From contig NZ_JAJEWK010000003.1 of the NCBI RefSeq assembly GCF_020687745.1, positions 62,001 to 126,000 of the forward strand: a stretch of DNA of 64,000 nt, written 5' to 3'. A program made the position numbers and the translations under genes. Below are positions 1 through 64,000 of the stretch, piece after piece. How positions within the stretch are numbered: the first letter of the stretch is position 1; every line of letters begins with the position of its first letter. This DNA comes from Chryseobacterium sp. MFBS3-17. Lineage in GTDB: Bacteria; Bacteroidota; Bacteroidia; Flavobacteriales; Weeksellaceae. The notes beneath the pieces are model-generated. The model was given only the letters and a program-made list of their open reading frames with translations. It was not told the DNA's origin and did no database searches.

Positions 1-203
1 ACAATTTTAGGATGAGAATGGCCTTGGTTTACAGCAGAGTAGGCTGAAAGGAAGTCGTAGTATTTTTTGCCTTCCACGTCCCACACATAAACGCCTTCGC
101 CTTTATCAATAACCACCGGCAGCGGGTGGTAGTTGTGGGCGCCGTGTCTGTCTTCCAGCTCTATATAATATTGTGAGTTTTTGGTTTGTGATGTATCTGA
201 CAT
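1..203 (-). CDS. rocD: Ornithine aminotransferase, N-terminal part (partial, runs off window)
   Basis: The first 67 codons of a minus-strand gene starting at the ATG at 203 and leaving the window at base 1. The translation reads [18 protein letters not shown], then [19 protein letters not shown] and NQGHSHPKI, the N-terminal signature of class III PLP-dependent ornithine--oxo-acid aminotransferase. That enzyme converts ornithine and 2-oxoglutarate to glutamate semialdehyde and glutamate in arginine/proline metabolism. The catalytic lysine lies outside the window. Related class III aminotransferases share part of this motif, but the HGAHNY...[18 protein letters not shown] combination is typical of RocD. 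Confidence 0.85.
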
Positions 204-260
204 AATTTCTGAAGTGATTTTTTACAAAAATACTATTTTTATTGTGAAGTGCAGTGCATA

Positions 261-289
261 AAAAAATTGCTCCCGGCAGGGGAGCAATT
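261..289 (-). terminator. Rho-independent terminator after accC
   Basis: A 10-bp perfect stem (265-274 pairing with 280-289) with a 5-nt loop. It is followed on the minus strand by a run of T residues, directly downstream of the accC stop. Confidence 0.8.
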
Positions 290-309
290 CAGTTGTTTTA
301 TCAGACTGG

Positions 310-1662
310 TTAATGTTCGTACTTTTTATCCATCACGAAGTCTTCCATAAACTTGGTGGTATAGTTTCCGGCCAGGTAATCTTCGTTTTCCATCAGTTGG
401 CGATGAAACGGAATGGTCGTTTTTACACCTTCCACATAGAATTCCTCCAGTGCACGCTTCATTTTGGCTATCGCTTCTTCACGGGTTTGCGCAGTGGTAA
501 TGAGTTTGGCAATCATGGAGTCGTAGTTGGACGGGATGGTGTACCCGGAATACACGTGGGTGTCTACCCGGATTCCGTGTCCTCCCGGAATATTCAGTCC
601 GGTAATTTTTCCCGGAGATGGTCTGAAGTCAGCATACGGATCTTCTGCATTGATACGGCATTCTATAGAGTGCAGTTTCGGGAAGTAGTTGATTCCGGAA
701 ATCGGTGTTCCGGCAGCCAGCAGAATCTGCTCACGGATCAGGTCATAATCTATGACCTGCTCGGTAATGGGGTGTTCTACCTGGATTCTGGTGTTCATTT
801 CCATAAAATAAAAATTACGGTCTTTGTCTACCAGGAATTCTATAGTGCCCACACCTTCGTAGCCTATGTATTCTGCAGCTTTTACTGCGGCCTCACCCAT
901 TTTTTCGCGAAGTTCATCGGTCATAAATGGTGAAGGCGTTTCTTCAGTTAGTTTCTGATTTCTTCTTTGTACAGAACAGTCTCTTTCAGACAGGTGACAG
1001 GCTTTTCCGTACTGGTCGCCGGCAATCTGAATTTCTATATGACGGGGCTCTACAATCAGTTTTTCCATATACATGCCACCGTTACCGAAAGCTGCGGTAG
1101 CTTCCTGTACGGCAGAATCCCAGTGGTCTTGCAGGTCTTCTGCTTTCCATACGGCGCGCATGCCTTTGCCGCCACCACCGGCGGTAGCTTTAATCATGAC
1201 CGGATAACCAATTTCTTCGGCCAGTTTTGCGGCGGTTTCATAGCCGTCTATCAGCCCTTCAGAACCCGGTACGCATGGTACGCCTGCTTCTTTCATGGTC
1301 GCTTTGGCATTGGCCTTGTCTCCCATTCGGTCTATCTGCTCTGGAGTGGCACCAATGAATTTGATGTTGTTTTTCTGACAAATTCTGGAGAAATTGGAGT
1401 TTTCTGACAAGAATCCGTAACCCGGGTGTATGGCGTCTGCATTGGTGATTTCTGCAGCGGCAATAATGTTGGATATTTTAAGGTAGGAATCCTTACTCAT
1501 GGCAGGACCTATGCACACCGCCTCGTCGGCAAAACGTACATGCAGGCTGTCTTTGTCTGCGGTAGAGTACACGGCCACCGTTTTGATGCCCATTTCCTTG
1601 CAGGTACGCAGAATGCGCATCGCGATTTCACCACGGTTGGCAATTAATATTTTTTTGAACAT
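310..1662 (-). CDS. accC: Acetyl-CoA carboxylase, biotin carboxylase subunit
   Basis: 450 aa, the normal length for AccC. It carboxylates the biotin on AccB using ATP and bicarbonate, the first half-reaction of malonyl-CoA synthesis for fatty acids. The N-terminus [17 protein letters not shown] is diagnostic. The ATP-grasp glycine loop [10 protein letters not shown] lies near residue 165, and the catalytic/metal region [12 protein letters not shown] near 290-305. It lies 97 nt downstream of accB on the same strand and is probably co-transcribed with it; a strong terminator follows. Pyruvate carboxylase N-domains are similar, but the length and pairing with accB fix the assignment. Confidence 0.96.
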
Positions 1663-1759
1663 CTGTTCGAAATTTTAAATTATAGATTTTGAATTTTAAA
1701 TCAATTTCAAACGAGGGGTTTCGCATGAAATTTATCTTTTCCCTAGATCTTAAAATTCC

Positions 1760-2245
1760 TTAAGATGGATCTACTAAAAATAATGGCTGATCGTATTCTA
1801 CCGGAGTAGCATCGTCTACCAGGATTTTTACAATTTTTCCTGAGATTTCGGATTCAATCTGGTTAAAGAGTTTCATGGCCTCAATAACACATACTACTTT
1901 ACCGGGTGTAACCTCATCGCCCACATTTACAAATACGTCTTTGTCCGGAGCAGGTTTTCTGTAGAATGTACCAATCATCGGAGATTTGATGGCAATATAC
2001 TTGCTGTCATCTGCTGCAGCATCTTTCGGGGTGTCTGCTGCGGGAGCTGCCTGTGGTGCTGCTGCAGGAGCCGGTGCTGCTGCGGGAGCGGGGTACATGG
2101 CAGGTTGCGCTACATAGCTGATATTCTCATTGCCACCCAGTGGAGTTTTGATGGTAATTTCAAAATCTTTTGTTTTGTACTTTACCTCAGAAACCTCAGA
2201 TTTGGAAACAAATTTGATGAGGTTTTGTATTTCTCTGATATCCAT
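1760..2245 (-). CDS. accB: Acetyl-CoA carboxylase biotin carboxyl carrier protein
   Basis: 161 aa. The N-terminal region (MDIREIQNLIKFV) is followed by an Ala/Pro-rich flexible linker around residues 50-75 and a biotinyl/lipoyl domain over the last 80 residues. The biotin acceptor is the lysine in EAMKLFN, about residue 125; the usual AMKM is AMKL here, a common variant. It carries carboxybiotin between AccC and the carboxyltransferase. It is first in the accB-accC unit, with a good Bacteroidota promoter 25 nt upstream. Confidence 0.95.
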   Translation of the reverse strand: MDIREIQNLIKFVSKSEVSEVKYKTKDFEITIKTPLGGNENISYVAQPAMYPAPAAAPAPAAAPQAAPAADTPKDAAADDSKYIAIKSPMIGTFYRKPAPDKDVFVNVGDEVTPGKVVCVIEAMKLFNQIESEISGKIVKILVDDATPVEYDQPLFLVDPS

Positions 2246-2269
2246 AATTTTGTTATTGTATTAAGGGCT

Positions 2270-2298
2270 CAAAGATACCAAAAAAACGTAAAAAACAA
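2270..2298 (-). promoter_or_regulatory. Promoter of accBC
   Basis: On the minus strand TTG (2296-2298), an 18-nt spacer and TATCTTTG (2270-2277) match the Bacteroidota sigma-A consensus TTG-N17-19-TAnnTTTG. The accB ATG follows 24 nt downstream. Confidence 0.7.
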
Positions 2299-2300
2299 TA

Positions 2301-2338
2301 AAAAACCACCCGAAATTATAAAAAATCGAGTGGTTTTT
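2301..2338 (-). terminator. Terminator after rpmF
   Basis: Inverted repeat AAAAACCAC (2301-2309) / GTGGTTTTT (2330-2338) with a 20-nt AT-rich loop. A T-rich tract follows on the minus strand. It separates rpmF from the accBC promoter. Confidence 0.55.
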
Positions 2339-2371
2339 ATATGAAATAGAAGTTTTTCTAAAAGTAGACTC

Positions 2372-2575
2372 TTAGTTCTCTTCTGTAGTTTCTTCTGTTT
2401 TTTCCATCACTACTTTACCTCTGTAGTACAATTTTCCTTCATGCCAGTGTGCTCTGTGATACAGGTGAAGTTCACCAGATGCAGCATCTTTAGCAAGTTG
2501 AGGAACTACAGCTTTGTAGTGCGTTCTTCTTTTATCTCTTCTTGTAGACGACTGTCTTCTCTTTGGATGTGCCAT
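2372..2575 (-). CDS. rpmF: 50S ribosomal protein L32 (bL32)
   Basis: 67 aa. Starts [17 protein letters not shown], the universal bL32 N-terminus, followed by the basic/aromatic core ...[15 protein letters not shown] and an acidic Glu/Thr-rich tail. The zinc-binding cysteines found in many L32 proteins are absent, so this is the C-minus form. It lies 28 nt after DUF177 in the same orientation, the conserved yceD-rpmF pairing. Confidence 0.96.
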
Positions 2576-2603
2576 TGTTAATAATTTTATTAATTATTGT
2601 ATG

Positions 2604-3125
2604 TTAATTTTTATCTCTTAATTTCTTTAAAGCGTCCCATCTGGGGTCGTTTTCGGGTTCTTCTGTTTTTTCTTCCTGTGCGGAATACTTTTCCAGTTCC
2701 TGCAGGGTTTCTTCCGGAATATCGGGCGAAATCTTTTTCATGGGAACAGAGAGCATTACATCTTCGTAAATCAGCTGTGCTGCATTGAATGCGTGGTCGT
2801 GCTGAGGGATGGTAATTACATCTTCTTCACTGTCATCATATTCTTCACCAAATTTCACCAGAACCTTGATGGTATGGTCTATCGGGTAATCAAAATTTTC
2901 ATTACTGATATCGCAAACCAGATTTACCGTGCCGGAGGTCCTGATCCAGAATTCCAGAAAGGTGCTGTGTTTTTCCATCAAAACATCAGCAATAATCCGC
3001 GGATTGGTGAACTCCTGTTCGGTATCAAACTGCTTAAAGAACTCCTGATCTGCCTCAAATTGAAACGAATGCTTTCCGTCTTTCAGACCGGAAAATACGA
3101 TATCATATTTTCTAAGCTTGTCCAT
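2604..3125 (-). CDS. DUF177 (YceD-like) protein
   Basis: 173 aa from the ATG at 3125. A longer reading frame begins at a TTG at 3140, but that would lie on top of the -7 promoter box at 3138-3145, so the ATG is preferred. The family (YceD/DUF177) is encoded next to rpmF in most bacteria and is linked to 23S rRNA/ribosome accumulation. The domain shows YDIVFSGLKDGKHSFQFEAD near the start, the central LVCDISNENFDYPID strand and an acidic, Lys-rich tail. The exact biochemical role is unsettled. Confidence 0.8.
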   Translation of the reverse strand: MDKLRKYDIVFSGLKDGKHSFQFEADQEFFKQFDTEQEFTNPRIIADVLMEKHSTFLEFWIRTSGTVNLVCDISNENFDYPIDHTIKVLVKFGEEYDDSEEDVITIPQHDHAFNAAQLIYEDVMLSVPMKKISPDIPEETLQELEKYSAQEEKTEEPENDPRWDALKKLRDKN

Positions 3126-3137
3126 AAAATGAGTGTG

Positions 3138-3167
3138 CAAAAATATGCATTTTTTTCATATTGACAA
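3138..3167 (-). promoter_or_regulatory. Promoter of DUF177-rpmF
   Basis: Minus strand TTG (3165-3167), a 19-nt spacer and TATTTTTG (3138-3145). The predicted transcript start falls only a few bases before the ATG at 3125, so the leader would be very short. Confidence 0.65.
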
Positions 3168-3225
3168 ATTAATTGTCGCTAATATTTTGTTTTTCCGGAT
3201 TTTCTGTAAAGTTATTACCTTTCAC

Positions 3226-4317
3226 TTATTTATCCTTTTCTGCCGGCAGGTCTTCGTCTACACAGTTGTCGTGTCCGGATCTTCTGGGTTTCAGCCGGTC
3301 CTGCATCAGTAAATTATACTCTGTTCTGCTGCGGAAAATTTTGATCGCTGTAAAAATTGCCTCGCTGAAACTTTGTTCATCCGCCATGTTTTTTCCTGCT
3401 ATGTCATACGCTACTCCATGATCCGGGGAAGTACGGATAAAGGGCAGTCCCGCCGTATAATTCACTCCCTCTGCATACGCCAGGGTTTTAAAAGGTGCCA
3501 GACCCTGGTCATGATACATGGCCAGAACGGCGTCGTAGTTTTTATATTTTTCCGGCTGAAAGAAACTGTCTGCCGGGAACGGTCCGAAGGCCATCATCCC
3601 ATGGTCAAACATCTCCTGAATGGCCGGTTGTATGATTTCAATTTCTTCGCGCCCGATTTGGCCTCCGTCGCCGGCGTGCGGATTCAGACCCAAAACTGCA
3701 ATTTTGGGTTTGCGGATCTGGAAATCTTCAATGAGGCATTGGTTCAGGAGTTTGATCTGTTTTTTAATTTTCTCTTTAGAGATGTTTTGTGCCACTTCTG
3801 CCAGCGGAATGTGGTGTGTAGATACCGCCACCTTCAGATCGTCTGTTACCAGAAACATCAGCCCTTTCTTACCGGCTTTTTCTTCCAGATAACCTGTGTG
3901 CCCGGCATGCGCAAAGCCTTGTTTTATCATCTCATCCTTATTGATGGGCGCGGTGACCAGTACGTCTATTTCGTTGTTCAGGAGTGCTGTGGTAGCCGCT
4001 TCCAGAGACTCTATGGCCATTTTGGTAGATTCTTCGGAGGGGGTTCCCAGGTCTACATTCACATTGTCTTTCCACAGATTTACCATATTAATTTTCTGTG
4101 GCTGGGCCTGGGATGCCTCTGTTATGTAATTGAAATTATGCTGAAGCTTGAATATATTCTTCTGATAGGTGAAAAGTTTTCCGGAACCAAAGATAACGGG
4201 TGTGAACAAATCTGTGATGCTTTTGTCCTGCAATGATTTCATAATGATTTCCGGACCAATGCCATTGAAATCACCAATGGAAATTCCTACCCGAACTTTA
4301 TGTTGTTTTGAACTCAT
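3226..4317 (-). CDS. pdxA: 4-hydroxythreonine-4-phosphate dehydrogenase
   Basis: 363 aa, slightly longer than the usual 330 because of a Lys/Asp-rich C-terminal tail. It oxidises 4-phosphohydroxy-L-threonine with NAD in DXP-dependent pyridoxal phosphate synthesis. Family features are the N-terminal VGISIGDFNGIGPEI, the metal-binding histidine regions AHAGHTGYLEEKAGK and HHIPLAEV, and AMYHDQGLAPFK near residue 270. It is divergent from ribE, and the ribE promoter overlaps its first codons. It lies upstream of DUF177-rpmF on the same strand, as in other flavobacteria. Confidence 0.95.
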   Translation of the reverse strand: MSSKQHKVRVGISIGDFNGIGPEIIMKSLQDKSITDLFTPVIFGSGKLFTYQKNIFKLQHNFNYITEASQAQPQKINMVNLWKDNVNVDLGTPSEESTKMAIESLEAATTALLNNEIDVLVTAPINKDEMIKQGFAHAGHTGYLEEKAGKKGLMFLVTDDLKVAVSTHHIPLAEVAQNISKEKIKKQIKLLNQCLIEDFQIRKPKIAVLGLNPHAGDGGQIGREEIEIIQPAIQEMFDHGMMAFGPFPADSFFQPEKYKNYDAVLAMYHDQGLAPFKTLAYAEGVNYTAGLPFIRTSPDHGVAYDIAGKNMADEQSFSEAIFTAIKIFRSRTEYNLLMQDRLKPRRSGHDNCVDEDLPAEKDK

Positions 4318-4330
4318 ATTACTATCTTTG
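4303..4330 (+). promoter_or_regulatory. Promoter of ribE operon
   Basis: TTG (4303-4305), a 17-nt spacer and TATCTTTG (4323-4330), an exact match to the consensus. It overlaps the start of the divergent pdxA gene. The predicted leader to the ribE ATG is about 80 nt. I could not recognise an FMN riboswitch in that leader. Confidence 0.65.
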
Positions 4331-4416
4331 AATTTATTTAGAATTTTACAAATTTATAAATTTAAGACGAACTTATAGATTTTGGATTGTTCTTTCTTTT
4401 ATAACCGAAGAAATTT

Positions 4417-5022
4417 ATGTTTACAGGCATTATAGAATCTACCGGAGTGGTGGAGCACATAGAACACAGCGGAGCGAATATTCACTTTACGCTGAGTTGC
4501 CCTTTTACCGGTGAATTAAAAATAGATCAGAGTGTGGCACATAATGGTTGTTGCCTCACGGTAGTGGCCATCAAAGATGACCGCTACACCGTGACCGCTA
4601 TTGCAGAAACGCTGGAAAAAACAAATCTGGGAAGCTGGGAAACCGGCACCGTGGTCAATCTGGAGCGGTGTGTACAGATGAACGGCCGGCTGGATGGTCA
4701 TATTGTTCAGGGGCATGTAGATAAAACCGGTAAAGTTATTTCCATTGAAAATAAAGACGGCAGTTATTTCATTACTTTTCAGTATGATAACCATGAGGGA
4801 GCCTTCGTCACGGTTCCTCAGGGGTCTGTTACGGTAAACGGAATCAGCCTTACCGTGGCCAGAAGCGGAGCCGATGACTTCTCTGTAGCCATAATTCCCT
4901 ATACCTGGGAATTTACAAATCTTCAGTTTCTGAAGCCGGGAGATCTGGTGAACCTGGAGTTTGACATCATTGGCAAATATATTGCAAAACTGATTTCCAC
5001 CAATGCCCACATCAAATTATAA
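4417..5022 (+). CDS. ribE: Riboflavin synthase, alpha subunit
   Basis: 201 aa. It dismutates two 6,7-dimethyl-8-ribityllumazine molecules to riboflavin. Two lumazine-binding repeats are visible: the first begins MFTGIIESTG, the second near residue 100 with GHVDKTGKVI. The C-terminal segment ...FDIIGKYIAKLI is typical. Its 3' end overlaps the next gene, the histidine kinase, by 20 nt, which suggests translational coupling. Confidence 0.95.
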   Translation: MFTGIIESTGVVEHIEHSGANIHFTLSCPFTGELKIDQSVAHNGCCLTVVAIKDDRYTVTAIAETLEKTNLGSWETGTVVNLERCVQMNGRLDGHIVQGHVDKTGKVISIENKDGSYFITFQYDNHEGAFVTVPQGSVTVNGISLTVARSGADDFSVAIIPYTWEFTNLQFLKPGDLVNLEFDIIGKYIAKLISTNAHIKL

Positions 5023-6457
5023 AAGATACAGCCTGCGTACCCGTGTGTTCAGCGGGTTTATCATCATCTGTGTACTCAGTATGGCCAGTGCCGCGTACAT
5101 ATCTTATTTGCTCCTGAAGCGCAATGCCGAGGAACAGAGCAGAACAGATATGCAGAACCGTACCAACCAGCTGATGGCAGCGCTGGATTATGCGGTGAGC
5201 CTGGAACCCATCAGTACAGAACAGATTCCGGAGGTGCTGGGCAGTAAAATCCTGGAAATCTCAGATATTACCAAACAGGATATCATTATTTATGATCTGA
5301 ACGGTCAATATTTATTGTCTAACCGCCAGCGCAGTCAGGTATCCCAGAAGGAAATGCCGGAAAGCGTTCTCCATGAAGTGATTACCTATAACAGAAGGGT
5401 AGATGTCAAAGAGTATGACCAGGCAGTGGGATCCAACAAAACATCATCCTACATCACCTTTCAGAATAATGCCATGGAGCCGATAGGGGTGGTATATTTT
5501 CCGTATTATCACAGTGACAGTGCACATGTAGAGCTCCTCAATAAGTATATGAAACTTATTGCTTTGGTGAATATCGGCATTATTGCCCTGAGTATTTTGC
5601 TTAGCTGGTTTATTTCTAAGAATCTGACCAAGGCAATTTCTAACTTTTCGGATATTATTACCCGTATTACGCTCTTTGACAAGGATATGGCGCCGATTAA
5701 ATACTATCAGAATGATGAACTGGGCGCTTTGGTGAAAGCCTATAATAAGATGATCTTGCAGATTCAGGATCATAAGGATCGCCTGGCATTCAGTGAAAAG
5801 GAAAAAGCCTGGCGAGAAATGGCAAAGCAGGTTGCCCATGAGGTGAAAAACCCGCTTACACCCATGAAACTGACCATACAGAATTTTGCCCGAAGATTTG
5901 ATCCCGATGCTCCCGATATTAGAGAAAGACTAAGAGAAATGACCGATTCGGTGGTGCATCAGATTGATCTGGTGGCTACCGTGGCTACCGCTTTTTCACA
6001 ATTTGCGCAATTGCCCGAAAAGCAAAATGAAACCTTTAACCTGAATAAAGAAATTGAATCCATACTGCGCATCTTCAATAATGACCGTATTTTTGTGCAT
6101 GCCAATAAAGAAGATATTATGGTCAATATGGACCGGATTTATCTGAACCGGATTCTGACCAACCTGATTACCAATGCCAAACAGGCGGTGGAAGATCATA
6201 AGCAACCCATTATTAATGTGGATGTGGAGCAGATCAATAAAAGAGTGGTGATTTTTGTGGAAGATAATGGCGTGGGCATCCCGGAGCATATGCAGGAACG
6301 TATTTTTGAGCCCAGTTTTACCTCCAAATCCTCAGGGATGGGCCTGGGACTGACGATGGTCCGCAAAATGGTGGAAGACTACGGCGGCGAAATTACGGTA
6401 AAATCTGAGGTGGGTAAGGGCGCCAAGTTCATTATTTCTTTACCGAATAATCTGTAA
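5003..6457 (+). CDS. NtrY-like sensor histidine kinase
   Basis: 484 aa integral membrane kinase. A first TM helix around 18-40 is followed by a periplasmic sensor region of roughly 140 residues, a second TM around 185-205 and a HAMP-like linker. The phospho-acceptor is in AHEVKNPLTPMKL (His near residue 279). The ATPase domain has an N box NLITNAKQAVEDH, G1 DNGVGIPE and G2 GMGLGLTMV. The NPLTPMKL phospho-acceptor motif places it with NtrY-type kinases. No response regulator lies nearby, so it is an orphan by position. It overlaps ribE by 20 nt and trmN6 by 1 nt, so the three genes are probably one transcript. The ligand is unknown. Confidence 0.88.
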   Translation: MPTSNYKRYSLRTRVFSGFIIICVLSMASAAYISYLLLKRNAEEQSRTDMQNRTNQLMAALDYAVSLEPISTEQIPEVLGSKILEISDITKQDIIIYDLNGQYLLSNRQRSQVSQKEMPESVLHEVITYNRRVDVKEYDQAVGSNKTSSYITFQNNAMEPIGVVYFPYYHSDSAHVELLNKYMKLIALVNIGIIALSILLSWFISKNLTKAISNFSDIITRITLFDKDMAPIKYYQNDELGALVKAYNKMILQIQDHKDRLAFSEKEKAWREMAKQVAHEVKNPLTPMKLTIQNFARRFDPDAPDIRERLREMTDSVVHQIDLVATVATAFSQFAQLPEKQNETFNLNKEIESILRIFNNDRIFVHANKEDIMVNMDRIYLNRILTNLITNAKQAVEDHKQPIINVDVEQINKRVVIFVEDNGVGIPEHMQERIFEPSFTSKSSGMGLGLTMVRKMVEDYGGEITVKSEVGKGAKFIISLPNNL

Positions 6458-7155
6458 TGAAACCTTTCGTTTTTCAGCAATTTCAGATTCTGCAGGATGA
6501 CGAAGTGTTCCGGGTAGGCACAGACGGGGTGTTGCTGGGTGTGCTATGTGAAGTAAAAAATGCATCCAGGGTGCTGGAAGTGGGAGCGGGAACCGGTGTG
6601 ATTTCCCTCATGCTGGCACAGCGAAATCCTGAGGCGTGTTTCACGGCTCTGGATGTAAACCCCAAGGCAGCAGAACTGGCTGCACTGAATTTTAATCAGT
6701 CGCCTTTTTCAGAAAGAATGCGGGTGTTGCATCAGGATTTTAAAAGCTTTGAATCTGCAGAGTGCTTTCATCTCATTGTGTGCAATCCGCCGTATTTTGA
6801 GGTCAATGATTCAGATAAAGACGTCCTGGCCCGGCAGACGCTGGAGCTGGACTGGCGGGTGTTGCTGGATGCTTCCTTTCCGCTGTTGGAAGACTGCGGT
6901 AGGATTTCTGTCATTATTCCCTCAGAAACTGCTCCGGAAATGGAGCAATATGCTGCAGGGTTGGGGTTGTTTCTGCTGCGTAAGGTTAATGTTTTTGGCA
7001 TCAGAAACGGAGTGCTGAAAAGAAATGTTCTTGAATTTTCAAAAACCTCCGGCGAAATGGTAACCGAAGATTTCGTCATTGAAAAAAGTCCGAGAAATTA
7101 CTCGGACCAATATCTTGAGGTGACCAAAGATTTTCATGTCTTTGGAAAAAAATAA
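6457..7155 (+). CDS. trmN6: tRNA1(Val) (adenine(37)-N6)-methyltransferase
   Basis: 232 aa Rossmann-fold SAM methyltransferase of the TrmN6/YfiC group. Motif I is LEVGAGTGVISLML (about residues 41-54), and the N6-adenine catalytic motif is NPPYF near 110. It modifies A37 of tRNA1-Val. The ATG overlaps the stop of the histidine kinase (TAATG), showing tight coupling. Its substrate is inferred from family membership only. Confidence 0.88.
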   Translation: MKPFVFQQFQILQDDEVFRVGTDGVLLGVLCEVKNASRVLEVGAGTGVISLMLAQRNPEACFTALDVNPKAAELAALNFNQSPFSERMRVLHQDFKSFESAECFHLIVCNPPYFEVNDSDKDVLARQTLELDWRVLLDASFPLLEDCGRISVIIPSETAPEMEQYAAGLGLFLLRKVNVFGIRNGVLKRNVLEFSKTSGEMVTEDFVIEKSPRNYSDQYLEVTKDFHVFGKK

Positions 7156-7160
7156 TCTTT

Positions 7161-7871
7161 TTATTCAAATAATTCGGCGGTAGAAAGTACAGATACTTTA
7201 CCGTCTTCGCAGCGGATGGCTTCACCGGGGAAATTTTGGATCATGTGGTAGTCATGCGTGGCCATCAGTACGGCGGCGTGGTTCTCTATGGCTACCTGTT
7301 TCAGCAGGGTCATGATTTCGTTGGACGTTTCGGGGTCCAGGTTTCCGGTAGGTTCATCGGCCAGAATCAGCTCGGGATGATTCAGCAGAGCACGCGCTAT
7401 GGCTACACGCTGTTGCTCACCGCCGGAAAGCTGGTGGGGCATTTTGTGTTTCTTGGTCTTCATGCCTACGCTGGCCAGCACTTCATTAATGCGGTCATCT
7501 GTTTTCACTTTATCTGTCCAGCCGGTCGCTTCCAGCACGAATTTCAGGTTTTTCTCTACCGTACGGTCCGGCAACAGCTGGAAGTCCTGGAAAACAATTC
7601 CCAGTTTGCGCCGCAAATCCGGCACCTGGCTGGTCTTCAGGTTCGCAAGATCAAAACCCGCTACATTTCCCTGTCCGCCACCCAGTGGGATGTGTCCGTA
7701 GAGGGTTTTCAGCAGGGAGCTTTTCCCCGAGCCTGTTTTCCCGATGAGGTAGCAGAATTTTCCTTTCTGTATGTGAAGGTCTACATTGCTGAGTACCACT
7801 ACATTTTTTTGGGAAATGGTGGCATGGCTCAGGTTGATGATGTTATCTCCGGTTTCGTGTCTGTGCGGCAT
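7161..7871 (-). CDS. ftsE: FtsE-like ABC transporter ATP-binding protein
   Basis: 236 aa ABC ATPase: Walker [13 protein letters not shown], signature [13 protein letters not shown], Walker [17 protein letters not shown]. The D-loop/H-loop pattern and short length match FtsE, which with FtsX controls peptidoglycan hydrolases at division. No ftsX is adjacent, which is usual in Bacteroidota but leaves the partner unproven. A possible -7 box TACTTTTG lies on the minus strand at 7909-7916. A LolD-type ATPase is the main alternative. Confidence 0.85.
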
Positions 7872-7960
7872 CTTTGGATATGAGTTTTTGTGTTGAAATA
7901 TAAGTTTTCAAAAGTATAAAAACTTACAGATTAAACCTAAGTTTTAGGATAGTTTAACAA

Positions 7961-7992
7961 CAAAAAATGCCTGAAAAATTTCTTTTTCAAGC
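7961..7992 (-). terminator. Terminator after rpmH
   Basis: On the minus strand GCTTGAAAAA (7983-7992) pairs with TTTTTCAGGC (7969-7978) across a 4-nt loop, with one G-U pair. A T-rich run follows. Confidence 0.6.
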
Positions 7993-8016
7993 ATAGGTGT
8001 ATTCGGAAACAGAGGG

Positions 8017-8175
8017 TTATCTCTTCGCGCGTGCAGCACTTACAGTTAAACTCTTTCTGCCTTTTGCTCTTCTTGCAGCCAATACTCTTCTACCGTTTGG
8101 CGTAGACATTCTTTCTCTGAAACCGTGTTTGTTTCTTCTCTTTCTTTCTGATGGCTGGAATGTTCTTTTGCTCAT
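8017..8175 (-). CDS. rpmH: 50S ribosomal protein L34 (bL34)
   Basis: 52 aa read from the minus strand between ATG 8175 and TAA 8017. It begins [19 protein letters not shown] and continues [21 protein letters not shown], the unmistakable bL34 sequence, with a short extension [11 protein letters not shown] consensus promoter lies 44-73 nt upstream and a terminator downstream, so it is monocistronic. dnaA and rnpA, often next to rpmH in other phyla, are not adjacent. Confidence 0.97.
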
Positions 8176-8218
8176 TGCTCAATATTTTTAGTAAATACAG
8201 TCTTGTTTTTTCAGATTG

Positions 8219-8248
8219 CAAAGATATGAAACTTTTTATTCTCTGCAA
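8219..8248 (-). promoter_or_regulatory. Promoter of rpmH
   Basis: Minus strand TTG (8246-8248), a 19-nt spacer and TATCTTTG (8219-8226), an exact consensus -7 box. Confidence 0.65.
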
Positions 8249-8337
8249 ATTAATTTTTAAAAGTTTAAAGTTCAGCTCTGTTTACATAAGATTTCCCTTC
8301 TTTTTACGGAAATAGACCTCCAGGCTCATCATTGCAT

Positions 8338-8934
8338 TTACATATAATCCTCTTTTTTCAGCTTGGCGCCCGTGTACAGACCATTTTCCGTCCTTATTCT
8401 GGTGTACGTGATTCTTTCCTTATAATGAGTTTGTCTTAGAGCCGGGCCTGCATGTTTAGATTGATTTGACGTGGGCAGCCATTTTACCGCTACGAGAATC
8501 CCTCCTTTGGGAAAAGGGATTGCATGTTTTTGCATGTCTAATGAAACCATGCCTCTTGCTTTGTTTCGGGGCGTATAGGTAATGCTTGTGTTATTCAGTT
8601 TTTGGGCGGGCATACGGGTCAAAGAATCAATTTCGTAAAAGTTAATTTCCAAAGTAGTGAGATGGTGTTCTTTTTCAGTTTTGTGAAAAAATAGTTTTAC
8701 AGATGATACTCTTCCTGTTTCATGATGATGATTTCTGAATCTTAATCCCATTTCAGTATGTGGCAGCGTTATGAATCGACTATTCATTTCCTGCTTCAGC
8801 CCGTACGAAAAACTCACTTTTTCATAGTCCTTTTCGTTGATTTCTACAGTTTCTATATCAGCCGTACGCAGTGGTTCTTCCTGCGCGTGCAGCATCATGC
8901 TGCCAAAGAGGATCAGCAAAAATATTTTTTTCAT
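8338..8934 (-). CDS. Secreted hypothetical protein
   Basis: 198 aa from the ATG at 8934, chosen because it gives a clean signal peptide (MKKIFLLILFGSMMLHAQ). An upstream in-frame ATG at 8964 is possible. The mature part has no cysteines of note. Its second half (VSSVKLFFHKTEKEH..., KGGILVAVKWLP) resembles the beta-rich C-terminal module seen in flavobacterial carboxypeptidase-like surface proteins; that is a resemblance only. It is probably periplasmic or at the outer membrane. No operon partner. Confidence 0.65.
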   Translation of the reverse strand: MKKIFLLILFGSMMLHAQEEPLRTADIETVEINEKDYEKVSFSYGLKQEMNSRFITLPHTEMGLRFRNHHHETGRVSSVKLFFHKTEKEHHLTTLEINFYEIDSLTRMPAQKLNNTSITYTPRNKARGMVSLDMQKHAIPFPKGGILVAVKWLPTSNQSKHAGPALRQTHYKERITYTRIRTENGLYTGAKLKKEDYM

Positions 8935-9072
8935 CGGGATGTCATTTTTGTGATTTTGTTTCATGATGAACGTCCGTTCGCAGATTTTCTTGTGCGAGAT
9001 CATTTTTTTCTCTCTGTAAATGGCAAAATTCCTACCGCCTAAAATCTTATCTTTGCAAAAATCTAAAATTCT

Positions 9073-10080
9073 ATGTTTACTCCTGCTGAAATTTCAGAAA
9101 TTCAAAATCTTGTGGTGCCCGGGAAAAAAATTGTGATCATCACCCATTATAATCCGGATGGAGATGCCATAGGTTCCAGTCTGGGACTCAAACATTTTCT
9201 GAAGCAAAAAGGCGTGGAGGCAGAGGTGATTGTACCGAACGATTTCCCGAAATTCCTGAAGTGGATGCCGGAGGCAAAGCAAATCATCATTGCAGATTAT
9301 AAAAGAAAACAGGCGGGCGAAGCCATTTACCATGCCGATGTCATTTTTGTGCTGGATTTCAATGCGTCTCACCGTGCCGGAAATCTGGTAGGTCCCTGGA
9401 TTGAAAAAGCCAAAGCGGTGAAAATCCTCATTGACCATCATCAGCAGCCGGATGATTTTGATTTCGTGTATTCAGATGTTACCGTGCCGGCCACCTGCCA
9501 GATGGTGTATCATTTTATTGAGACTTTGCAGGAGGAGCATCTGGTGAATACAGATGTGGCACAATGCCTTTACACCGGCATCATGACCGATACCGGCGGT
9601 TTCCGTTTCCGCTCTACCAGTGCTGCCACACACAGAATTGTAGCAAATCTTATAGAAAAAGGTGCAGACCCCGCCACCATCACCTCTAATACCTGGGATA
9701 CCAATACCGTCTCCAGATTGTATCTTCTGTCTCTGATTCTGGGTAGAATAGAAGTAGTGAAAGACGGCAAAGTGGCCATTCTCTGGCTGAAACGTAAGGA
9801 ATTGCAGGAATTCGGATTCCAGAAAGGGGATACCGAAGGTTTTGTAAATTACGGTCTCAGCATCATGGGAACGCAGGTTTCGGCGTTTTTCATGGAGGAT
9901 TTGTATGAAGATTTCATTAAAATTTCTTTCCGGTCAAAAGATCAGGTAGATGTGAACCAATTCTCGCGGAAATACTTTCATGGCGGTGGACACATCAATG
10001 CAGCAGGCGGAAAGTACTACAAATCCATTGAGGAAACCATCGAAGATTTTAAAGAAAAAATTGAGGCCGAAGATTTTTAA
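9073..10080 (+). CDS. nrnA: Bifunctional oligoribonuclease/pAp phosphatase, DHH family
   Basis: 335 aa. DHH domain motifs: NPDGDAIGSSL near residue 28, DFNASHRAGNL near 95, IDHHQQPDDF near 120 and MTDTGGFRF near 175. The DHHA1 domain ends with GGGHINAAGG near residue 310. NrnA-type enzymes degrade short oligoribonucleotides and dephosphorylate 3'-phosphoadenosine 5'-phosphate. Upstream TATCTTTG (9048-9055) is a likely -7 box. Its stop overlaps the stop of the convergent lipoprotein gene by 4 nt. Confidence 0.92.
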   Translation: MFTPAEISEIQNLVVPGKKIVIITHYNPDGDAIGSSLGLKHFLKQKGVEAEVIVPNDFPKFLKWMPEAKQIIIADYKRKQAGEAIYHADVIFVLDFNASHRAGNLVGPWIEKAKAVKILIDHHQQPDDFDFVYSDVTVPATCQMVYHFIETLQEEHLVNTDVAQCLYTGIMTDTGGFRFRSTSAATHRIVANLIEKGADPATITSNTWDTNTVSRLYLLSLILGRIEVVKDGKVAILWLKRKELQEFGFQKGDTEGFVNYGLSIMGTQVSAFFMEDLYEDFIKISFRSKDQVDVNQFSRKYFHGGGHINAAGGKYYKSIEETIEDFKEKIEAEDF

Positions 10081-10922
10081 GGTTCATCGCATTCCACAGT
10101 TTCCACGCGGGTAAAAAGTGCTTCAAACTTACGGTTCATCGCTTCATCCCGGCTTGCTCGCTTTATTTGGTCATTGGCGCAGTTGCCCCACCCAAAAGTG
10201 ATGAGGTTAATGTAAGCGTAATCCAGATATGCTGTGCTCTGGCTCTCCGCTCTGAAATTCTGCATCAGGCGTTCCGGGTCTGCATTATTCAGACCTTGAG
10301 ACTGCACGTGGGTTTCCCACACTTTCAGCAGATGTTCTTTGCCACCGGTAAGCGCATCTGCATACTCTGCACATTGTGTATTGAAGCGGGAAGTTTTCAG
10401 AATTTCAGGCCGGGTAAAGGCCTTTGCTTCTGTAGATACCAATTCATAGTAGTCTTCCAGTTCCTGCAGGTCGGTTTTGTGAATAGTGTGCCAGTAAGGA
10501 TCCTTTGGAAGTGTAAGACCGGTCAGCTTTTTGCGGGCTTCCTGGTACTGTTTGCTGATTCTGTTCAGATAATTGTCTTTTTCCTCCCGGATTTGATGAA
10601 GATTGCGAAGATGAAATACGCCCGGCGACTCTATACTTCCTGAATGATCGCGCCAAAGGGTAAAAGCGCCCTCTATTTCTTGCAGGGATATGTTTTCGGG
10701 ATGGTAATAGCCTTTGTATTGGCACAGCTCATCTGTATAACTGAAGATTTGCAGACTTGTTGCGGCTGTTTGTTGAGAAGTGGAATCGGGCAGCAAAGTG
10801 TCATAGTGATGCTCTTTGCCATACACTTCTTCCACGGCAATATCAGCGACCTGTTCAGCAGGTTTTTTGCAAGCGGTGAGCGTGGCTATGCAGAGTACAA
10901 TTGTGATGTATCTCAACGTCAA
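10077..10922 (-). CDS. Lipoprotein of unknown function
   Basis: 281 aa with a lipoprotein signal MTLRYITIVLCIATLTACKK (Cys near residue 18). The mature region is hydrophilic and probably mostly helical, with conserved-looking cysteines in DELCQYKGYY, NTQCAEYADAL and GWGNCANDQI. I do not recognise the family. The stop codon shares bases with the stop of nrnA on the other strand, so the genes are convergent without a terminator between them. Confidence 0.7.
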   Translation of the reverse strand: MTLRYITIVLCIATLTACKKPAEQVADIAVEEVYGKEHHYDTLLPDSTSQQTAATSLQIFSYTDELCQYKGYYHPENISLQEIEGAFTLWRDHSGSIESPGVFHLRNLHQIREEKDNYLNRISKQYQEARKKLTGLTLPKDPYWHTIHKTDLQELEDYYELVSTEAKAFTRPEILKTSRFNTQCAEYADALTGGKEHLLKVWETHVQSQGLNNADPERLMQNFRAESQSTAYLDYAYINLITFGWGNCANDQIKRASRDEAMNRKFEALFTRVETVECDEP

Positions 10923-10950
10923 TGTTTTAAATTATTAAACAGGATTCAGT

Positions 10951-11733
10951 CTAAAATATGAGATGCTTCGGCAGGTTGTGGAGCAGCTCGGTATTCACAA
11001 TGGCAGCGCAGATTTCCGGTTTTTCCCACTGCCCGTTGTGTCCGCAGTCCAGCAGATAGCTTTTGATATTGGTGCGATCCGGAAGCTGTTTCAGCATCAG
11101 ATCTGTTTTCACAGCGTTATCATGCTTTCCGGCAATCACCAGAATTTTTCCTTCAAAGTTTTGCATCACGGATTCCTTTCCGGTTCTCTCTGTCATGCCC
11201 TTCACTGCGGCCAGTACACCGTCGGTATCCGTAGAAAGTGCAATTTCTTTGGCCAGTTCTATTTTGCCTTCCAGAATGTCTTTTTCATTGGCATTAAACA
11301 GATTGGGAATTCCTGCCTTTACATAATTGGGATAGGCCTCCTTTATGATTCTGAAACTCTTGCGGCGCTGTTCTTTTTTTTCTTCATCATCCGGCAGGAA
11401 ACTGGAGAAAAAGAGGGTTAATGATTTCAGGGAATCGGCAAACTGACCGGCGAAAGCCAGTGAGGTATAGCCGCCCATAGAGTGGCCCAGCAAGTGAAAC
11501 TGGGGTAAATTTAAATGTGTGGTCACTTTTTGTACTTCCCCAGCCATCAGCTCCATGGTGTGAATTTCGCCATACATTCCGGATTTTCCGTGGCCGGGCA
11601 AATCAATTTTAATGAGGGAGAAATTGTCTGCCAGGTACTTTTCCATGTCACTCCAGATGGTGTTGTTTTCCATAAAGCCGTGCAGCAATACCAGTGGTTC
11701 TTTTCCTTTCCCGGATATTTCGTAGTTCAGCAT
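10951..11733 (-). CDS. Alpha/beta-fold hydrolase
   Basis: 260 aa. The oxyanion region is LLHGFMENNTIWSDM near residue 16 and the nucleophile elbow is GHSMGGYTSLAF (Ser near 86). Asp and His acid/base candidates are in GKHDNAVKTD and DCGHNGQWEKPE. There is no signal peptide, so it is cytoplasmic. The substrate cannot be read from the sequence; it resembles the broad MenH/epoxide-hydrolase-like esterase group. It lies 28 nt upstream of the lipoprotein gene on the same strand. Confidence 0.85.
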   Translation of the reverse strand: MLNYEISGKGKEPLVLLHGFMENNTIWSDMEKYLADNFSLIKIDLPGHGKSGMYGEIHTMELMAGEVQKVTTHLNLPQFHLLGHSMGGYTSLAFAGQFADSLKSLTLFFSSFLPDDEEKKEQRRKSFRIIKEAYPNYVKAGIPNLFNANEKDILEGKIELAKEIALSTDTDGVLAAVKGMTERTGKESVMQNFEGKILVIAGKHDNAVKTDLMLKQLPDRTNIKSYLLDCGHNGQWEKPEICAAIVNTELLHNLPKHLIF

Positions 11734-11754
11734 CTTTTCGTTTTTTGGTTGATG

Positions 11755-12291
11755 TTAAAAATAAATGTCAATATAATCCGTAAGTCCGTCACAATGTTCC
11801 ATATTCTGAAGCCGCCAGTACTGTCTTTTCCCGGTAGCAAGAAAGGTCTGCACGCCGGTACGGATGCATGGTTCTTCACCCATCGCTTTATGTTCTATAG
11901 TTCCTTCAAAGTCCAGTTGAATATCAGAAACCTGGGTGATTTCGCCTTCAACTTTCAGGTAGTCGGTACCTTTAATTTGTTTGCCGGAAACTTTGTAGCG
12001 GTTTCCTTCTGTTTTAATGAAGTTTATGCTGCCCCATTTTTCCCAGTCTATCCATTGCAGCGTAAGACCGTGTGTTCCGCTCAGGTCTTTCAGGGTGCTG
12101 CCGGGCGCTGTGTAAAGTTGCTCTTCTGCTACGGGTTGTGGTTCTGCTGTTTGCAGGTTGGTGGAGTCCACTGTTTGTGATAATCCTACGGAGTCGGCGT
12201 GTTTTTCCTGAGCGATTTCTGTAATTCCGGTTTCCTTTGGATTACAGGAACAGATCATCAGTGCAGAAGATAAAAGGAGCAGTAGCTTCAT
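11755..12291 (-). CDS. Lipoprotein, paralogue of the next gene
   Basis: 178 aa from ATG 12291, chosen because it gives a lipoprotein signal MKLLLLLSSALMICSC; the frame is open further upstream. The C-terminal 100 residues (GSINFIKTEGNRYKVSG..., YWRLQNM, DYIDIYF) align clearly with the neighbouring lipoprotein at 12359-12859 (GTVNFVKTGRDEYEVSG..., YWRLQNK, EYIDIHF). It was probably made by tandem duplication. Function unknown; likely periplasmic-facing and membrane anchored. Confidence 0.7.
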   Translation of the reverse strand: MKLLLLLSSALMICSCNPKETGITEIAQEKHADSVGLSQTVDSTNLQTAEPQPVAEEQLYTAPGSTLKDLSGTHGLTLQWIDWEKWGSINFIKTEGNRYKVSGKQIKGTDYLKVEGEITQVSDIQLDFEGTIEHKAMGEEPCIRTGVQTFLATGKRQYWRLQNMEHCDGLTDYIDIYF

Positions 12292-12358
12292 TTGGGTCGG
12301 TTTTGGTGTGTTATGGTCAACAAATATTGTGCAAACCATAGGTTGCCACCGTGTGTTT

Positions 12359-12859
12359 TTAAAAATGAATGTCAATATATTCCACGAACCCGTCAGCGCC
12401 TATTTTATTCTGCAGTCTCCAGTACGGTCCGGTTTTTTCGTCTTTAAAAGAGGTTTTTTTGGTGCGGTTAAAAGATTTTCCGTTAATGGTCTGCTTGATT
12501 TTACCTTCAAAATTCAGATACTTCTCGGTCACCAGTTCGATATTTCCGTTAATCTGAAGTTTGTTTTTTCCACTGCTGATGCTGCCGGAAACTTCATATT
12601 CATCCCGTCCTGTCTTTACGAAATTCACCGTTCCCGATCCGCTGATTTCACTATGTGTAATTTTATGAGAGCCACTGAGATTTCGGTAGATATTTTTATT
12701 GTTCAGCGCGCGGATGCTGTCGTTATAGGCCATGCGGGATGCATTAATGGAATCAATAATGCGCAGGGTGTCCTGCAAGCGCTGAGTTTCGTATTTTTCT
12801 GCATTTTTATTACACGAGGCCAGAGCCAGAACTGCTATGATCAGTGGAATTTTCTTCAT
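12359..12859 (-). CDS. Lipoprotein, paralogue of the previous gene
   Basis: 166 aa from ATG 12859, with signal MKKIPLIIAVLALASCNK. After a short helical spacer a beta-rich domain of about 110 residues follows that is shared with the 11755-12291 gene. The shared C-terminal pattern is Y-W-R-L-Q-N then a final Y-I-D-I-x-F. Both genes lie head to tail on the minus strand with 67 nt between them. Function unknown. Confidence 0.7.
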   Translation of the reverse strand: MKKIPLIIAVLALASCNKNAEKYETQRLQDTLRIIDSINASRMAYNDSIRALNNKNIYRNLSGSHKITHSEISGSGTVNFVKTGRDEYEVSGSISSGKNKLQINGNIELVTEKYLNFEGKIKQTINGKSFNRTKKTSFKDEKTGPYWRLQNKIGADGFVEYIDIHF

Positions 12860-13015
12860 GAAAGAGTATTTTTCCAAATGTATGAATTTTACTGAGTTTA
12901 ATGCTTAAAAACGAGGTCCGCAGGCAAAATTTAATGAAAGGATGGGGAGTGGATTCAGTGAAGTGATATCCCGGATTGTGCCAAAGATTGTATCTTTAAC
13001 CCTTCAATCTTAAAC

Positions 13016-13369
13016 ATGAAAAGAATAGTATTCATCATTATTACAGGTGCGCTGCTCGGGCTGCAGTCCTGTACGGTAACAACTGCAGGAAAGGTCTCCA
13101 CCGTAAAAGAACAGTTGGAAAATGGCGCTTTTCTGGTAGATGTGCGCACACCGGAAGAGTTTGAGGAGGGCTCTGTAAATGGAGCTGTGAATATTCCGCT
13201 TTCGGAAATTGAGTCCCGCATTGCTGAATTTCAGGATAAGCCTTCGGTCATCGTTTTTTGCCGCAGCGGAATCCGGGCAGGCGAGGCAAAGCAGATTCTG
13301 GAAGAAAACGGGATCAGTAATGTGACCAATGGAGTCAATACCGAAAATATTGAAAAAGAACTCCGGTAA
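13016..13369 (+). CDS. Rhodanese-domain lipoprotein
   Basis: 117 aa. A lipoprotein signal (MKRIVFIIITGALLGLQSC) is followed by one complete rhodanese domain: LVDVRTPEEFEEGSVNGAVNIP, then the active-site loop FCRSGIRAGEA with the catalytic Cys in CRSGIR. It would act as a membrane-anchored periplasmic sulfurtransferase or thiol carrier. It is convergent with dsbD, another envelope thiol protein, but not in its operon. Confidence 0.87.
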   Translation: MKRIVFIIITGALLGLQSCTVTTAGKVSTVKEQLENGAFLVDVRTPEEFEEGSVNGAVNIPLSEIESRIAEFQDKPSVIVFCRSGIRAGEAKQILEENGISNVTNGVNTENIEKELR

Positions 13370-13396
13370 TCTACAGACTGCCGGAGCTCTGAATTT

Positions 13397-15475
13397 TTAA
13401 TAGGAATTTTTATAATAATTAATGCCGCATTGCAGGAATTTTTTGAAGACTTCCTTGTCACTGTTGTATCCTTTAAATGGATGGTTAATTACTTTGCCGT
13501 CTGGCGTTACCAAAACATAAACGGGCTGGGTATTGTCATTAAAATTCACCTGCTGAAAAAGACTCCAGCGGTCGCCGATGGTTTTAATTCTCTTCATTTG
13601 CCCGTTACCCATATCAATACGGGTTTGCTGCTCCTCCGGCAGTTCTTCCTTATCATCCACATACAGGGAAGTCAGAATCACATCATTTTGTAAAATAGGG
13701 AGAATGTCCGGCTCGCTCCAAACAAATTCTTCCATTTTCCGGCAGTTTTCACAGCCATAACCGGTAAAGTCTATCAGAATCGGTTTGTTTTCCCGCTGTG
13801 CCGTTTGTACAGCTTCAAAATAGTCGTGCTCCGGTTTCATGCCCAGAATGCCGTCTTCCACATCATGAAAATAACTCACATTCAGCGGGGGCAGAATCCC
13901 GGAAAGCATCTGTAATTTTGGCCGCTCTCCCGGAATCAGTCCCTGAACCAGATACACCAGAAAACCGATGCTCAGGAGGCCTACTGCTTTTCTGCCGGTA
14001 GAAATTTTAGCTTTTTTATCGTCATGCGGAAAGCGGATGAGACCAAATAAATAGAGAATAATCCCGATGGTGATGATGATCCACAACACAATGAATAATT
14101 CGCGCTTCAGCAGGAAGGTTTTGGATACCAGATCTGCTTTGGACAGGAATTTTAACGCCAGTCCCAATTCTACAAACCCCAGAAATACTTTTACGGTATT
14201 CATCCATCCTCCGGATTTTGGCAAACTTTGCAGCGCCTGAGGGAATAATGCCAGAATTCCGAATACGATAGCCCATGCCAGACCAAATCCGGCCAGGGCG
14301 AAGGTGAGCAGCATAGGTACATTTGCAGAACCGGTCACCGCACTTCCCAGTAAGGAGCCCAATATAGGTCCAGTACAGGAAAATGATACGATGACCAGCG
14401 TCAGTGCCATGAAAAATATCCCGATCAGTCCCCCGGCTTCCTCTGCCTTGGATGATCTGTTGGCAATGGAACTGGGCAGAGTAATATCAAAATATCCGAA
14501 GAAACTGAATGCAAAAATCATAAATACGGCAAAGAAAAAGAGATTCAGTCCCACCGACGTGGAAATCTGATTGAAGATGTTTCCCGCAATACCGTCTATC
14601 AGATGAAATGGAATGCTCAGTGCGGTAAAAATCGCAAAGATGAAAAACCCGTAGGTCATGGCATCACGGATTCCCCGGGATTTGTTTTTATTCCCTTTGG
14701 TAAAGAATGAAACGGTGAGCGGAATCATAGGGAACACGCATGGGGTAAGTAATGCAATCATTCCCCCCAGAAATCCCAGAATGAGATAGGTGAGGTAGTT
14801 TTCATCATTCTGTTGCTTGGTTTCGCCACAGTCGGTCAGCGGATTCTGATAATCCAGGCTGCTGATTTTCAGTTCCTTTGGGTCCAGTGCGGTAGCAGAT
14901 ACAGGGTCTTTTGTATTTGCTGCTGCTTCCGGGGTTTCAGAATCAGCCACAATCGTGTTTTCAGCGGTCTGTTCCGGTTCATCCACAGTAGCTGTGGTGG
15001 CCGCAGCGGCCGGATCTCCGGGAATGGTTTTTTCAAATTCAATGGTATTCGGTGCCAGACAAACCCTGTCGTCACAAGTCTGGTATGTAAATTCTGCCAT
15101 AATGGTGGCAGGTCTTGCGGGAGTTTTCAGCCGGAATTTTTGTTTGAATTTGGCGGAATTGGAATAATATACAATCTGAGCACCAAATGCTTCAGAAAAT
15201 TCATCATGTTTCTTTCCAACCTCCACTGTACCGCCAATCAGTTCTATGCCTTCTTTTGAAGTGATGATGAGCTCGGTGGGAATCCCGCTGTCGGGCGGCA
15301 GGTCTTTGGAGTAAATGTGCCAGCCGCTTTCCATTTTGGCTGTGATTACAGCTTCATACTGGTTTTCACCCACAGGTAAAACTTCATAAGTGAGTTTTAC
15401 GGGATTTTTAATTTGTGCAGACAGTCCCTGAAAAAGGAACAGTAATATGAGGACTAAATAATTTCTAAACTTCAT
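13397..15475 (-). CDS. dsbD: Thiol:disulfide interchange protein DsbD
   Basis: 692 aa from ATG 15475; an ATG 9 nt upstream would also work. Order: signal peptide; N-terminal DsbD-alpha-like domain with the cysteine pair CDDRVC; an Ala/Thr/Glu-rich linker; a CcdA-like membrane domain with LTPCVFPMIP and SFSCTGPILGS, each carrying one redox cysteine; and a C-terminal thioredoxin domain with CENC near residues 575-578. All three cysteine pairs are present, so the complete relay moving electrons from cytoplasmic thioredoxin to periplasmic disulfides should work. The CENC motif differs from the more usual CVAC. Confidence 0.92.
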   Translation of the reverse strand: MKFRNYLVLILLFLFQGLSAQIKNPVKLTYEVLPVGENQYEAVITAKMESGWHIYSKDLPPDSGIPTELIITSKEGIELIGGTVEVGKKHDEFSEAFGAQIVYYSNSAKFKQKFRLKTPARPATIMAEFTYQTCDDRVCLAPNTIEFEKTIPGDPAAAATTATVDEPEQTAENTIVADSETPEAAANTKDPVSATALDPKELKISSLDYQNPLTDCGETKQQNDENYLTYLILGFLGGMIALLTPCVFPMIPLTVSFFTKGNKNKSRGIRDAMTYGFFIFAIFTALSIPFHLIDGIAGNIFNQISTSVGLNLFFFAVFMIFAFSFFGYFDITLPSSIANRSSKAEEAGGLIGIFFMALTLVIVSFSCTGPILGSLLGSAVTGSANVPMLLTFALAGFGLAWAIVFGILALFPQALQSLPKSGGWMNTVKVFLGFVELGLALKFLSKADLVSKTFLLKRELFIVLWIIITIGIILYLFGLIRFPHDDKKAKISTGRKAVGLLSIGFLVYLVQGLIPGERPKLQMLSGILPPLNVSYFHDVEDGILGMKPEHDYFEAVQTAQRENKPILIDFTGYGCENCRKMEEFVWSEPDILPILQNDVILTSLYVDDKEELPEEQQTRIDMGNGQMKRIKTIGDRWSLFQQVNFNDNTQPVYVLVTPDGKVINHPFKGYNSDKEVFKKFLQCGINYYKNSY

Positions 15476-15562
15476 TCTGATCATATTGCAAAACCGGATT
15501 TTTTCATGAGCCGGCTTTAAATTTTTTGTCAATTTTCAATCTGCTAAAATAAGGATTAAGAT

Positions 15563-16495
15563 TTACTTACCAAGTTTCTTCTGACAGATAATATCTTTCT
15601 TCGTGATTTGAATTTCATGACTCTTGCTCCTGAAAAATTTACCATTTTCAGCGTGGATCACTTTTTCAGTTTCCTGGCCGGTAAATCCCAGGCTGCGTAT
15701 TATTTCACGAATCAGGAACGGATCTGATGCCAGCAGTCTTTGTTTGTCAAGGATGAATTTTTCACCCAGATTTTCTTTCAGGATTTCCCCGTACAGTGCA
15801 CGCACATTTCTTTGAATAAAGTCATCGGCTTCATGCAGATTCCGGATAGAGTGGGAGAACTGCACCAGGAAATCCGGCACAATTTCCTGCAGTACAGGAA
15901 CGGCTTTATTCCGGAATGCATTGCGCAGATAGTCGTTTTTCTGATTACTCAGATCTTCGCGAAACTGGATGTTTTCCGTTTCCGCATAAGCATAAATTTC
16001 TTTCTTTGAAGAAGAAAGCAGCGGTCTCAGAATATGGTTGTCCTGCGCCGGGATGCCGCTGAGTCCCGCAATACCCGAGCCTCTGGAAAGATTGATCAAA
16101 AATGTTTCCAGTTCATCATTCAGGTGATGCGCAGTCACCAGAAAATCAATCCCTTCTGCTGCCATAATCTTCCGGAAAAAATCATACCGGAGATGGCGTG
16201 CCCATAGCTGTATGGACTTTCCGGCTGGTTTTTCCTCATCAGATACGGTGTACAGGTGAAACGGGATCTGATTTAGGCTGCAAAAATCTTCTGTAAGTTG
16301 CCGGTCTGCCTCAGAATCATCATCCCGCATACGGTAGTTGATGTGTGCTGCCTGAAAATGAAGTCCGCACTTCAAAAATAAATCGGCCAGAACCATAGAA
16401 TCCGGACCACCGCTCACCGCCAGCAGGAATTTTTGCTTTTGAAAATCAGGACAGAGATTTTGGATTTTTTCTCTGAAAGTCACTGTGCTAAGCAT
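15563..16495 (-). CDS. tilS: tRNA(Ile)-lysidine synthase
   Basis: 310 aa. PP-loop SGGPDSMVL near residue 29 and the downstream HINYRMRDDDSEAD motif place it in TilS, which converts C34 of tRNA-Ile(CAU) to lysidine using ATP. It is short: many bacterial TilS have 420-470 aa with a C-terminal tRNA-binding domain. This one ends after the catalytic domain plus a partial second domain, like the compact TilS of some thermophiles. A -7-like TATATTTG (16527-16534, minus) lies upstream. Confidence 0.9.
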   Translation of the reverse strand: MLSTVTFREKIQNLCPDFQKQKFLLAVSGGPDSMVLADLFLKCGLHFQAAHINYRMRDDDSEADRQLTEDFCSLNQIPFHLYTVSDEEKPAGKSIQLWARHLRYDFFRKIMAAEGIDFLVTAHHLNDELETFLINLSRGSGIAGLSGIPAQDNHILRPLLSSSKKEIYAYAETENIQFREDLSNQKNDYLRNAFRNKAVPVLQEIVPDFLVQFSHSIRNLHEADDFIQRNVRALYGEILKENLGEKFILDKQRLLASDPFLIREIIRSLGFTGQETEKVIHAENGKFFRSKSHEIQITKKDIICQKKLGK

Positions 16496-16586
16496 GCTAT
16501 TATGGCTTATTTTAAGGAATATTTAGCAAATATAATTCTATTCTTTAAATTGAAATCAGTAATTTTGACCATATAAATTTTATGAT

Positions 16587-17423
16587 ATGAAAGTATTTAA
16601 ATTAATGGCCATTGGCGCAGTGGCGGTCACCATGACCTCCTGCGTGAGCCAGAAGCAGTATGACGCGCTTAATGAAAATTACAAACAGAGCATTGCCACC
16701 CTGGGCGAGAGACAGAGTGAGATTCAAAGTCTGAAATCTTCCAATGCCGGACTGAGCAGCGAAAACGCCTTGCTGAAAGGTCAAAATGATGCCTTGAAAT
16801 CTTCACTGGATGCTTGTCTGACCAATACCGGACAGGGTTCTGCCAATATTGATAAACTCATCGGCGAGATTAATGCTTCCAATAAATACATCAAACAACT
16901 GATTTCTACCAATTCCAAAAATGACAGCTTGAATCTGGCATTGTCCAACAAACTGAAACGTTCACTGGATAATGTGGCAGATGCAGATGTGGATGTGAAG
17001 GTGCTGAAAGGCGTGGTCATGATTTCATTATCAGACAAAATGCTGTATAAAACAGGGGATTACAACGTACTGCCAGCCGCGGCAGAAGTATTAGGAAAAG
17101 TTGCTCAGGTTATCAATGATTATGACACCTATTCTGTTTTGATTGAAGGAAATACAGATAATGTTCCGTTAAATTCCAACAATCTGCCGAAAGACAACTG
17201 GGATCTTTCTGCACTGCGTGCAACCTCTATGGCTAAAATCCTGCAGATTCAGTTTGGGGTAGATCCGTCCAGAATTACTGCCGGCGGACGTAGTGAGTAT
17301 AATCCTAAGACCACCAATGCATCCGTTTCCGGAAGAGCAGAAAACAGAAGAACTGAAATCATCATTATGCCTAAGCTTGATGAATTCATGAAACTGATGG
17401 ATGTGGCTCCTGTGAAAAACTAA
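16587..17423 (+). CDS. OmpA-family peptidoglycan-binding lipoprotein
   Basis: 278 aa. Lipoprotein signal ending TSC near residue 19; a coiled-coil stretch over about residues 25-120 (repeated Leu/Lys/Asn/Ser, e.g. LKSSNAGLSSENALLKGQN); and a C-terminal OmpA domain with EGNTDNVPL, DLSALRATSMAKIL, GGRSEYNP and GRAENRRTEI. It should tether the outer membrane to peptidoglycan. A possible -7 box TAATTTTG lies at 16560-16567, and a terminator follows. Confidence 0.92.
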   Translation: MKVFKLMAIGAVAVTMTSCVSQKQYDALNENYKQSIATLGERQSEIQSLKSSNAGLSSENALLKGQNDALKSSLDACLTNTGQGSANIDKLIGEINASNKYIKQLISTNSKNDSLNLALSNKLKRSLDNVADADVDVKVLKGVVMISLSDKMLYKTGDYNVLPAAAEVLGKVAQVINDYDTYSVLIEGNTDNVPLNSNNLPKDNWDLSALRATSMAKILQIQFGVDPSRITAGGRSEYNPKTTNASVSGRAENRRTEIIIMPKLDEFMKLMDVAPVKN

Positions 17424-17443
17424 ACATTCATTTCCTCAAAAAT

Positions 17444-17477
17444 ACCTCGCAGATCTTATGTCTGTGAGGTTTTTTGT
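17444..17477 (+). terminator. Terminator after the OmpA lipoprotein gene
   Basis: ACCTCGCAGA (17444-17453) pairs with TCTGTGAGGT (17461-17470) through a 7-nt loop; a T-rich run follows. Confidence 0.75.
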
Positions 17478-17518
17478 TTTAAAATCTTTACATTTGAAGT
17501 GCATTAAACCCTTTTTTA

Positions 17519-18166
17519 ATGAGTTTTTTTGAAGAATTAAGTCCGGAAATGGACCGTTATCTGGAAAATCATGCTTCAGCCGAGCCTGAAATACTGAGAA
17601 GGCTGCGAAAGGAAACCTTTCAGAAAACTACTCAGCCGCATATGATTTCCGGATACCAACAGGGCAGGCTGCTTGCCATTATTTCCAAAATGATACGCCC
17701 GGAGCAGGTTCTGGAAATCGGAACATTTACCGGCTACGCTACATTTTGTCTGGCCGAAGGTTTACAGGAAAACGGCAGAATTACTACACTCGATATCAAC
17801 GAAGGACTGGCCTGGTTGCCGCAGAAATATTTTGCCGAAAGTGAATTTTCAGAGCAGATTGATTTCCGGTTGCAGGATGCCGCAACGTTTTTGCAGAATA
17901 CCGATGCTGTTTTCGATCTTGTTTTTATTGATGCTGATAAAGAAAATTATGTGGAATATTTCAAACTCATCAAACCCCGGTTGAAATCCGGTTCGGTAGT
18001 CATGTTTGATAATGTGCTCTGGTACGGCAAAGTTTTGGAAGAGCAGCCCAAACAGAAATCCACACAAAAAATTAAAGAACTGAATGGTCTGGCCGCACGG
18101 GATGAAGATTTTGAAAATCTTATTTTACCTTTGCGGGACGGGATCAATCTGCTCAGAAAAAAATAA
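17519..18166 (+). CDS. SAM-dependent O-methyltransferase
   Basis: 215 aa. Motif I VLEIGTFTGYATFCLAEGL near residue 61, then FDLVFIDADKENYVEYF and SGSVVMFDNVLWYGKV, the pattern of the caffeoyl-CoA/catechol O-methyltransferase family (metal-dependent; the Asp residues in DADKENY and DNVLW are the usual ligands). The bacterial substrate is not predictable. It is the first gene of a possible plus-strand run with the NlpC/P60 gene 50 nt downstream. Confidence 0.88.
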   Translation: MSFFEELSPEMDRYLENHASAEPEILRRLRKETFQKTTQPHMISGYQQGRLLAIISKMIRPEQVLEIGTFTGYATFCLAEGLQENGRITTLDINEGLAWLPQKYFAESEFSEQIDFRLQDAATFLQNTDAVFDLVFIDADKENYVEYFKLIKPRLKSGSVVMFDNVLWYGKVLEEQPKQKSTQKIKELNGLAARDEDFENLILPLRDGINLLRKK

Positions 18167-18216
18167 TGAGTACCTGAAATTCCGGTGCACGCCGGTGAAT
18201 TATAAAGTTTTGTAGA

Positions 18217-18927
18217 ATGAATAAAGCAATTTGCACGGTTTCTGTGGCACCGCTTCGTGCCGGGCCTGCACATACCGCCGAAATGGTTTCACAGATGCTG
18301 TTTGGCGAAAGTGCAGACATCCTGGAAGCAGGTCACAAATTCAGTAAAATCCGGATGCATTTTGACGGGTATGAAGGTTGGATCTCTCATCAGCAGATTT
18401 CAACAGTTACAGATGAGGTGATATCTACGAGGAAAACAACCGTATTGAGCAGCGTTTTCCAGGTTACTGATGTATCTGGCGGGCCGGTATTATTATCCAT
18501 GGGAAGCGAGTTAGATACGGACCCCGAAGTCGCAGAGCATTCGCAGAGACAGTCTCCTGCAGATATCGCTATGCTTTTCGTCAATGTGCCTTACCTTTGG
18601 AGTGGCCGCAGTTTTTTCGGAATCGATTGCAGCGGACTCACACAATTGGTATATAAAGCGCACGGCACCGTGTTGCCACGGGACGCCTGGCAGCAGGCGG
18701 AAAAAGGGGTGGTGCTCGATTTTGTGGAGGAAAGTGAGCCGGGTGATCTTGCATTTTTCGAAGATGAAGAGGGTAGAATAATCCATGTCGGAATGATGCT
18801 TGACAATCAGAAAATCATCCATGCATACGGAAAGGTCCGGATTGATTTACTGGATTCCTCCGGAATTTTTAATATGGAACTGAATAAGCATACCCATAAG
18901 CTCAGATTTATAAAGAGAATATCCTAA
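18217..18927 (+). CDS. NlpC/P60 cell-wall peptidase with SH3 domain
   Basis: 236 aa. An N-terminal SH3b-like region (APLRAGPAHTAEMVSQML...) is followed by an NlpC/P60 domain from about residue 120. The catalytic Cys is in FGIDCSGL, the His in HVGMML, and a second His in IHAYG. It resembles dipeptidyl-peptidase VI/YkfC, which cleaves gamma-D-Glu-diamino acid links in peptidoglycan fragments. There is no signal peptide, consistent with cytosolic recycling of muropeptides. Confidence 0.88.
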   Translation: MNKAICTVSVAPLRAGPAHTAEMVSQMLFGESADILEAGHKFSKIRMHFDGYEGWISHQQISTVTDEVISTRKTTVLSSVFQVTDVSGGPVLLSMGSELDTDPEVAEHSQRQSPADIAMLFVNVPYLWSGRSFFGIDCSGLTQLVYKAHGTVLPRDAWQQAEKGVVLDFVEESEPGDLAFFEDEEGRIIHVGMMLDNQKIIHAYGKVRIDLLDSSGIFNMELNKHTHKLRFIKRIS

Positions 18928-18936
18928 ATCAAAGTC

Positions 18937-19410
18937 ATGTTGATAAGAATAATGGTAGTGCTGAATGTGATCCTGCTCGGATTTATTTGGGGATATCCTG
19001 CCGTTCATTATGCAGAGCTTCCGGAAATAATTCCTTCTCACTTCCGCGGGGACGGAACTCCCGATGGTTTTGGCAGTAAAAGCCTGATTTGGCTGGAGGC
19101 GGACATGGCCACAGTTCTTTTCGGAATTTGCTGTTGGATGTATGCACAACCGTCCAGAATTAATCTACCGGAAGATTTCAAAAAAAGTCCTGAAGCGGTA
19201 AGGCGGTTCATTGCCTTGTTTTGCACTCTGGTGATGCTTATTTTTGCATGGATAGGATATACTACCATAGAAACTGCGCTGGGGCGCGGGGCTCAAATTA
19301 CTTTAGCTCCGGGAATGGTTATCGGGTTGATGTTTGTAAGCATCATCGGGTTGCTGATTTATCTCGGAAAGGCAAATGAATCCCCAAACCGGAAAGATAT
19401 CCAAAACTGA
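18937..19410 (+). CDS. DUF1648-domain membrane protein
   Basis: 157 aa with about four hydrophobic segments (around 3-25, 52-72, 93-112 and 128-150). Between the first two lies LPEIIPSHFRGDGTPDGFGSK, the DUF1648 signature. Its 3' end overlaps the Kdo-transferase gene by 35 nt, suggesting co-translation. Function unknown. Confidence 0.8.
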   Translation: MLIRIMVVLNVILLGFIWGYPAVHYAELPEIIPSHFRGDGTPDGFGSKSLIWLEADMATVLFGICCWMYAQPSRINLPEDFKKSPEAVRRFIALFCTLVMLIFAWIGYTTIETALGRGAQITLAPGMVIGLMFVSIIGLLIYLGKANESPNRKDIQN

Positions 19411-20662
19411 TTTCGTGAGATTACTCTATAATATATTTGTGGCACTCATGGTTTTCGGGATGAAAGCCGGTGCATTATTTAATTATAAACTGAAGAAGGG
19501 GCTTGCCGGCCGGCGGCAGAGCAATGCCATTGTGAAACAAAGTTTTTCGCCTTCTGACCGCATCATCTGGATGCATGCAGCCAGCCTGGGAGAATACGAA
19601 CAGGGATTGCCCGTGCTGGAAAAACTTAAGAAGCATTTTCCGGAGCATAAAGTGCTGATTACTTTTTTTTCACCTTCCGGCTATGACCACGTGGTTCGGA
19701 AAAATCATCTTGCCGATGCGGTTTGCTACTTGCCGTTGGATACAGAATCTCAGGTTGCGGAATTTACTGGACATTTTAAAACGGATATTTTTTTCACGGT
19801 TAAATATGAATACTGGTACAATTTGCTGCGTATACTGCATGACAAAGGCACGGTAATTTATGTGGTATCTGCCTTTTTTTATGAGAAGCAGTTGTTTTTC
19901 AAGCCTTATGGGTCATGGTTCACCGGTCAGATTCGCAAGCATGTGAACTGGTTTTTTCATCAGACTCCGGATTCTTATGCATTGGCCCGGACTCTGCGGC
20001 TGGCTCAGTCTTCCATTTCCGTCGATACCCGGTTTGACCGTGTGAAGCAGCTGCGTGAACGGGATCATTTTATTCCGGGCATCGACGGTTTTCGCGGGAA
20101 TCACAAACTGTTGGTTGTCGGAAGTTCCTGGGAAGCAGAGGAACGCATGGCACAAGTGATTGCGGCCAGAAACAAAGACGTGAAAATCATCATTGCCCCG
20201 CATGATCTGAAACGGGTAGATGATCTGAAAGCTATATTTCCGGGGGCATTGCTGCAATCAGAAATGGAAGCAGGTCATGCTACGGCAAATCAACAGCAAA
20301 TATTGATTATTGACAGTATCGGTCTGCTTTCACGGTTATATGCGTATGCAGATGTGGCGGTGGTAGGCGGTGGATTCCATACCAGAGGACTTCACAATAT
20401 TCTGGAGGCGGCAGTATTTGGGGTTCCTGTAATTTTCGGAAATCATTATCAAAAAAATCCTGAAGCAGATGAATTGATTGCCCGCCACGGAGGCAAATCC
20501 TTTAAAGATGAAATAGCCGCTGCATCATTTATTACAGATCTGCTGAATGACGGGGATTTAATGACTGAGATGGGCGCGCATGCCGCAACCTTCATCACGG
20601 AACAGCCCAATGCGTCGGCAGTAGTAGTGGCCAGGATTCTGGAGGATCGTAAATCTAATTAA
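19376..20662 (+). CDS. kdtA: 3-deoxy-D-manno-octulosonic-acid (Kdo) transferase
   Basis: 428 aa. GT30 family: an N-terminal membrane-proximal helix, then HAASLGEYEQGLPVLEKL near residue 62 and the C-terminal donor-binding GGGFHTRGLHNILEAAVFGVPVIFG. It transfers Kdo onto lipid IVA in lipid A-core assembly at the inner membrane. The related lipid A gene lpxB is also in this window (38-39 kb) but not in the same operon. The ATG at 19376 lies inside the previous gene. Confidence 0.94.
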   Translation: MNPQTGKISKTDFVRLLYNIFVALMVFGMKAGALFNYKLKKGLAGRRQSNAIVKQSFSPSDRIIWMHAASLGEYEQGLPVLEKLKKHFPEHKVLITFFSPSGYDHVVRKNHLADAVCYLPLDTESQVAEFTGHFKTDIFFTVKYEYWYNLLRILHDKGTVIYVVSAFFYEKQLFFKPYGSWFTGQIRKHVNWFFHQTPDSYALARTLRLAQSSISVDTRFDRVKQLRERDHFIPGIDGFRGNHKLLVVGSSWEAEERMAQVIAARNKDVKIIIAPHDLKRVDDLKAIFPGALLQSEMEAGHATANQQQILIIDSIGLLSRLYAYADVAVVGGGFHTRGLHNILEAAVFGVPVIFGNHYQKNPEADELIARHGGKSFKDEIAAASFITDLLNDGDLMTEMGAHAATFITEQPNASAVVVARILEDRKSN

Positions 20663-21407
20663 ACAGCCGGGAATATTTCATAAAGCCGTTCAGTGCCCAG
20701 TTGGCGGTGTAATACCAGGATTTCAGCAATGAAAATTTCATGAATTTCCGGTAAACGAGATACTGGTCTTTCATGATATTAGTTTTTTTACGCGAAATGC
20801 TGCTGGCGTGCATGCGATATTTTGCCATGGTTTTGGGCAGCGGTTTTCCTTCGGGGATTCTCTTCAGCAGATTCAGCCACATGACGTGATCTTCCCGCTT
20901 GCTCCCGTCCGGAAAAAATTCTTTGCCCGCTCTTTTGCTGTCATACATGGAACTGAGGAGAGACAGGCGGCAGGTCTTTAGCAGATTATGGTAAGTTACA
21001 GTTTTATCGGCTTTAAAGTCACCCAGCACGGGGTTCAGCTCTTCATCGCATCGTGCGTAGTTGGAATAGGCCAGCTCTGCATTTTCTTTTTTCATGAAGT
21101 TCAGCATTTCTTCCAGAAATTCGGGATTCCAGTAATCATCGGCATCCAGAAAAGTGATGTATCTGCCTGTTGCGTTTTCCAGGGAAAGATTCCGCGCATA
21201 TCCGGCACCGCTGTTTTTTTTGGTGTGGTAAACTTTAATGCGTTTATCATTCAGATTTCGTAGGATTTCCCGGGAGGCATCCGTAGAGCAGTCATCTGTA
21301 ATAAGCCATTCCCAGTCTGTAAAGGTCTGCCGCTGGACAGCATCTATGGTTTGCTGCAGAAAGGCAGCTGAATTATAAACCGGGGTGATGATGGAAACTT
21401 CGGCCAT
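20655..21407 (-). CDS. Family 2 glycosyltransferase
   Basis: 250 aa GT-A fold enzyme. VSIITPVYNSAAFLQQTID at the N-terminus, DDCSTD near residue 38 and the metal-binding FLDADDYW near 90. The second half is basic and aromatic, typical of lipopolysaccharide or polysaccharide glycosyltransferases. Its stop overlaps the convergent kdtA stop region by 8 nt. Sugar and acceptor are not predictable. A possible -7 box TATATTTG lies at 21422-21429 on the minus strand. Confidence 0.9.
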   Translation of the reverse strand: MAEVSIITPVYNSAAFLQQTIDAVQRQTFTDWEWLITDDCSTDASREILRNLNDKRIKVYHTKKNSGAGYARNLSLENATGRYITFLDADDYWNPEFLEEMLNFMKKENAELAYSNYARCDEELNPVLGDFKADKTVTYHNLLKTCRLSLLSSMYDSKRAGKEFFPDGSKREDHVMWLNLLKRIPEGKPLPKTMAKYRMHASSISRKKTNIMKDQYLVYRKFMKFSLLKSWYYTANWALNGFMKYSRLFN

Positions 21408-21555
21408 GAAATTCGTTTCTGCAAATATAAGATTTAGTTTCCTGCTATGGGAAGTTTGTATTTTTGTTAAAAAACAATACTTTTATAACCTTATTTGTAA
21501 TATTAGCTTTGTGATTTTAAAATAATTGCTAATTTTAACCCCATAAAATTTATTC

Positions 21556-22008
21556 ATGAAAAAAATACTTTTATTTCTTACTGCTGTTTTCAGTATCGGT
21601 CTGTTGGTCAATTGTGATGATGATCCTGTGGTGGGTCAGTCAATAGCCGGAACATGGAAGCCTGTAAAGATGGTGGAAACGGTGGTAGACAGTACCGGTT
21701 CCCAGTCTGAAACCTTTTACTATTCTGACTGCCAGCAATTGTCCCGCTGGGTGTTCAATAAAGACAATACAGGAAGCGTACTGGAGCAGGATGATACCTA
21801 CACCAGTTGTCATGTCAAGTTTCAGAGCAATCTCAACTATGAGTACAATGATAAGACCGGGGAAATTACCCTTACCTATATCACCTTTCAGGATCAGGGA
21901 GTGGTACTGGATCTTACAGATTCTACCATGAACCTGAAAATTGAGAATGTAGATCTGGTGAATGATGTATATATTTCAGAAACCTATACGCTGGTCAAGA
22001 CTAACTGA
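21556..22008 (+). CDS. Lipocalin-like lipoprotein
   Basis: 150 aa. Signal MKKILLFLTAVFSIGLLVNCDDD ends at a lipobox-like VNC. The mature domain starts GQSIAGTWKPVKMVE, the opening of the bacteroidal lipocalin-like domain, followed by alternating beta strands with two Cys (SDCQQL, YTSCHVK) that could form a disulfide. Likely a surface or periplasmic small-molecule-binding lipoprotein; the ligand is unknown. Confidence 0.75.
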   Translation: MKKILLFLTAVFSIGLLVNCDDDPVVGQSIAGTWKPVKMVETVVDSTGSQSETFYYSDCQQLSRWVFNKDNTGSVLEQDDTYTSCHVKFQSNLNYEYNDKTGEITLTYITFQDQGVVLDLTDSTMNLKIENVDLVNDVYISETYTLVKTN

Positions 22009-22191
22009 TTGCATCTTCCCGCTGAGGAATCTGTTTTCCCTGAAATAAAAACGCTTCATCGTGAAAATGTCCATGCCCTTGCAGAAATCTGTAAGGGTAT
22101 TTTTATATGGAATGAAAAGCCATATGTTTTTTATAAATTTGCGGATTAAGAATTTAAAAGTTTCATTCACATAAAGAAATTTACAATTAAA

Positions 22192-25017
22192 ATGTTCTAC
22201 AACCATCAGCAGATCGAAAGTAAGTGGCAGAAATTCTGGGAAGAAAATCAGACCTACAAAACACCGGATGATACCGGTAAACCCAAATTTTATGTGTTGG
22301 ATATGTTTCCCTATCCATCCGGTGCAGGTTTGCACGTAGGTCACCCGCTGGGCTATATTGCCTCAGATATCTACGCCAGATATAAGCGCCATCAGGGATT
22401 TAATGTCCTGCATCCTGTAGGATATGATTCTTTTGGTTTGCCGGCAGAGCAGTACGCTATTCAGACCGGGCAACATCCCGCTGTGACTACAGAAAAAAAT
22501 ATCAACCGTTATGAAGAACAGCTGAAGAGAATTGGATTTTCCTTCGACTGGAGCCGCGAGCTGCGTACCTCGGACCCTTCCTATTATAAATGGACACAGT
22601 GGATTTTCATTGAACTGTTCCATTCGTGGTATAATAAAGCTGCAGACCGTGCAGAACCCATCAGTACGCTGATTCAGCATTTTGAAGAAAAAGGCTCCGC
22701 CGGACTGGATGCCTGTCAGAGTGATGCGCTTCATTTCACCGCAGAGGAATGGAAAAACGCTCCGAGTATTGATCAGCAGGATATTCTACTGAACTACAGA
22801 CTGGCCTACCGTGCAGAAACTACTGTGAACTGGTGTCCCGCGCTGGGAACGGTTCTGGCAAATGATGAGGTGAAGGACGGCAAATCCGAACGTGGCGGCT
22901 ATCCTGTATTTCAGAAAAAAATGATGCAGTGGAGCATGCGGATTACGGCATACAGCGAAAGACTGCTTCAGGGGCTCCAGTCTCTGGACTGGCCGCAACC
23001 GCTGAAAGATGCACAGGAATACTGGATTGGTAAATCTCAGGGTGCGCAGTTGAAGTTTGAAGTGCTTCCGGCAGAAGATGGGCAGACAGAGCAAGTCGAG
23101 GTGTTTACAACACGCCCTGATACCATTTTCGGAGCCACTTTTATGGTTCTGGCACCTGAACATCCTTTGGTGCAGAAGCTCACTACAAAAGGACAGCAGA
23201 CAGAAGTGGATCATTATATAGAAGAAACTTCCAAAAAGACGGAACGTGACCGTATGGCAGACGTGAAGAATGTTACAGGCGCTTTCACGGGGGCGTATGC
23301 TCACAATCCCTTTAGCGGAAGGGAAATGCCGGTCTATATATCAGATTATGTGTTGATGGGCTATGGCACCGGTGCCGTAATGGCTGTTCCGGCGCATGAT
23401 GAGAGAGATCACCGTTTTGCAAAGAAATTCGGTCTGGAAATTGTGAATGTCATTAAAAATGATGGGGACATACAGGAAGAATCATTTGATTCTAAAGACT
23501 CGGTGTGTGTCAACTCCGATTTTCTGGATGGATTGAATTATGAGGATGCCAAAGTAAAAATAATCTCAGAGATTGAAAGCCGCGGCATGGGTCACGGCAC
23601 CACGAATTACAGACAGCGCGACGCTATTTTCTCCAGACAGAGATATTGGGGAGAGCCGGTTCCGGTGTATTTTAAGGAAGGGATGCCCTATACACTTCCC
23701 GTTGCCGTATTGCCGCTGGAATTGCCGGAGGTAGAGAAGTATCTGCCTACAGAAGACGGAGACCCGCCATTAGGCAATGCAAAAACTTTTGCCTGGGACG
23801 AAGCCAACCAAAAGGTTGTAGACACTCATTTGATTGATGAAGAAACAATTTTCCCTTTAGAATTATCCACCATGCCGGGTTGGGCGGGCAGTTCCTGGTA
23901 TTTCCTGAGGTATATGGATCCGGGGAATGATGAGGTTTTTGCAAATAAAGAATTAACCGACTATTGGGGACAGGTAGATTTATACATTGGCGGAAGTGAA
24001 CATGCCACCGGCCATTTGCTGTATTCACGGTTTTGGAATATGTTCCTGAAGGACAGAGAATTTATAAAAAATGACGAACCTTTCCGGAAACTGATCAATC
24101 AGGGCATGATTTTGGGTATGAGTGCATTTGTATTCAGAGTAGACGGAACTCATCAGTATGTGTCCAAAAATCTGGCGAGGGATTATAAGACACAGAAAAT
24201 TCATGTGGATGTATCGCTGTTGGCCGGTGCAACGGATGAACTGGATCTGGAAAAGTTCAGGCAGTGGAGACCGGAGTTTGCAGATGCAGAATTTATACTG
24301 GAAGACGGCAAATACATCACCGAACGTGAGGTGGAGAAAATGTCCAAATCTAAGTTCAATGTCGTCAATCCGGATGATATCTGTGACGAATACGGTGCAG
24401 ATTGTCTGCGTCTCTACGAGATGTTCCTGGGTCCGCTGGAGCAGTCCAAGCCATGGAATACGCAGGGACTTTCCGGAGTATATGGATTTCTGAAGAAGTT
24501 CTACAATCTCTACTATGACGGGGACACCGTGTCCATCTCTGAAGAGGAGCCCACCAAACAGGAATACAAGGTATTGCATACTTTAATTAAAAAAGTTATC
24601 AGTGATCTGGACAATTTTTCATTCAATACTTCCGTTTCACAGTTTATGATTACAGTGAATGAACTCCAGAAGCTGAAATGTAATAAGCGGCAGATTCTGG
24701 AACCATTGGCGGTACTGATTTCACCGTATGCGCCTCACATCTGCGAAGAACTATGGCGTGTAGCCGGAAATGAGGAGTCCATAGAGCAAGTGCCGTTCCC
24801 GGAACTCAATGAAGCCTATCTGGAAGAAGATGCGTATGAATATCCGGTAAGTTTCAACGGGAAAATGCGCTTTAAGCTGAGACTGGCTACTAATCTGAGC
24901 ATGGAACAAATAGAGGCAGCAGCACTCGGAGATGAACGTACAATTGCGCAATTGGATGGAAATTCACCAAAAAAAGTGATTATTGTTCCAAATAAAATTA
25001 TTAATATTGTTCTCTGA
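22192..25017 (+). CDS. leuS: Leucyl-tRNA synthetase
   Basis: 941 aa class I synthetase. The HIGH-type motif is GLHVGHPLGY near residue 44; a CP1 editing domain occupies roughly 250-440, with the threonine-rich FTTRPDTIFGATF motif; the KMSKS motif is EKMSKSKFNV near 718; and an anticodon-binding helical domain follows. Length and motifs are complete. It stands alone, with a 175-nt upstream gap holding a -7-like TAAATTTG at 22134-22141. Confidence 0.97.
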   Translation: MFYNHQQIESKWQKFWEENQTYKTPDDTGKPKFYVLDMFPYPSGAGLHVGHPLGYIASDIYARYKRHQGFNVLHPVGYDSFGLPAEQYAIQTGQHPAVTTEKNINRYEEQLKRIGFSFDWSRELRTSDPSYYKWTQWIFIELFHSWYNKAADRAEPISTLIQHFEEKGSAGLDACQSDALHFTAEEWKNAPSIDQQDILLNYRLAYRAETTVNWCPALGTVLANDEVKDGKSERGGYPVFQKKMMQWSMRITAYSERLLQGLQSLDWPQPLKDAQEYWIGKSQGAQLKFEVLPAEDGQTEQVEVFTTRPDTIFGATFMVLAPEHPLVQKLTTKGQQTEVDHYIEETSKKTERDRMADVKNVTGAFTGAYAHNPFSGREMPVYISDYVLMGYGTGAVMAVPAHDERDHRFAKKFGLEIVNVIKNDGDIQEESFDSKDSVCVNSDFLDGLNYEDAKVKIISEIESRGMGHGTTNYRQRDAIFSRQRYWGEPVPVYFKEGMPYTLPVAVLPLELPEVEKYLPTEDGDPPLGNAKTFAWDEANQKVVDTHLIDEETIFPLELSTMPGWAGSSWYFLRYMDPGNDEVFANKELTDYWGQVDLYIGGSEHATGHLLYSRFWNMFLKDREFIKNDEPFRKLINQGMILGMSAFVFRVDGTHQYVSKNLARDYKTQKIHVDVSLLAGATDELDLEKFRQWRPEFADAEFILEDGKYITEREVEKMSKSKFNVVNPDDICDEYGADCLRLYEMFLGPLEQSKPWNTQGLSGVYGFLKKFYNLYYDGDTVSISEEEPTKQEYKVLHTLIKKVISDLDNFSFNTSVSQFMITVNELQKLKCNKRQILEPLAVLISPYAPHICEELWRVAGNEESIEQVPFPELNEAYLEEDAYEYPVSFNGKMRFKLRLATNLSMEQIEAAALGDERTIAQLDGNSPKKVIIVPNKIINIVL

Positions 25018-25278
25018 TTTGTTAACTTCTAAGGCTTGGCATTAGGGAATTTATAAAAATAAAGAATGATTTTTTTAAATTTTCAATCATAGCTTTTAAT
25101 GTGAAAATAATCAGCAGAAATGATTGGAAAAATTGCTGATTCAGCAATGTTAATTTTGTATTAAGAATAATCAATTTTAGCCAAATCGCGGGTAAATATT
25201 TGCGGGAAAGATTTATTTGCATTTATTTTACCGCTCGAAAAATTTAGATAAAAAATAACAATTATAATTTAGTTTACA

Positions 25279-26151
25279 ATGGAAATGAATGTTTCAAACA
25301 GCGAGGAGCAAGTAGTTGCTAAAAAGGTAGGAGGTCTTAATCCTGCGTTAATTATCCCAATTCTGATATTGATAGGGGTAGCCATTTATTTATTTATTTT
25401 AGGTAATCCAAGCAATTTTAAAGCAGACCCAAGATTAGAAGGAGTTCCTTCTGTATCAGGCTGGTTCTCCGGTGTGGATACAGTAGAATTGCATCCGGAT
25501 GGTTTCATGGGGATTATTTTCATGGGAGGTCCTATTGTACCCATTCTGATTGCCTTTATGATTATCGTAATCGTATTTGCTATAGAGCGGGCTTTAGTGC
25601 TTAGAAAAGCAGCAGGGAAAGGAAATGTAGATAATTTTGTACTGAGCATCAGACAGTTGCTGAATCAGAATAAAGTAGATGAAGCAATCGAAGAATGTGA
25701 CAGACAGGAAGGATCTGTAGGAAATGTAGTAAGAGAAGGACTGGTAACGTACAAAGCGCTTTCCCACGATACCTCTCTGAATAAGGAACAGAAGATGGTA
25801 GCGCTGAACAAGTCTATTGAAGAGGCCACCACACTGGAAATGCCAATGCTGGAGAAAAACATGATGATTCTTTCCACGCTGGGTACAGTAGCAACGCTTG
25901 TAGCACTTTTGGGTACGGTAATCGGGATGATCAAGGCGTTTAGCGCCCTGGGTTCTGGTGGAGGTACACCGGATTCTGCAGCCCTGTCCATCGGTATTTC
26001 TGAAGCTCTTGTAAATACCGCTCTGGGTATTGGTACTTCTGCAGTAGCCATCATCCTTTATAATTATTTTACTTCTAAAATTGACGGATTAACATTCAAG
26101 ATTGATGAAATCGCAATGTCTATCCAGCAGTCTTTCGCTGAGTTTCACTAA
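25279..26151 (+). CDS. exbB: ExbB/TolQ-type proton channel protein
   Basis: 290 aa MotA/TolQ/ExbB family. An N-terminal TM near 22-44 is followed by a periplasmic loop, a TM near 88-112 and two C-terminal TM helices (about 198-220 and 240-262) with GTVATLVALLGTVIGMIKAF. It is first in an exbB-exbD-exbD-tonB cluster that couples the proton gradient to outer-membrane transport. The 261-nt stretch upstream of it shows no RNA gene or clear terminator. Confidence 0.93.
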   Translation: MEMNVSNSEEQVVAKKVGGLNPALIIPILILIGVAIYLFILGNPSNFKADPRLEGVPSVSGWFSGVDTVELHPDGFMGIIFMGGPIVPILIAFMIIVIVFAIERALVLRKAAGKGNVDNFVLSIRQLLNQNKVDEAIEECDRQEGSVGNVVREGLVTYKALSHDTSLNKEQKMVALNKSIEEATTLEMPMLEKNMMILSTLGTVATLVALLGTVIGMIKAFSALGSGGGTPDSAALSIGISEALVNTALGIGTSAVAIILYNYFTSKIDGLTFKIDEIAMSIQQSFAEFH

Positions 26152-26244
26152 GAAACCGCTAAAATCTGCGGACTTCAGCTTTTAACTTCCGGTTAAAAGA
26201 AAAGTCCAATCACAAGAAGTTTAATAAAATTAAAAAATAATATA

Positions 26245-26850
26245 ATGGCGAGAGTCAAACCAAAAAGACATAATATTAGGGTAGACATGACGGCGATGAC
26301 CGATGTATCATTCCTGCTCCTAACGTTCTTTATCCTCACCGCCCAGTTTGCAAAACCGGACGTGGAGAATATTACCACGCCATCTTCTATATCAGAGAAA
26401 CTACTTCCGGATGGCAGTTTGATGACGATTCTGAGTACCACCGACGGAAGATTCTATTTTACCCCGGTTGAAAACGGTACTGAAAGAATGGCACTGCTGG
26501 ATAATATGGGACAGAAGTATGGTATGCAGTTCACGAATGCTGAAAAGGCTACTTTTGCTAATGTACAGTCAGTCGGAGTTCCGATGAATCAACTGAAGGG
26601 ATATCTGAACCTGTCTGAAGATGACCGTAAAGCATTTAAAAATGCCCCGGGTATTCCCATGGACAGTACCAATAAACAACTGGTGGACTGGGTTCAGCAA
26701 AGTTTGGCAGTAAATCCTGATTACAAACTGGCAATCAAAGGAGATACCGAAACCAAATATCCGAAAGTGAAAGCTTTGTTTGAAGGATTAAGAGATATAG
26801 ACTTCCTGAAATTCTGGTTAATTACCAGCCAGGAGGTTGCAACAAATTAA
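26245..26850 (+). CDS. exbD: ExbD/TolR-type protein, first copy
   Basis: 201 aa. A short basic N-terminus, then VDMTAMTDVSFLLLTFFIL with the proton-relay Asp just before the single TM helix, then a periplasmic domain of about 150 residues. It partners ExbB. The next gene is a second, distinct ExbD, the arrangement expected in Bacteroidota TonB systems. It starts 93 nt after exbB. Confidence 0.92.
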   Translation: MARVKPKRHNIRVDMTAMTDVSFLLLTFFILTAQFAKPDVENITTPSSISEKLLPDGSLMTILSTTDGRFYFTPVENGTERMALLDNMGQKYGMQFTNAEKATFANVQSVGVPMNQLKGYLNLSEDDRKAFKNAPGIPMDSTNKQLVDWVQQSLAVNPDYKLAIKGDTETKYPKVKALFEGLRDIDFLKFWLITSQEVATN

Positions 26851-26857
26851 TTGAAAA

Positions 26858-27421
26858 ATGGCAGACGTACAAGTAAAAGATAGCAGCGGGAAAGGTGGAA
26901 AGGTGCGCTCGCAAAAGCAGCCGCCACACGTGGACCTTACCCCAATGGTGGATTTGGCGTTCCTTTTGATTACATTCTTTATGTTGGTAACAACCTTCAA
27001 TAAACCGAATGTAATGGACCTGGGATTACCGGCAAAACCAAAGGATGAAACGCAAAAACCGCCACCAACAGATATTAAACTGTCTAATTCCATTTCTGTA
27101 TTAATCGGAAAAGATAATCGTTTGTTCTGGCATCAGCAGGAAACAAGCACATTGAACGCCGATAATTTAAATGAAACCACTTTCGACAGAGAAGGAATCA
27201 GAGAGGTTATTCAGCAGGCAAAATCCAGAGCCGAAGATCAAAGTATTTTTACAGTGATCATTAAGCCCACGGATGATGCGGTATATAAGAATTTTGTTGA
27301 CATGTTAGACGAAATGGCCATCACCGAAAGTGAGCGCTACGGGGTTACAGACTTGAAGCCCGCAGAGCAGGCCGCGTATAACGCCAAAGTGGCAGGAGTT
27401 GCCGCACCGGCAACAAATTAA
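26858..27421 (+). CDS. exbD: ExbD/TolR-type protein, second copy
   Basis: 187 aa. VDLTPMVDLAFLLITFFML near residues 28-46 carries the key Asp (in PMVD). The periplasmic domain is of ordinary length and differs well from the first copy. It starts 7 nt after the first exbD stop, so the two are co-translated. Confidence 0.92.
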   Translation: MADVQVKDSSGKGGKVRSQKQPPHVDLTPMVDLAFLLITFFMLVTTFNKPNVMDLGLPAKPKDETQKPPPTDIKLSNSISVLIGKDNRLFWHQQETSTLNADNLNETTFDREGIREVIQQAKSRAEDQSIFTVIIKPTDDAVYKNFVDMLDEMAITESERYGVTDLKPAEQAAYNAKVAGVAAPATN

Positions 27422-27441
27422 CCGAATAAATAGATTAAGAA

Positions 27442-28284
27442 ATGGCAGATGATAACAATTACGGTGCTACGCCTACATTAGACGAGATCGTATTTGAAAA
27501 CAGAAATAAGCAGTACGGAGCCTATCAGCTGCGTACCCTCTACCCGAAAGTGCTTACCCGCTCTTTCATCCTGGGGACCATTCTGTTTCTTGTGGCGGCC
27601 TTAACTCCTTTTGTTATCCTTAAACTTAAGGAAATGAATCAGGCTCAAAAGCAGGAAGTAGATGCAAATCTGATAGAGATTATTGAAGAGGATGTAATTA
27701 TAGAACAGCCTATAGAGGAAGAACCACCTCCACCACCTCCGCCACCGGTAGAAGAGGAACAGATTGAAGTGATTCAGAACGTGGTGCCGGAACCAAAGAA
27801 AGCACCGGTAGTGGAAACACCACCGCCACCAATCTCTAAACAGCTGGAAACGCAAACAGGGCTTGTAGCGCAGGAAGGGGTGAAGACCCCTACCTATACG
27901 CCACCGCCGCCGCCACCATCCACCGGTACCAAAGCCGCTACTATTGAAGCGCCAAAACCGGTCGTAGACCAGAAAAAGGTTTATGATGATGTAGAGCAGC
28001 TTGCAGAATTCCCTGGCGGAATCAATGCATTCCGTAACAAAGTGGGCAGTAACTTTGATGTGGAATCTATGGAAGGTGAAGGTTCTGTAAGTACAGAAAT
28101 TACCTTCGTGGTAGAACGGGACGGAAGTATTACTGATGTAAAAGCGACCGGACCCAACAGAAACTTTAATCAGGAAGCTGAAAGAACCATTAAGTCCATC
28201 AGAAACAAATGGACACCGGCAAAGATCAACGGTCAGTCTGTACGCTACCGTTTCAGAATGCCACTGAAAATGAACTTCCAGTAA
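27442..28284 (+). CDS. tonB: Energy transducer TonB
   Basis: 280 aa. The cytoplasmic N-terminus has NRNKQYGAYQLRTLYPKVL; one TM helix lies near 38-58; a Glu/Pro-rich spanning region follows with two polyproline blocks (near 93-102 and 153-159); and the C-terminal TonB domain ends VRYRFRMPLKMNFQ. It transmits energy to TonB-dependent receptors. It is last in the exbB operon and is followed by a terminator. Confidence 0.93.
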   Translation: MADDNNYGATPTLDEIVFENRNKQYGAYQLRTLYPKVLTRSFILGTILFLVAALTPFVILKLKEMNQAQKQEVDANLIEIIEEDVIIEQPIEEEPPPPPPPPVEEEQIEVIQNVVPEPKKAPVVETPPPPISKQLETQTGLVAQEGVKTPTYTPPPPPPSTGTKAATIEAPKPVVDQKKVYDDVEQLAEFPGGINAFRNKVGSNFDVESMEGEGSVSTEITFVVERDGSITDVKATGPNRNFNQEAERTIKSIRNKWTPAKINGQSVRYRFRMPLKMNFQ

Positions 28285-28303
28285 TCCATATTAACTTTAT
28301 GAT

Positions 28304-28335
28304 AAAAAAGAGAAACGCTGGTTTCTCTTTTTTTT
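28304..28335 (+). terminator. Terminator after tonB
   Basis: AAAAAAGAGAAAC (28304-28316) pairs with GTTTCTCTTTTTT (from 28321) around a 4-nt loop, running into a poly-T tract. Confidence 0.8.
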
Positions 28336-28356
28336 ATTTTTAGTATTTTTGTAAAT

Positions 28357-28554
28357 ATGATATTCAATTGGTTATCTTTCTTCGCTGGAGTTTTATACAT
28401 CATTTTAGGAATCTTTGTGGTGCTGAAGTTCTGGTTTTTTGTGCCCCTGGAGCCCAATATTGCCTATGCATTGGGAGCGGTGCTCATCATATACGGATTA
28501 TTCAGAATTTACAGAGCTGTGAACAGAATGAAACAGAAGAAAAATGAATCATAA
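28357..28554 (+). CDS. Small two-TM membrane protein
   Basis: 65 aa with two hydrophobic helices (about 5-25 and 36-53) and a basic tail RIYRAVNRMKQKKNES. Its 3' end overlaps the PstS-like gene by 11 nt, so they are probably co-translated. A TATTTTTG box (28344-28351) sits 5 nt before its ATG, which would make the transcript nearly leaderless. Unknown function. Confidence 0.65.
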   Translation: MIFNWLSFFAGVLYIILGIFVVLKFWFFVPLEPNIAYALGAVLIIYGLFRIYRAVNRMKQKKNES

Positions 28555-29413
28555 TATTCTTGTCCTCATCGCCTTGTTTTTCCTGGCCGGCTGTCAGAAG
28601 AAAGAAAAGGTGAAAAGTGGTACTTATCATCAGGGAAACCTAACCGTACTTACGGATCCGTCTTTTTTGAGTGTTACGGAAGCACTGGCTGATGGTTATA
28701 TGATCAGCTACCCCGAAACTTCCGTGAAAGCGGAGGCTATGAAGGAAGATCTCGCGTTCCTAGAACTCCTGAAGGGCAATGCCAGGGCAATAGTCATGTC
28801 CAGAGAACTGAATGAAGATGAAGTTGCGGAATATGAGCGCATGACCCACGCCGAGTTTCTGCCTGCCCCATTTGCTGCAGATGCAGTCGTGTTTGTGGTA
28901 CCCAAAGACTCGCCCAGAGAGCATATTTCTGTACAGGAAATTGAATCGGCACTGCAGTCTGCGGATAAAACACTTATTTTCGATGGAACCAACTCCAGTA
29001 ACCTTAATTTTGTAGCACAAAAGTTCGGAAAGAAGCCCTCAGAACTTCAGTTTTCTATTCTGAACGGAAATGAAACGATCGTGAAGGAACTGGCCGCTTT
29101 CCAGGATAAAATTGGCGTAATCGGGATGAACACCATCAGCAGGCCTTATTCCCGGAGAGCCGAAGAATTGCGTGAGATGGTGAAAATCCTTCCGGTAGTG
29201 GACCGGGGTGTCAGTTACCTCCCGGCCGGGGAAAATCTGACCCCGGATAAATATCCTTTTACCAGAATCCTTTATTTTCTGGTGAATGAACAAACCTTTA
29301 ATATTGCGGGAGGACTCACTCGTTTTGCCAGTGGTCAGAAGGGACAGATGATTGTGCAAAAAGAAGGGTTGCAACCCTATTTCCTCTATCCGAGAGAAGT
29401 GAAAATGTATTGA
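28544..29413 (+). CDS. PstS-like phosphate-binding lipoprotein
   Basis: 289 aa. Lipobox FLAGC near residue 17. The fold is the PBP-like type II of PstS/phosphate-binding proteins: GNLTVLTDPSFLSVTEALADGY, FAADAVVFVVPKDSP, and DGTNSSNLNFV in place of the usual phosphate-ligand loops. No pstCAB permease is nearby. Similar proteins sit next to TonB/ExbB operons in related bacteria, so it may help outer-membrane uptake rather than a Pst ABC transporter; that is inference. Confidence 0.75.
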   Translation: MNHNILVLIALFFLAGCQKKEKVKSGTYHQGNLTVLTDPSFLSVTEALADGYMISYPETSVKAEAMKEDLAFLELLKGNARAIVMSRELNEDEVAEYERMTHAEFLPAPFAADAVVFVVPKDSPREHISVQEIESALQSADKTLIFDGTNSSNLNFVAQKFGKKPSELQFSILNGNETIVKELAAFQDKIGVIGMNTISRPYSRRAEELREMVKILPVVDRGVSYLPAGENLTPDKYPFTRILYFLVNEQTFNIAGGLTRFASGQKGQMIVQKEGLQPYFLYPREVKMY

Positions 29414-29522
29414 TTCACAGGTGCTTTTTCCGCTTCAGCACTGCTTTTGTAAAAATGGAACGGATATTGTAAATTTAAATACAAATTATAAAATTTGAAC
29501 TTTTAAAAAAATGAGAAATAAA

Positions 29523-31196
29523 ATGAATTTATCTAAAAAGATTGCTTTTACTGCGGCGGCAGTGTTTTTTGCGAATTTTGCGTTCGGTCAGACTTTACAG
29601 GATGGTATTGCCAGCATAGACAGCCATAAGTATGCAAAAGCGAAACAGAATTTTGAGAGTATGATCGCAAAATCACCCAATGCTGAAAACTATTTCTATT
29701 TGGGTAATACATATCTGAGCCAGAGTGAGCCTGATTTTGTTCAGGCAGAACAGAATTTTAAGAAAGGACTGGCTGCAGACAGCAAAAGCTATCTGAATAA
29801 AATCGGAATGGCAGCAGTGAAATTGGGAAGAGGAGATAAGTCCGGAATTACCGATATTCAGAATGTTGTAAAAGATTCAAAGGAGAAGGATGCAGAAGTG
29901 CTTTTCAGAGCTGGTGAAGCCCTTACCATGTTCGAAAATACCAATAATCCTGATCTGGCTGTTCAATATCTGGACAAAGCGGTAGAACGTGCCTCAAAAG
30001 GCGGGGTTCCTGCTCCCTATTATTATACTTTGGGCGATGCGTACCGTCTGAAACTGAGCACAAGCCCTCAGATTGCCGGTGCTGCTATGACTGCCTATGA
30101 TAAGGCATTGCCGGTAGCCAAGAATAAAGCGTCCGTATATACCAGAATCGGTACGTTATGGATGCAGGCTCAGCAATGGCAAAAGGCCAAAGAGAAAATA
30201 GATCAGGCTATTGCAACAGATGCTACATATGCACCTGCCTATAGAGCGCTGGCTACTTATGAGATGCGTTTCGAGCAACCTCAGAACGCCACCAGAGCTC
30301 TCATTAACTATGCCAAGTATGCAGACGAAGATCCTAATACGCAACTGGACATTGTAAAAATGTATTTCCTAAATGAAGATTATGCGAATGCCAAATCTTC
30401 CCTTGATAAAATTTTCAATACGGTTCAGGATCCTATCAAACATAAACTCAGAGCATACCTGGATTATGCAGATGGAAACTATGAACAGGCAAAAACTGGT
30501 CTTACTACTTTTATGAACAGTGTGACCGATAAATCCAGAATTGTACCCGGTGACCGCGGTATGGAAGGATTAATTCTGGCGGGTCTGGCACAAAAGGAGA
30601 CCGATGAAAGCAAAAAGTCTGCTTTATTGCTTGAGTCTCAGCAGAAAATTGCCATTGCCAAAAATGCAAAAGACCAGACCATGGACTGGGATCAGGAATT
30701 GGCCATGATTAAAGGTGGTGGAGGAGCCAGTTCAGCTGCTGCAAACGCAGGTCCTACCAGCCCTGCTATTGAAGCGCTGAAGAAGCAGATTGCTGCCAAT
30801 CCAAATGATGTAGATGCCCTGGTGAAACTGGGTTCAGCCTATCAGGAAGTACAAAACTGGAATGGCGCCATCCTTACCTGGGATAAGATGATTGCACTCT
30901 CACCTGCATGGGCTTACTCATATTATGCGAAAGGAGCAGCCTATCAGCAGTTGGGCAATGAAGCCATGGCAGAAGCTTCTTATCAGAAGTTTATAGATAC
31001 GGTTTTAGCACAGACTCCGGAGGAGCAGATGCCGCAGAAGGAAACCTTGTCTTATGCCTACTATCTGGTGGCGTATTTCAATCAGACCAAAGATATCGCT
31101 AAAGCGAAAGATTACGCAGCAAAAGCGGTTCAGCTAAACCCCACGTATGAGGATGCGGTAAATCTGAATAATAACCTTAATCTGCAGCAGAATTAA
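29523..31196 (+). CDS. Periplasmic tetratricopeptide repeat protein
   Basis: 557 aa from ATG 29523; an in-frame ATG at 29511 adds four residues. Signal peptide to FAFGQ. Many TPR units follow, e.g. NYFYLGNTYLSQ, VYTRIGTLWMQAQQWQKAKE and KLGSAYQEVQNWNGAILTWD near 445, YYAKGAAYQQLGNEAMAEAS, split by a Gly/Ala/Ser-rich linker near residue 405. A protein-protein scaffold in the periplasm. It follows the PstS-like gene; linkage to the TonB cluster is positional only. Confidence 0.85.
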   Translation: MNLSKKIAFTAAAVFFANFAFGQTLQDGIASIDSHKYAKAKQNFESMIAKSPNAENYFYLGNTYLSQSEPDFVQAEQNFKKGLAADSKSYLNKIGMAAVKLGRGDKSGITDIQNVVKDSKEKDAEVLFRAGEALTMFENTNNPDLAVQYLDKAVERASKGGVPAPYYYTLGDAYRLKLSTSPQIAGAAMTAYDKALPVAKNKASVYTRIGTLWMQAQQWQKAKEKIDQAIATDATYAPAYRALATYEMRFEQPQNATRALINYAKYADEDPNTQLDIVKMYFLNEDYANAKSSLDKIFNTVQDPIKHKLRAYLDYADGNYEQAKTGLTTFMNSVTDKSRIVPGDRGMEGLILAGLAQKETDESKKSALLLESQQKIAIAKNAKDQTMDWDQELAMIKGGGGASSAAANAGPTSPAIEALKKQIAANPNDVDALVKLGSAYQEVQNWNGAILTWDKMIALSPAWAYSYYAKGAAYQQLGNEAMAEASYQKFIDTVLAQTPEEQMPQKETLSYAYYLVAYFNQTKDIAKAKDYAAKAVQLNPTYEDAVNLNNNLNLQQN

Positions 31197-31229
31197 ACAG
31201 GAAAGTTTAATCTGAATCTGTACATCATC

Positions 31230-31260
31230 ATTCCCGGCTCTTTGCAGTCGGGAATTTTTT
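31230..31260 (+). terminator. Terminator after the TPR gene
   Basis: ATTCCCG (31230-31236) pairs with CGGGAAT (31249-31255), followed by a T run. The -7 box TATCTTTG of bshB1 (31265-31272) lies just beyond. Confidence 0.65.
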
Positions 31261-31276
31261 GTTTTATCTTTGAAGG

Positions 31277-31996
31277 ATGAAAGTAGATATTTTAGCCATC
31301 GGCGCACATCCTGATGATGTGGAACTGGGATGCGGTGGAACCATAGCCAAATTGATTTCTGAAGGGAAGAAAGTAGCTATTGTAGACCTTACACAAGGCG
31401 AGCTGGGCACGCGTGGAACCAATGTAACCCGTGCGCAGGAATCTGCGGAAGCATCAGAAATTCTGGGAATTCATGCCCGTGAGAATCTGAAAATGAAAGA
31501 CGGTTTTCTGCTGAATAATGAAGACCATCAGATGCAGATCATCAAAATAATCCGGAAATATAGGCCTGAAATTGTTTTTGCCAATGCCATAGATGACCGG
31601 CACCCGGATCACGCCAAAGCGGCAAAGCTGGTGTCAGATGCCTGTTTCCTTTCCGGCCTGATTAAAATTGAAACCGAATATGAGGGAGAAAAGCAGCAGG
31701 CCTGGCGCCCGAAACAGATTTTTCACTATATCCAGTGGAAGCCTGTAGACCCGCATTTCGTGGTAGATATCTCAGCCTTTATGGACCAGAAGATAAAAGC
31801 ATGTCTGGCGTACAAAACACAGTTTTACGATCCGGATTCCCGGGAGCCGATGACGCCTATTGCAACCAAAGACTTTCTCGAGAGCCTCACGTACCGTGCT
31901 CAGGATTTGGGCAGACTCTCCGGAGTGGACTATGCAGAAGGCTTCACTTCAGAAAAAATGATTGCAATTAAAAATTTTGATGGTTTAATTTTGTAA
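31277..31996 (+). CDS. bshB1: Bacillithiol biosynthesis deacetylase BshB1
   Basis: 239 aa PIG-L/LmbE zinc deacetylase. The metal motif AHPDDVELGCGGT is at residues 8-20; DDRHPDHAKA near 108 gives a further ligand; TQGELGTRGT near 40 is characteristic of BshB1. It deacetylates GlcNAc-malate, the second step of bacillithiol synthesis. A TATCTTTG box ends 4 nt before the ATG, with a possible TTG 20 nt upstream (31242-31244), so the message may be leaderless. Confidence 0.92.
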   Translation: MKVDILAIGAHPDDVELGCGGTIAKLISEGKKVAIVDLTQGELGTRGTNVTRAQESAEASEILGIHARENLKMKDGFLLNNEDHQMQIIKIIRKYRPEIVFANAIDDRHPDHAKAAKLVSDACFLSGLIKIETEYEGEKQQAWRPKQIFHYIQWKPVDPHFVVDISAFMDQKIKACLAYKTQFYDPDSREPMTPIATKDFLESLTYRAQDLGRLSGVDYAEGFTSEKMIAIKNFDGLIL

Positions 31997-32019
31997 TTGA
32001 TACAAAAACCTTATATTTG
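31991..32019 (+). promoter_or_regulatory. Promoter of tRNA-His
   Basis: TTG (31991-31993), an 18-nt spacer and TATATTTG (32012-32019). It overlaps the last codons of bshB1 and ends 12 nt before the tRNA. Confidence 0.7.
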
Positions 32020-32031
32020 CACCCACAAAAC

Positions 32032-32106
<75 letters not shown>

Positions 32107-32113
32107 CAAAAAA

Positions 32114-32145
32114 TAAAACGCACTGAATTTCAGTGCGTTTTTTAT
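32114..32145. terminator. Bidirectional terminator between tRNA-His and yajC
   Basis: ACGCACTGA and TCAGTGCGT form a 9-bp stem with a 3-nt loop; A-runs and T-runs flank it on either side. It would serve both the tRNA and the convergent yajC gene. Confidence 0.75.
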
Positions 32146-32163
32146 TGTTTCAAACCGAATTGG

Positions 32164-32499
32164 TTATTTTTTGTCATCGGCAGCCGGTGCGTTATCCGGG
32201 AATCTTGCCTGTGTGTAATCTCTGGAAATTGCTGATTTCTCAAATTTCAGCTTTCCGGAAAGGGTTTCTATAACGATTCCGTCTTCTGCAATCTGAGCGA
32301 TTCTGCCGTGCATTCCCGAAGTTGTGACCACTCGCTGACCCACTTTCAGGGATTCCTGGAAGTTTTTTTCCTGCTTTTGCTTTCTCATCTGCGGACGGAT
32401 CATCAGGAAATAGAATCCCACAAACATCAGACCCATCATCATCAGCATGGTCATTCCGCCGCCTTCAGGCTGTGCCTGTAAAAATATGCTTATCATCAA
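32164..32499 (-). CDS. yajC: Preprotein translocase subunit YajC
   Basis: 111 aa. One N-terminal TM helix (about 17-34) ending FYFLMIRPQMRKQK, the YajC hallmark, then the cytoplasmic domain LKVGQRVVTTSGMHGRIAQI. It associates with SecDF. It is last in the nusB-DUF1573-yajC minus-strand run, the usual flavobacterial order. Confidence 0.94.
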   Translation of the reverse strand: MMISIFLQAQPEGGGMTMLMMMGLMFVGFYFLMIRPQMRKQKQEKNFQESLKVGQRVVTTSGMHGRIAQIAEDGIVIETLSGKLKFEKSAISRDYTQARFPDNAPAADDKK

Positions 32500-32511
32500 T
32501 TAATTTTTATA

Positions 32512-33018
32512 TTAGTTAACAACGTTTGCAGAGAACGTAAGTACGATGGGCGCCTGCTCTACATTGGCATACACTTCAGCTTGTTTGTTCTGCAGTCCGT
32601 CAAAGCTGGAAGAATCAAATTCCAGGGTTACGCTTCCTTTCTGGCCCGGTAAAATAGGGGTGTTGGTATACTGAGGTGCTGTACATCCGCAAGCCGGTTT
32701 TACCTGAGAAATAATCAGTGGATTGTCTCCGGTATTGGTAACTTCATAAACATGAGAAACTTTCCCTCCTTTTTTTACATCTCCGAAATTATGGTGGTTT
32801 TCAGATAATGCCAGAGAGGTCATAGGGTGTGACTGTGCTTTTTTAATCAGTTCATCCTGTGGGTTTACAGGTGCCGCAGCAGCTTCCGCAGCAATTTCAT
32901 TTTCAGGGCTCAGTTCCAGCGTTTCTTCTGTCTGAACTTCGGTGTTTTCTTTTTTGTCGCATGAGGTAACTCCCAGCGCGCCTACAAATAATCCTAAAAC
33001 AATAAGTGACTTTTTCAT
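32512..33018 (-). CDS. DUF1573 lipoprotein
   Basis: 168 aa. Lipobox VTSC near residue 20, an acidic/Ala-rich spacer, then a DUF1573 immunoglobulin-like domain: HHNFGDVKKGGKVSHVYEV, NTGDNPLIIS, CGCTAPQYT. Lies between nusB and yajC with 11-12 nt spacing on each side. Function unknown. Confidence 0.88.
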   Translation of the reverse strand: MKKSLIVLGLFVGALGVTSCDKKENTEVQTEETLELSPENEIAAEAAAAPVNPQDELIKKAQSHPMTSLALSENHHNFGDVKKGGKVSHVYEVTNTGDNPLIISQVKPACGCTAPQYTNTPILPGQKGSVTLEFDSSSFDGLQNKQAEVYANVEQAPIVLTFSANVVN

Positions 33019-33029
33019 TTTTCTATTAA

Positions 33030-33935
33030 TTATATTCTGTTTAATTCTTTTGTATACTTGTCTAATATTCCGTTTACAAATATATTGGACTTTTCCGTGG
33101 CAAAAACCTTGGAAATCTCAATATATTCATTGATGATGACTCTGGAGGGTGTCAGGGGAAAGCGATCCAGTTCTGTAATGGCGGCTATCAGAATCACACG
33201 GTCCATTAAAGCCACACGTTCCAGTTCCCAGTTTTCCAGTTTTTCTTTCAGCTTATGCTCGCTCTCTTCCCAGTGATTAAGGCTTGCGCGCAATAGTTTT
33301 TTTGCAAATTCTTCATCTTCTTCATCTTTGATGACCCGAATCAGGGTATGAGAAGGCTGATCTTCGCGGAAAAATCCAATGGTTTTCTGAATCATGGAAT
33401 TGGAGATGTGAAAATCATCTGCCCAGCTCATTTCTTTTTCCTCCACATGCTCGTGGAAATCTTCATTTTCTGCAAGATAACGAAGGAAAAGCTTTCCGAT
33501 GAATTTCTGGTCTTCCTCAAAGGTTGAAGTTTCCATGGCCATGAAATCCTGATATCTTTTTCCGGCTTTGATGCGCTGAAATGTTCTTACCAGCAAATCA
33601 TCATGCAACTCCCAGGTCAGCTCCTTATGTTTGGCAGAAAAAGCAATGCGCTCTTCATTATCTTCAATTTTAATTAAAATGGGATTTTCTATGAACCGCC
33701 GGTTTGGGTTCAGTTCGGCATCTGTTTTCAGAAATTTGTTTTTTCCGATTTCGATCTGATTTTCTGCAACTGCCTTCAGGGCCACCAGAAAATTGAGCTG
33801 GTAAATGTAAAGGTGATAAATTTTTTCGATGTCACTGAGCATGTTTTTCTCCAGTACATCGTATTTGATAGGGTTTTGATGGTATGAGTACAGGGCCTCT
33901 ACCACTTTTTCACGGATCTGTCTTCTTCCTAACAT
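33030..33935 (-). CDS. nusB: Transcription antitermination factor NusB
   Basis: 301 aa, the long Bacteroidota form. It starts LGRRQIREKVVEALYSYHQ, and the typical NusB fold lies in the last 130 residues (DRVILIAAITELDRFPL, VIINEYIEISKVFATEKS). It binds boxA RNA with NusE and supports rRNA antitermination. The family is normally about 140 aa in Proteobacteria; the extra N-terminal part is normal for this phylum. Confidence 0.92.
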   Translation of the reverse strand: MLGRRQIREKVVEALYSYHQNPIKYDVLEKNMLSDIEKIYHLYIYQLNFLVALKAVAENQIEIGKNKFLKTDAELNPNRRFIENPILIKIEDNEERIAFSAKHKELTWELHDDLLVRTFQRIKAGKRYQDFMAMETSTFEEDQKFIGKLFLRYLAENEDFHEHVEEKEMSWADDFHISNSMIQKTIGFFREDQPSHTLIRVIKDEEDEEFAKKLLRASLNHWEESEHKLKEKLENWELERVALMDRVILIAAITELDRFPLTPSRVIINEYIEISKVFATEKSNIFVNGILDKYTKELNRI

Positions 33936-34096
33936 TTCAAAGAGCTTATTTATGGGTGCAAAGATAATGTTTTTTTTACGAAAAGCTTCGCACTCTTTGG
34001 CAGGTGCGCAACCGGCTTTTTCAGAGAATCAAATTACAATTTCTTACTTTTGCAAAGATTTGCGGTGCCACCATGCAGCACTGCCATCCCAATGGT

Positions 34097-35758
34097 ATGA
34101 ATGCACTTAAAACCCTCAATCCGTATTTCTGGAAGCACCGGATGCTTCTTTTTTATGGGTTTCTTTTTATAATAGCCAGTAACTTTTTCAACATCTACAA
34201 AGTTCAGTTTGTAGGGAAGTCTGTAGATGAGATTGCTCAGAATATGCATCTGGGTTTTAACCGGCAGGTTCTTATTTATGTAGGAATCATCATCTTTTCG
34301 TCACTTCTTACCGGTTTTTTCACCTTTATGATGAGGCAGACCATTATTGTGTCTTCCCGCCGTATAGAGTATGAACTGAAAAACAAAATCTACAACCATT
34401 ATCAGGAATTGTCACTTACTGATTTTAAGAAAACAACTACCGGTGATTTAATGAACCGCCTGAGCGAAGATGTGGTGGCGGTGCGCATGTACCTGGGACC
34501 CGGCGTGATGTATGTGGTGAATTTACTGGTATTGCTGATTATTACCAGCATCTACATGATCCGCACTGATGTTTCCATGACGCTTTGGACGCTTGTTCCG
34601 CTTCCGTTACTCTCTTTTGTGATTTACAAAGTAAGTTCGGTGATCAATAAAAAGTCCAAAATCATGCAGAAAAGCCAGTCGGCAATTTCCACTTTTGTAC
34701 AGGACAGTTTCTCCGGAATCCGGGTGGTAAAGTTTTTTGCCAAGGAAAAATATATTGAAAAAAATTACGGAATCAAGGTGAAGGATTATGAGGAGAAAGC
34801 TCTGGATCTGGCGAAAACAGAAGCGTATTTCTTTACCATTATCCTGTTTGTAATCGGTCTGCTCAATGTGGCTGTTTTGTTAATAGGCGGACAAAAGTAC
34901 CTGAACAATGAACTTTCTGTGGGGAAAATTGCAGATTTTTTCATGTACATCAATATCCTGATCTGGCCGTTTTCTATGGTGGGTTGGGTGACTTCCGTCA
35001 ATCAGCGTGCAGCGGCTTCTATGACCAGGATTAATGAATTTCTGGATATGAAATCAGAGGTGAAGGATGAGGGAACACTGGTGGTTCCCATACGCGGAAC
35101 TATAGAATTCAGGAATGTTTCCTATACCTATCCCAACACCGGTATTCAAGCTTTGAAAAATCTGAGTTTTCGAATAGAAGCCGGAAAATCACTGGCCGTC
35201 ATGGGAAAAACCGGCAGTGGAAAGACTACCCTGGCGCTGCTGCTTACCCGTCTTATTGACCCTACGGAAGGAGAAATTCTGGTAGATGGTATTAACCTGA
35301 AAGAATATCAACTAGAGCATTACCGCAAACATCTGGGGTACATTCCGCAGGAGAGCTACCTGTTCTCTGATACCATAGAAAATAACATTGGCTTTGCACT
35401 GGATGAGCCCTCACTGGAGAAAGTTACTGAATATGCCAAAAAAGCCGACGTACATAAGAACATCATCGGATTCAAGGAACAATACAAAACCATGGTAGGC
35501 GAGCGGGGAGTGATGCTGTCCGGCGGGCAGAAGCAGCGGATCTGTATTGCAAGAGCATTAATCAAGGAGCCCAATATTCTTATTTTTGATGATGCACTCT
35601 CGGCACTGGATACCGAAACGGAAGAAAACGTGCTCCGGAATATAGAAAGCCAGTCTGCAGATCGCACCATGATTATTATTACCCACCGGGAATCCAGTGC
35701 GAAACGTGCAGATAAAATCCTGAATCTCACCACGGTAGTTGATGAAGAAACCGTCTGA
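34097..35758 (+). CDS. ABC exporter (transmembrane plus ATPase, MsbA/MdlB-like)
   Basis: 553 aa from the ATG at 34097. The frame is open from 34004, but a -7 box TACTTTTG at 34045-34052 lies inside that extension, and MNALKTLNPYFWKHR is a natural start. Six TM helices over about 300 residues, then an ATPase domain with GKTGSGKTTLALLL, LSGGQKQRICIAR and ILIFDDALSALD. A homodimer or heterodimer half; no partner half is next door. Substrate unknown: lipid, peptide or drug. Confidence 0.9.
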   Translation: MNALKTLNPYFWKHRMLLFYGFLFIIASNFFNIYKVQFVGKSVDEIAQNMHLGFNRQVLIYVGIIIFSSLLTGFFTFMMRQTIIVSSRRIEYELKNKIYNHYQELSLTDFKKTTTGDLMNRLSEDVVAVRMYLGPGVMYVVNLLVLLIITSIYMIRTDVSMTLWTLVPLPLLSFVIYKVSSVINKKSKIMQKSQSAISTFVQDSFSGIRVVKFFAKEKYIEKNYGIKVKDYEEKALDLAKTEAYFFTIILFVIGLLNVAVLLIGGQKYLNNELSVGKIADFFMYINILIWPFSMVGWVTSVNQRAAASMTRINEFLDMKSEVKDEGTLVVPIRGTIEFRNVSYTYPNTGIQALKNLSFRIEAGKSLAVMGKTGSGKTTLALLLTRLIDPTEGEILVDGINLKEYQLEHYRKHLGYIPQESYLFSDTIENNIGFALDEPSLEKVTEYAKKADVHKNIIGFKEQYKTMVGERGVMLSGGQKQRICIARALIKEPNILIFDDALSALDTETEENVLRNIESQSADRTMIIITHRESSAKRADKILNLTTVVDEETV

Positions 35759-35817
35759 GTTTTGTTAATCTTTCATAAATAACCCAGATTGCTTAGCAAT
35801 TATTGAAAAAAAGTATT

Positions 35818-35846
35818 TTGCAGTTCGCTGAAATCTATTATATTTG
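35818..35846 (+). promoter_or_regulatory. Promoter of the DUF3276 gene
   Basis: TTG (35818-35820), an 18-nt spacer and TATATTTG (35839-35846). It supports the ATG at 35878 rather than the upstream ATG at 35803. Confidence 0.7.
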
Positions 35847-35877
35847 TTTCCATAAGATTTCAAAAAATTATCGTACA

Positions 35878-36213
35878 ATGAGTGATTACAAGGAACGCCA
35901 CGAAAACGAAATTTTCACAAAGGTGTTGAAAGCAGGAAGAAGAACATATTTCTTTGATGTGCGCGAGACGAAAGCGGGAGATTATTATCTTACGATTACT
36001 GAAAGCAAAAAAAACTTCGGCGAGAACGGAGAAGCAACTTTTGAGAAACATAAAATTTACCTTTACAAAGAAGATTTTACTGCTTTTCATGAAATGTTTA
36101 ATGAAAGTACAGATTTCATCATCAATGAAAAAGGTCAGGATGTCATTTCAGAACGACACGACAAAGACTTTAAATCCAAATCTTTTACCATAGATTCAGA
36201 TGATGAAGTATAA
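35878..36213 (+). CDS. DUF3276 / PUR-alpha-like nucleic-acid-binding protein
   Basis: 111 aa starting MSDYKERHENEIFTKVLKAGRRTYFFDVRET. This is the PUR domain of DUF3276 proteins, which bind single-stranded nucleic acids; the family is common in Bacteroidota. The second half ends in an acidic tail SDDEV. A longer in-frame start at 35803 is rejected because the promoter lies inside it. A terminator follows the stop. Confidence 0.85.
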   Translation: MSDYKERHENEIFTKVLKAGRRTYFFDVRETKAGDYYLTITESKKNFGENGEATFEKHKIYLYKEDFTAFHEMFNESTDFIINEKGQDVISERHDKDFKSKSFTIDSDDEV

Positions 36214-36217
36214 GTAT

Positions 36218-36245
36218 AAAAACACCCCCTGCGGGTGTTTTTTTG
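36218..36245 (+). terminator. Terminator after the DUF3276 gene
   Basis: A short GC-rich inverted repeat AACACCC/GGGTGTT around 36221-36239, followed by a run of T. The convergent comEC gene ends 11 nt beyond. Confidence 0.7.
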
Positions 36246-36255
36246 GTTGATGAAA

Positions 36256-38034
36256 TTAATTCCCGGTTTTGAGCCGGTAGATTTTCCCGCCGTATTCTAT
36301 GGACGCAGCATTCATAGGTAAAATTTTCACTTCATAGCTTATGGCACGGCGTGAAGTAAGATAGGGATCTATGATGTATTTCTGAACCCTGTCCCGGTCA
36401 CTGTTTTCGTGGATCCAGAAGGTGATACGGTCTTTTTCTTTCACCGAAAAATATTGCTCACGGAAAAAAGTGTGCACCAGTGCTTCGCTTTTTCGCCGGT
36501 AAAGAAAATCCAGCGTTTCATGAACTGCAGTGAATACGATTGCAATCAGCCCGATTCTTACAAAATTTTTGAGCACAGGCTTTTTGATCAGGAAGCGCAG
36601 GAAGTATATGCCGGCGCACATCAGTACTATTTCGGGGAGGCTTACGGGCACATTGTACATCATGGCGCCGTCCAGCTCAGACAGAAGGTGAATCAGATCC
36701 AGCACCAGAAGAATGAAACGGTCATAGAAATACAAAATGAAATCCGGCACGATCGTGAGGCCAATGAGTACGGTCATTCCCAGACTGAAGATAATCAGAA
36801 TATTGGAAAGGGGAACTACTATAAGATTGGCTATCACAGAAATAGCTGAAAACTGGTGAAAATAATAAAGGACCAATGGTAATGTCGCAATCTGTGCGGC
36901 CATGGTAATGGAAAATGTATTGGCCAGAATTCGTTTCATAAAAGTATCCTGTCGGGGAAGATACTTAAGAATGGGCTGATTCAGCCAGAAGATTCCGAAT
37001 ACCGCTACAAAACTCAGTTGAAATCCTACATCAAATAACTGATGTGTATCGGTAAACAGGATGATCCATGCGGCCAGTGCCATAGAATGCAGCAAGTCTG
37101 TTTTGCGCTGCAGCAGAACATAAATATAATAGACGCTGATCATAATGCAGGACCGGACGACCGAGTTTCCATAATCTATAAAAATGGCAAATGCCCAGAT
37201 AAAAAGCAAACTGGCCGTAATAGCAGTTCTTCGGTAACCAGGAGGTGAAATATTCATCAGCAGCAGATATACAAGACCGAAAATGATGACAATGTGGGAG
37301 CCGGAAATGGCCAGAATATGAACCAGTCCGGTTTTTGTGAAATCACTGACGGTCTGCCGGTCCATTTCGGTGCGGTCTGCCAGAATAATGCCTTTCAGAA
37401 ATTCCCGGCTTCTGGGCGACATTCTTGTGGAGTCTATTTGCTGAAGAACATCCAGTCTTTTCTGTTTAATGGTTTCGGCGAAACTTAAATCTTTGCGCTT
37501 CGCGACCCGGTAGTCCTGTGGCAGATAACTTTGATAATAAATGTCCTTCCGGCTGAGATACCTGGCATAATTAAACTGATAATTATGCTCCGGCTCCTCC
37601 ACCCGGTTTATGTAGAGCCTGGCCTGGTAATAATGACCATAACTCAGTTCCGGAAGACTTCGGGGAACAGAAAGCACACTGCCGAAACTGCTTTGGTCTG
37701 TATAAATGATGACCTCGAAACGCCTGTTCTTTTCGTTAGAGTTCAGTTTTTCAGTGAGTTTGAAGAGGTAGGTTCCCTGGGGTGCAATGTGGGGAAGAGC
37801 AGGTTGCGAAAGGTTGTAGCCATGGAGTACAATCCCAAGCAGGACACAGAATATGGCCGTGAAATATTTCCTGAGTTTAATAATCCCGATGTTGCGCGAA
37901 AACCAGGACAACAACGTGAAGGCAGAAAGGCAAAGTAAAAACAGGCTTAATTTCTGGCCTGTGAAAAGGTGCTCCCGGAGGATGATTCCCGAAATGAAAC
38001 AACAGCATAATATCAGAAGGGGTTGCTTTGCCAA
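36256..38034 (-). CDS. comEC: ComEC/Rec2-family competence membrane protein
   Basis: 592 aa polytopic protein. An N-terminal DUF4131-type region with two or three TM helices is followed by an OB-like soluble part (TYLFKLTEKLNSNEKNRRF...). The Competence domain starts near residue 220 with TGLVHILAISGSHIVIIFG. No C-terminal metallo-beta-lactamase domain is visible, as in many flavobacterial ComEC proteins. It would form the DNA-uptake channel; competence in this organism is not shown. It lies 68 nt after lpxB on the same strand. Confidence 0.88.
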   Translation of the reverse strand: MAKQPLLILCCCFISGIILREHLFTGQKLSLFLLCLSAFTLLSWFSRNIGIIKLRKYFTAIFCVLLGIVLHGYNLSQPALPHIAPQGTYLFKLTEKLNSNEKNRRFEVIIYTDQSSFGSVLSVPRSLPELSYGHYYQARLYINRVEEPEHNYQFNYARYLSRKDIYYQSYLPQDYRVAKRKDLSFAETIKQKRLDVLQQIDSTRMSPRSREFLKGIILADRTEMDRQTVSDFTKTGLVHILAISGSHIVIIFGLVYLLLMNISPPGYRRTAITASLLFIWAFAIFIDYGNSVVRSCIMISVYYIYVLLQRKTDLLHSMALAAWIILFTDTHQLFDVGFQLSFVAVFGIFWLNQPILKYLPRQDTFMKRILANTFSITMAAQIATLPLVLYYFHQFSAISVIANLIVVPLSNILIIFSLGMTVLIGLTIVPDFILYFYDRFILLVLDLIHLLSELDGAMMYNVPVSLPEIVLMCAGIYFLRFLIKKPVLKNFVRIGLIAIVFTAVHETLDFLYRRKSEALVHTFFREQYFSVKEKDRITFWIHENSDRDRVQKYIIDPYLTSRRAISYEVKILPMNAASIEYGGKIYRLKTGN

Positions 38035-38102
38035 AGACAGTCAATTTGCATGACTTTAAAGATAATAAAATAATGGGCAATCCTGCACGCAGGAAACCAA
38101 AG

Positions 38103-39206
38103 TTATTTCACAATGATGGATGCTGCACAATCGCTGGCCCCGCTTCCGCCCAGTTTTTCACGAAGCAAGCTGTAATCTTTAAGCATATTCGCGCGTCTCG
38201 GTCCGCTCAGAATCGCGCTAAGTTCACGAGTCATATTTTCTGTATTCAGTTCATTCTGAATCAGTTCGGTCACTACTTCCCGGTCCATAATCAGATTGAC
38301 AAGCGAAATATATTTGATGTTTTTAATCAGCCTTTTACCGATTTCATATGAAATTCTGCTGCCCCGGTAGCACACCACCTCCGGAACATTGAGCAGCGCC
38401 GTTTCCAGAGTAGCCGTACCGGATGTGACGAGTGCAGCGGCAGAGCATCTCAGTAAATCATAGGTTTTATTGGATACAAAATGAACATCTTTATCGGTAA
38501 ATTGTTCATAAAAACTTTCAGACAGTCCCGGTGCGCCGGCAATCACCAACTGGTAATCCGGGAAGTCAGGGCGTACGGACAGCATCAGATTCAGCATTTT
38601 GGAAACCTCCTGTTCCCGGGATCCGGGCAGCAATGCGATGATTTCTTTGTCGTTCAGATCATGTTCTTCTCTGAATTTGTTGCCGTCCGGCTCCGGTAGT
38701 CCCGAGATGGCATCCAGCAGCGGGTGGCCTACAAAATGAGCATCTACCTCATGTCTGGCATAAAATTCTTTTTCAAAAGGGAGAATCACCAGCATATCAT
38801 CCACATGCTTTTTCACCGTTTCTACGCGGCCTTCTTTCCATGCCCATAGCTGGGGTGAAATGTAGTACACCACACGAATGCCAAGATTTTTGGCAAATTC
38901 TGCAATTCTCAAATTAAATCCGGGATAATCTACCAGAATGAGCACATCCGGCCGGTATTTTTTAATGTCTTCTTTACAAAACCGGATATTTCTCAGAATC
39001 GTATTCAGGTTTTTCGCTACCTCCAGAAATCCCATGAATGCCAGTTCTTTATAATGCTTCACCGGAGAATTTTGGGCTGCGGCAGCCATCAGATCACCAC
39101 CCCAAAACCGAAAATCAGCAGTGGGGTCTTTTTTTAAAAGAGATTTCATTAGATTCGAAGCGTGCAGGTCTCCAGAGGCTTCGCCGGCTATGATATAGTA
39201 TTTCAA
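38103..39206 (-). CDS. lpxB: Lipid-A-disaccharide synthase
   Basis: 367 aa GT19 family. N-terminal MKYYIIAGEASGDLHASNL is diagnostic; DYPGFNLRIAEF near 90, FVGHPLLDA near 160 and LLPGSREQEV near 195 follow. It joins UDP-diacylglucosamine and lipid X to form the lipid A disaccharide at the inner membrane. Upstream of comEC on the same strand. Confidence 0.95.
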   Translation of the reverse strand: MKYYIIAGEASGDLHASNLMKSLLKKDPTADFRFWGGDLMAAAAQNSPVKHYKELAFMGFLEVAKNLNTILRNIRFCKEDIKKYRPDVLILVDYPGFNLRIAEFAKNLGIRVVYYISPQLWAWKEGRVETVKKHVDDMLVILPFEKEFYARHEVDAHFVGHPLLDAISGLPEPDGNKFREEHDLNDKEIIALLPGSREQEVSKMLNLMLSVRPDFPDYQLVIAGAPGLSESFYEQFTDKDVHFVSNKTYDLLRCSAAALVTSGTATLETALLNVPEVVCYRGSRISYEIGKRLIKNIKYISLVNLIMDREVVTELIQNELNTENMTRELSAILSGPRRANMLKDYSLLREKLGGSGASDCAASIIVK

Positions 39207-39304
39207 GGGTTGAGATTCTGGTTTCAGATTTTCCTACCGGGATCATCACCCGGAAACAAAATCAATTATTTAACGTAAATTTGTGTAAAGATAAAAATAA
39301 AAAA

Positions 39305-39814
39305 ATGTCCGCAGAATTTGAAATTAAAAATAAAATAGCAGAGAGTGGTCTGGTGAATTTTGATCTGGCTGAACTGATTCCAAAGGGCCAGAGAAAGGGA
39401 ATTGACCTGAAGGATTTTCTTTATATGGAGATGATTTTAAAGGAAAAAGATTTCAGAGAAAAAGTAAACGCCCTGGATGTTGAGCCATACCGGGATGCGT
39501 TTGTATATATCTACAACTCAGCAGATTCCATAGTTCCGCTATGGGCCTATTTTCTGCTCGCCTCGCGTTTAACCGGTATGGCCGGAAAAATTGTGTACGG
39601 AAACCGGAGTGATCTGGAACTTTTACTGATGCACGATGCTTTAAAAAATTATGATTTTAATCTGCTGAAAGATAAAAGAGTGCTGGTAAAGGGCTGCAGC
39701 GATCAGCATATTCCGGAAAATGCTTATATAGAACTGGTAGAGCAGTTGAAGCCTGTAGTAAAGTCGCTGATGTTTGGTGAGGCTTGTTCCAGTGTGCCCA
39801 TTTTTAAGAATTAA
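39305..39814 (+). CDS. DUF2480 family protein
   Basis: 169 aa from ATG 39305; the open frame to 39281 crosses a -7-like TAAATTTG at 39276-39283. Features: FDLAELIPKGQRKGIDLKDFLYMEM and VKGCSDQHIPENAYIELV, the DUF2480 pattern found across Bacteroidota. Cytoplasmic; function unknown. Confidence 0.82.
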   Translation: MSAEFEIKNKIAESGLVNFDLAELIPKGQRKGIDLKDFLYMEMILKEKDFREKVNALDVEPYRDAFVYIYNSADSIVPLWAYFLLASRLTGMAGKIVYGNRSDLELLLMHDALKNYDFNLLKDKRVLVKGCSDQHIPENAYIELVEQLKPVVKSLMFGEACSSVPIFKN

Positions 39815-39901
39815 TACCGGTTAATAAAATATTATACGTTTATCCGGAGTTTTCGGTATAATTTTCGATAACTTTGATATTCTCAATCAAAAAAATAGAT
39901 T

Positions 39902-40564
39902 ATGAACTTATTAGATCTTATTACCGGGAATGCCGGTAACCATGTTGCATCGCAAGCAGAAAACAAATTCGGAATACAAAAAAATCAGGTCATTGCTCTT
40001 ATGGCAGTGGCTGCACCACTGATTATATCTTATCTCAGAAAAAAATCTCAGGATAATCCTGCCGAAGCAGATGCCCTGAACCGGGCGCTGGATAAGGATC
40101 ACGACGGCAGCATTCTGGATAATCCTGCGCAGGCAGAAGCCAGACAGCAGGAAGGAAATTCCATCCTGGATCATATTTTTGGTGGCCAGAAAGCCACGGT
40201 AGAAAACCAACTTTCTCAGAACACCGGTATTTCTATGGATAAAATTGGACCGATTCTTTCCATGCTGGCTCCTGTGATTATGGGGTATATTGGCAAAGAA
40301 AAACAGTCCGGTAACGTGACTTCCGGCGGGGGACTTGGAGATTTGCTCGGAGGGATTCTGGGAGGCGCACAGTCGCAGGCTCAGGCGCAACAGTCTAACC
40401 CGCTGAATGATATTTTAGGCAGTGTCCTGGGAGGTGGTCAGCAATCTTCGAACCCGCTGAATGATATCTTGGGAAGTGTTCTGGGTGGAGGTCAGCAACA
40501 GCAGCAACAGCAACAGCAAGGTGGCCTGGGCGGATTGCTGGGTTCCATTCTGGGTGGCAGATAA
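39902..40564 (+). CDS. DUF937 family protein with Gly/Gln repeat tail
   Basis: 220 aa. An N-terminal DUF937 region (MNLLDLITGNAGNHVASQ, then PLIISYLRKKSQDN) is followed by a second similar block (GISMDKIGPILSMLAPVIMGYIG). The low-complexity tail has two tandem copies of NPLNDILGSVLGGGQQ (54-nt unit, 40397-40450 and from 40451), nine glutamines (40493-40519) and a final GGLGGLLGSILGG. A -7 box TAACTTTG lies at 39869-39876. Function unknown. Confidence 0.82.
   Translation: MNLLDLITGNAGNHVASQAENKFGIQKNQVIALMAVAAPLIISYLRKKSQDNPAEADALNRALDKDHDGSILDNPAQAEARQQEGNSILDHIFGGQKATVENQLSQNTGISMDKIGPILSMLAPVIMGYIGKEKQSGNVTSGGGLGDLLGGILGGAQSQAQAQQSNPLNDILGSVLGGGQQSSNPLNDILGSVLGGGQQQQQQQQQGGLGGLLGSILGGR
40397..40519 (+). 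repeat. 54-nt tandem repeat and CAG/CAA tract in the DUF937 gene
   Basis: Two 18-codon units encode NPLNDILGSVLGGGQQ; the second runs into nine consecutive Gln codons (alternating CAG/CAA). Repeats of this type can change in copy number by slippage. Confidence 0.8.
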
Positions 40565-40590
40565 TGCTTTTTTTTTATAAAGAATCAAGT

Positions 40591-40617
40591 TCCGGCGGCG
40601 GCGAAGCCGCCGCCGGA
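40591..40617. other. Very GC-rich perfect hairpin
   Basis: TCCGGCGGCGGC (40591-40602), 3-nt loop, GCCGCCGCCGGA (40606-40617): 12 bp, all but one G-C apart from the ends. No T run follows on either strand, so it is not a typical terminator, though it lies between two convergent genes and could block transcription or bound the mRNA 3' end. Confidence 0.7.
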
Positions 40618-40620
40618 CCA

Positions 40621-40650
40621 CAAAAAAACCGAAGATTATTCCTCGGTTTT
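40621..40650 (-). terminator. Terminator overlapping the 3' end of the bTHX gene
   Basis: On the minus strand AAAACCGA pairs with TCGGTTTT around a 10-nt loop that contains the bTHX stop codon, followed by a T run. Confidence 0.65.
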
Positions 40651-40800
40651 CTTTTTTGTAGTCTTTTTCGCTTTCGGTTTGGTGTCCGTGTCGGATTCCG
40701 AAGCCGCGGTTGTACTCTTTACTTTCTTTCTGGGTCTTGTTTTGCCGTAGCTTCCTGCAATACGCTTGCCCCGGGTGGTTTTTTTGTCTCCTTTTCCCAT
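40636..40800 (-). CDS. Ribosomal protein bTHX (Thx)
   Basis: 54 aa read on the minus strand from ATG 40800 to TAA 40636, easily missed because of its size. The first part MGKGDKKTTRGKRIAG and then SYGKTRPRKK match the bTHX family (small-subunit basic peptide originally found in Thermus, common in Bacteroidota), which sits at the top of the 30S head. The family core is about 30 aa; the remainder here is a Ser/Thr/Lys-rich tail ending KKTTKKKTEE. Confidence 0.88.
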   Translation of the reverse strand: MGKGDKKTTRGKRIAGSYGKTRPRKKVKSTTAASESDTDTKPKAKKTTKKKTEE

Positions 40801-40849
40801 AATGTGATGTATTTAGTTGATTGGTGACACAAATTTAGGAAAAAGATTA

Positions 40850-41353
40850 TTAATGAACAGCCGTCTTACTCCGAAGCCGCTGCTTCTCGGCTTTTGGCAG
40901 TTTCCGCCAGTCCCAGGGCGCTACCGGCCGTGCATCGCGCCACAATCCGGTTTTCTTTTTGCGGGCTTCAGTTTCCAGTGCCGCATAGTTTGTATTGTTG
41001 GAATACCGTTTGAAATGCCAAGCCAGGCCATGGCGTACCAGCTGTTTTCCCAAATTCTGATTCTGATGAAAAATTTCGGCAATCCAGCGGCCGTTCCGGT
41101 CCGGTTTGCCGGCAATGACCACCTGAATTTCTTTGCCAAAACAGAAATCTGATACAAACTGCTTTGCCCGGTTTCCGAAAGGCTGATTCTTTTCAGGACA
41201 ATCCACGTGGGCCAGCCTTATAGTTTGAGGTTTGCCCTGGTGAAGGATGACTACCGTATCACCATCTTTTACGCCGATGACTTTGGCAGTATAGATCTGA
41301 GCAATGGCCAGTGAACATACAAAAAGGAACAAGAATGCAACAACTTTTTTCAT
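40850..41353 (-). CDS. Secreted thermonuclease (SNase-like)
   Basis: 167 aa from ATG 41353, giving a signal peptide MKKVVAFLFLFVCSLAIAQ. The SNase fold follows: KDGDTVVIL (Asp21-type), RLAHVDCPEKNQP (catalytic Arg and acidic residues), PDRNGRWIAEI (Arg87-type), HGLAWHFKRY, and a C-terminal TGLWRD motif. A calcium-dependent sugar-nonspecific nuclease, periplasmic or exported. A longer start at 41377 would spoil the signal peptide. Confidence 0.9.
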   Translation of the reverse strand: MKKVVAFLFLFVCSLAIAQIYTAKVIGVKDGDTVVILHQGKPQTIRLAHVDCPEKNQPFGNRAKQFVSDFCFGKEIQVVIAGKPDRNGRWIAEIFHQNQNLGKQLVRHGLAWHFKRYSNNTNYAALETEARKKKTGLWRDARPVAPWDWRKLPKAEKQRLRSKTAVH

Positions 41354-41404
41354 CGGCTCAAAGCTAAGGAATTTCATATTGCTTTATGGTTTTGTTAAGA
41401 TTAT

Positions 41405-41433
41405 TGTTTTACGGTAAAAAATTATAACTTTGC
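41405..41433 (+). promoter_or_regulatory. Promoter of the DUF2975-HTH pair
   Basis: TTG (41405-41407), an 18-nt spacer and TAACTTTG (41426-41433); the ATG follows 13 nt downstream, giving a very short leader. Confidence 0.65.
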
Positions 41434-41446
41434 GGTAAATTTATAA

Positions 41447-41995
41447 ATGGTGAAAAGCAATACTGATTCTGTTTTGTTATTTCTGAGGCTTGTCCTGTGG
41501 GCTGCTCTGATCTCCTCCGTTCTTGCTTTTGCTGCTGTTTTAGTCCATGGGTTTGCCTTGCTGCTGAACGCTGATTTTCAATTTTTATCCAATCTGAATA
41601 TCACAATTGGTCATCAGAATTTGACTGCTGAAGATTTGCGTGAAGCCGGAACGGTAAAGTTTTTGCTTTTTGCGGTCACAATAACTGCTTACCTTCTTCT
41701 GTTTATCCGCCTTATTGCTTTTGCATTGAAAATCCTGAATAAAGTGGACTTTGAAAATCCCTTCAAAGCAGAAATTTCAGCACTGATTTCCAAAATGGGA
41801 ACTGTTGCACTTCAACTTGGGATTCTGGATTTCTTGTCGGCAGCCCTGTTTTCCGCAATTTTTCACGGTGAATTTCGGGTGGATATCAGTTTCGGAAACC
41901 TGAACTTCTTTGTCATAGCAGCTATTTTGTACATCATCAGTCTGATTTTCAGAAGAGGAACCGAACTGCAGTCTGAAACGGATTTAACCATTTAG
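41447..41995 (+). CDS. DUF2975 membrane protein
   Basis: 182 aa with four predicted TM helices (about 10-35, 65-92, 115-138, 150-170) and the FENPFKAEISALISKMG loop typical of DUF2975. This family is regularly paired with a small Xre-type regulator, as here: the HTH gene starts 3 nt after the stop. Function unknown. Confidence 0.8.
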   Translation: MVKSNTDSVLLFLRLVLWAALISSVLAFAAVLVHGFALLLNADFQFLSNLNITIGHQNLTAEDLREAGTVKFLLFAVTITAYLLLFIRLIAFALKILNKVDFENPFKAEISALISKMGTVALQLGILDFLSAALFSAIFHGEFRVDISFGNLNFFVIAAILYIISLIFRRGTELQSETDLTI

Positions 41996-41998
41996 CAA

Positions 41999-42229
41999 AT
42001 GCCCATCATCATCAATATCGACATCATGCTTGCCAGACGGAAAATGCAGTCCCGGGTACTGGCAGAGAAAATTGGAATTACACAGGCCAACCTTTCTGTT
42101 CTGAAAACCGGAAAGGCTAAAGCGATCAAGCTTTCTACACTGGAGGCCATCTGCAAAGTGCTGGATTGCCAGCCCGGAGATTTGCTGGAGTATCTGCCCA
42201 CTGAGTCTGTTCCGGATGCAGAATACTGA
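41999..42229 (+). CDS. Xre-type helix-turn-helix regulator
   Basis: 76 aa, almost entirely an HTH domain: MLARRKMQSRVLAEKIGITQANLSVLKTGKAKAIK forms the helix-turn-helix, ending CQPGDLLEYLP. Cro/CI-like HTH_26 family. It lies 3 nt after the DUF2975 gene and probably regulates that operon. Confidence 0.88.
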   Translation: MPIIINIDIMLARRKMQSRVLAEKIGITQANLSVLKTGKAKAIKLSTLEAICKVLDCQPGDLLEYLPTESVPDAEY

Positions 42230-42348
42230 GCATTTTTCTGATTTTATTTTTCATTTTGAACAGATAATTCGTGATTCCCGGTTTTGGGGTTATGGTGAAA
42301 ATTAAAAATCGCCTTATCTTTGCTGATGAAAATTTTCAAGTATAAAAT

Positions 42349-44103
42349 ATGTTCAGAACACACACCAACGGAGACCTGACTCTGGAAAATCTAAACGAAA
42401 ATGTGACCCTGGCAGGCTGGGTGCAGACCATCCGCGATAAAGGATTTATGATCTGGATAGACCTCCGAGACCGCTACGGAATCACCCAATTGGTGTTTGA
42501 TCAGGACCGCTCTTCTGTACAATTGATGGAGGAAGCTAAAAAACTGGGGCGCGAATTTGTAATTCAGGTAGAAGGGAAAGTCATCGAAAGGACGTCCAAA
42601 AATCCAAAAATCCCAACCGGAGATATTGAAATTCTGGTGGAAAACCTTAAGGTTCTGAACGAATCCCAGCTTCCGCCGTTCACCATCGAAGATGAAACAG
42701 ACGGAGGCGAGGAGATCCGCATGAAATACAGATATCTGGACATTCGCCGAAATCCGGTGAAAGATAAATTGATCTTCCGCCATAAGATGGCTCAGAAAGT
42801 GAGAAACTATCTCTCTCAACAGGATTTCATAGAAGTGGAAACACCTGTGCTGATAAAGTCCACACCAGAAGGCGCACGGGATTTCGTGGTACCCAGCCGG
42901 ATGAACCCCGGACAGTTTTACGCACTGCCACAGTCACCGCAGACCTTTAAACAACTGCTGATGGTGGGCGGTATAGACCGTTATTTTCAGATTGTGAAAT
43001 GCTTCCGTGATGAAGATTTGCGGGCAGACCGCCAGCCGGAATTTACGCAGATAGACTGTGAAATGGCATTTGTGGAGCAGGAAGATGTACTGGAAATATT
43101 TGAAGGAATGACCGCAACGCTGCTGAAAGACATTACCGGCAAAGACACCGGAAAATTTCCCCGGATGACTTATGATGAGGCCATGACCAGATATGGTAAT
43201 GACAAGCCGGACATCCGCTTCGGTATGGAATTTACGGAACTAAACGATCTGGTAAAAGGCAAAGATTTTAAAATATTTGATGATGCCGAACTGGTTGTAG
43301 GAATCAATACGGAAGGGTGTGCAGCATACACCAGAAAGCAGATTGATGCCCTGATTGATTGGGTGAAACGCCCGCAAATAGGCGCTACCGGAATGGTGTG
43401 GGTGAAATATCAGGATGATGGCGTGCTTACTTCATCGGTCAATAAATTTTATGACGAAGCTTCGTTGAAACAAATTGCAGAAAAATTTAACGCAAAACCG
43501 GGAGATCTGATGCTGGTTTTGAGCGGAGATGCTTTCCAGGTGCGGACACAACTTTCGGCCCTCCGCATGGAACTCGGAAACCGCCTGGGTCTGCGCAAAG
43601 GAGATGAGTTTGCGCCGCTTTGGGTAGTAGATTTTCCATTGCTGGAGTGGGATGATGAAACCGGAAGGTACCATGCCATGCACCATCCGTTTACCTCACC
43701 AAAACCGGAAGATATTCATCTTCTGCAAACAGATCCCGGCAAAGCGCGCGCCAATGCCTATGACCTGGTTCTGAATGGCAACGAAATTGGTGGCGGATCG
43801 GTTCGGATATTTGATAAAGAGTTGCAGTCCCGCATGTTTGATTTGCTGGGCTTCACCAAAGAAGAAGCAGAAGCACAGTTCGGATTTCTGATGAATGCCT
43901 TTAAATACGGTGCACCGCCACATGCCGGACTGGCATTTGGGTTTGACAGGCTGGTGGCAATTCTGGATGGCAATGAGGTAATTCGGGATTATATCGCGTT
44001 CCCGAAGAATAATTCAGGACGCGATGTCATGATTGATGCACCAAGCGCCATTGCAAATGAGCAGCTTCAGGAGCTTTTCCTGAAACTGGATGGTGACCAT
44101 TAG
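42349..44103 (+). CDS. aspS: Aspartyl-tRNA synthetase
   Basis: 584 aa bacterial-type class II synthetase. An N-terminal OB anticodon-binding domain ([21 protein letters not shown]) precedes the class II core. Motif 2 lies around [19 protein letters not shown] and motif 3 is [12 protein letters not shown]. The GAD insertion domain lies around residues 290-420. A -7 box TATCTTTG lies at 42315-42322, about 25 nt before the ATG. Confidence 0.96.
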
Positions 44104-44182
44104 TAAGTTTCCGGTCATTACAATAATCAAGAAAAAATGCAGGGAATAATCAGATACATGTTTGGAATCTGTGTGTAATTTA

Positions 44183-44211
44183 ATCCCGGGTGCTTGCCGG
44201 GTTTTTTTTTA
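44183..44211 (+). terminator. Terminator between aspS and sdhC
   Basis: CCCGG (44185-44189) and CCGGG (44197-44201) form a short stem, followed by nine T. The rest of the 233-nt gap holds the sdhC promoter region and nothing else recognisable. Confidence 0.65.
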
Positions 44212-44336
44212 AATTGATGATTTACAGTAGTTTTCTTATTTAGAAACATTACAAACTGAACTTTTCTGATATTTCTCACTGTGTTATAGTTTAACATTTA
44301 TTTAACTTTGTAAAAATTCAAAATTAAACAATCATT

Positions 44337-45005
44337 ATGGCAGGTTTAACGAGTTCTACTATTGGTAGAAAGTATGCAATGGCATTGTCTGCAATGTTTT
44401 TGCTGATTTTCTTGTTGATGCACCTATCTGTAAACCTCTTGTCGGTTTTCAGTAAAGACGCATTCAACAGTGCATCTTATTTCATGGGTTACAATCCCGC
44501 AGTTCAGTTTCTGATGCAGCCTATTCTTATTTTTGCGGTGTTTTTTCACTTCATTATGGGTTTCATTCTGGAAGCTAAAAACAACAGGGCAAGGCCTGTA
44601 AAATATGCGGTGAATAAAGGTTCTGCAAATTCATCCTGGTTCTCCAGAAATATGATTATTTCCGGATTGGTGATTTTGGCATTTCTGGGTCTGCATATGT
44701 ACGATTTCTGGGTGCACGAAATGACCTATAAGTATGCACCGGGAGAGGGAGATCCCAATGATCTGACCCGTTTCTGGGGCGAACTTCACGCAAAATTTGC
44801 GGATTTATGGCGGGTTATTTTTTATGTGGTAGCTTTCGTGCTGCTGGGAATGCACCTGGCACATGGCTTCCAGTCCTCTTTCCAGTCTGTAGGAGCCAGA
44901 CATCCTCAGTATACTCCCGTAATCAAAGCCTTTGGTAACTGGTATTCCATCCTGATTCCGGCAGGTTTTATTTTTATCGCGGTGTTTCATTATATAACTC
45001 AATAA
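44337..45005 (+). CDS. sdhC: Succinate dehydrogenase cytochrome b subunit
   Basis: 222 aa, five TM helices, the type B di-heme cytochrome b558 fold. Candidate heme histidines are in LLMHLSVN, FFHFIMG, LGLHMYDFW and GMHLAHGFQ. It anchors SdhAB and passes electrons to menaquinone. A -7 box TAACTTTG (44303-44310) precedes it. First gene of sdhCAB; there is no separate sdhD, as expected for this type. Confidence 0.93.
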   Translation: MAGLTSSTIGRKYAMALSAMFLLIFLLMHLSVNLLSVFSKDAFNSASYFMGYNPAVQFLMQPILIFAVFFHFIMGFILEAKNNRARPVKYAVNKGSANSSWFSRNMIISGLVILAFLGLHMYDFWVHEMTYKYAPGEGDPNDLTRFWGELHAKFADLWRVIFYVVAFVLLGMHLAHGFQSSFQSVGARHPQYTPVIKAFGNWYSILIPAGFIFIAVFHYITQ

Positions 45006-45017
45006 TATCTTACGACA

Positions 45018-47030
45018 ATGAGCAAATTAGATTCAAAAATTCCGGCAGGTCCGCTACAGGACAAATGGAAAAATCATAAAGATCATATGAACCTGGTAGC
45101 GCCAAACAACCGTGATAAGATTGATATTATTGTGGTGGGTACCGGATTGGCTGGCGGTTCTGCTGCTGCTACACTGGCAGAGCAGGGGTATAATGTGAAA
45201 GCATTCTGCTATCAGGATTCTCCCAGAAGAGCACACTCTATTGCCGCTCAGGGCGGGATTAATGCTGCGAAGAACTATCAGGGAGACGGTGACTCTACCT
45301 ACAGATTATTTTACGATACCATCAAAGGAGGTGACTACCGTGCCAGAGAGGCCAATGTGTACCGTCTTGCTGAGGTTTCTGCCAATATTATAGACCAGTG
45401 TGTGGCGCAAGGTGTTCCTTTCGGACGCGAATATGGAGGCCAGCTGGACAACCGTTCATTCGGTGGGGTGCAGGTGAAAAGAACTTTTTATGCCAAAGGG
45501 CAAACCGGTCAGCAGTTATTGCTTGGGGCATATTCTGCCATGAGCCGCCAGATTGGTAAAGGCCGCATCAAAATGTACAACCGTCATGAAATGATGGATC
45601 TGGTGATTGTAGATGGCAAAGCCAGAGGAATCATCGCCAGAAACCTGGTAACCGGCGAGATAGAAAGACATTCTGCACACGCAGTGGTCATTGCATCCGG
45701 AGGTTATGGAAATGTGTATTTCCTGTCTACCAACGCCATGGGATCCAACGCATCTGCCGCATGGAAAATTCACAAGAAAGGCGCTTACTTTGCCAATCCT
45801 TGTTTTGTTCAGATTCACCCGACCTGTATTCCGGTGCACGGCACGCAGCAGTCTAAACTGACGCTGATGTCTGAGTCTTTAAGAAACTCCGGAAGAATCT
45901 GGGTGCCGAAAAATATAGAAGATTCCGTAGCCATCCGTGAGGGGAAACTGAAGCCTGAAAATATTAAAGAAGAAGACAGAGATTACTATCTGGAAAGAAG
46001 ATATCCTGCTTTCGGAAACCTGGTACCTCGTGACGTAGCATCGCGGGCAGCCAAGGAAAGATGTGATGCCGGTTACGGAATAGAGAATAACGATACCAAA
46101 GAAGGGGTATTCCTGGATTTCTCTACAGAAATCATGAAGAAAGGTAAGGAAGCCGCATTAGAAAAGAATATTCACAATCCTTCACAGCAGCAGATTTATG
46201 ACCTGGGGAAAGCCTGGGTAGAAGAAAAATACGGAAACCTTTTTGTGATGTATGAAAAAATTACCGCAGATGATCCGTATGTGACGCCTATGAAGATTTA
46301 TCCCGCTGTACACTATACCATGGGCGGTGTGTGGGTAGATTACAACCTGCAGTCCACCATCCCGGGATGTTTCGTAATCGGAGAGGCCAATTTCTCTGAC
46401 CACGGAGCCAACAGGCTGGGAGCCTCTGCATTGATGCAGGGCTTGGCAGACGGTTACTTTGTACTGCCTTATACCATCGCAGATTATTTGTCTGCAGATA
46501 TCAGAACCGGAGCCATCCCTACAGATTCTGCCGAGTTTGAAGCTGCAGAAAAAGACCTGAAAGACAAAATCAGTTTCTTTATGAACAATAATGGAAAACA
46601 TTCTGTAGATTATTTCCATAAAAAGCTGGGCCACATCATGTGGAACAAAGTCGGGATGGGCAGAACACCTGAAGGTCTGGCAGAAGCCATTAAAGAAATA
46701 GAAGAGGTGAGAAAAGAATTCTGGCAGGATGTGAAAGTGCCGGGAGATGCCAATGAAATGAACCTGGAGCTGGAAAAAGCATTCCGTGTGGCAGATTTCC
46801 TGGAGCTGGGTCAGCTGATGGCTATGGATGCGCTGAAGCGTGAAGAATCCTGCGGAGGTCACTTTAGGTGGGATCATGCCACACCAGACGGCGAGGCACA
46901 GCGTGATGATGAAAACTTTAAGTATGCCGCTTGTTGGGAATATCAGGGTCTTGATATTAACAAGGAGGTTATGTACAAAGAAGAGTTGGCATACGAAAAC
47001 ATCGAAGTGAAACAAAGAAGTTATAAATAA
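45018..47030 (+). CDS. sdhA: Succinate dehydrogenase flavoprotein subunit
   Basis: 670 aa. FAD-binding [19 protein letters not shown] near residue 36; the FAD-attachment segment [14 protein letters not shown] with the preceding RRAHS; the catalytic region [12 protein letters not shown] and [10 protein letters not shown] near 430. Type B SdhA/FrdA, typical of Bacteroidota. It oxidises succinate to fumarate. It lies 12 nt after sdhC and 21 nt before sdhB. Confidence 0.96.
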
Positions 47031-47051
47031 TCTCCAAAAAATATTAATGAA

Positions 47052-47819
47052 ATGAGTGCTAAAAAAGGATTAAACCTGACTCTGAAAATTTGGAGACAGA
47101 AAAATAATAAATCAAAAGGGCAGTTCGAAACGTACAAGATTTCAGATGTTTCTACAGATTCTTCGTTCCTGGAGATGCTGGACATGCTCAATGAAAATCT
47201 GATTAACGAAGGCAAAGAACCTGTAGCTTTTGATCACGACTGCCGCGAGGGTATTTGTGGGATGTGCTCCCTGTACATCAACGGCCGGGCACACGGTCCG
47301 GATACCGGGATTACGACCTGCCAACTGCACATGAGAATGTTTAAAGATGGCGAAACCATTCACATAGAACCCTGGAGAAGTGCTGCTTTCCCGGTCATCA
47401 AAGACCTGGTGGTAGACCGTTCTGCATTTGACAGAGTGATGGCTGCCGGCGGATTTGTTTCTGTGAATACTTCCGGAAATACTTTGGATGCCAATGCTAT
47501 TCCGGTTCCGAAAGAAGACGCAGACAAAGCCATGGATGCTGCAGCATGTATTGGTTGTGGCGCTTGTGTGGCCACCTGTAAGAACGGATCTGCCATGCTG
47601 TTTGTAGGAGCGAAAGTTTCTCAGTATGCATTGCTGCCGCAGGGTAGAGTAGAAGCCAAGAGAAGGGTGCTGAATATGGTTCAGGCCATGGATGAGGAAG
47701 GCTTTGGAAACTGCTCCAATACCGGTGCATGTGAGGTAGAATGTCCTAAGGGAATTTCCCTGGAAGTGATTGCCCGCATGAACCGCGAGTTTATGTCTGC
47801 CAATCTGGACAGAGGATAA
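47052..47819 (+). CDS. sdhB: Succinate dehydrogenase iron-sulfur subunit
   Basis: 255 aa. The [2Fe-2S] ferredoxin domain has [13 protein letters not shown] and TTCQLHM. The C-terminal domain has [13 protein letters not shown] and [14 protein letters not shown], the ligands of the [4Fe-4S] and [3Fe-4S]/[4Fe-4S] clusters. Carries electrons from SdhA to SdhC. Last of sdhCAB. Confidence 0.96.
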
Positions 47820-47903
47820 GAATTTTCTTTGTCTGGGAGTATGTTGCACGATAGCTATGTTCAGCTTTTCGGTAATAATACAAGAATTTACTTCCGTACA
47901 ACC

Positions 47904-48765
47904 ATGTTCTCAATAAAAGGAACAATACTCAAGAGACTAAGCCTACTAAAGTTCATTTATGTAGGCTTATTGTTTTGTAGTAACTTTCTTTTTGCTCAGC
48001 AATTTCAATTAAAAATAGATTCTGATTATCTAAAAAATTATCAAATTGAAATTGACAAACAAGGAAAGAGCAGCTTATTTTTGTCCAATAATGGTTTTGT
48101 TAATATTTTTAATGAAGATTTTCTAGGGGCAAAGAATATTATTATTGTTGATTTAGATAAGCAATTCACTTATCGATTGTATAACGATGAACTGAAAATA
48201 AAAGATTCTGTTCTTTATTTTACTTCAGGAAAACTTATTGAAGAAGTCGTTATTTCTTCAAATAAGAATAGTATAGAATTAGGAATTCCACACAAAGGAG
48301 CTACTGCTAAGCTTTATACAATGCCTGATATTATTTCTGTCATTGAGATTCCGAAGACAATTTTAGACGAAGGAAAAAAATGTAAAATTGAGATATAGCT
48401 TTGTCGGTGGCAAACATCCAGCATATAAATTTAAGATAGCCAGGCAAAATACTACCATTCTGCCACTTTTATATACTTGTGAGTCTGTAGATAGCCAAAA
48501 TCCCAGAAAATTAATTCCTGAAATGGAAGTGAATTATATAGAAGGTGAAAAATATATGGAAGTCGAATTAAGTCACAAAAATTTATTTATTGATGAAAAT
48601 TTCCAAAATATTTATCTGGGATACATTTCTCTGGGTTATGATGTGGTGAGACAGAAAAGAAAAGAAAAAGTTGGAGATATTAAATGTTATCGTGGGAGTA
48701 CACGACATCAGGGTTATAGAGAAGTAGTTCGTAAATGCTCCGTGATGTCACTCATAGTCCAATGA
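47904..48765 (+). pseudogene. Secreted hypothetical protein, split by a one-base frameshift
   Basis: Two adjacent reading frames look like one gene. The first begins at ATG 47904 (signal peptide with FIYVGLLFCSNFLFAQ) and stops at 48398; the second is open from 48367 to a stop at 48765. Removing one A from the seven-A run at 48374-48380 joins them: the first reads ...LDEGKKCKIEI, the joined frame LDEGKNVKLRYSFVGGKH. The product would be about 287 aa. The region is clearly more AT-rich than sdhB before it. Function unknown; possibly a recent pseudogene, or an indel error in the assembly. Confidence 0.65.
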
Positions 48766-48843
48766 AGCACACAACACTTCATATTTAGTACTAATTAGTT
48801 TAATATTATTAATCTTTTATAGATATAAGTTCAAAAATTCTGC

Positions 48844-48870
48844 TTGGTTTATTTTAAAATCCTATTTTTG
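48844..48870 (+). promoter_or_regulatory. Probable promoter of the thioredoxin-fold lipoprotein gene
   Basis: TTG (48844-48846) and TATTTTTG (48863-48870) with a 16-nt spacer, one base short of the usual range. The start codon follows 21 nt downstream. Confidence 0.5.
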
Positions 48871-48891
48871 CCCATTATATTAAAATAAACA

Positions 48892-50421
48892 ATGAAGAAT
48901 TATTTTTTATGCATGCTGATTGCTCTTGTGGCAATGTCCTGTTCCAAGAAAGTGGAAGTTACCGGTACCGTAAAAGACGGGTCTCCGCTGGAACGAATTG
49001 AATTTACCGAAGCTGCCGGTGTGGCTACACTCCCTGTGATCAATATAGGAGTAGATAAAGACGGAAATTTCAAAGGCTCTTTTGAGGCACCCCGGAACGG
49101 GATGTACGTCATCTCCTATGCAGGCCGTCAGAATCTGTTGTATCTGAAAGGGGGTCAGAATTTCAATATCTCAGGAAATGCTGCCACTTTCCCCATGGAA
49201 TACACCATAACCGGTGACGCCAAGGCCAATAACGATTTCCTGCAGCAAACCCAGAAGTTTATGCAGGAATATACCCAGAAGGTAGATATGCAGTCTTATC
49301 TGGAAAAGGATGAGGCCGGATTTATCACTGAGCTGAAGAAAATTCAGGCCGATCTTGAAAAGAATATTGATGCGGTGGCAGAAAAAACCAAAGCAGACCA
49401 GGAAGTAGTGGGCTGGAAGAAAAACGATGTACGCACCGGGATTCTTTCCGTTATTCCGCAGTACCAGATGTTCCAGAAGCAAATGGGTGGCAATCCGTCT
49501 TTTGCGTTCACAAAAGCCATGACCGATTATGAAGAGAGCCTTCAGGAGGACAAGGATAAAATGGTAAAAGAACATCCCATGTACCGCAACTACCTGCTGG
49601 GCAAAATGAGCGAAGCATTCAATAAATATGCGATGGCAGAGGAACGTAAAGACAGCGATCAAATTACTTCGGAAGTCTTCAGCAGCTATCTGAAACAACG
49701 TAATGATTTGTCACAGGTAACCAAGGATTATCTGCTTGCATTTGTAATGGCTCAGTCAGACATCAACCCTTCTGCTACACCAGAAACCCTTGTGAAACTG
49801 GATAAACTGATTGAAACTGTTATAAAGGATGCTCAGGTGAAAAAAGACCTGAAGCACATACAGTTTGTACTTGCAGGTCTGAAAAGAGGTGAGCTGACTC
49901 CGGACGCCGCACTGGTAACGCAGGATGGTAAACCATACAAAATCAGTGAGTCTAAAGGGAAACCCACTCTGGTGATGTTCTATGCATCATGGACACCGTA
50001 TATTTCAGAATCTACGGTTCCGGTTCTGAAGCAGGTGATTGATTTCTATAAAAATGAATTTAACTTCACGTATGTGAATTTTGACGACACGCAGGATCAG
50101 TTTAAAAAAACCAGCGCTGCGTTACTGAAGGGACTTCCGGGAACCAATGTACATGCAGAAGGCGGTCTGAATTCTGATTTTGCCAAAAAATACGGAATCT
50201 ATGGTTTCAAACTGAGCCCGAGTTTCCTGGTACTGGACAAGGAAGGTAAAGTGGCCGGACCTAATTTTTATAACCTGGGAGAGCCCGAACTGGTGCTCCT
50301 TCTGGATCAGCTTTCCGGACTTACAGCTCCTGAAGTTCAGCCTCAGGCTACCTTGCAGAACGATCTGCTGGCACCGAAGGATACCGTGCAGGCACAGCCA
50401 CAAAGTGCAGATGCGAAGTAA
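48892..50421 (+). CDS. DUF4369/TlpA-like lipoprotein with a cysteine-less thioredoxin domain
   Basis: 509 aa. Lipobox VAMSC near residue 17; an N-terminal DUF4369-like beta domain (VTGTVKDGSPLERIEF...); a long helical middle (about 105-320); and a C-terminal thioredoxin fold beginning TLVMFYASWTPYISESTVPVLK near residue 360. The usual CxxC is replaced by T-P-Y-I, so no disulfide chemistry is possible. A proline/glutamine-rich tail follows. Probably an outer-membrane- or periplasm-anchored binding protein. Normal composition, unlike its neighbours. Confidence 0.85.
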   Translation: MKNYFLCMLIALVAMSCSKKVEVTGTVKDGSPLERIEFTEAAGVATLPVINIGVDKDGNFKGSFEAPRNGMYVISYAGRQNLLYLKGGQNFNISGNAATFPMEYTITGDAKANNDFLQQTQKFMQEYTQKVDMQSYLEKDEAGFITELKKIQADLEKNIDAVAEKTKADQEVVGWKKNDVRTGILSVIPQYQMFQKQMGGNPSFAFTKAMTDYEESLQEDKDKMVKEHPMYRNYLLGKMSEAFNKYAMAEERKDSDQITSEVFSSYLKQRNDLSQVTKDYLLAFVMAQSDINPSATPETLVKLDKLIETVIKDAQVKKDLKHIQFVLAGLKRGELTPDAALVTQDGKPYKISESKGKPTLVMFYASWTPYISESTVPVLKQVIDFYKNEFNFTYVNFDDTQDQFKKTSAALLKGLPGTNVHAEGGLNSDFAKKYGIYGFKLSPSFLVLDKEGKVAGPNFYNLGEPELVLLLDQLSGLTAPEVQPQATLQNDLLAPKDTVQAQPQSADAK

Positions 50422-50440
50422 TAACAGAACAGACAAAATT

Positions 50441-50480
50441 AAAGTCCGCAGGTTGGGAAAACCTGCGGACTTTGTTTTTG
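50441..50480 (+). terminator. Strong terminator after the thioredoxin-fold lipoprotein gene
   Basis: AAAGTCCGCAGGT (50441-50453) pairs with ACCTGCGGACTTT (50461-50473): a 13-bp perfect stem followed by a T-rich run. Confidence 0.85.
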
Positions 50481-50492
50481 CGTAATCTCAAG

Positions 50493-50863
50493 TTATTCGT
50501 TTTTTTGAAGTAGTGTAGCAATTAGTTTATTTTGAGACTCTATGAGATTTGTAATGGCTTGCTGATTATTCATGATGTTTTGAATTAACTCTGGAGAATG
50601 CATGTTGATTGTACCATTGCCAAAATTTACAACTCCATCATTTTGGTCTATCTGATTGTAATTGGAAAATTTATCATCAAGTACTGATTGATATCTACAT
50701 CCAGTTCCTTTGCAATTTTATTTAACAGTACCGAGTTCGGAATGTTTTTGTCAGATTCTATATTAGAAATTGTAGTTTGAGTAGTGTCCAGACGTATGGC
50801 CAGATCTTCCTGTGGCCATTTTTTTCCTTCTCTAAATCGTCTTACTTTCGCTCCTATGCTCAT
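50493..50863 (-). pseudogene. Xre-family HTH regulator, frameshifted before its coiled-coil tail
   Basis: From ATG 50863 an Xre HTH domain is encoded (MSIGAKVRRFREGKKWPQ, TTQTTISNIESDKNIPN), ending early at 50648 after VDINQYLMINF. On the same strand another frame continues to a stop at 50493 and reads DDKFSNYNQIDQND, GVVNFGNGTINMHSPELIQ, NIMNNQQAITNLIESQNKL, a typical tail of this regulator family. One missing base in the TACTTGATGAT region (about 50690) explains both. The intact protein would be about 123 aa. Either real inactivation, a truncated but functional 71-aa regulator, or a sequence error. Confidence 0.7.
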
Positions 50864-50905
50864 ATATAAGTATTTTTAAGCTTATTTTACGATACCATAA
50901 ACAGA

Positions 50906-51016
50906 ATGGGGCTTTCCAATAATATTATTACTTTGCAGGAAGTTGACCAAAATGAGAGTGTATCACCAATTAAACAAAATCCGGATGGAGTAACAACAGC
51001 GGTTCCATGCCCATAA
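50906..51016 (+). pseudogene. Short open fragment, possibly the 3' remnant of a lost gene
   Basis: An open frame between 50882 and 51016 encodes LFYDTINRMGLSNN, then IITLQEVDQNESVSPIKQ and NPDGVTTAVPCP. An internal ATG at 50906 would give 36 aa. It looks like coding sequence without a proper beginning. It precedes the DUF6705-like gene by 10 nt. It may be a tail of a deleted upstream gene or a tiny real gene. Confidence 0.3.
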
Positions 51017-51026
51017 AAATAATCTT

Positions 51027-51614
51027 ATGAAAAACATTTTAATAAAAATCATTCCATTTATATTTATTTTTACTGGAATAATATCGTGTAGATCTCAACA
51101 GATTGTCCCTCTTAATACAGGATGGTATACATCTTCTACAGGTACTTATTTTAAAGATATCAATAATGAATTAGATCAATTTGTCGGAACGTGGACGGCG
51201 AATTATGCAAACAATAATACTATTACTTTAATTATTACTAAAGAATTACAAAAGCAGTTTCAAGATATTGACAAAGTTTTTTATAGAGATATGTTAAGGG
51301 TTCGTTATCAAGTGATAGCTGGCGGTTTAATTGTTCACTCAACCCTGAATAATAACTTTACTCTCAATAAAGATTATGAATTTTTAAGTTTATTTACCAA
51401 GCCCGCAAACAATGAAGTTATTTTAATGCAAAATGGCGGCAGATGCTCGGTAGGCTTAGGGACAGTGTATTTCAAAAAAATAAATACGAATCAGTTTCAA
51501 TGGAATTATCGGGTGCAGCCTGCAACAATAAATTCAGAATCTTGCCCACCTCCATATGATAATGATAAAGTGTTTCTCCCTACCGTAGAAAACCTCATTT
51601 TCACCAAACAATAA
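51027..51614 (+). CDS. DUF6705-like lipoprotein
   Basis: 195 aa. Signal MKNILIKIIPFIFIFTGIISC with a lipobox IISC, then PLNTGWYTSSTGTYFKDINNELDQFVGTW, the opening pattern of the DUF6705-type proteins common in Chryseobacterium relatives, followed by alternating beta strands (TITLIITKELQKQF, FYRDMLRVRYQV). The gene is AT-rich compared with rlmD downstream, which suggests acquisition or rapid evolution. Function unknown. A terminator follows. Confidence 0.65.
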   Translation: MKNILIKIIPFIFIFTGIISCRSQQIVPLNTGWYTSSTGTYFKDINNELDQFVGTWTANYANNNTITLIITKELQKQFQDIDKVFYRDMLRVRYQVIAGGLIVHSTLNNNFTLNKDYEFLSLFTKPANNEVILMQNGGRCSVGLGTVYFKKINTNQFQWNYRVQPATINSESCPPPYDNDKVFLPTVENLIFTKQ

Positions 51615-51620
51615 CAAAAT

Positions 51621-51645
51621 TTCCTGCTTTTCAGCAGGATTTTTT
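51621..51645 (+). terminator. Terminator after the DUF6705-like gene
   Basis: TCCTGCT and AGCAGGA form a 7-bp stem (51622-51628/51633-51639) followed by six T. Confidence 0.7.
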
Positions 51646-51673
51646 AATGTATCTTTGGTAAAAACGCTTCAAA

Positions 51674-51982
51674 ATGAACCCCAAACCTTTACTCATTCCC
51701 CGCAGAGTCCTGCTGCCTGCCGGCATTATCTCATTGGTACTGGCTCTGGTAGGTGCCTGGTTGAAGATCACGCACTTTCCGGCAGATCCTTTTACCGGAA
51801 ATGCACTGATGGCTGTAGCAGTCATCGTGTACTTCGTGCTTTTTATCGTCATCCTTACAGATATGATCCGGAACCGGATCCGAAACCCGTTCATGTGGTT
51901 TGTTACCGTGTTTTTCCTGGGACTTTTGGGCAATGTGCTCTATCTGTACTGGCGGGAGCGCATCGTGCTGAAACAGATTTGA
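51674..51982 (+). CDS. Small hydrophobic membrane protein
   Basis: 102 aa with three TM segments (about 15-32, 44-64, 73-92), including ITHFPADPFTGNALMAV and YLYWRERIVLKQI. A -7 box TATCTTTG sits at 51650-51657, 16 nt before the ATG. It resembles the GldL/PLDc_N-type small membrane proteins only in size and hydrophobicity; no family call is safe. Confidence 0.6.
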   Translation: MNPKPLLIPRRVLLPAGIISLVLALVGAWLKITHFPADPFTGNALMAVAVIVYFVLFIVILTDMIRNRIRNPFMWFVTVFFLGLLGNVLYLYWRERIVLKQI

Positions 51983-52141
51983 TTTTCCGGCAGCCTGTAT
52001 AAGGGCTGTTTCTGTGGTTACGAACCTTAGAGTCACAAACCATAATTTTCAGAAGATACATGAAAAATACCGGTATAAAAATATCGCCAGTCTCATAGAA
52101 AACACGCCTGATTTTCAGAATTAACTTCCTATTTTTGCAGC

Positions 52142-53554
52142 ATGTCAAGAAATAAAAAGAAGAACCTGATTCTGGAACATATTCAGCTGGTGGCAGCAGG
52201 TGCCAAAGGGGTGGCAGTGGGCAGAACCCAGGAGGGAAAAACCGTACTGGTATCCGGCGCTGTGCCAGGAGATGTGGTTCATGCCCGCGTGAAGAAATCC
52301 AAATCCAAATACTATGAAGCTGAAGCCATAGAGCTGGTGCAGGCTTCACCCTTCCGTACGGAGCCCAAATGTATTCACTTCGGAGTGTGCGGCGGCTGCA
52401 AATGGCAGAATCTCGCTTATGACAAACAACTGGAATTTAAGCAGGATGAAGTCTTTAACCATATTAAAAGAATCGGCGGTATAGAAGATTTTGAAACCCT
52501 TCCTATTCTGGGAAGCAGCGAGCAGTATTTTTACCGCAATAAAATGGAATTTTCATTTTCCAATGCCCGCTGGCTGACTCCGGATGAAGTACTTTCGCAG
52601 GAGGATATCAGTGACAAAAACGCTCTGGGATTCCATATTCCGGGAATGTGGAGCAAAATTCTGGATCTGAAGGAATGCTGGCTGCAGGAAGACCCGTCAA
52701 ACGCCATCCGTCTGGCAGTGAAACAATATGCTACAGAGCACGGACTGGAGTTTTTTGATGTAAGAAATCATAGTGGTTTCCTGCGCACGCTGATGATGCG
52801 GCAGAATTCTAAAGGTGAGTGGATGGTGCTGTTTCAGCTGTACCGTGAGGAGACTGAGCAGCGTGAAAAACTTTTTGATTTTTTGCTGGCCACATTTCCG
52901 CAAATTAAAACGTTGGTGTATTGCATCAACTCCAAAGCCAATGATTCCATTTACGATCAGGAGATTATTATCTATCATGGTGATGGATTTCTGATGGAGG
53001 AAATGGATGGACTCCGGTTTAAAATTGGTCCGAAGTCATTTTTTCAGACGAATTATAAACAGGCGCTAGAGCTGTACCGGAAAACTTTGGAATTTGCTGA
53101 TTTGAAGGGAGATGAAGTAGTGTATGACCTTTATACCGGAACCGGAACCATAGCCCAGTACGTGGCCCGCAATGCCAAACAGGTCATCGGGATTGAATCT
53201 GTACCCGAAGCAATAGACGCTGCCAAAGAACACGCCGCACTGAACGGACTGGACAATTGTACCTTCTACTGCGGGGATATGAAAGATATATTTAATGACG
53301 AATTTCTGGCCACACATCCCAAAGCAGATGTTCTGATTACCGATCCGCCCAGAGACGGGATGCATCATAAAGTAGTAGAGCAGATCCTGAAACTGGCTCC
53401 GGAAAGAATCGTATACGTGAGCTGTAATTCGGCTACGCAGGCAAGGGATCTGGCCTTGATGAAAGATCAGTACAGACTCGTGAAAATACTGCCGGTGGAT
53501 ATGTTTCCGCAGACCCACCACGTAGAAAATATCGCATTGCTTGTAAAGAATTAA
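52142..53554 (+). CDS. rlmD: 23S rRNA (uracil(1939)-C5)-methyltransferase RlmD
   Basis: 470 aa. An N-terminal TRAM domain and a [4Fe-4S] motif in CIHFGVCGGCKWQNL; the SAM site DLYTGTGTIAQYVA near 335; DPPRDGM near 400; and the catalytic cysteine in VYVSCNSATQARDL. It makes m5U1939 in 23S rRNA. A TATTTTTG box (52130-52137) ends 4 nt before the ATG, suggesting a leaderless mRNA. RlmCD-type dual specificity cannot be excluded. Confidence 0.93.
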   Translation: MSRNKKKNLILEHIQLVAAGAKGVAVGRTQEGKTVLVSGAVPGDVVHARVKKSKSKYYEAEAIELVQASPFRTEPKCIHFGVCGGCKWQNLAYDKQLEFKQDEVFNHIKRIGGIEDFETLPILGSSEQYFYRNKMEFSFSNARWLTPDEVLSQEDISDKNALGFHIPGMWSKILDLKECWLQEDPSNAIRLAVKQYATEHGLEFFDVRNHSGFLRTLMMRQNSKGEWMVLFQLYREETEQREKLFDFLLATFPQIKTLVYCINSKANDSIYDQEIIIYHGDGFLMEEMDGLRFKIGPKSFFQTNYKQALELYRKTLEFADLKGDEVVYDLYTGTGTIAQYVARNAKQVIGIESVPEAIDAAKEHAALNGLDNCTFYCGDMKDIFNDEFLATHPKADVLITDPPRDGMHHKVVEQILKLAPERIVYVSCNSATQARDLALMKDQYRLVKILPVDMFPQTHHVENIALLVKN

Positions 53555-53629
53555 TCTGAAATTACGCTGAGATACTTATATATCATTCTGCTGAGATTTT
53601 TTATCTTTAGCCATTAATTAAAATTGAAT

Positions 53630-56107
53630 ATGAAGAAATTATATATGCTGGTCATGATGACCATGATCACCGCCTGGACTACCGCACAGGAAAAAGACTC
53701 CACTGCAGCAAAAACAGATACTGCTGCCGTGAAAAAGCCGGATTCCGAAAAGAAAAACGGCATTAAACCCTATAGTGAGGTCATCACCTCTAAAGCGGAG
53801 ACCAAAACCGGAATCATCACTACACACAAAGTGGGAGATAAATACTACTTTGAAATACCCGACAGTGTTCTGAAGAAAGAGTTTTTGCTGGTAAGCCGCC
53901 TTACGAAAGCAGCTGCGGGTATGCGCTCCGGAACCACAGGTTATGCCGGGGATCAGATTGCCCAGAACGTTATTTTCTTTGAAAAAGGTCCGCAGGATAA
54001 AATCTTTGTCCGGTCCGTGTCCTACACGGATTATGCTGCAGATTCCACCTCGCAGATGTATCAGTCGGTAACGCGGAACAACGTACAATCTATTGTTCAT
54101 GCGTTTTCTGTAAAGGCAGTGGGCAAAAACAAAAAATCATCAGTAGTAGACATTACAGATTTTGTAAATGCGGATAATGAGCTGGTTTCTTTTGCGGTCA
54201 ATGTTAAAAAGAATTATAAAGTAGGTGCACTGCAGAAGGATAAGTCTTTTATCAATTTTGTGAAATCATTCCCATCCAATATTGAAATCAATACGACCAA
54301 GACCTTTGCCAGAACGCTGGGAAATGTGACCTTTCCCGCAGGAGTGCCGAAACCGGAAGTCAGCGGAAACTATACGGTAGAAATCAATTCATCACTGGTA
54401 TTGCTTCCGGAAAATAAAATGCAGCCACGGTATTTTGATCCCCGTGTAGGTTATTTTACGACGAGTTATACCGATTTTGATGCAGATCCGCAGGGGGTGA
54501 AGAGGGTTTCCATGATTAAAAGATGGAGGCTGGAACCAAAACCTCAGGATTTAGCCAGATACAAAAAAGGCGAACTGGTAGAACCTGCCAAACCCATTGT
54601 TTTTTACATAGATCCTGCTACGCCCAAAAAATGGGTGCCGTATCTAATGCAGGGCGTGAATGACTGGCAGAAGTCCTTTGAGAAAGCCGGTTTCAAAAAT
54701 GCCATTTATGCCAAAATTCCAAATGCCAAGGAAGACCCGGAGTGGAGTCTGGAAGATGCACGCTTCTCAGCAATTGTTTATAAGCCGTCTGATGTTCCCA
54801 ATGCATCCGGTCCGTCTATTGCAGATCCCCGTACCGGCGAGATTCTGGAAAGCCACATCAATTGGTATCACAATGTGATGAGCCTGCTGCGCAACTGGTA
54901 TTTCATTCAGGCTTCTCCAAACGATCCGCGTGCCAGAACTATGGATTTTGATGATGAACTGATGGGGGAACTCATCCGCTTCGTTTCTGCGCACGAAGTG
55001 GGACATACTTTAGGGTTAAGACACAATTTTATAGCCAGTAACGCCGTTCCGGTAGAAAAGCTCCGGGATAAAAAGTGGCTGGAGAAAAACGGTCATACCC
55101 CGTCCATTATGGACTATGCAAGGTTCAACTACGTAGCACAACCCGAAGATAAAGTAGGCGATGCCGGAATTATGCCGCGTATAGGTGATTATGATGACTG
55201 GGCGATTGAGTGGGGATACAAAAGATTTTATGAGTATGCCTCTCCGGAAGCCGAAAAGGAACACCTGAATAAATGGGTGATGGGCAAACTGAAAGATCCG
55301 AGGCTGTGGTTCGGTACAGAAAGTAGTATGTTTGATCCCCGTCTGCAAAGTGAGCAGATTGGAGACAACCCCATGATTGCCGGGAAATATGGGATCAAGA
55401 ATTTAGAAAGAATTGTGAACAATCTGGAGGACTGGACCGCAAAGCCTAATGAAGGGTATGAACACCTGGGAACCATGTACAGCCAGGTAACATCTCAGTT
55501 CGGGAGGTATCTGGGACATGTTTCAAAATACATCGGCGGACGATATGAAACTCCCAAAACGGTTGAGCAAAAAGGAGCGGTTTATGAAGTGGTTTCCAAA
55601 AAAGACCAGCAGCAGGCACTTCAGTTTTTAAGTGAAGAACTGTTTTCCACTCCCAAATGGTTGCTGAAAGACGGGATTTTTGAAAAAACCGGCAGCTCCG
55701 CAGTGACAGTGGTAGAAAACCTGCAGAATTCCGTGCTGAACAGAATCCTGAACCCGGCAGTACTACAAATGATGTATCAGTCTGAAGCGTCAGAAAAAAA
55801 TGCCTATCCGCTGGCAGGATATATGCAGGACCTGAAAAAGGAAATTTTTATCTCTGAACCGGATTTGTACAGAAGAAATCTGCAGCGCAACTATGTAGAA
55901 AATATGCTGGGATTGCTGGGTGGTAAATCTGCCGGAGCCAGAGGGGTCACTGTCTCCTCACATTCAGATGTACAGGCTACGGTAAGAGGGGTACTGAACG
56001 AACTGAAGAATGAACTGAAGACGAAAAGTGCGGCACATCTTGCCAACCGGTACCATTATGAAGATCTGGCATTCCGCCTGGAAAAAGCGCTGAATCCGAA
56101 TAACTAA
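53630..56107 (+). CDS. Zinc-dependent metalloprotease (DUF5117/DUF5118 family)
   Basis: 825 aa from ATG 53630; the frame also opens at an upstream TTG. Signal peptide, then a DUF5118/DUF5117-like N-terminal half (KYYFEIPDSVLKKEFLLVSRL). The metzincin-type zinc motif HEVGHTLGLRHNF is at about residues 455-467, followed by SIMDYARFNYV, a Met-turn-like element. The rest matches the DUF4953 region. Exported; probably periplasmic or outer-membrane associated. In relatives rlmD is followed directly by the DUF6452 and DUF6048 genes; here this gene sits between them. Confidence 0.88.
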   Translation: MKKLYMLVMMTMITAWTTAQEKDSTAAKTDTAAVKKPDSEKKNGIKPYSEVITSKAETKTGIITTHKVGDKYYFEIPDSVLKKEFLLVSRLTKAAAGMRSGTTGYAGDQIAQNVIFFEKGPQDKIFVRSVSYTDYAADSTSQMYQSVTRNNVQSIVHAFSVKAVGKNKKSSVVDITDFVNADNELVSFAVNVKKNYKVGALQKDKSFINFVKSFPSNIEINTTKTFARTLGNVTFPAGVPKPEVSGNYTVEINSSLVLLPENKMQPRYFDPRVGYFTTSYTDFDADPQGVKRVSMIKRWRLEPKPQDLARYKKGELVEPAKPIVFYIDPATPKKWVPYLMQGVNDWQKSFEKAGFKNAIYAKIPNAKEDPEWSLEDARFSAIVYKPSDVPNASGPSIADPRTGEILESHINWYHNVMSLLRNWYFIQASPNDPRARTMDFDDELMGELIRFVSAHEVGHTLGLRHNFIASNAVPVEKLRDKKWLEKNGHTPSIMDYARFNYVAQPEDKVGDAGIMPRIGDYDDWAIEWGYKRFYEYASPEAEKEHLNKWVMGKLKDPRLWFGTESSMFDPRLQSEQIGDNPMIAGKYGIKNLERIVNNLEDWTAKPNEGYEHLGTMYSQVTSQFGRYLGHVSKYIGGRYETPKTVEQKGAVYEVVSKKDQQQALQFLSEELFSTPKWLLKDGIFEKTGSSAVTVVENLQNSVLNRILNPAVLQMMYQSEASEKNAYPLAGYMQDLKKEIFISEPDLYRRNLQRNYVENMLGLLGGKSAGARGVTVSSHSDVQATVRGVLNELKNELKTKSAAHLANRYHYEDLAFRLEKALNPNN

Positions 56108-56117
56108 AACGGAATTT

Positions 56118-56591
56118 ATGAAAGGTTTTATCATATTTCTTGCTACATTTCTGATGCTGACTTCCTGCAGTACAGATGATGATGTCTGTACGGGAGGTGA
56201 AGGTACACCCCGTATGAAAATCAAATTTAAAACCGAAGCCACGGGCAAAGCCCGCACCATGGATTCTCTGTTTGTAAGTGTGGATTATGGCGGCGGGGAG
56301 GTGCCCGTGGTTCAGAACCGTTTCCCCACAGATTCGGTACTGATTCCGCTGCGTGTGGAAGATGTACCTTTTACGGAGTTGTACATCCGCACCGCTGCCG
56401 CAGGTCCGGCATCTGTCGTGAAAATCAATCATACTACGGTCAATGAATACGTTTCTCCGGCCTGTGGCATCCGGAAACTTTATCAGGAAGTAACTTATCA
56501 GCTGCAGACACCGGTACCGGTGCTGGGTACAGAGTCGGCTCAAAATCAAATTGTAAATGAAGACAAAACACATCTTTTCCTTCTTTTTTAG
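56118..56591 (+). CDS. DUF6452 lipoprotein
   Basis: 157 aa. Lipobox LTSC near residue 17, then STDDDVCTGGEGTPRMKIKF and a beta-sandwich-like stretch ending YVSPACGIRKLYQEVTYQL. Matches the DUF6452 pattern. Its 3' end overlaps the next gene by 35 nt, so both are probably translated together. Unknown function. Confidence 0.75.
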   Translation: MKGFIIFLATFLMLTSCSTDDDVCTGGEGTPRMKIKFKTEATGKARTMDSLFVSVDYGGGEVPVVQNRFPTDSVLIPLRVEDVPFTELYIRTAAAGPASVVKINHTTVNEYVSPACGIRKLYQEVTYQLQTPVPVLGTESAQNQIVNEDKTHLFLLF

Positions 56592-57216
56592 CCTGTGGGG
56601 TTTTTGGTTTTTCGCGCAGGATGCTGAAACGGCACAGCCCGAAAAATGGAAATACGAACCCAATTTTATGGTTGGGGCAGACGTGCTGAATGCCGGGGTT
56701 TCTTTTTTCTCAGACCGGCAATTATTTCAGGGTTTTGTTTCCTCCAGAATTAGGAAAGACCTGCATGCTGCAGCAGACGCAGGATATGAAAAAAACAGCT
56801 ATATTAAAAATGGCTATGATGCCCGCGCAGCCGGAGCTTTCATCAAACTTGGCGTGCTGTACCGGCTTATGAAAGATCCGGAGAATATTCAGAACGGTTT
56901 TTTTGCAGGTGGAAAGCTGGGTGCGTCATTTTATGAGCAGGAGTATTTTGCGGTTCCCATCCGTGGCTTTGGCGGCAGTAATTCTTTTCAGGCCTTTCCT
57001 GCATCCACCCAGTCTTCTTATTGGCTGGAAGGACACCTGGGAGGACGTGTTCAGCTCTTCAGCAGTAATTTCTATATTGATGTGAGTGTACAGCCCAGAT
57101 ATCTGATGCTGACCACAAAACAGGAAGAAATTTACCCGATGATTGTACCCGGTTTCGGGAAAAGTTCCGGAAAGTTCAACATGGGCTATATGTGGAATAT
57201 AGCCTATGAATTCTGA
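56557..57216 (+). CDS. DUF6048 outer-membrane beta-barrel protein
   Basis: 219 aa with a signal peptide (SLWGFWFFAQ) and eight or so amphipathic beta strands; the terminal Phe (NIAYEF) is an outer-membrane insertion signal. Features: VGADVLNAGVSFFSDRQLFQG, YDARAAGAFIKLGVLYRL. Overlaps DUF6452 by 35 nt, suggesting a lipoprotein/barrel pair at the outer membrane. Confidence 0.78.
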   Translation: MKTKHIFSFFFSLWGFWFFAQDAETAQPEKWKYEPNFMVGADVLNAGVSFFSDRQLFQGFVSSRIRKDLHAAADAGYEKNSYIKNGYDARAAGAFIKLGVLYRLMKDPENIQNGFFAGGKLGASFYEQEYFAVPIRGFGGSNSFQAFPASTQSSYWLEGHLGGRVQLFSSNFYIDVSVQPRYLMLTTKQEEIYPMIVPGFGKSSGKFNMGYMWNIAYEF

Positions 57217-57217
57217 T

Positions 57218-57688
57218 TTATTTCAGGGGGAAGTGGCCGGCTACCGCAAAGTACAGATCAGAAAACTGAGCCGGCGGAGTGCCGGAATCAAAGCCTTGTG
57301 AGGTATAGGTATTGCCGTTTGCCGTTATTTTGAGATTGGCCATCATGGCGCCATCATGATATCTTTTGGTGGTAGGAGATTCGTAGGAATCAATTTTATC
57401 CAGGTCCTGTTTCTGAGCCAGTTTTACCAGCGTTTCCCATTCCGCAGCAGATGTTTTTGAATCCTTACTGACTCCGTTTATTTCAATGATTTTTTCTGAA
57501 GACGTGATGGTAATCATCCTCCTGTGACCGCGGGTCATTTCTTCCAGTACAATTTTATTCAACTGATGCTTGGCAGAAGCTGCGTTTTCTTCGGCACGGG
57601 CTGTATCGGTATTCATCTGTGGGGTACATTGCAGGGTGAAGATTCCGGCTATAGCAATTGCAGTGGATTTCAGAATTGTTTTTATCAT
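57218..57688 (-). CDS. Lipoprotein of unknown function
   Basis: 156 aa from ATG 57688; ATG 57694 is equally possible. Lipobox TLQC near residue 20, a helical Ala/Glu-rich stretch and a compact domain with YESPTTKRYHDGAMMANLKI and TSQGFDSGTPP. A TACTTTTG box lies at 57708-57715 on the minus strand. Stop 1 nt beyond the convergent DUF6048 stop. No family recognised. Confidence 0.7.
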   Translation of the reverse strand: MIKTILKSTAIAIAGIFTLQCTPQMNTDTARAEENAASAKHQLNKIVLEEMTRGHRRMITITSSEKIIEINGVSKDSKTSAAEWETLVKLAQKQDLDKIDSYESPTTKRYHDGAMMANLKITANGNTYTSQGFDSGTPPAQFSDLYFAVAGHFPLK

Positions 57689-57795
57689 GAACATATATTG
57701 TGAATAGCAAAAGTACGATAATTTGGTTTATGTTTTTAATTATTGTTAAACCTGAATTACGACACCAGATAAGTTCTTCCTGTTTATATTGCTAT

Positions 57796-58030
57796 GCCTG
57801 CACGACAGGTGAGGGATTCTTTGACTCTAATGAATCAAGGTGCGAATCAGCGTGCCTTAAACAATACATCTAATACTCCTTACAGCTCAACAAGACAAGC
57901 ATAGGCAATCAAGAAAGAATGCATCTGGAGACTTTAGAACAGCGCCGGGCACATATTGAACCATGGATGGTCCTAATGCCAATGTTCTAAATCTTTCACT
58001 TACTATCAGTGCCGGTAGTGCAAACATGAA
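57796..58030 (+). pseudogene. Degenerate coding-like stretch
   Basis: The 480-nt gap between the lipoprotein and the reprolysin gene holds no intact gene. Two neighbouring frames look like decayed coding: MPARQVRDSLTLMNQGANQ then RALNNTSNTPYSSTRQA up to a stop at about 57909, and in the next frame RQSRKNASGDFRTAPGTY, a stop, then TMDGPNANVLNLSLTISAG. Hydrophilic, low-Cys, no start with upstream signal. Likely remains of a gene; not assignable. Confidence 0.3.
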
Positions 58031-58174
58031 GTCGTACGACCAGTGTCTTACGCTTTTCCTTTTACCGTGGTAAAGTGATTTTTCCTTTTTGTACAAATCA
58101 AAAGTTTATTGAATGAAATCAGAATTTTTATTAAAATTTAAGTAGATTTGTAGCATTAAATATAATATAGAGCT

Positions 58175-61102
58175 ATGAAGAGACTTCTTACATTTTTAGT
58201 ATTCTCCGGGATGGTAGCTTCCACATTTGCACAATGGAAACCCGCACCCAAACAGGGAGGAAGGCTGGAATACCCTTCTCAGAAAGAAGAGTTTTTCACA
58301 TTAGATATCAACCAGATCCGAAACCAGCTGGCCAATGCTCAGGAAGCAGGCAATTATGCACAGCCGGTAGTGATTTCGGTACCTGTAAAGGGTGGTAAGA
58401 TGGAGCGGTTTAATGTGTACAGTGCACCTGTAGTGGTGCAGGAACTTGCAGATCAGTATCAACTGGGCTCTTATGCCGGAGTGGGTATAGATGATCCTTC
58501 GAAAACCATACGCTTCAGTGTGGCACCAAACGATTTTCAGTCCATGATTATGAAATCCGGAGGTTATGAATTCATTGAACCATCAGACAAATCGCAGAAT
58601 TTGTACAGGCTTTACCTCAGAGATGGTCAGAAAGGCGACAAAGCGTTTGTTTGTCATACAGAGGAGGGTTCTGATGCCCAAAACCAGATGAATCAACTGT
58701 ACAAGGCAGGGCAGTCTTTTGCAAACAATCCGTCAGATTTCTCCAAAAGTTCTGATAAAAAATACAGAACCTATCGTTTGGCACTGTCCGTAACAGGCGA
58801 ATATACCACTTACTTCGGAGGTACAGCAGGAGCACTGACGCAAATGAACGCAACGATGACCCGGGTTAACGGTGTTTTCGAGAAAGATTTTGCGCTGAAA
58901 CTTATTCTGCAGAATTTTCCGGGTCTGATTTATAACAATTCAAATACAGATCCTTATTCTCCGCCGGCAACTGGTGCTAGTGGAGCGTGGAGTTCTGAAC
59001 TGGCAAACGTCCTAATGGTGACGCCCGGAAATGCAGCTTTTGATATAGGACATCTTTTCGGACATGCCGGTGGAGGTGGATATGCAGGTTGTATAGGCTG
59101 TATCTGCAGCAATGCTACCAATGCTTATAAAGGAAGTGCCTACACGTCGCCGGGTTCCGGAGCACCGATGGGTGATACCTTTGACATTGATTATGTAGCC
59201 CATGAAATGGGACACCAGCTGGGCGCCAATCATACATTCTCCCATGGTCTGGAAGGCAGCGGATCCAATATGGAGCCCGGATCCGGATCTACGATTATGG
59301 GCTATGCAGGAATTACAGGCTCTACCACAGATGTACAACCACATTCAGATCCTTATTTCCATGCCCGGTCCATAGAGCAGGTTCAGACCAATATCATTAA
59401 CAGAAATACTTGTGGTGTTGCCGTAAACATTACCAATAATCCACCGGTAATCACCGCTTTAACACCCTATACCATCCCGAAAGGAACTGCTTTTGTGCTT
59501 ACGGCAAATGTGACCGATCCGGAAGGAGATCCCATGACCTATACCTGGGAGCAGTACGATACTGCAACTCAGCCGATAAACACGTCTAATTTAGGAAATA
59601 CCACCACCGGCGCAGCATTCCGTTCTGTTCTGCCGGGTACCAGTCCTACCAGATATTTCCCAAGATTGTCTTCGGTGCTTTCAGGTGTGTTGAATAACAG
59701 TAATAATTTATGGGAGGCAGTACCTACGGTGGCCAGAACCATGAATTTCAGAATTACAGCCAGAGATAATAACGCAAATGTAGCACAGCAGCAAACCCAG
59801 TATGCACAGCAAACCATTACGGTAGGCAATGATGGTCCTTTTGCCGTGACTTCCACGCAGGGATTCAACAATACTGCCGGTCCGCTGACATGGGATGTGG
59901 CTGCTACCAACGCCGCACCATATAACAGCCCGAATGTTAAAATTGATTATACGACCAATAACGGTGCTACCTGGACCACGCTGATTGCCTCTACACCGAA
60001 TGATGGTTCAGAAGATGTACAGTTTACCGGTCTGGCCTCAGGTTCTACGGCAATTGTGCGCATCAGTTCCATTAATAATGTGTTCTATGCGGTTAAAACA
60101 CTTACTATAAATACACTTACCGCTTGTGACGGTACAGCACCGCAGAATATTACAGTATCTAATATTTCCGGACCTTCGGCTACTGTTTCATGGAATGCTA
60201 TGGCAGGAGCCACTTATGAAATTCAGTACAGAATTGTAGGTTCTGCAAACTGGACTACAGTTACGTCAAATGTACCAACAGTGAACCTCACCGGTCTTAC
60301 GGCAGGCAGCAACTACGAAGTACAGGTAAGAGCGATCTGTTCCGGAACACCCGGAGCCTGGTCACCGTCCACTAATTTTAGTACAACGGTAATAAATTAT
60401 TGTACAGCAGGAGCAACCAATACGAATTTTGAGTATATTTCTAACGTCACGTTAGCAAATGTAAATAACAATTCCATGAACAGCTCTTATACCAATTATA
60501 CAACCAATCCTGCATTACAGATTAATCTGGTAAAAGGGAATACCTACACTTTATCTGTAACCAAAGCGTGGATGGATAATAATCCTGACTTTGATGCAGT
60601 AAGCGCATGGATAGATTTTAACCTGAACGGTACTTTTGAAGATAGCGAGCGTGTAATGAGTTCTCCGGTAAGTACAGCCACACCGGTTACAGCAACGTTT
60701 ACTGTTCCTGCAACTGCAGTAGAAAATCAGGCGCTGAGAATGAGAGTGATAAATGTATATGGTGGTTCCAGTCAGGCCGGTGCCATATTGACAAGTTCAT
60801 GTGGAACATTAGGATATGGTGAGGTTGAAGATTACAATGTGGTGGTGACCGGAAGCATGGCGACGCGCGAAGTTACAGACAATGCTTTCCAGATTTATCC
60901 GAATCCGGCCACAGATGTTCTGCATATTACCAAAGTTTCAAACAAGGCCAGATATCAGATTCACAGCATGGCGGGTCAGTTGGTAGATGGCGGCCTGGTA
61001 AAAGAGGGTAAAGTAAATGTATCGGGATTGGTAACCGGAAATTACCTGATTACCGTCACCGATGAAAATATCAATGCCACTGTAAAATTTATCAAGAAAT
61101 AG
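58175..61102 (+). CDS. Reprolysin-type metalloprotease, T9SS cargo
   Basis: 975 aa. Signal peptide to TFAQ, then an N-terminal propeptide region. An M12B-like catalytic domain carries HEMGHQLGANHTF, the first His near residue 343, and a Met turn (STIMGYAGI) after it. A linker of about 230 residues, a fibronectin III domain near 645-735, and a GEVED domain near 740-890 with SCGTLGYGEVEDYNV follow. The T9SS type A sorting domain (FQIYPNPATDVLHI ... VKFIKK) is at 905-975. Secreted by type IX secretion and probably anchored or released. A TAGATTTG -7 box lies at 58143-58150. Confidence 0.9.
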   Translation: MKRLLTFLVFSGMVASTFAQWKPAPKQGGRLEYPSQKEEFFTLDINQIRNQLANAQEAGNYAQPVVISVPVKGGKMERFNVYSAPVVVQELADQYQLGSYAGVGIDDPSKTIRFSVAPNDFQSMIMKSGGYEFIEPSDKSQNLYRLYLRDGQKGDKAFVCHTEEGSDAQNQMNQLYKAGQSFANNPSDFSKSSDKKYRTYRLALSVTGEYTTYFGGTAGALTQMNATMTRVNGVFEKDFALKLILQNFPGLIYNNSNTDPYSPPATGASGAWSSELANVLMVTPGNAAFDIGHLFGHAGGGGYAGCIGCICSNATNAYKGSAYTSPGSGAPMGDTFDIDYVAHEMGHQLGANHTFSHGLEGSGSNMEPGSGSTIMGYAGITGSTTDVQPHSDPYFHARSIEQVQTNIINRNTCGVAVNITNNPPVITALTPYTIPKGTAFVLTANVTDPEGDPMTYTWEQYDTATQPINTSNLGNTTTGAAFRSVLPGTSPTRYFPRLSSVLSGVLNNSNNLWEAVPTVARTMNFRITARDNNANVAQQQTQYAQQTITVGNDGPFAVTSTQGFNNTAGPLTWDVAATNAAPYNSPNVKIDYTTNNGATWTTLIASTPNDGSEDVQFTGLASGSTAIVRISSINNVFYAVKTLTINTLTACDGTAPQNITVSNISGPSATVSWNAMAGATYEIQYRIVGSANWTTVTSNVPTVNLTGLTAGSNYEVQVRAICSGTPGAWSPSTNFSTTVINYCTAGATNTNFEYISNVTLANVNNNSMNSSYTNYTTNPALQINLVKGNTYTLSVTKAWMDNNPDFDAVSAWIDFNLNGTFEDSERVMSSPVSTATPVTATFTVPATAVENQALRMRVINVYGGSSQAGAILTSSCGTLGYGEVEDYNVVVTGSMATREVTDNAFQIYPNPATDVLHITKVSNKARYQIHSMAGQLVDGGLVKEGKVNVSGLVTGNYLITVTDENINATVKFIKK

Positions 61103-61124
61103 ATAATTACAGTATTTGGTTAAG

Positions 61125-61157
61125 GCCGCTCCCTGTTCATCGGGGAGCGGCTTTTTC
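61125..61157 (+). terminator. Terminator after the reprolysin gene
   Basis: GCCGCTCCC (61125-61133) pairs with GGGAGCGGC (61143-61151) with a 9-nt loop, then five T. Confidence 0.8.
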
Positions 61158-61293
61158 ATGATAATGAGATATTTTATCATTATCCTACATGAAATCAGCA
61201 TTATATTATTCGGAGTAAAAAAATTAGCAATACTTACCTATCAATTACCAAAAAAAATCTTAGATTTGTAGATAATATAGAAATAGTGTAATT

Positions 61294-64000
61294 ATGAAAA
61301 AACTTTTACTAATATTAATCCTAGGATTTATATCAATGGTAAACGGCCAGACTTGTGCTCCGGTCGGTGTTCCGTTTATACAATCTTTTGGTGGAGGTGC
61401 ATTGCCCAATTGTTGGGTCAATCAGAATCCTGTTTCCACCAGTACGTATGCACTTTGGCGATTTTCGGGCGCGCCTGGCTATGGTGCCACTAATAACGGT
61501 AAGCCCACAGGAACCTATGCCTGGGTGGACGCTTCGTCACCATATGATAATCTTCACAATGTCGAATTATTATCTCCGCAGATAAATTTAACAGGACTTA
61601 CTGATCCTTATGTGGAGTTTGAGTGGTTTAAAAACCACCTGACTTCTGCTACAGGAACATTGCCAAACTACGATAATAACGCGCTGCGGGTTCATGTAAA
61701 CGATGGTACCGGTTGGGTACAGATATTTTCTGATACCTCTAACCATGATGAGTGGAGAACAGTCGGTATTTCGCTTGGAGCTGCCTATGTAGGTGCAACC
61801 ATTCAGTTGCGTTTCACAGTAGATAAAGATGTAAACGGAAATGGTTATTTTTATGACGATGTATTGCTGGATGAGATTCAGGTAAAACAAGCGCCAACTT
61901 GTTTTGAGCCTACAGCACTGCTGGTGACCAATATTACACCCACGTCGGTAACGGTGGACTGGACTGCGGCTAATCCTGCACCGGCTCAGGGATATGAATA
62001 TTATTTCAGTACCGTAAATACTCCGCCTACAGCAGCTACTGTAGGTACACCGGTAGCAGCCGGGGTAACTACGGCTACATTTACACCTGTTACACAAGGT
62101 ACCACCTATTACTGGTGGGTGCGTTCTGTTTGTTCGCCAACAGATAAAACTGCCTGGGTGCCGGGATTGCCATTTGTTCCTGGTAACTTTGGTCCGTCGC
62201 CGCTGCCTTATCATCAGGATTTTACCAATGGATATGATTTTACGCTGATAGGAAATCAGACGAATAAATGGTTTTATGGATCAGCGGCTGGTAACCCTGC
62301 CAATTCCATCTATATTTCCAATGATAACGGTGCGTCCAACACTTATACCAATAACTCTACCAGTGTGGCACATGCCTATAAGGATTTAATTATTCCGGCA
62401 GGTGCTACATCAGCAACTTTCTCTTTTGACTGGAGAGCATACGGTGAAAGCTGCTGTGATTATATACGGGTATGGCTGGTACCAGCTACCTTCACACCTA
62501 CAGCCGGAGCACAGATTACTGCCGGCAGCGGAAGAATTCAGGTAGGAGGCAATATGAATTTACAGTCTAACTGGCAGACTTACATGAATACAAATCTGAA
62601 CATCAGTTCTTTCGCAGGTTCAATGATGCGTCTGGTGTTTGAATGGCGTAATGACGGAAGTGTGGGGACTATGCCTCCGGCTGCTATAGATAATATTAAC
62701 CTTTTAATTCCTACTTGTCCTACACCTACCAATATGAACGTGTCCAACGTGACACCAAATTCCGCGACCTTAGGTTGGACAGGTATTACACCTGTGCCGG
62801 CAAACGGTTATGAGTACTACTTGAGTACCACAAATACTCCGCCTACCGCTGCAACAGCAGGTACTGCGGTTCCCGGCCCAACGGCGAACCTTACCACCCT
62901 GACTCCGGGAACCACTTATTACTGGTGGGTACGTGCCATTTGTTCACCAACAGACAGCAGTCTATGGATTCCTGGTCCTGAATTTACACCCGGACAAATA
63001 GGCAGCGGTACCACATCCATGGGTAACCTTCCGGTATATTCATGCTTCGGTTATGGTTATTCACAGCAAATCTATACCGCCGCTGAAGTGACATCGGCAG
63101 TAGGAAATAATAATGTAATCAGCAGAATCCGCTTTAAAGTGGCTGCTACGGCTGCAACGCAGGCCAACTATAATCAGTGGACGGTGTTTATGGGTAATAC
63201 CAACCAGGCGAACTTTGCTACGACAACATCCTGGGTGCCTTATAACCAGCTGATGCAGGTTTATCAGGGCACACTGGGCAATATGACCGCCGGTACCTGG
63301 GTTGAACTTACTCTTGCAGTTCCATTTATATGGGACGGAACCAGTAATCTGGTTATTGCAGTAGACGAAAATGCTCCGGACTGGTCATGTACTGCAAACT
63401 GGGGCAGCTATTCAGCCGGAACCAACAGAGGTATGTTGTATTACAGTGATAGCACAAATCCTGATCCTGTGAACCCGCCTACAGCAACCAGCAGATATTC
63501 TACAATACCTCAGTTGCAGTTAGTGGCAGATCCGCTGCCTGCTTGTACTACAGCACCTCCTACGCTGCTGAATGTTACCGGTCTTACCAACGTGAGTGCC
63601 AACCTTTCATGGATGCCTGCTCAGGGAGCCACTTATATTCTGCAGTGGAGACCTGTAACGACACCGGCATCTGCATGGACTACGGTAAACCTGAACAACA
63701 GTTATTATCCGCTGACCAACCTTACAGAACAGACCACCTACGAATGGCAGGTAGCTTATGTCTGTGGAACTACGCAGGGCAACTTTGCCGGTCCGGTTCA
63801 GTTTACTACAGAACAACTTCCGTATTGTGCGGCAAACCCAACCAATAACACAACCAGAACCTATATCTCAAATGTCACTACCAACGCAGTCGGCGCTCCT
63901 GCTCTGGTGAGCAACTCTACCGGTGCTGCAGGATATACAGATTATACAGGTGACCCATCCAGACTGGCTACATTCATTATGGGTACGGCAAATAATACCG
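61294..64000 (+). CDS. Large secreted adhesin-like protein with FnIII repeats (partial, T9SS cargo likely)
   Basis: 902 codons with no stop to the end of the window, starting ATG 61294 with a signal peptide (MKKLLLILILGFISMVNGQ). Order: a MAM-like jelly-roll (about 35-200, DPYVEFEWFKNH, YFYDDVLLDEIQV); FnIII-1 (about 201-299); a second jelly-roll (300-470); FnIII-2 (474-569), nearly a copy of FnIII-1 (GYEYYFSTVNTPPTAA / GYEYYLSTTNTPPTAA); a 180-residue beta domain; FnIII-3 (750-848); and the beginning of a GEVED-like domain. By analogy with its neighbour it should end in a T9SS sorting domain beyond the window. A -7 box TAGATTTG lies at 61261-61268. Confidence 0.85.
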   Translation, partial: MKKLLLILILGFISMVNGQTCAPVGVPFIQSFGGGALPNCWVNQNPVSTSTYALWRFSGAPGYGATNNGKPTGTYAWVDASSPYDNLHNVELLSPQINLTGLTDPYVEFEWFKNHLTSATGTLPNYDNNALRVHVNDGTGWVQIFSDTSNHDEWRTVGISLGAAYVGATIQLRFTVDKDVNGNGYFYDDVLLDEIQVKQAPTCFEPTALLVTNITPTSVTVDWTAANPAPAQGYEYYFSTVNTPPTAATVGTPVAAGVTTATFTPVTQGTTYYWWVRSVCSPTDKTAWVPGLPFVPGNFGPSPLPYHQDFTNGYDFTLIGNQTNKWFYGSAAGNPANSIYISNDNGASNTYTNNSTSVAHAYKDLIIPAGATSATFSFDWRAYGESCCDYIRVWLVPATFTPTAGAQITAGSGRIQVGGNMNLQSNWQTYMNTNLNISSFAGSMMRLVFEWRNDGSVGTMPPAAIDNINLLIPTCPTPTNMNVSNVTPNSATLGWTGITPVPANGYEYYLSTTNTPPTAATAGTAVPGPTANLTTLTPGTTYYWWVRAICSPTDSSLWIPGPEFTPGQIGSGTTSMGNLPVYSCFGYGYSQQIYTAAEVTSAVGNNNVISRIRFKVAATAATQANYNQWTVFMGNTNQANFATTTSWVPYNQLMQVYQGTLGNMTAGTWVELTLAVPFIWDGTSNLVIAVDENAPDWSCTANWGSYSAGTNRGMLYYSDSTNPDPVNPPTATSRYSTIPQLQLVADPLPACTTAPPTLLNVTGLTNVSANLSWMPAQGATYILQWRPVTTPASAWTTVNLNNSYYPLTNLTEQTTYEWQVAYVCGTTQGNFAGPVQFTTEQLPYCAANPTNNTTRTYISNVTTNAVGAPALVSNSTGAAGYTDYTGDPSRLATFIMGTANNT

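Follow-up and report, generated by a model that had tools for sequence, protein, structure and literature searches.

What is a helix-turn-helix (HTH) protein of 71 aa when the bases that follow it on the same strand read, in another frame, as the tail that its relatives carry? This question is raised by a locus in a 64,000-nucleotide stretch of DNA from Chryseobacterium sp. MFBS3-17, the whole of which is called the window here. A sequence-only reading of this DNA had proposed that the HTH frame ends early, that one missing base separates it from the tail frame, and that either the tail has really been lost or the sequence is in error. Our analyses favour, with a probability of about 0.87, that the locus is what remains of a small, wrecked module made of a regulator, a lipoprotein and a DUF6705 protein, in which one base was lost at the junction of the head and the tail of the regulator, now decaying as a pseudogene. 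The features of the locus, in window coordinates, are the following.

50440-50474, both strands: terminator-like hairpin in the gap that separates the regulator from the upstream thioredoxin-like gene
50493-50678, minus strand: displaced tail of the regulator in the other frame, an Asn/Gln-rich linker and a C-terminal helix, with its stop at 50493-50495
50648-50863, minus strand: HTH (Xre/Cro-CI) head, the 71-aa frame with its stop; residues 1-60 are homologous to intact relatives, the last 11 are out of frame or at the break
50679-50683, minus strand: break interval, with net one base fewer than the intact relatives aligned to it
50866-50879, no strand: left arm of a palindromic operator, matching its own recognition-helix class at 12 of 14 bases; the spacer and the right arm are missing
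50879-51016, plus strand: remnant of a divergent lipoprotein gene, consisting of the final 45 codons with their stop and continuous with the operator arm (from tblastn and shuffles)
51027-51614, plus strand: DUF6705 protein of 195 aa, apparently intact, with a signal peptide judged by eye (PF20448, E 4.7e-12)
51622-51639, both strands: terminator-like hairpin after the DUF6705 gene

A regulator divided between two frames

The head belongs to the Xre/Cro-CI family, as it exceeds the curated cut-offs of both Pfam HTH_19 (PF12844; E 1.9e-12, 47.3 bits against 30.2) and HTH_3 (PF01381; E 4.7e-11, 43 bits against 23), and its recognition helix in the window reads TTQTTISN. Within this family the intact relatives differ in having an additional Asn/Gln-rich linker and, at the C-terminus, a helix of about 30 residues; in the window both are out of frame. 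There the displaced tail occupies 61 codons at 50496-50678 of the minus strand and contains GVVNFGNGTINMH and LIESQNKL. The relatives read INQLFDDKF... across this point, and the alignment places the break between Q60 and the DDKF motif, with a shift equal to one lost base; both the early end of the HTH frame and the single missing base that had been proposed are thus borne out. The interval obtained, 50679-50683, lies slightly off the earlier estimate of about 50690, and the restored length of 123 aa that had been predicted is about right, with 60 head residues and 61 tail residues flanking the break.

Proteins that have head and tail in one frame are referred to here as the helical-tailed HTH family of the Chryseobacterium family, a grouping made in this analysis; in the window copy the two parts stand in two frames. 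The tail was matched in 70 of 320 genomes of the Chryseobacterium family at E <= 0.001, with 101 places listed. Among the best 93 of these, which were examined after leaving out the 8 lowest-scoring, 81 were intact, seven carried an in-frame stop, three a frameshift (one in G163 and two in this genome, those of the window and of C3), one was N-terminally short and one lay at a contig edge. Homologues that bridge both frames are therefore the common condition (81 of the 93 places), and none of the 81 intact copies ends naturally at 71 aa, a length which, according to the sequence-only reading, would have argued against a displaced tail. Both pieces are held in one open frame in 33 of the 45 loci with a tblastn match, some of which are overlapping loci of one place, giving 26 distinct proteins; a cruder sorting that ignores in-frame stops classed 88 of 94 loci as intact-like, one place being counted twice. 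In the own genus, represented by four genomes, only the genome of the window matched the regulator at the thresholds used. The reading frame of the window's regulator is disrupted with respect to its intact homologues, as is characteristic of a pseudogene. The 71-aa protein would be best annotated as a pseudogene fragment, and any product of this gene would be the 71-aa head without the tail.

The conservation of both parts was compared with that of the intact copies. The window copy is changed at one of 32 columns of the head that are at least 90% conserved, at seven of 23 in the tail and at one in the junction, while each of the 26 intact copies is changed at six conserved columns at most in total, fewer than the window. 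This excess of tail changes may fit a relaxed selection on an untranslated tail, weak evidence as intact tails also vary faster than heads (L024 changes 6 of 26, L009 4 of 24). The 61 tail codons have no stop among them, which would mean that the break arose recently or that some constraint acts on the tail.

The model of an intact relative of the regulator (mean pLDDT 69, pTM 0.30) was used to look for known systems. In the relative at L041 the helix spans residues 95-124, with block-mean pLDDT values of 62, 89, 91 and 78, and the linker (residues 64-93) is below 50. Foldseek named SinR, CylR2 and the 434 repressor, whose likeness is restricted to the HTH fold of the head and is weak (best E 0.05; no match at E <= 0.001). 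The regulator may also share with them repression at a palindrome beside the start of its own gene.

A truncated operator and the end of a lipoprotein gene

In the clade of regulators with the IESDK helix, the start codon is directly preceded by a palindrome whose two arms of 14 nt flank a spacer of 7 nt (14-7-14). It was found in 25 of 27 clade copies, with at least 11 of 14 bases pairing and the spacer CAAAAAT, and is absent from the intact clade copies L031 and L142; the 27 copies were picked by the helix pattern IESD[KQ], which missed at least one bearer (L127). A looser scan over 92 places of all clades gave the CAAAAAT palindrome in 26, and on shuffled sequence the same scan found 13 of 14 bases paired in about 0.1% of cases and 12 in 1%. 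The sequence of the arm follows that of the recognition helix. Copies with TTQTTISN have the left arm A[TA]AAGAATTTTTAT (nine of nine), those with VAQSTISS have ATC[AG]ATATTTTG[TG]T (six of six), and an arm starting ATTA is present in 10 of the 12 copies with VTQ[SG]TISN, the other two being without palindrome. Operator type and helix type thus agree without exception among the 25 palindrome-bearing copies, in three types, which has to be taken as a pattern and not as independent events because the copies are related.

In the window only the left arm of this 14-7-14 palindrome with the CAAAAAT spacer is present. The surviving arm fits best the TTQT type, that of its own regulator (12 of 14 bases, against 10 or fewer for the other types), and at 50879 it passes directly into lipoprotein codons. 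When genomes were scanned with up to 3 mismatches, exactly one TTQT-type site appeared in each of the five genomes chosen for an intact regulator of the same class; none was found in the genome of the window or in its three sisters, and a backward control pattern had no match in any of the nine genomes scanned. The regulator looks dedicated to its own promoter region, as judged from these sites. With one site per bearer genome and none in the genome of the window, the window's regulator has therefore lost its operator and its target.

The codons that follow the arm indicate what this target probably was. The stretch 50879-51013 reads SLFYDTINRMGLSNNIITLQEVDQNESVSPIKQNPDGVTTAVPCP and has matches at the ends of two lipoproteins, those of L068 (tblastn E 3.4e-12) and L069 (E 4.1e-10). 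Compared with 200 shuffles, the remnant scored z 18 to 22.5 with the lipoproteins of L043, L068 and L069 and z 9 to 12 with those of L041, L039, L042 and the genome's own C7 copy; its alignment with the lipoproteins of L038, L044 and the own C4 copy did not rise above the 200 shuffles. A search across the family with 32 remnant residues returned 14 matches outside the own genome at E <= 0.001, of which 13 fall in open frames of 432-532 codons. Six matches from this search, in some cases weak (E 7e-7 to 0.14), are placed divergently to a regulator and about 1.6-2 kb from it (G237, G047, G021, G085, G227 and G163). The 36-aa ORF at 50906-51016 would then be best explained as the surviving end of a lipoprotein gene that was deleted, rather than as a small gene.

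Intact copies show what is missing. A divergent ORF starts within 450 nt in 70 of the 81, with a lipobox-like motif in 40 of these 70 by a simple pattern; the other 11 have no such start within 450 nt, in part on account of contig ends. Some of the other divergent partners resemble, by eye, T9SS-type or small exported proteins. At L038, L039, L041, L042, L043, L044, L068 and L069 the divergent gene codes for a lipoprotein of 440-522 aa (its ORF is split near the start in L043) and is followed by one to three DUF6705-like genes, and the gene order of the intact modules is regulator, lipoprotein, DUF6705. In the window, the place of the whole divergent gene is taken by the 45-codon remnant, followed by the DUF6705 gene, whose product shares 39% identity with that of L039 and 44% with one of L068 and matched nothing in Pfam besides PF20448 at E <= 0.1. 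A word search found no paper naming DUF6705 in the literature collection that was covered.

Other parts of the same genome hold related genes. A broken regulator lies divergent to an intact gene for a 463-aa lipoprotein, followed by four DUF6705-like genes as judged by eye, at the own C4 copy (L065, 2344-2686 and 2843-6915). At C7 (L066, 2122-4294), an apparently split lipoprotein of the same type is followed by a DUF6705-like gene, with a 71-aa HTH protein on the divergent side. C3 (L067, 2687-3090) carries a second copy of the window's regulator, without a palindrome upstream, and beside it stands a 55-aa signal-peptide ORF (L002, 1798-1965) that looks truncated.

Mutation, sequence error or a functional short product

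If the frameshift were a sequencing or assembly error, the genome would encode an intact regulator of about 121-123 aa. Only one base is involved and the tail frame has no stop codon, as would be expected from such an error, and the sequence-only reading had set it beside a real loss as an alternative. The break, however, lies outside any long homopolymer, and we looked for frameshifts in the background by taking 80 kb of the sister genome G003 and comparing 70 of its ORFs, each of 100 aa or more, with the window: none was found in the 48 matching genes (at least 45% identity, 16,856 residues), seven of which were flagged as multi-frame or short. Two of the seven were translated, one being TilS-like without its C-terminal part and the other sulfurtransferase-like and intact; the other five, judged from the layout of the hits only, correspond to repeats, tandem paralogues or the window edge. 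In the reverse comparison 46 window ORFs were matched and the one flagged is a repeat protein. An indel-prone assembly was considered and rejected on the lack of frameshifts among the 48 conserved genes, with the five flagged ORFs taken from layout. The related regulators of the genome point the same way. The C3 copy, read by eye against relatives, is short of about 7 nt within its HTH; the C4 regulator has lost about ten codons with a change of frame. Among 50 places with regulators of the wider kind, the open frames have 122-170 codons in 47, and 51, 52 and 114 in C4, G191 and G192. The genome of the window has four such regulators, of which three are broken (C9, that of the window, C3 and C4), in two cases by a deletion that exceeds the length usual for base-calling errors; the fourth, C2, is intact (131 aa) and stands beside a long divergent lipoprotein gene. 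The multi-base deletions in C3 and C4 are unlikely to be errors, and therefore a real mutation is likely at C9 too; moreover, whatever the frame, the target gene is missing, as is half of the operator. Between the two alternatives, a real loss of the tail is better supported by the absence of frameshifts in the 48 genes and by the deletions in these two regulators. The frameshift is probably a real mutation, as read from these comparisons, and we consider an error unlikely.

In two further readings the 71-aa head would be a genuine product. It could be a functional tail-less regulator of other promoters, or act on paralogues as a dominant-negative partner; there are small HTH regulators that stand alone, and the head is well conserved (one of 32 conserved columns changed). 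Its single change, S17P, hits a column at least 90% conserved among the 26 intact copies, there is no genomic site within 3 mismatches of the class operator, and C3, the closest paralogue that the genome has, is likewise broken, all of which make this a quite improbable function. The alternative of a programmed -1 frameshift, yielding both the 71-aa head and a full-length protein, finds a slippery-type heptamer (A AAT TTT, 50666-50672, in the head frame) just 5΄ of the stop of the head, where a -1 slip would enter the tail frame. Yet AAATTT lies on the Lys-Phe codons of DDKF, which L009 has too in its single frame, and 81 of the 93 places need no shift. A folded stretch of 92 nt of the downstream RNA is no better than its shuffles (z 0.75; 157 of 200 as good or better). 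With the heptamer present and neither a stimulatory structure nor a conserved frame arrangement found, the candidate was rejected, and we regard programmed frameshifting as extremely improbable.

The intact module and its probable loss

We propose that the regulator of the intact module binds to the palindrome and represses transcription in both directions, and that the tail helix, as the model of the L041 relative suggests, may join two DNA-bound units about two helical turns apart. At the locus of the window a single deletion apparently brought the lipoprotein gene's last 45 codons up against the left arm of the palindrome, and would have taken the rest of the operator together with the start and about nine tenths of the divergent gene. 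The frameshift, whether it came before or after the deletion, may have been tolerated because the target was lost, and the regulator, made useless, would decay as a pseudogene.

What was the lost target? The C-terminal domain of the intact lipoproteins has an HxH...S..D pattern with variable spacing: HNHT..SPxD, with 8 residues between H and S, is present in L039, L041 and L043, L038 has HSH with 10, and in L042 an A replaces the S. The usual H-to-S spacing of the JAMM/JAB motif is 7. When a model of this domain was compared with solved structures by VIA-align, JAMM/MPN chains filled most of the top rows, with a best Z of 6.7, a value that has to be read with the tool's own warning that a Z below 8 may mean only a common arrangement; Foldseek returned no match for the same model at E <= 0.001. 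In Pfam none of six intact lipoproteins had a match above the cut-off, Prok-JAB being reached in one of them with E 0.035. Only the C-terminal domain was read because the N-terminal half was modelled poorly (mean pLDDT 55).

In the Bacteroidetes, a JAB toxin is known to be paired with an immunity partner that is a lipoprotein, in the Tox-JAB-1/Imm65 polymorphic toxin pairs (PMC3482391). Similarly, the intact relatives of the lost target have a JAMM/JAB-like C-terminal domain (VIA-align Z up to 6.7), and small exported proteins come after them, some of which show a lipobox by eye, the feature described for Imm65. The intact relatives differ from the toxins so described in being lipoproteins themselves, with no RHS repeats in the sequences read. 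The likeness of the lost target to Tox-JAB-1/Imm65 may serve as a lead, and the toxin role is putative.

The intact form may represent an undescribed module of the Chryseobacterium family, with a one-site regulator, a palindromic operator that tracks the recognition helix (TTQTTISN, VTQ[SG]TISN, VAQSTISS), a JAMM-like lipoprotein and DUF6705 partners, whose regulator, when lost, may recurrently release or kill modules. This is a tentative proposal, to which we give slightly less than even odds. Its last part is suggested because, in the genome of the window, one regulator is intact (C2) and three are broken (C9, C3 and C4). The broken regulator is ordinary gene decay, and the intact module and the pairing of regulator and operator are more interesting; this pairing is directly testable.

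The site in sister genomes

The distance between the thioredoxin-like gene and a gene for a 470-aa methyltransferase is about 1.9 kb in G003, 9.8 kb in G002 and 13.8 kb in G001. The stretches between these genes in the three sisters match a neighbouring 102-aa protein of the window, and had no match to the head, the tail, the remnant or DUF6705 (E <= 0.01); the regulator was likewise unmatched in G001-G003 at the thresholds used. With contents that differ among the sisters, the site is therefore variable, and either the module was acquired at this place or the sisters have lost it. A plasmid origin was also considered and was discarded, as 1,201 bases searched gave no match in the plasmid collection.

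In G002 and G001 (L082 and L083) the site is occupied by other genes over about 10 and 14 kb, which include, by eye, a repeated 'MCKSFRSAPTFAHRSADYIR' ORF and a transposase-like ORF of 511-533 aa. Two further places in the window are worth recording. The TilS-like protein at 15581-16495 lacks about 120 C-terminal residues compared with that of G003. Finally, two overlapping ORFs in different frames, of 189 and 125 aa, lie at 47829-48765; they have no Pfam match at E <= 0.1, are not listed at the same place in G003, and are possibly another broken accessory gene.
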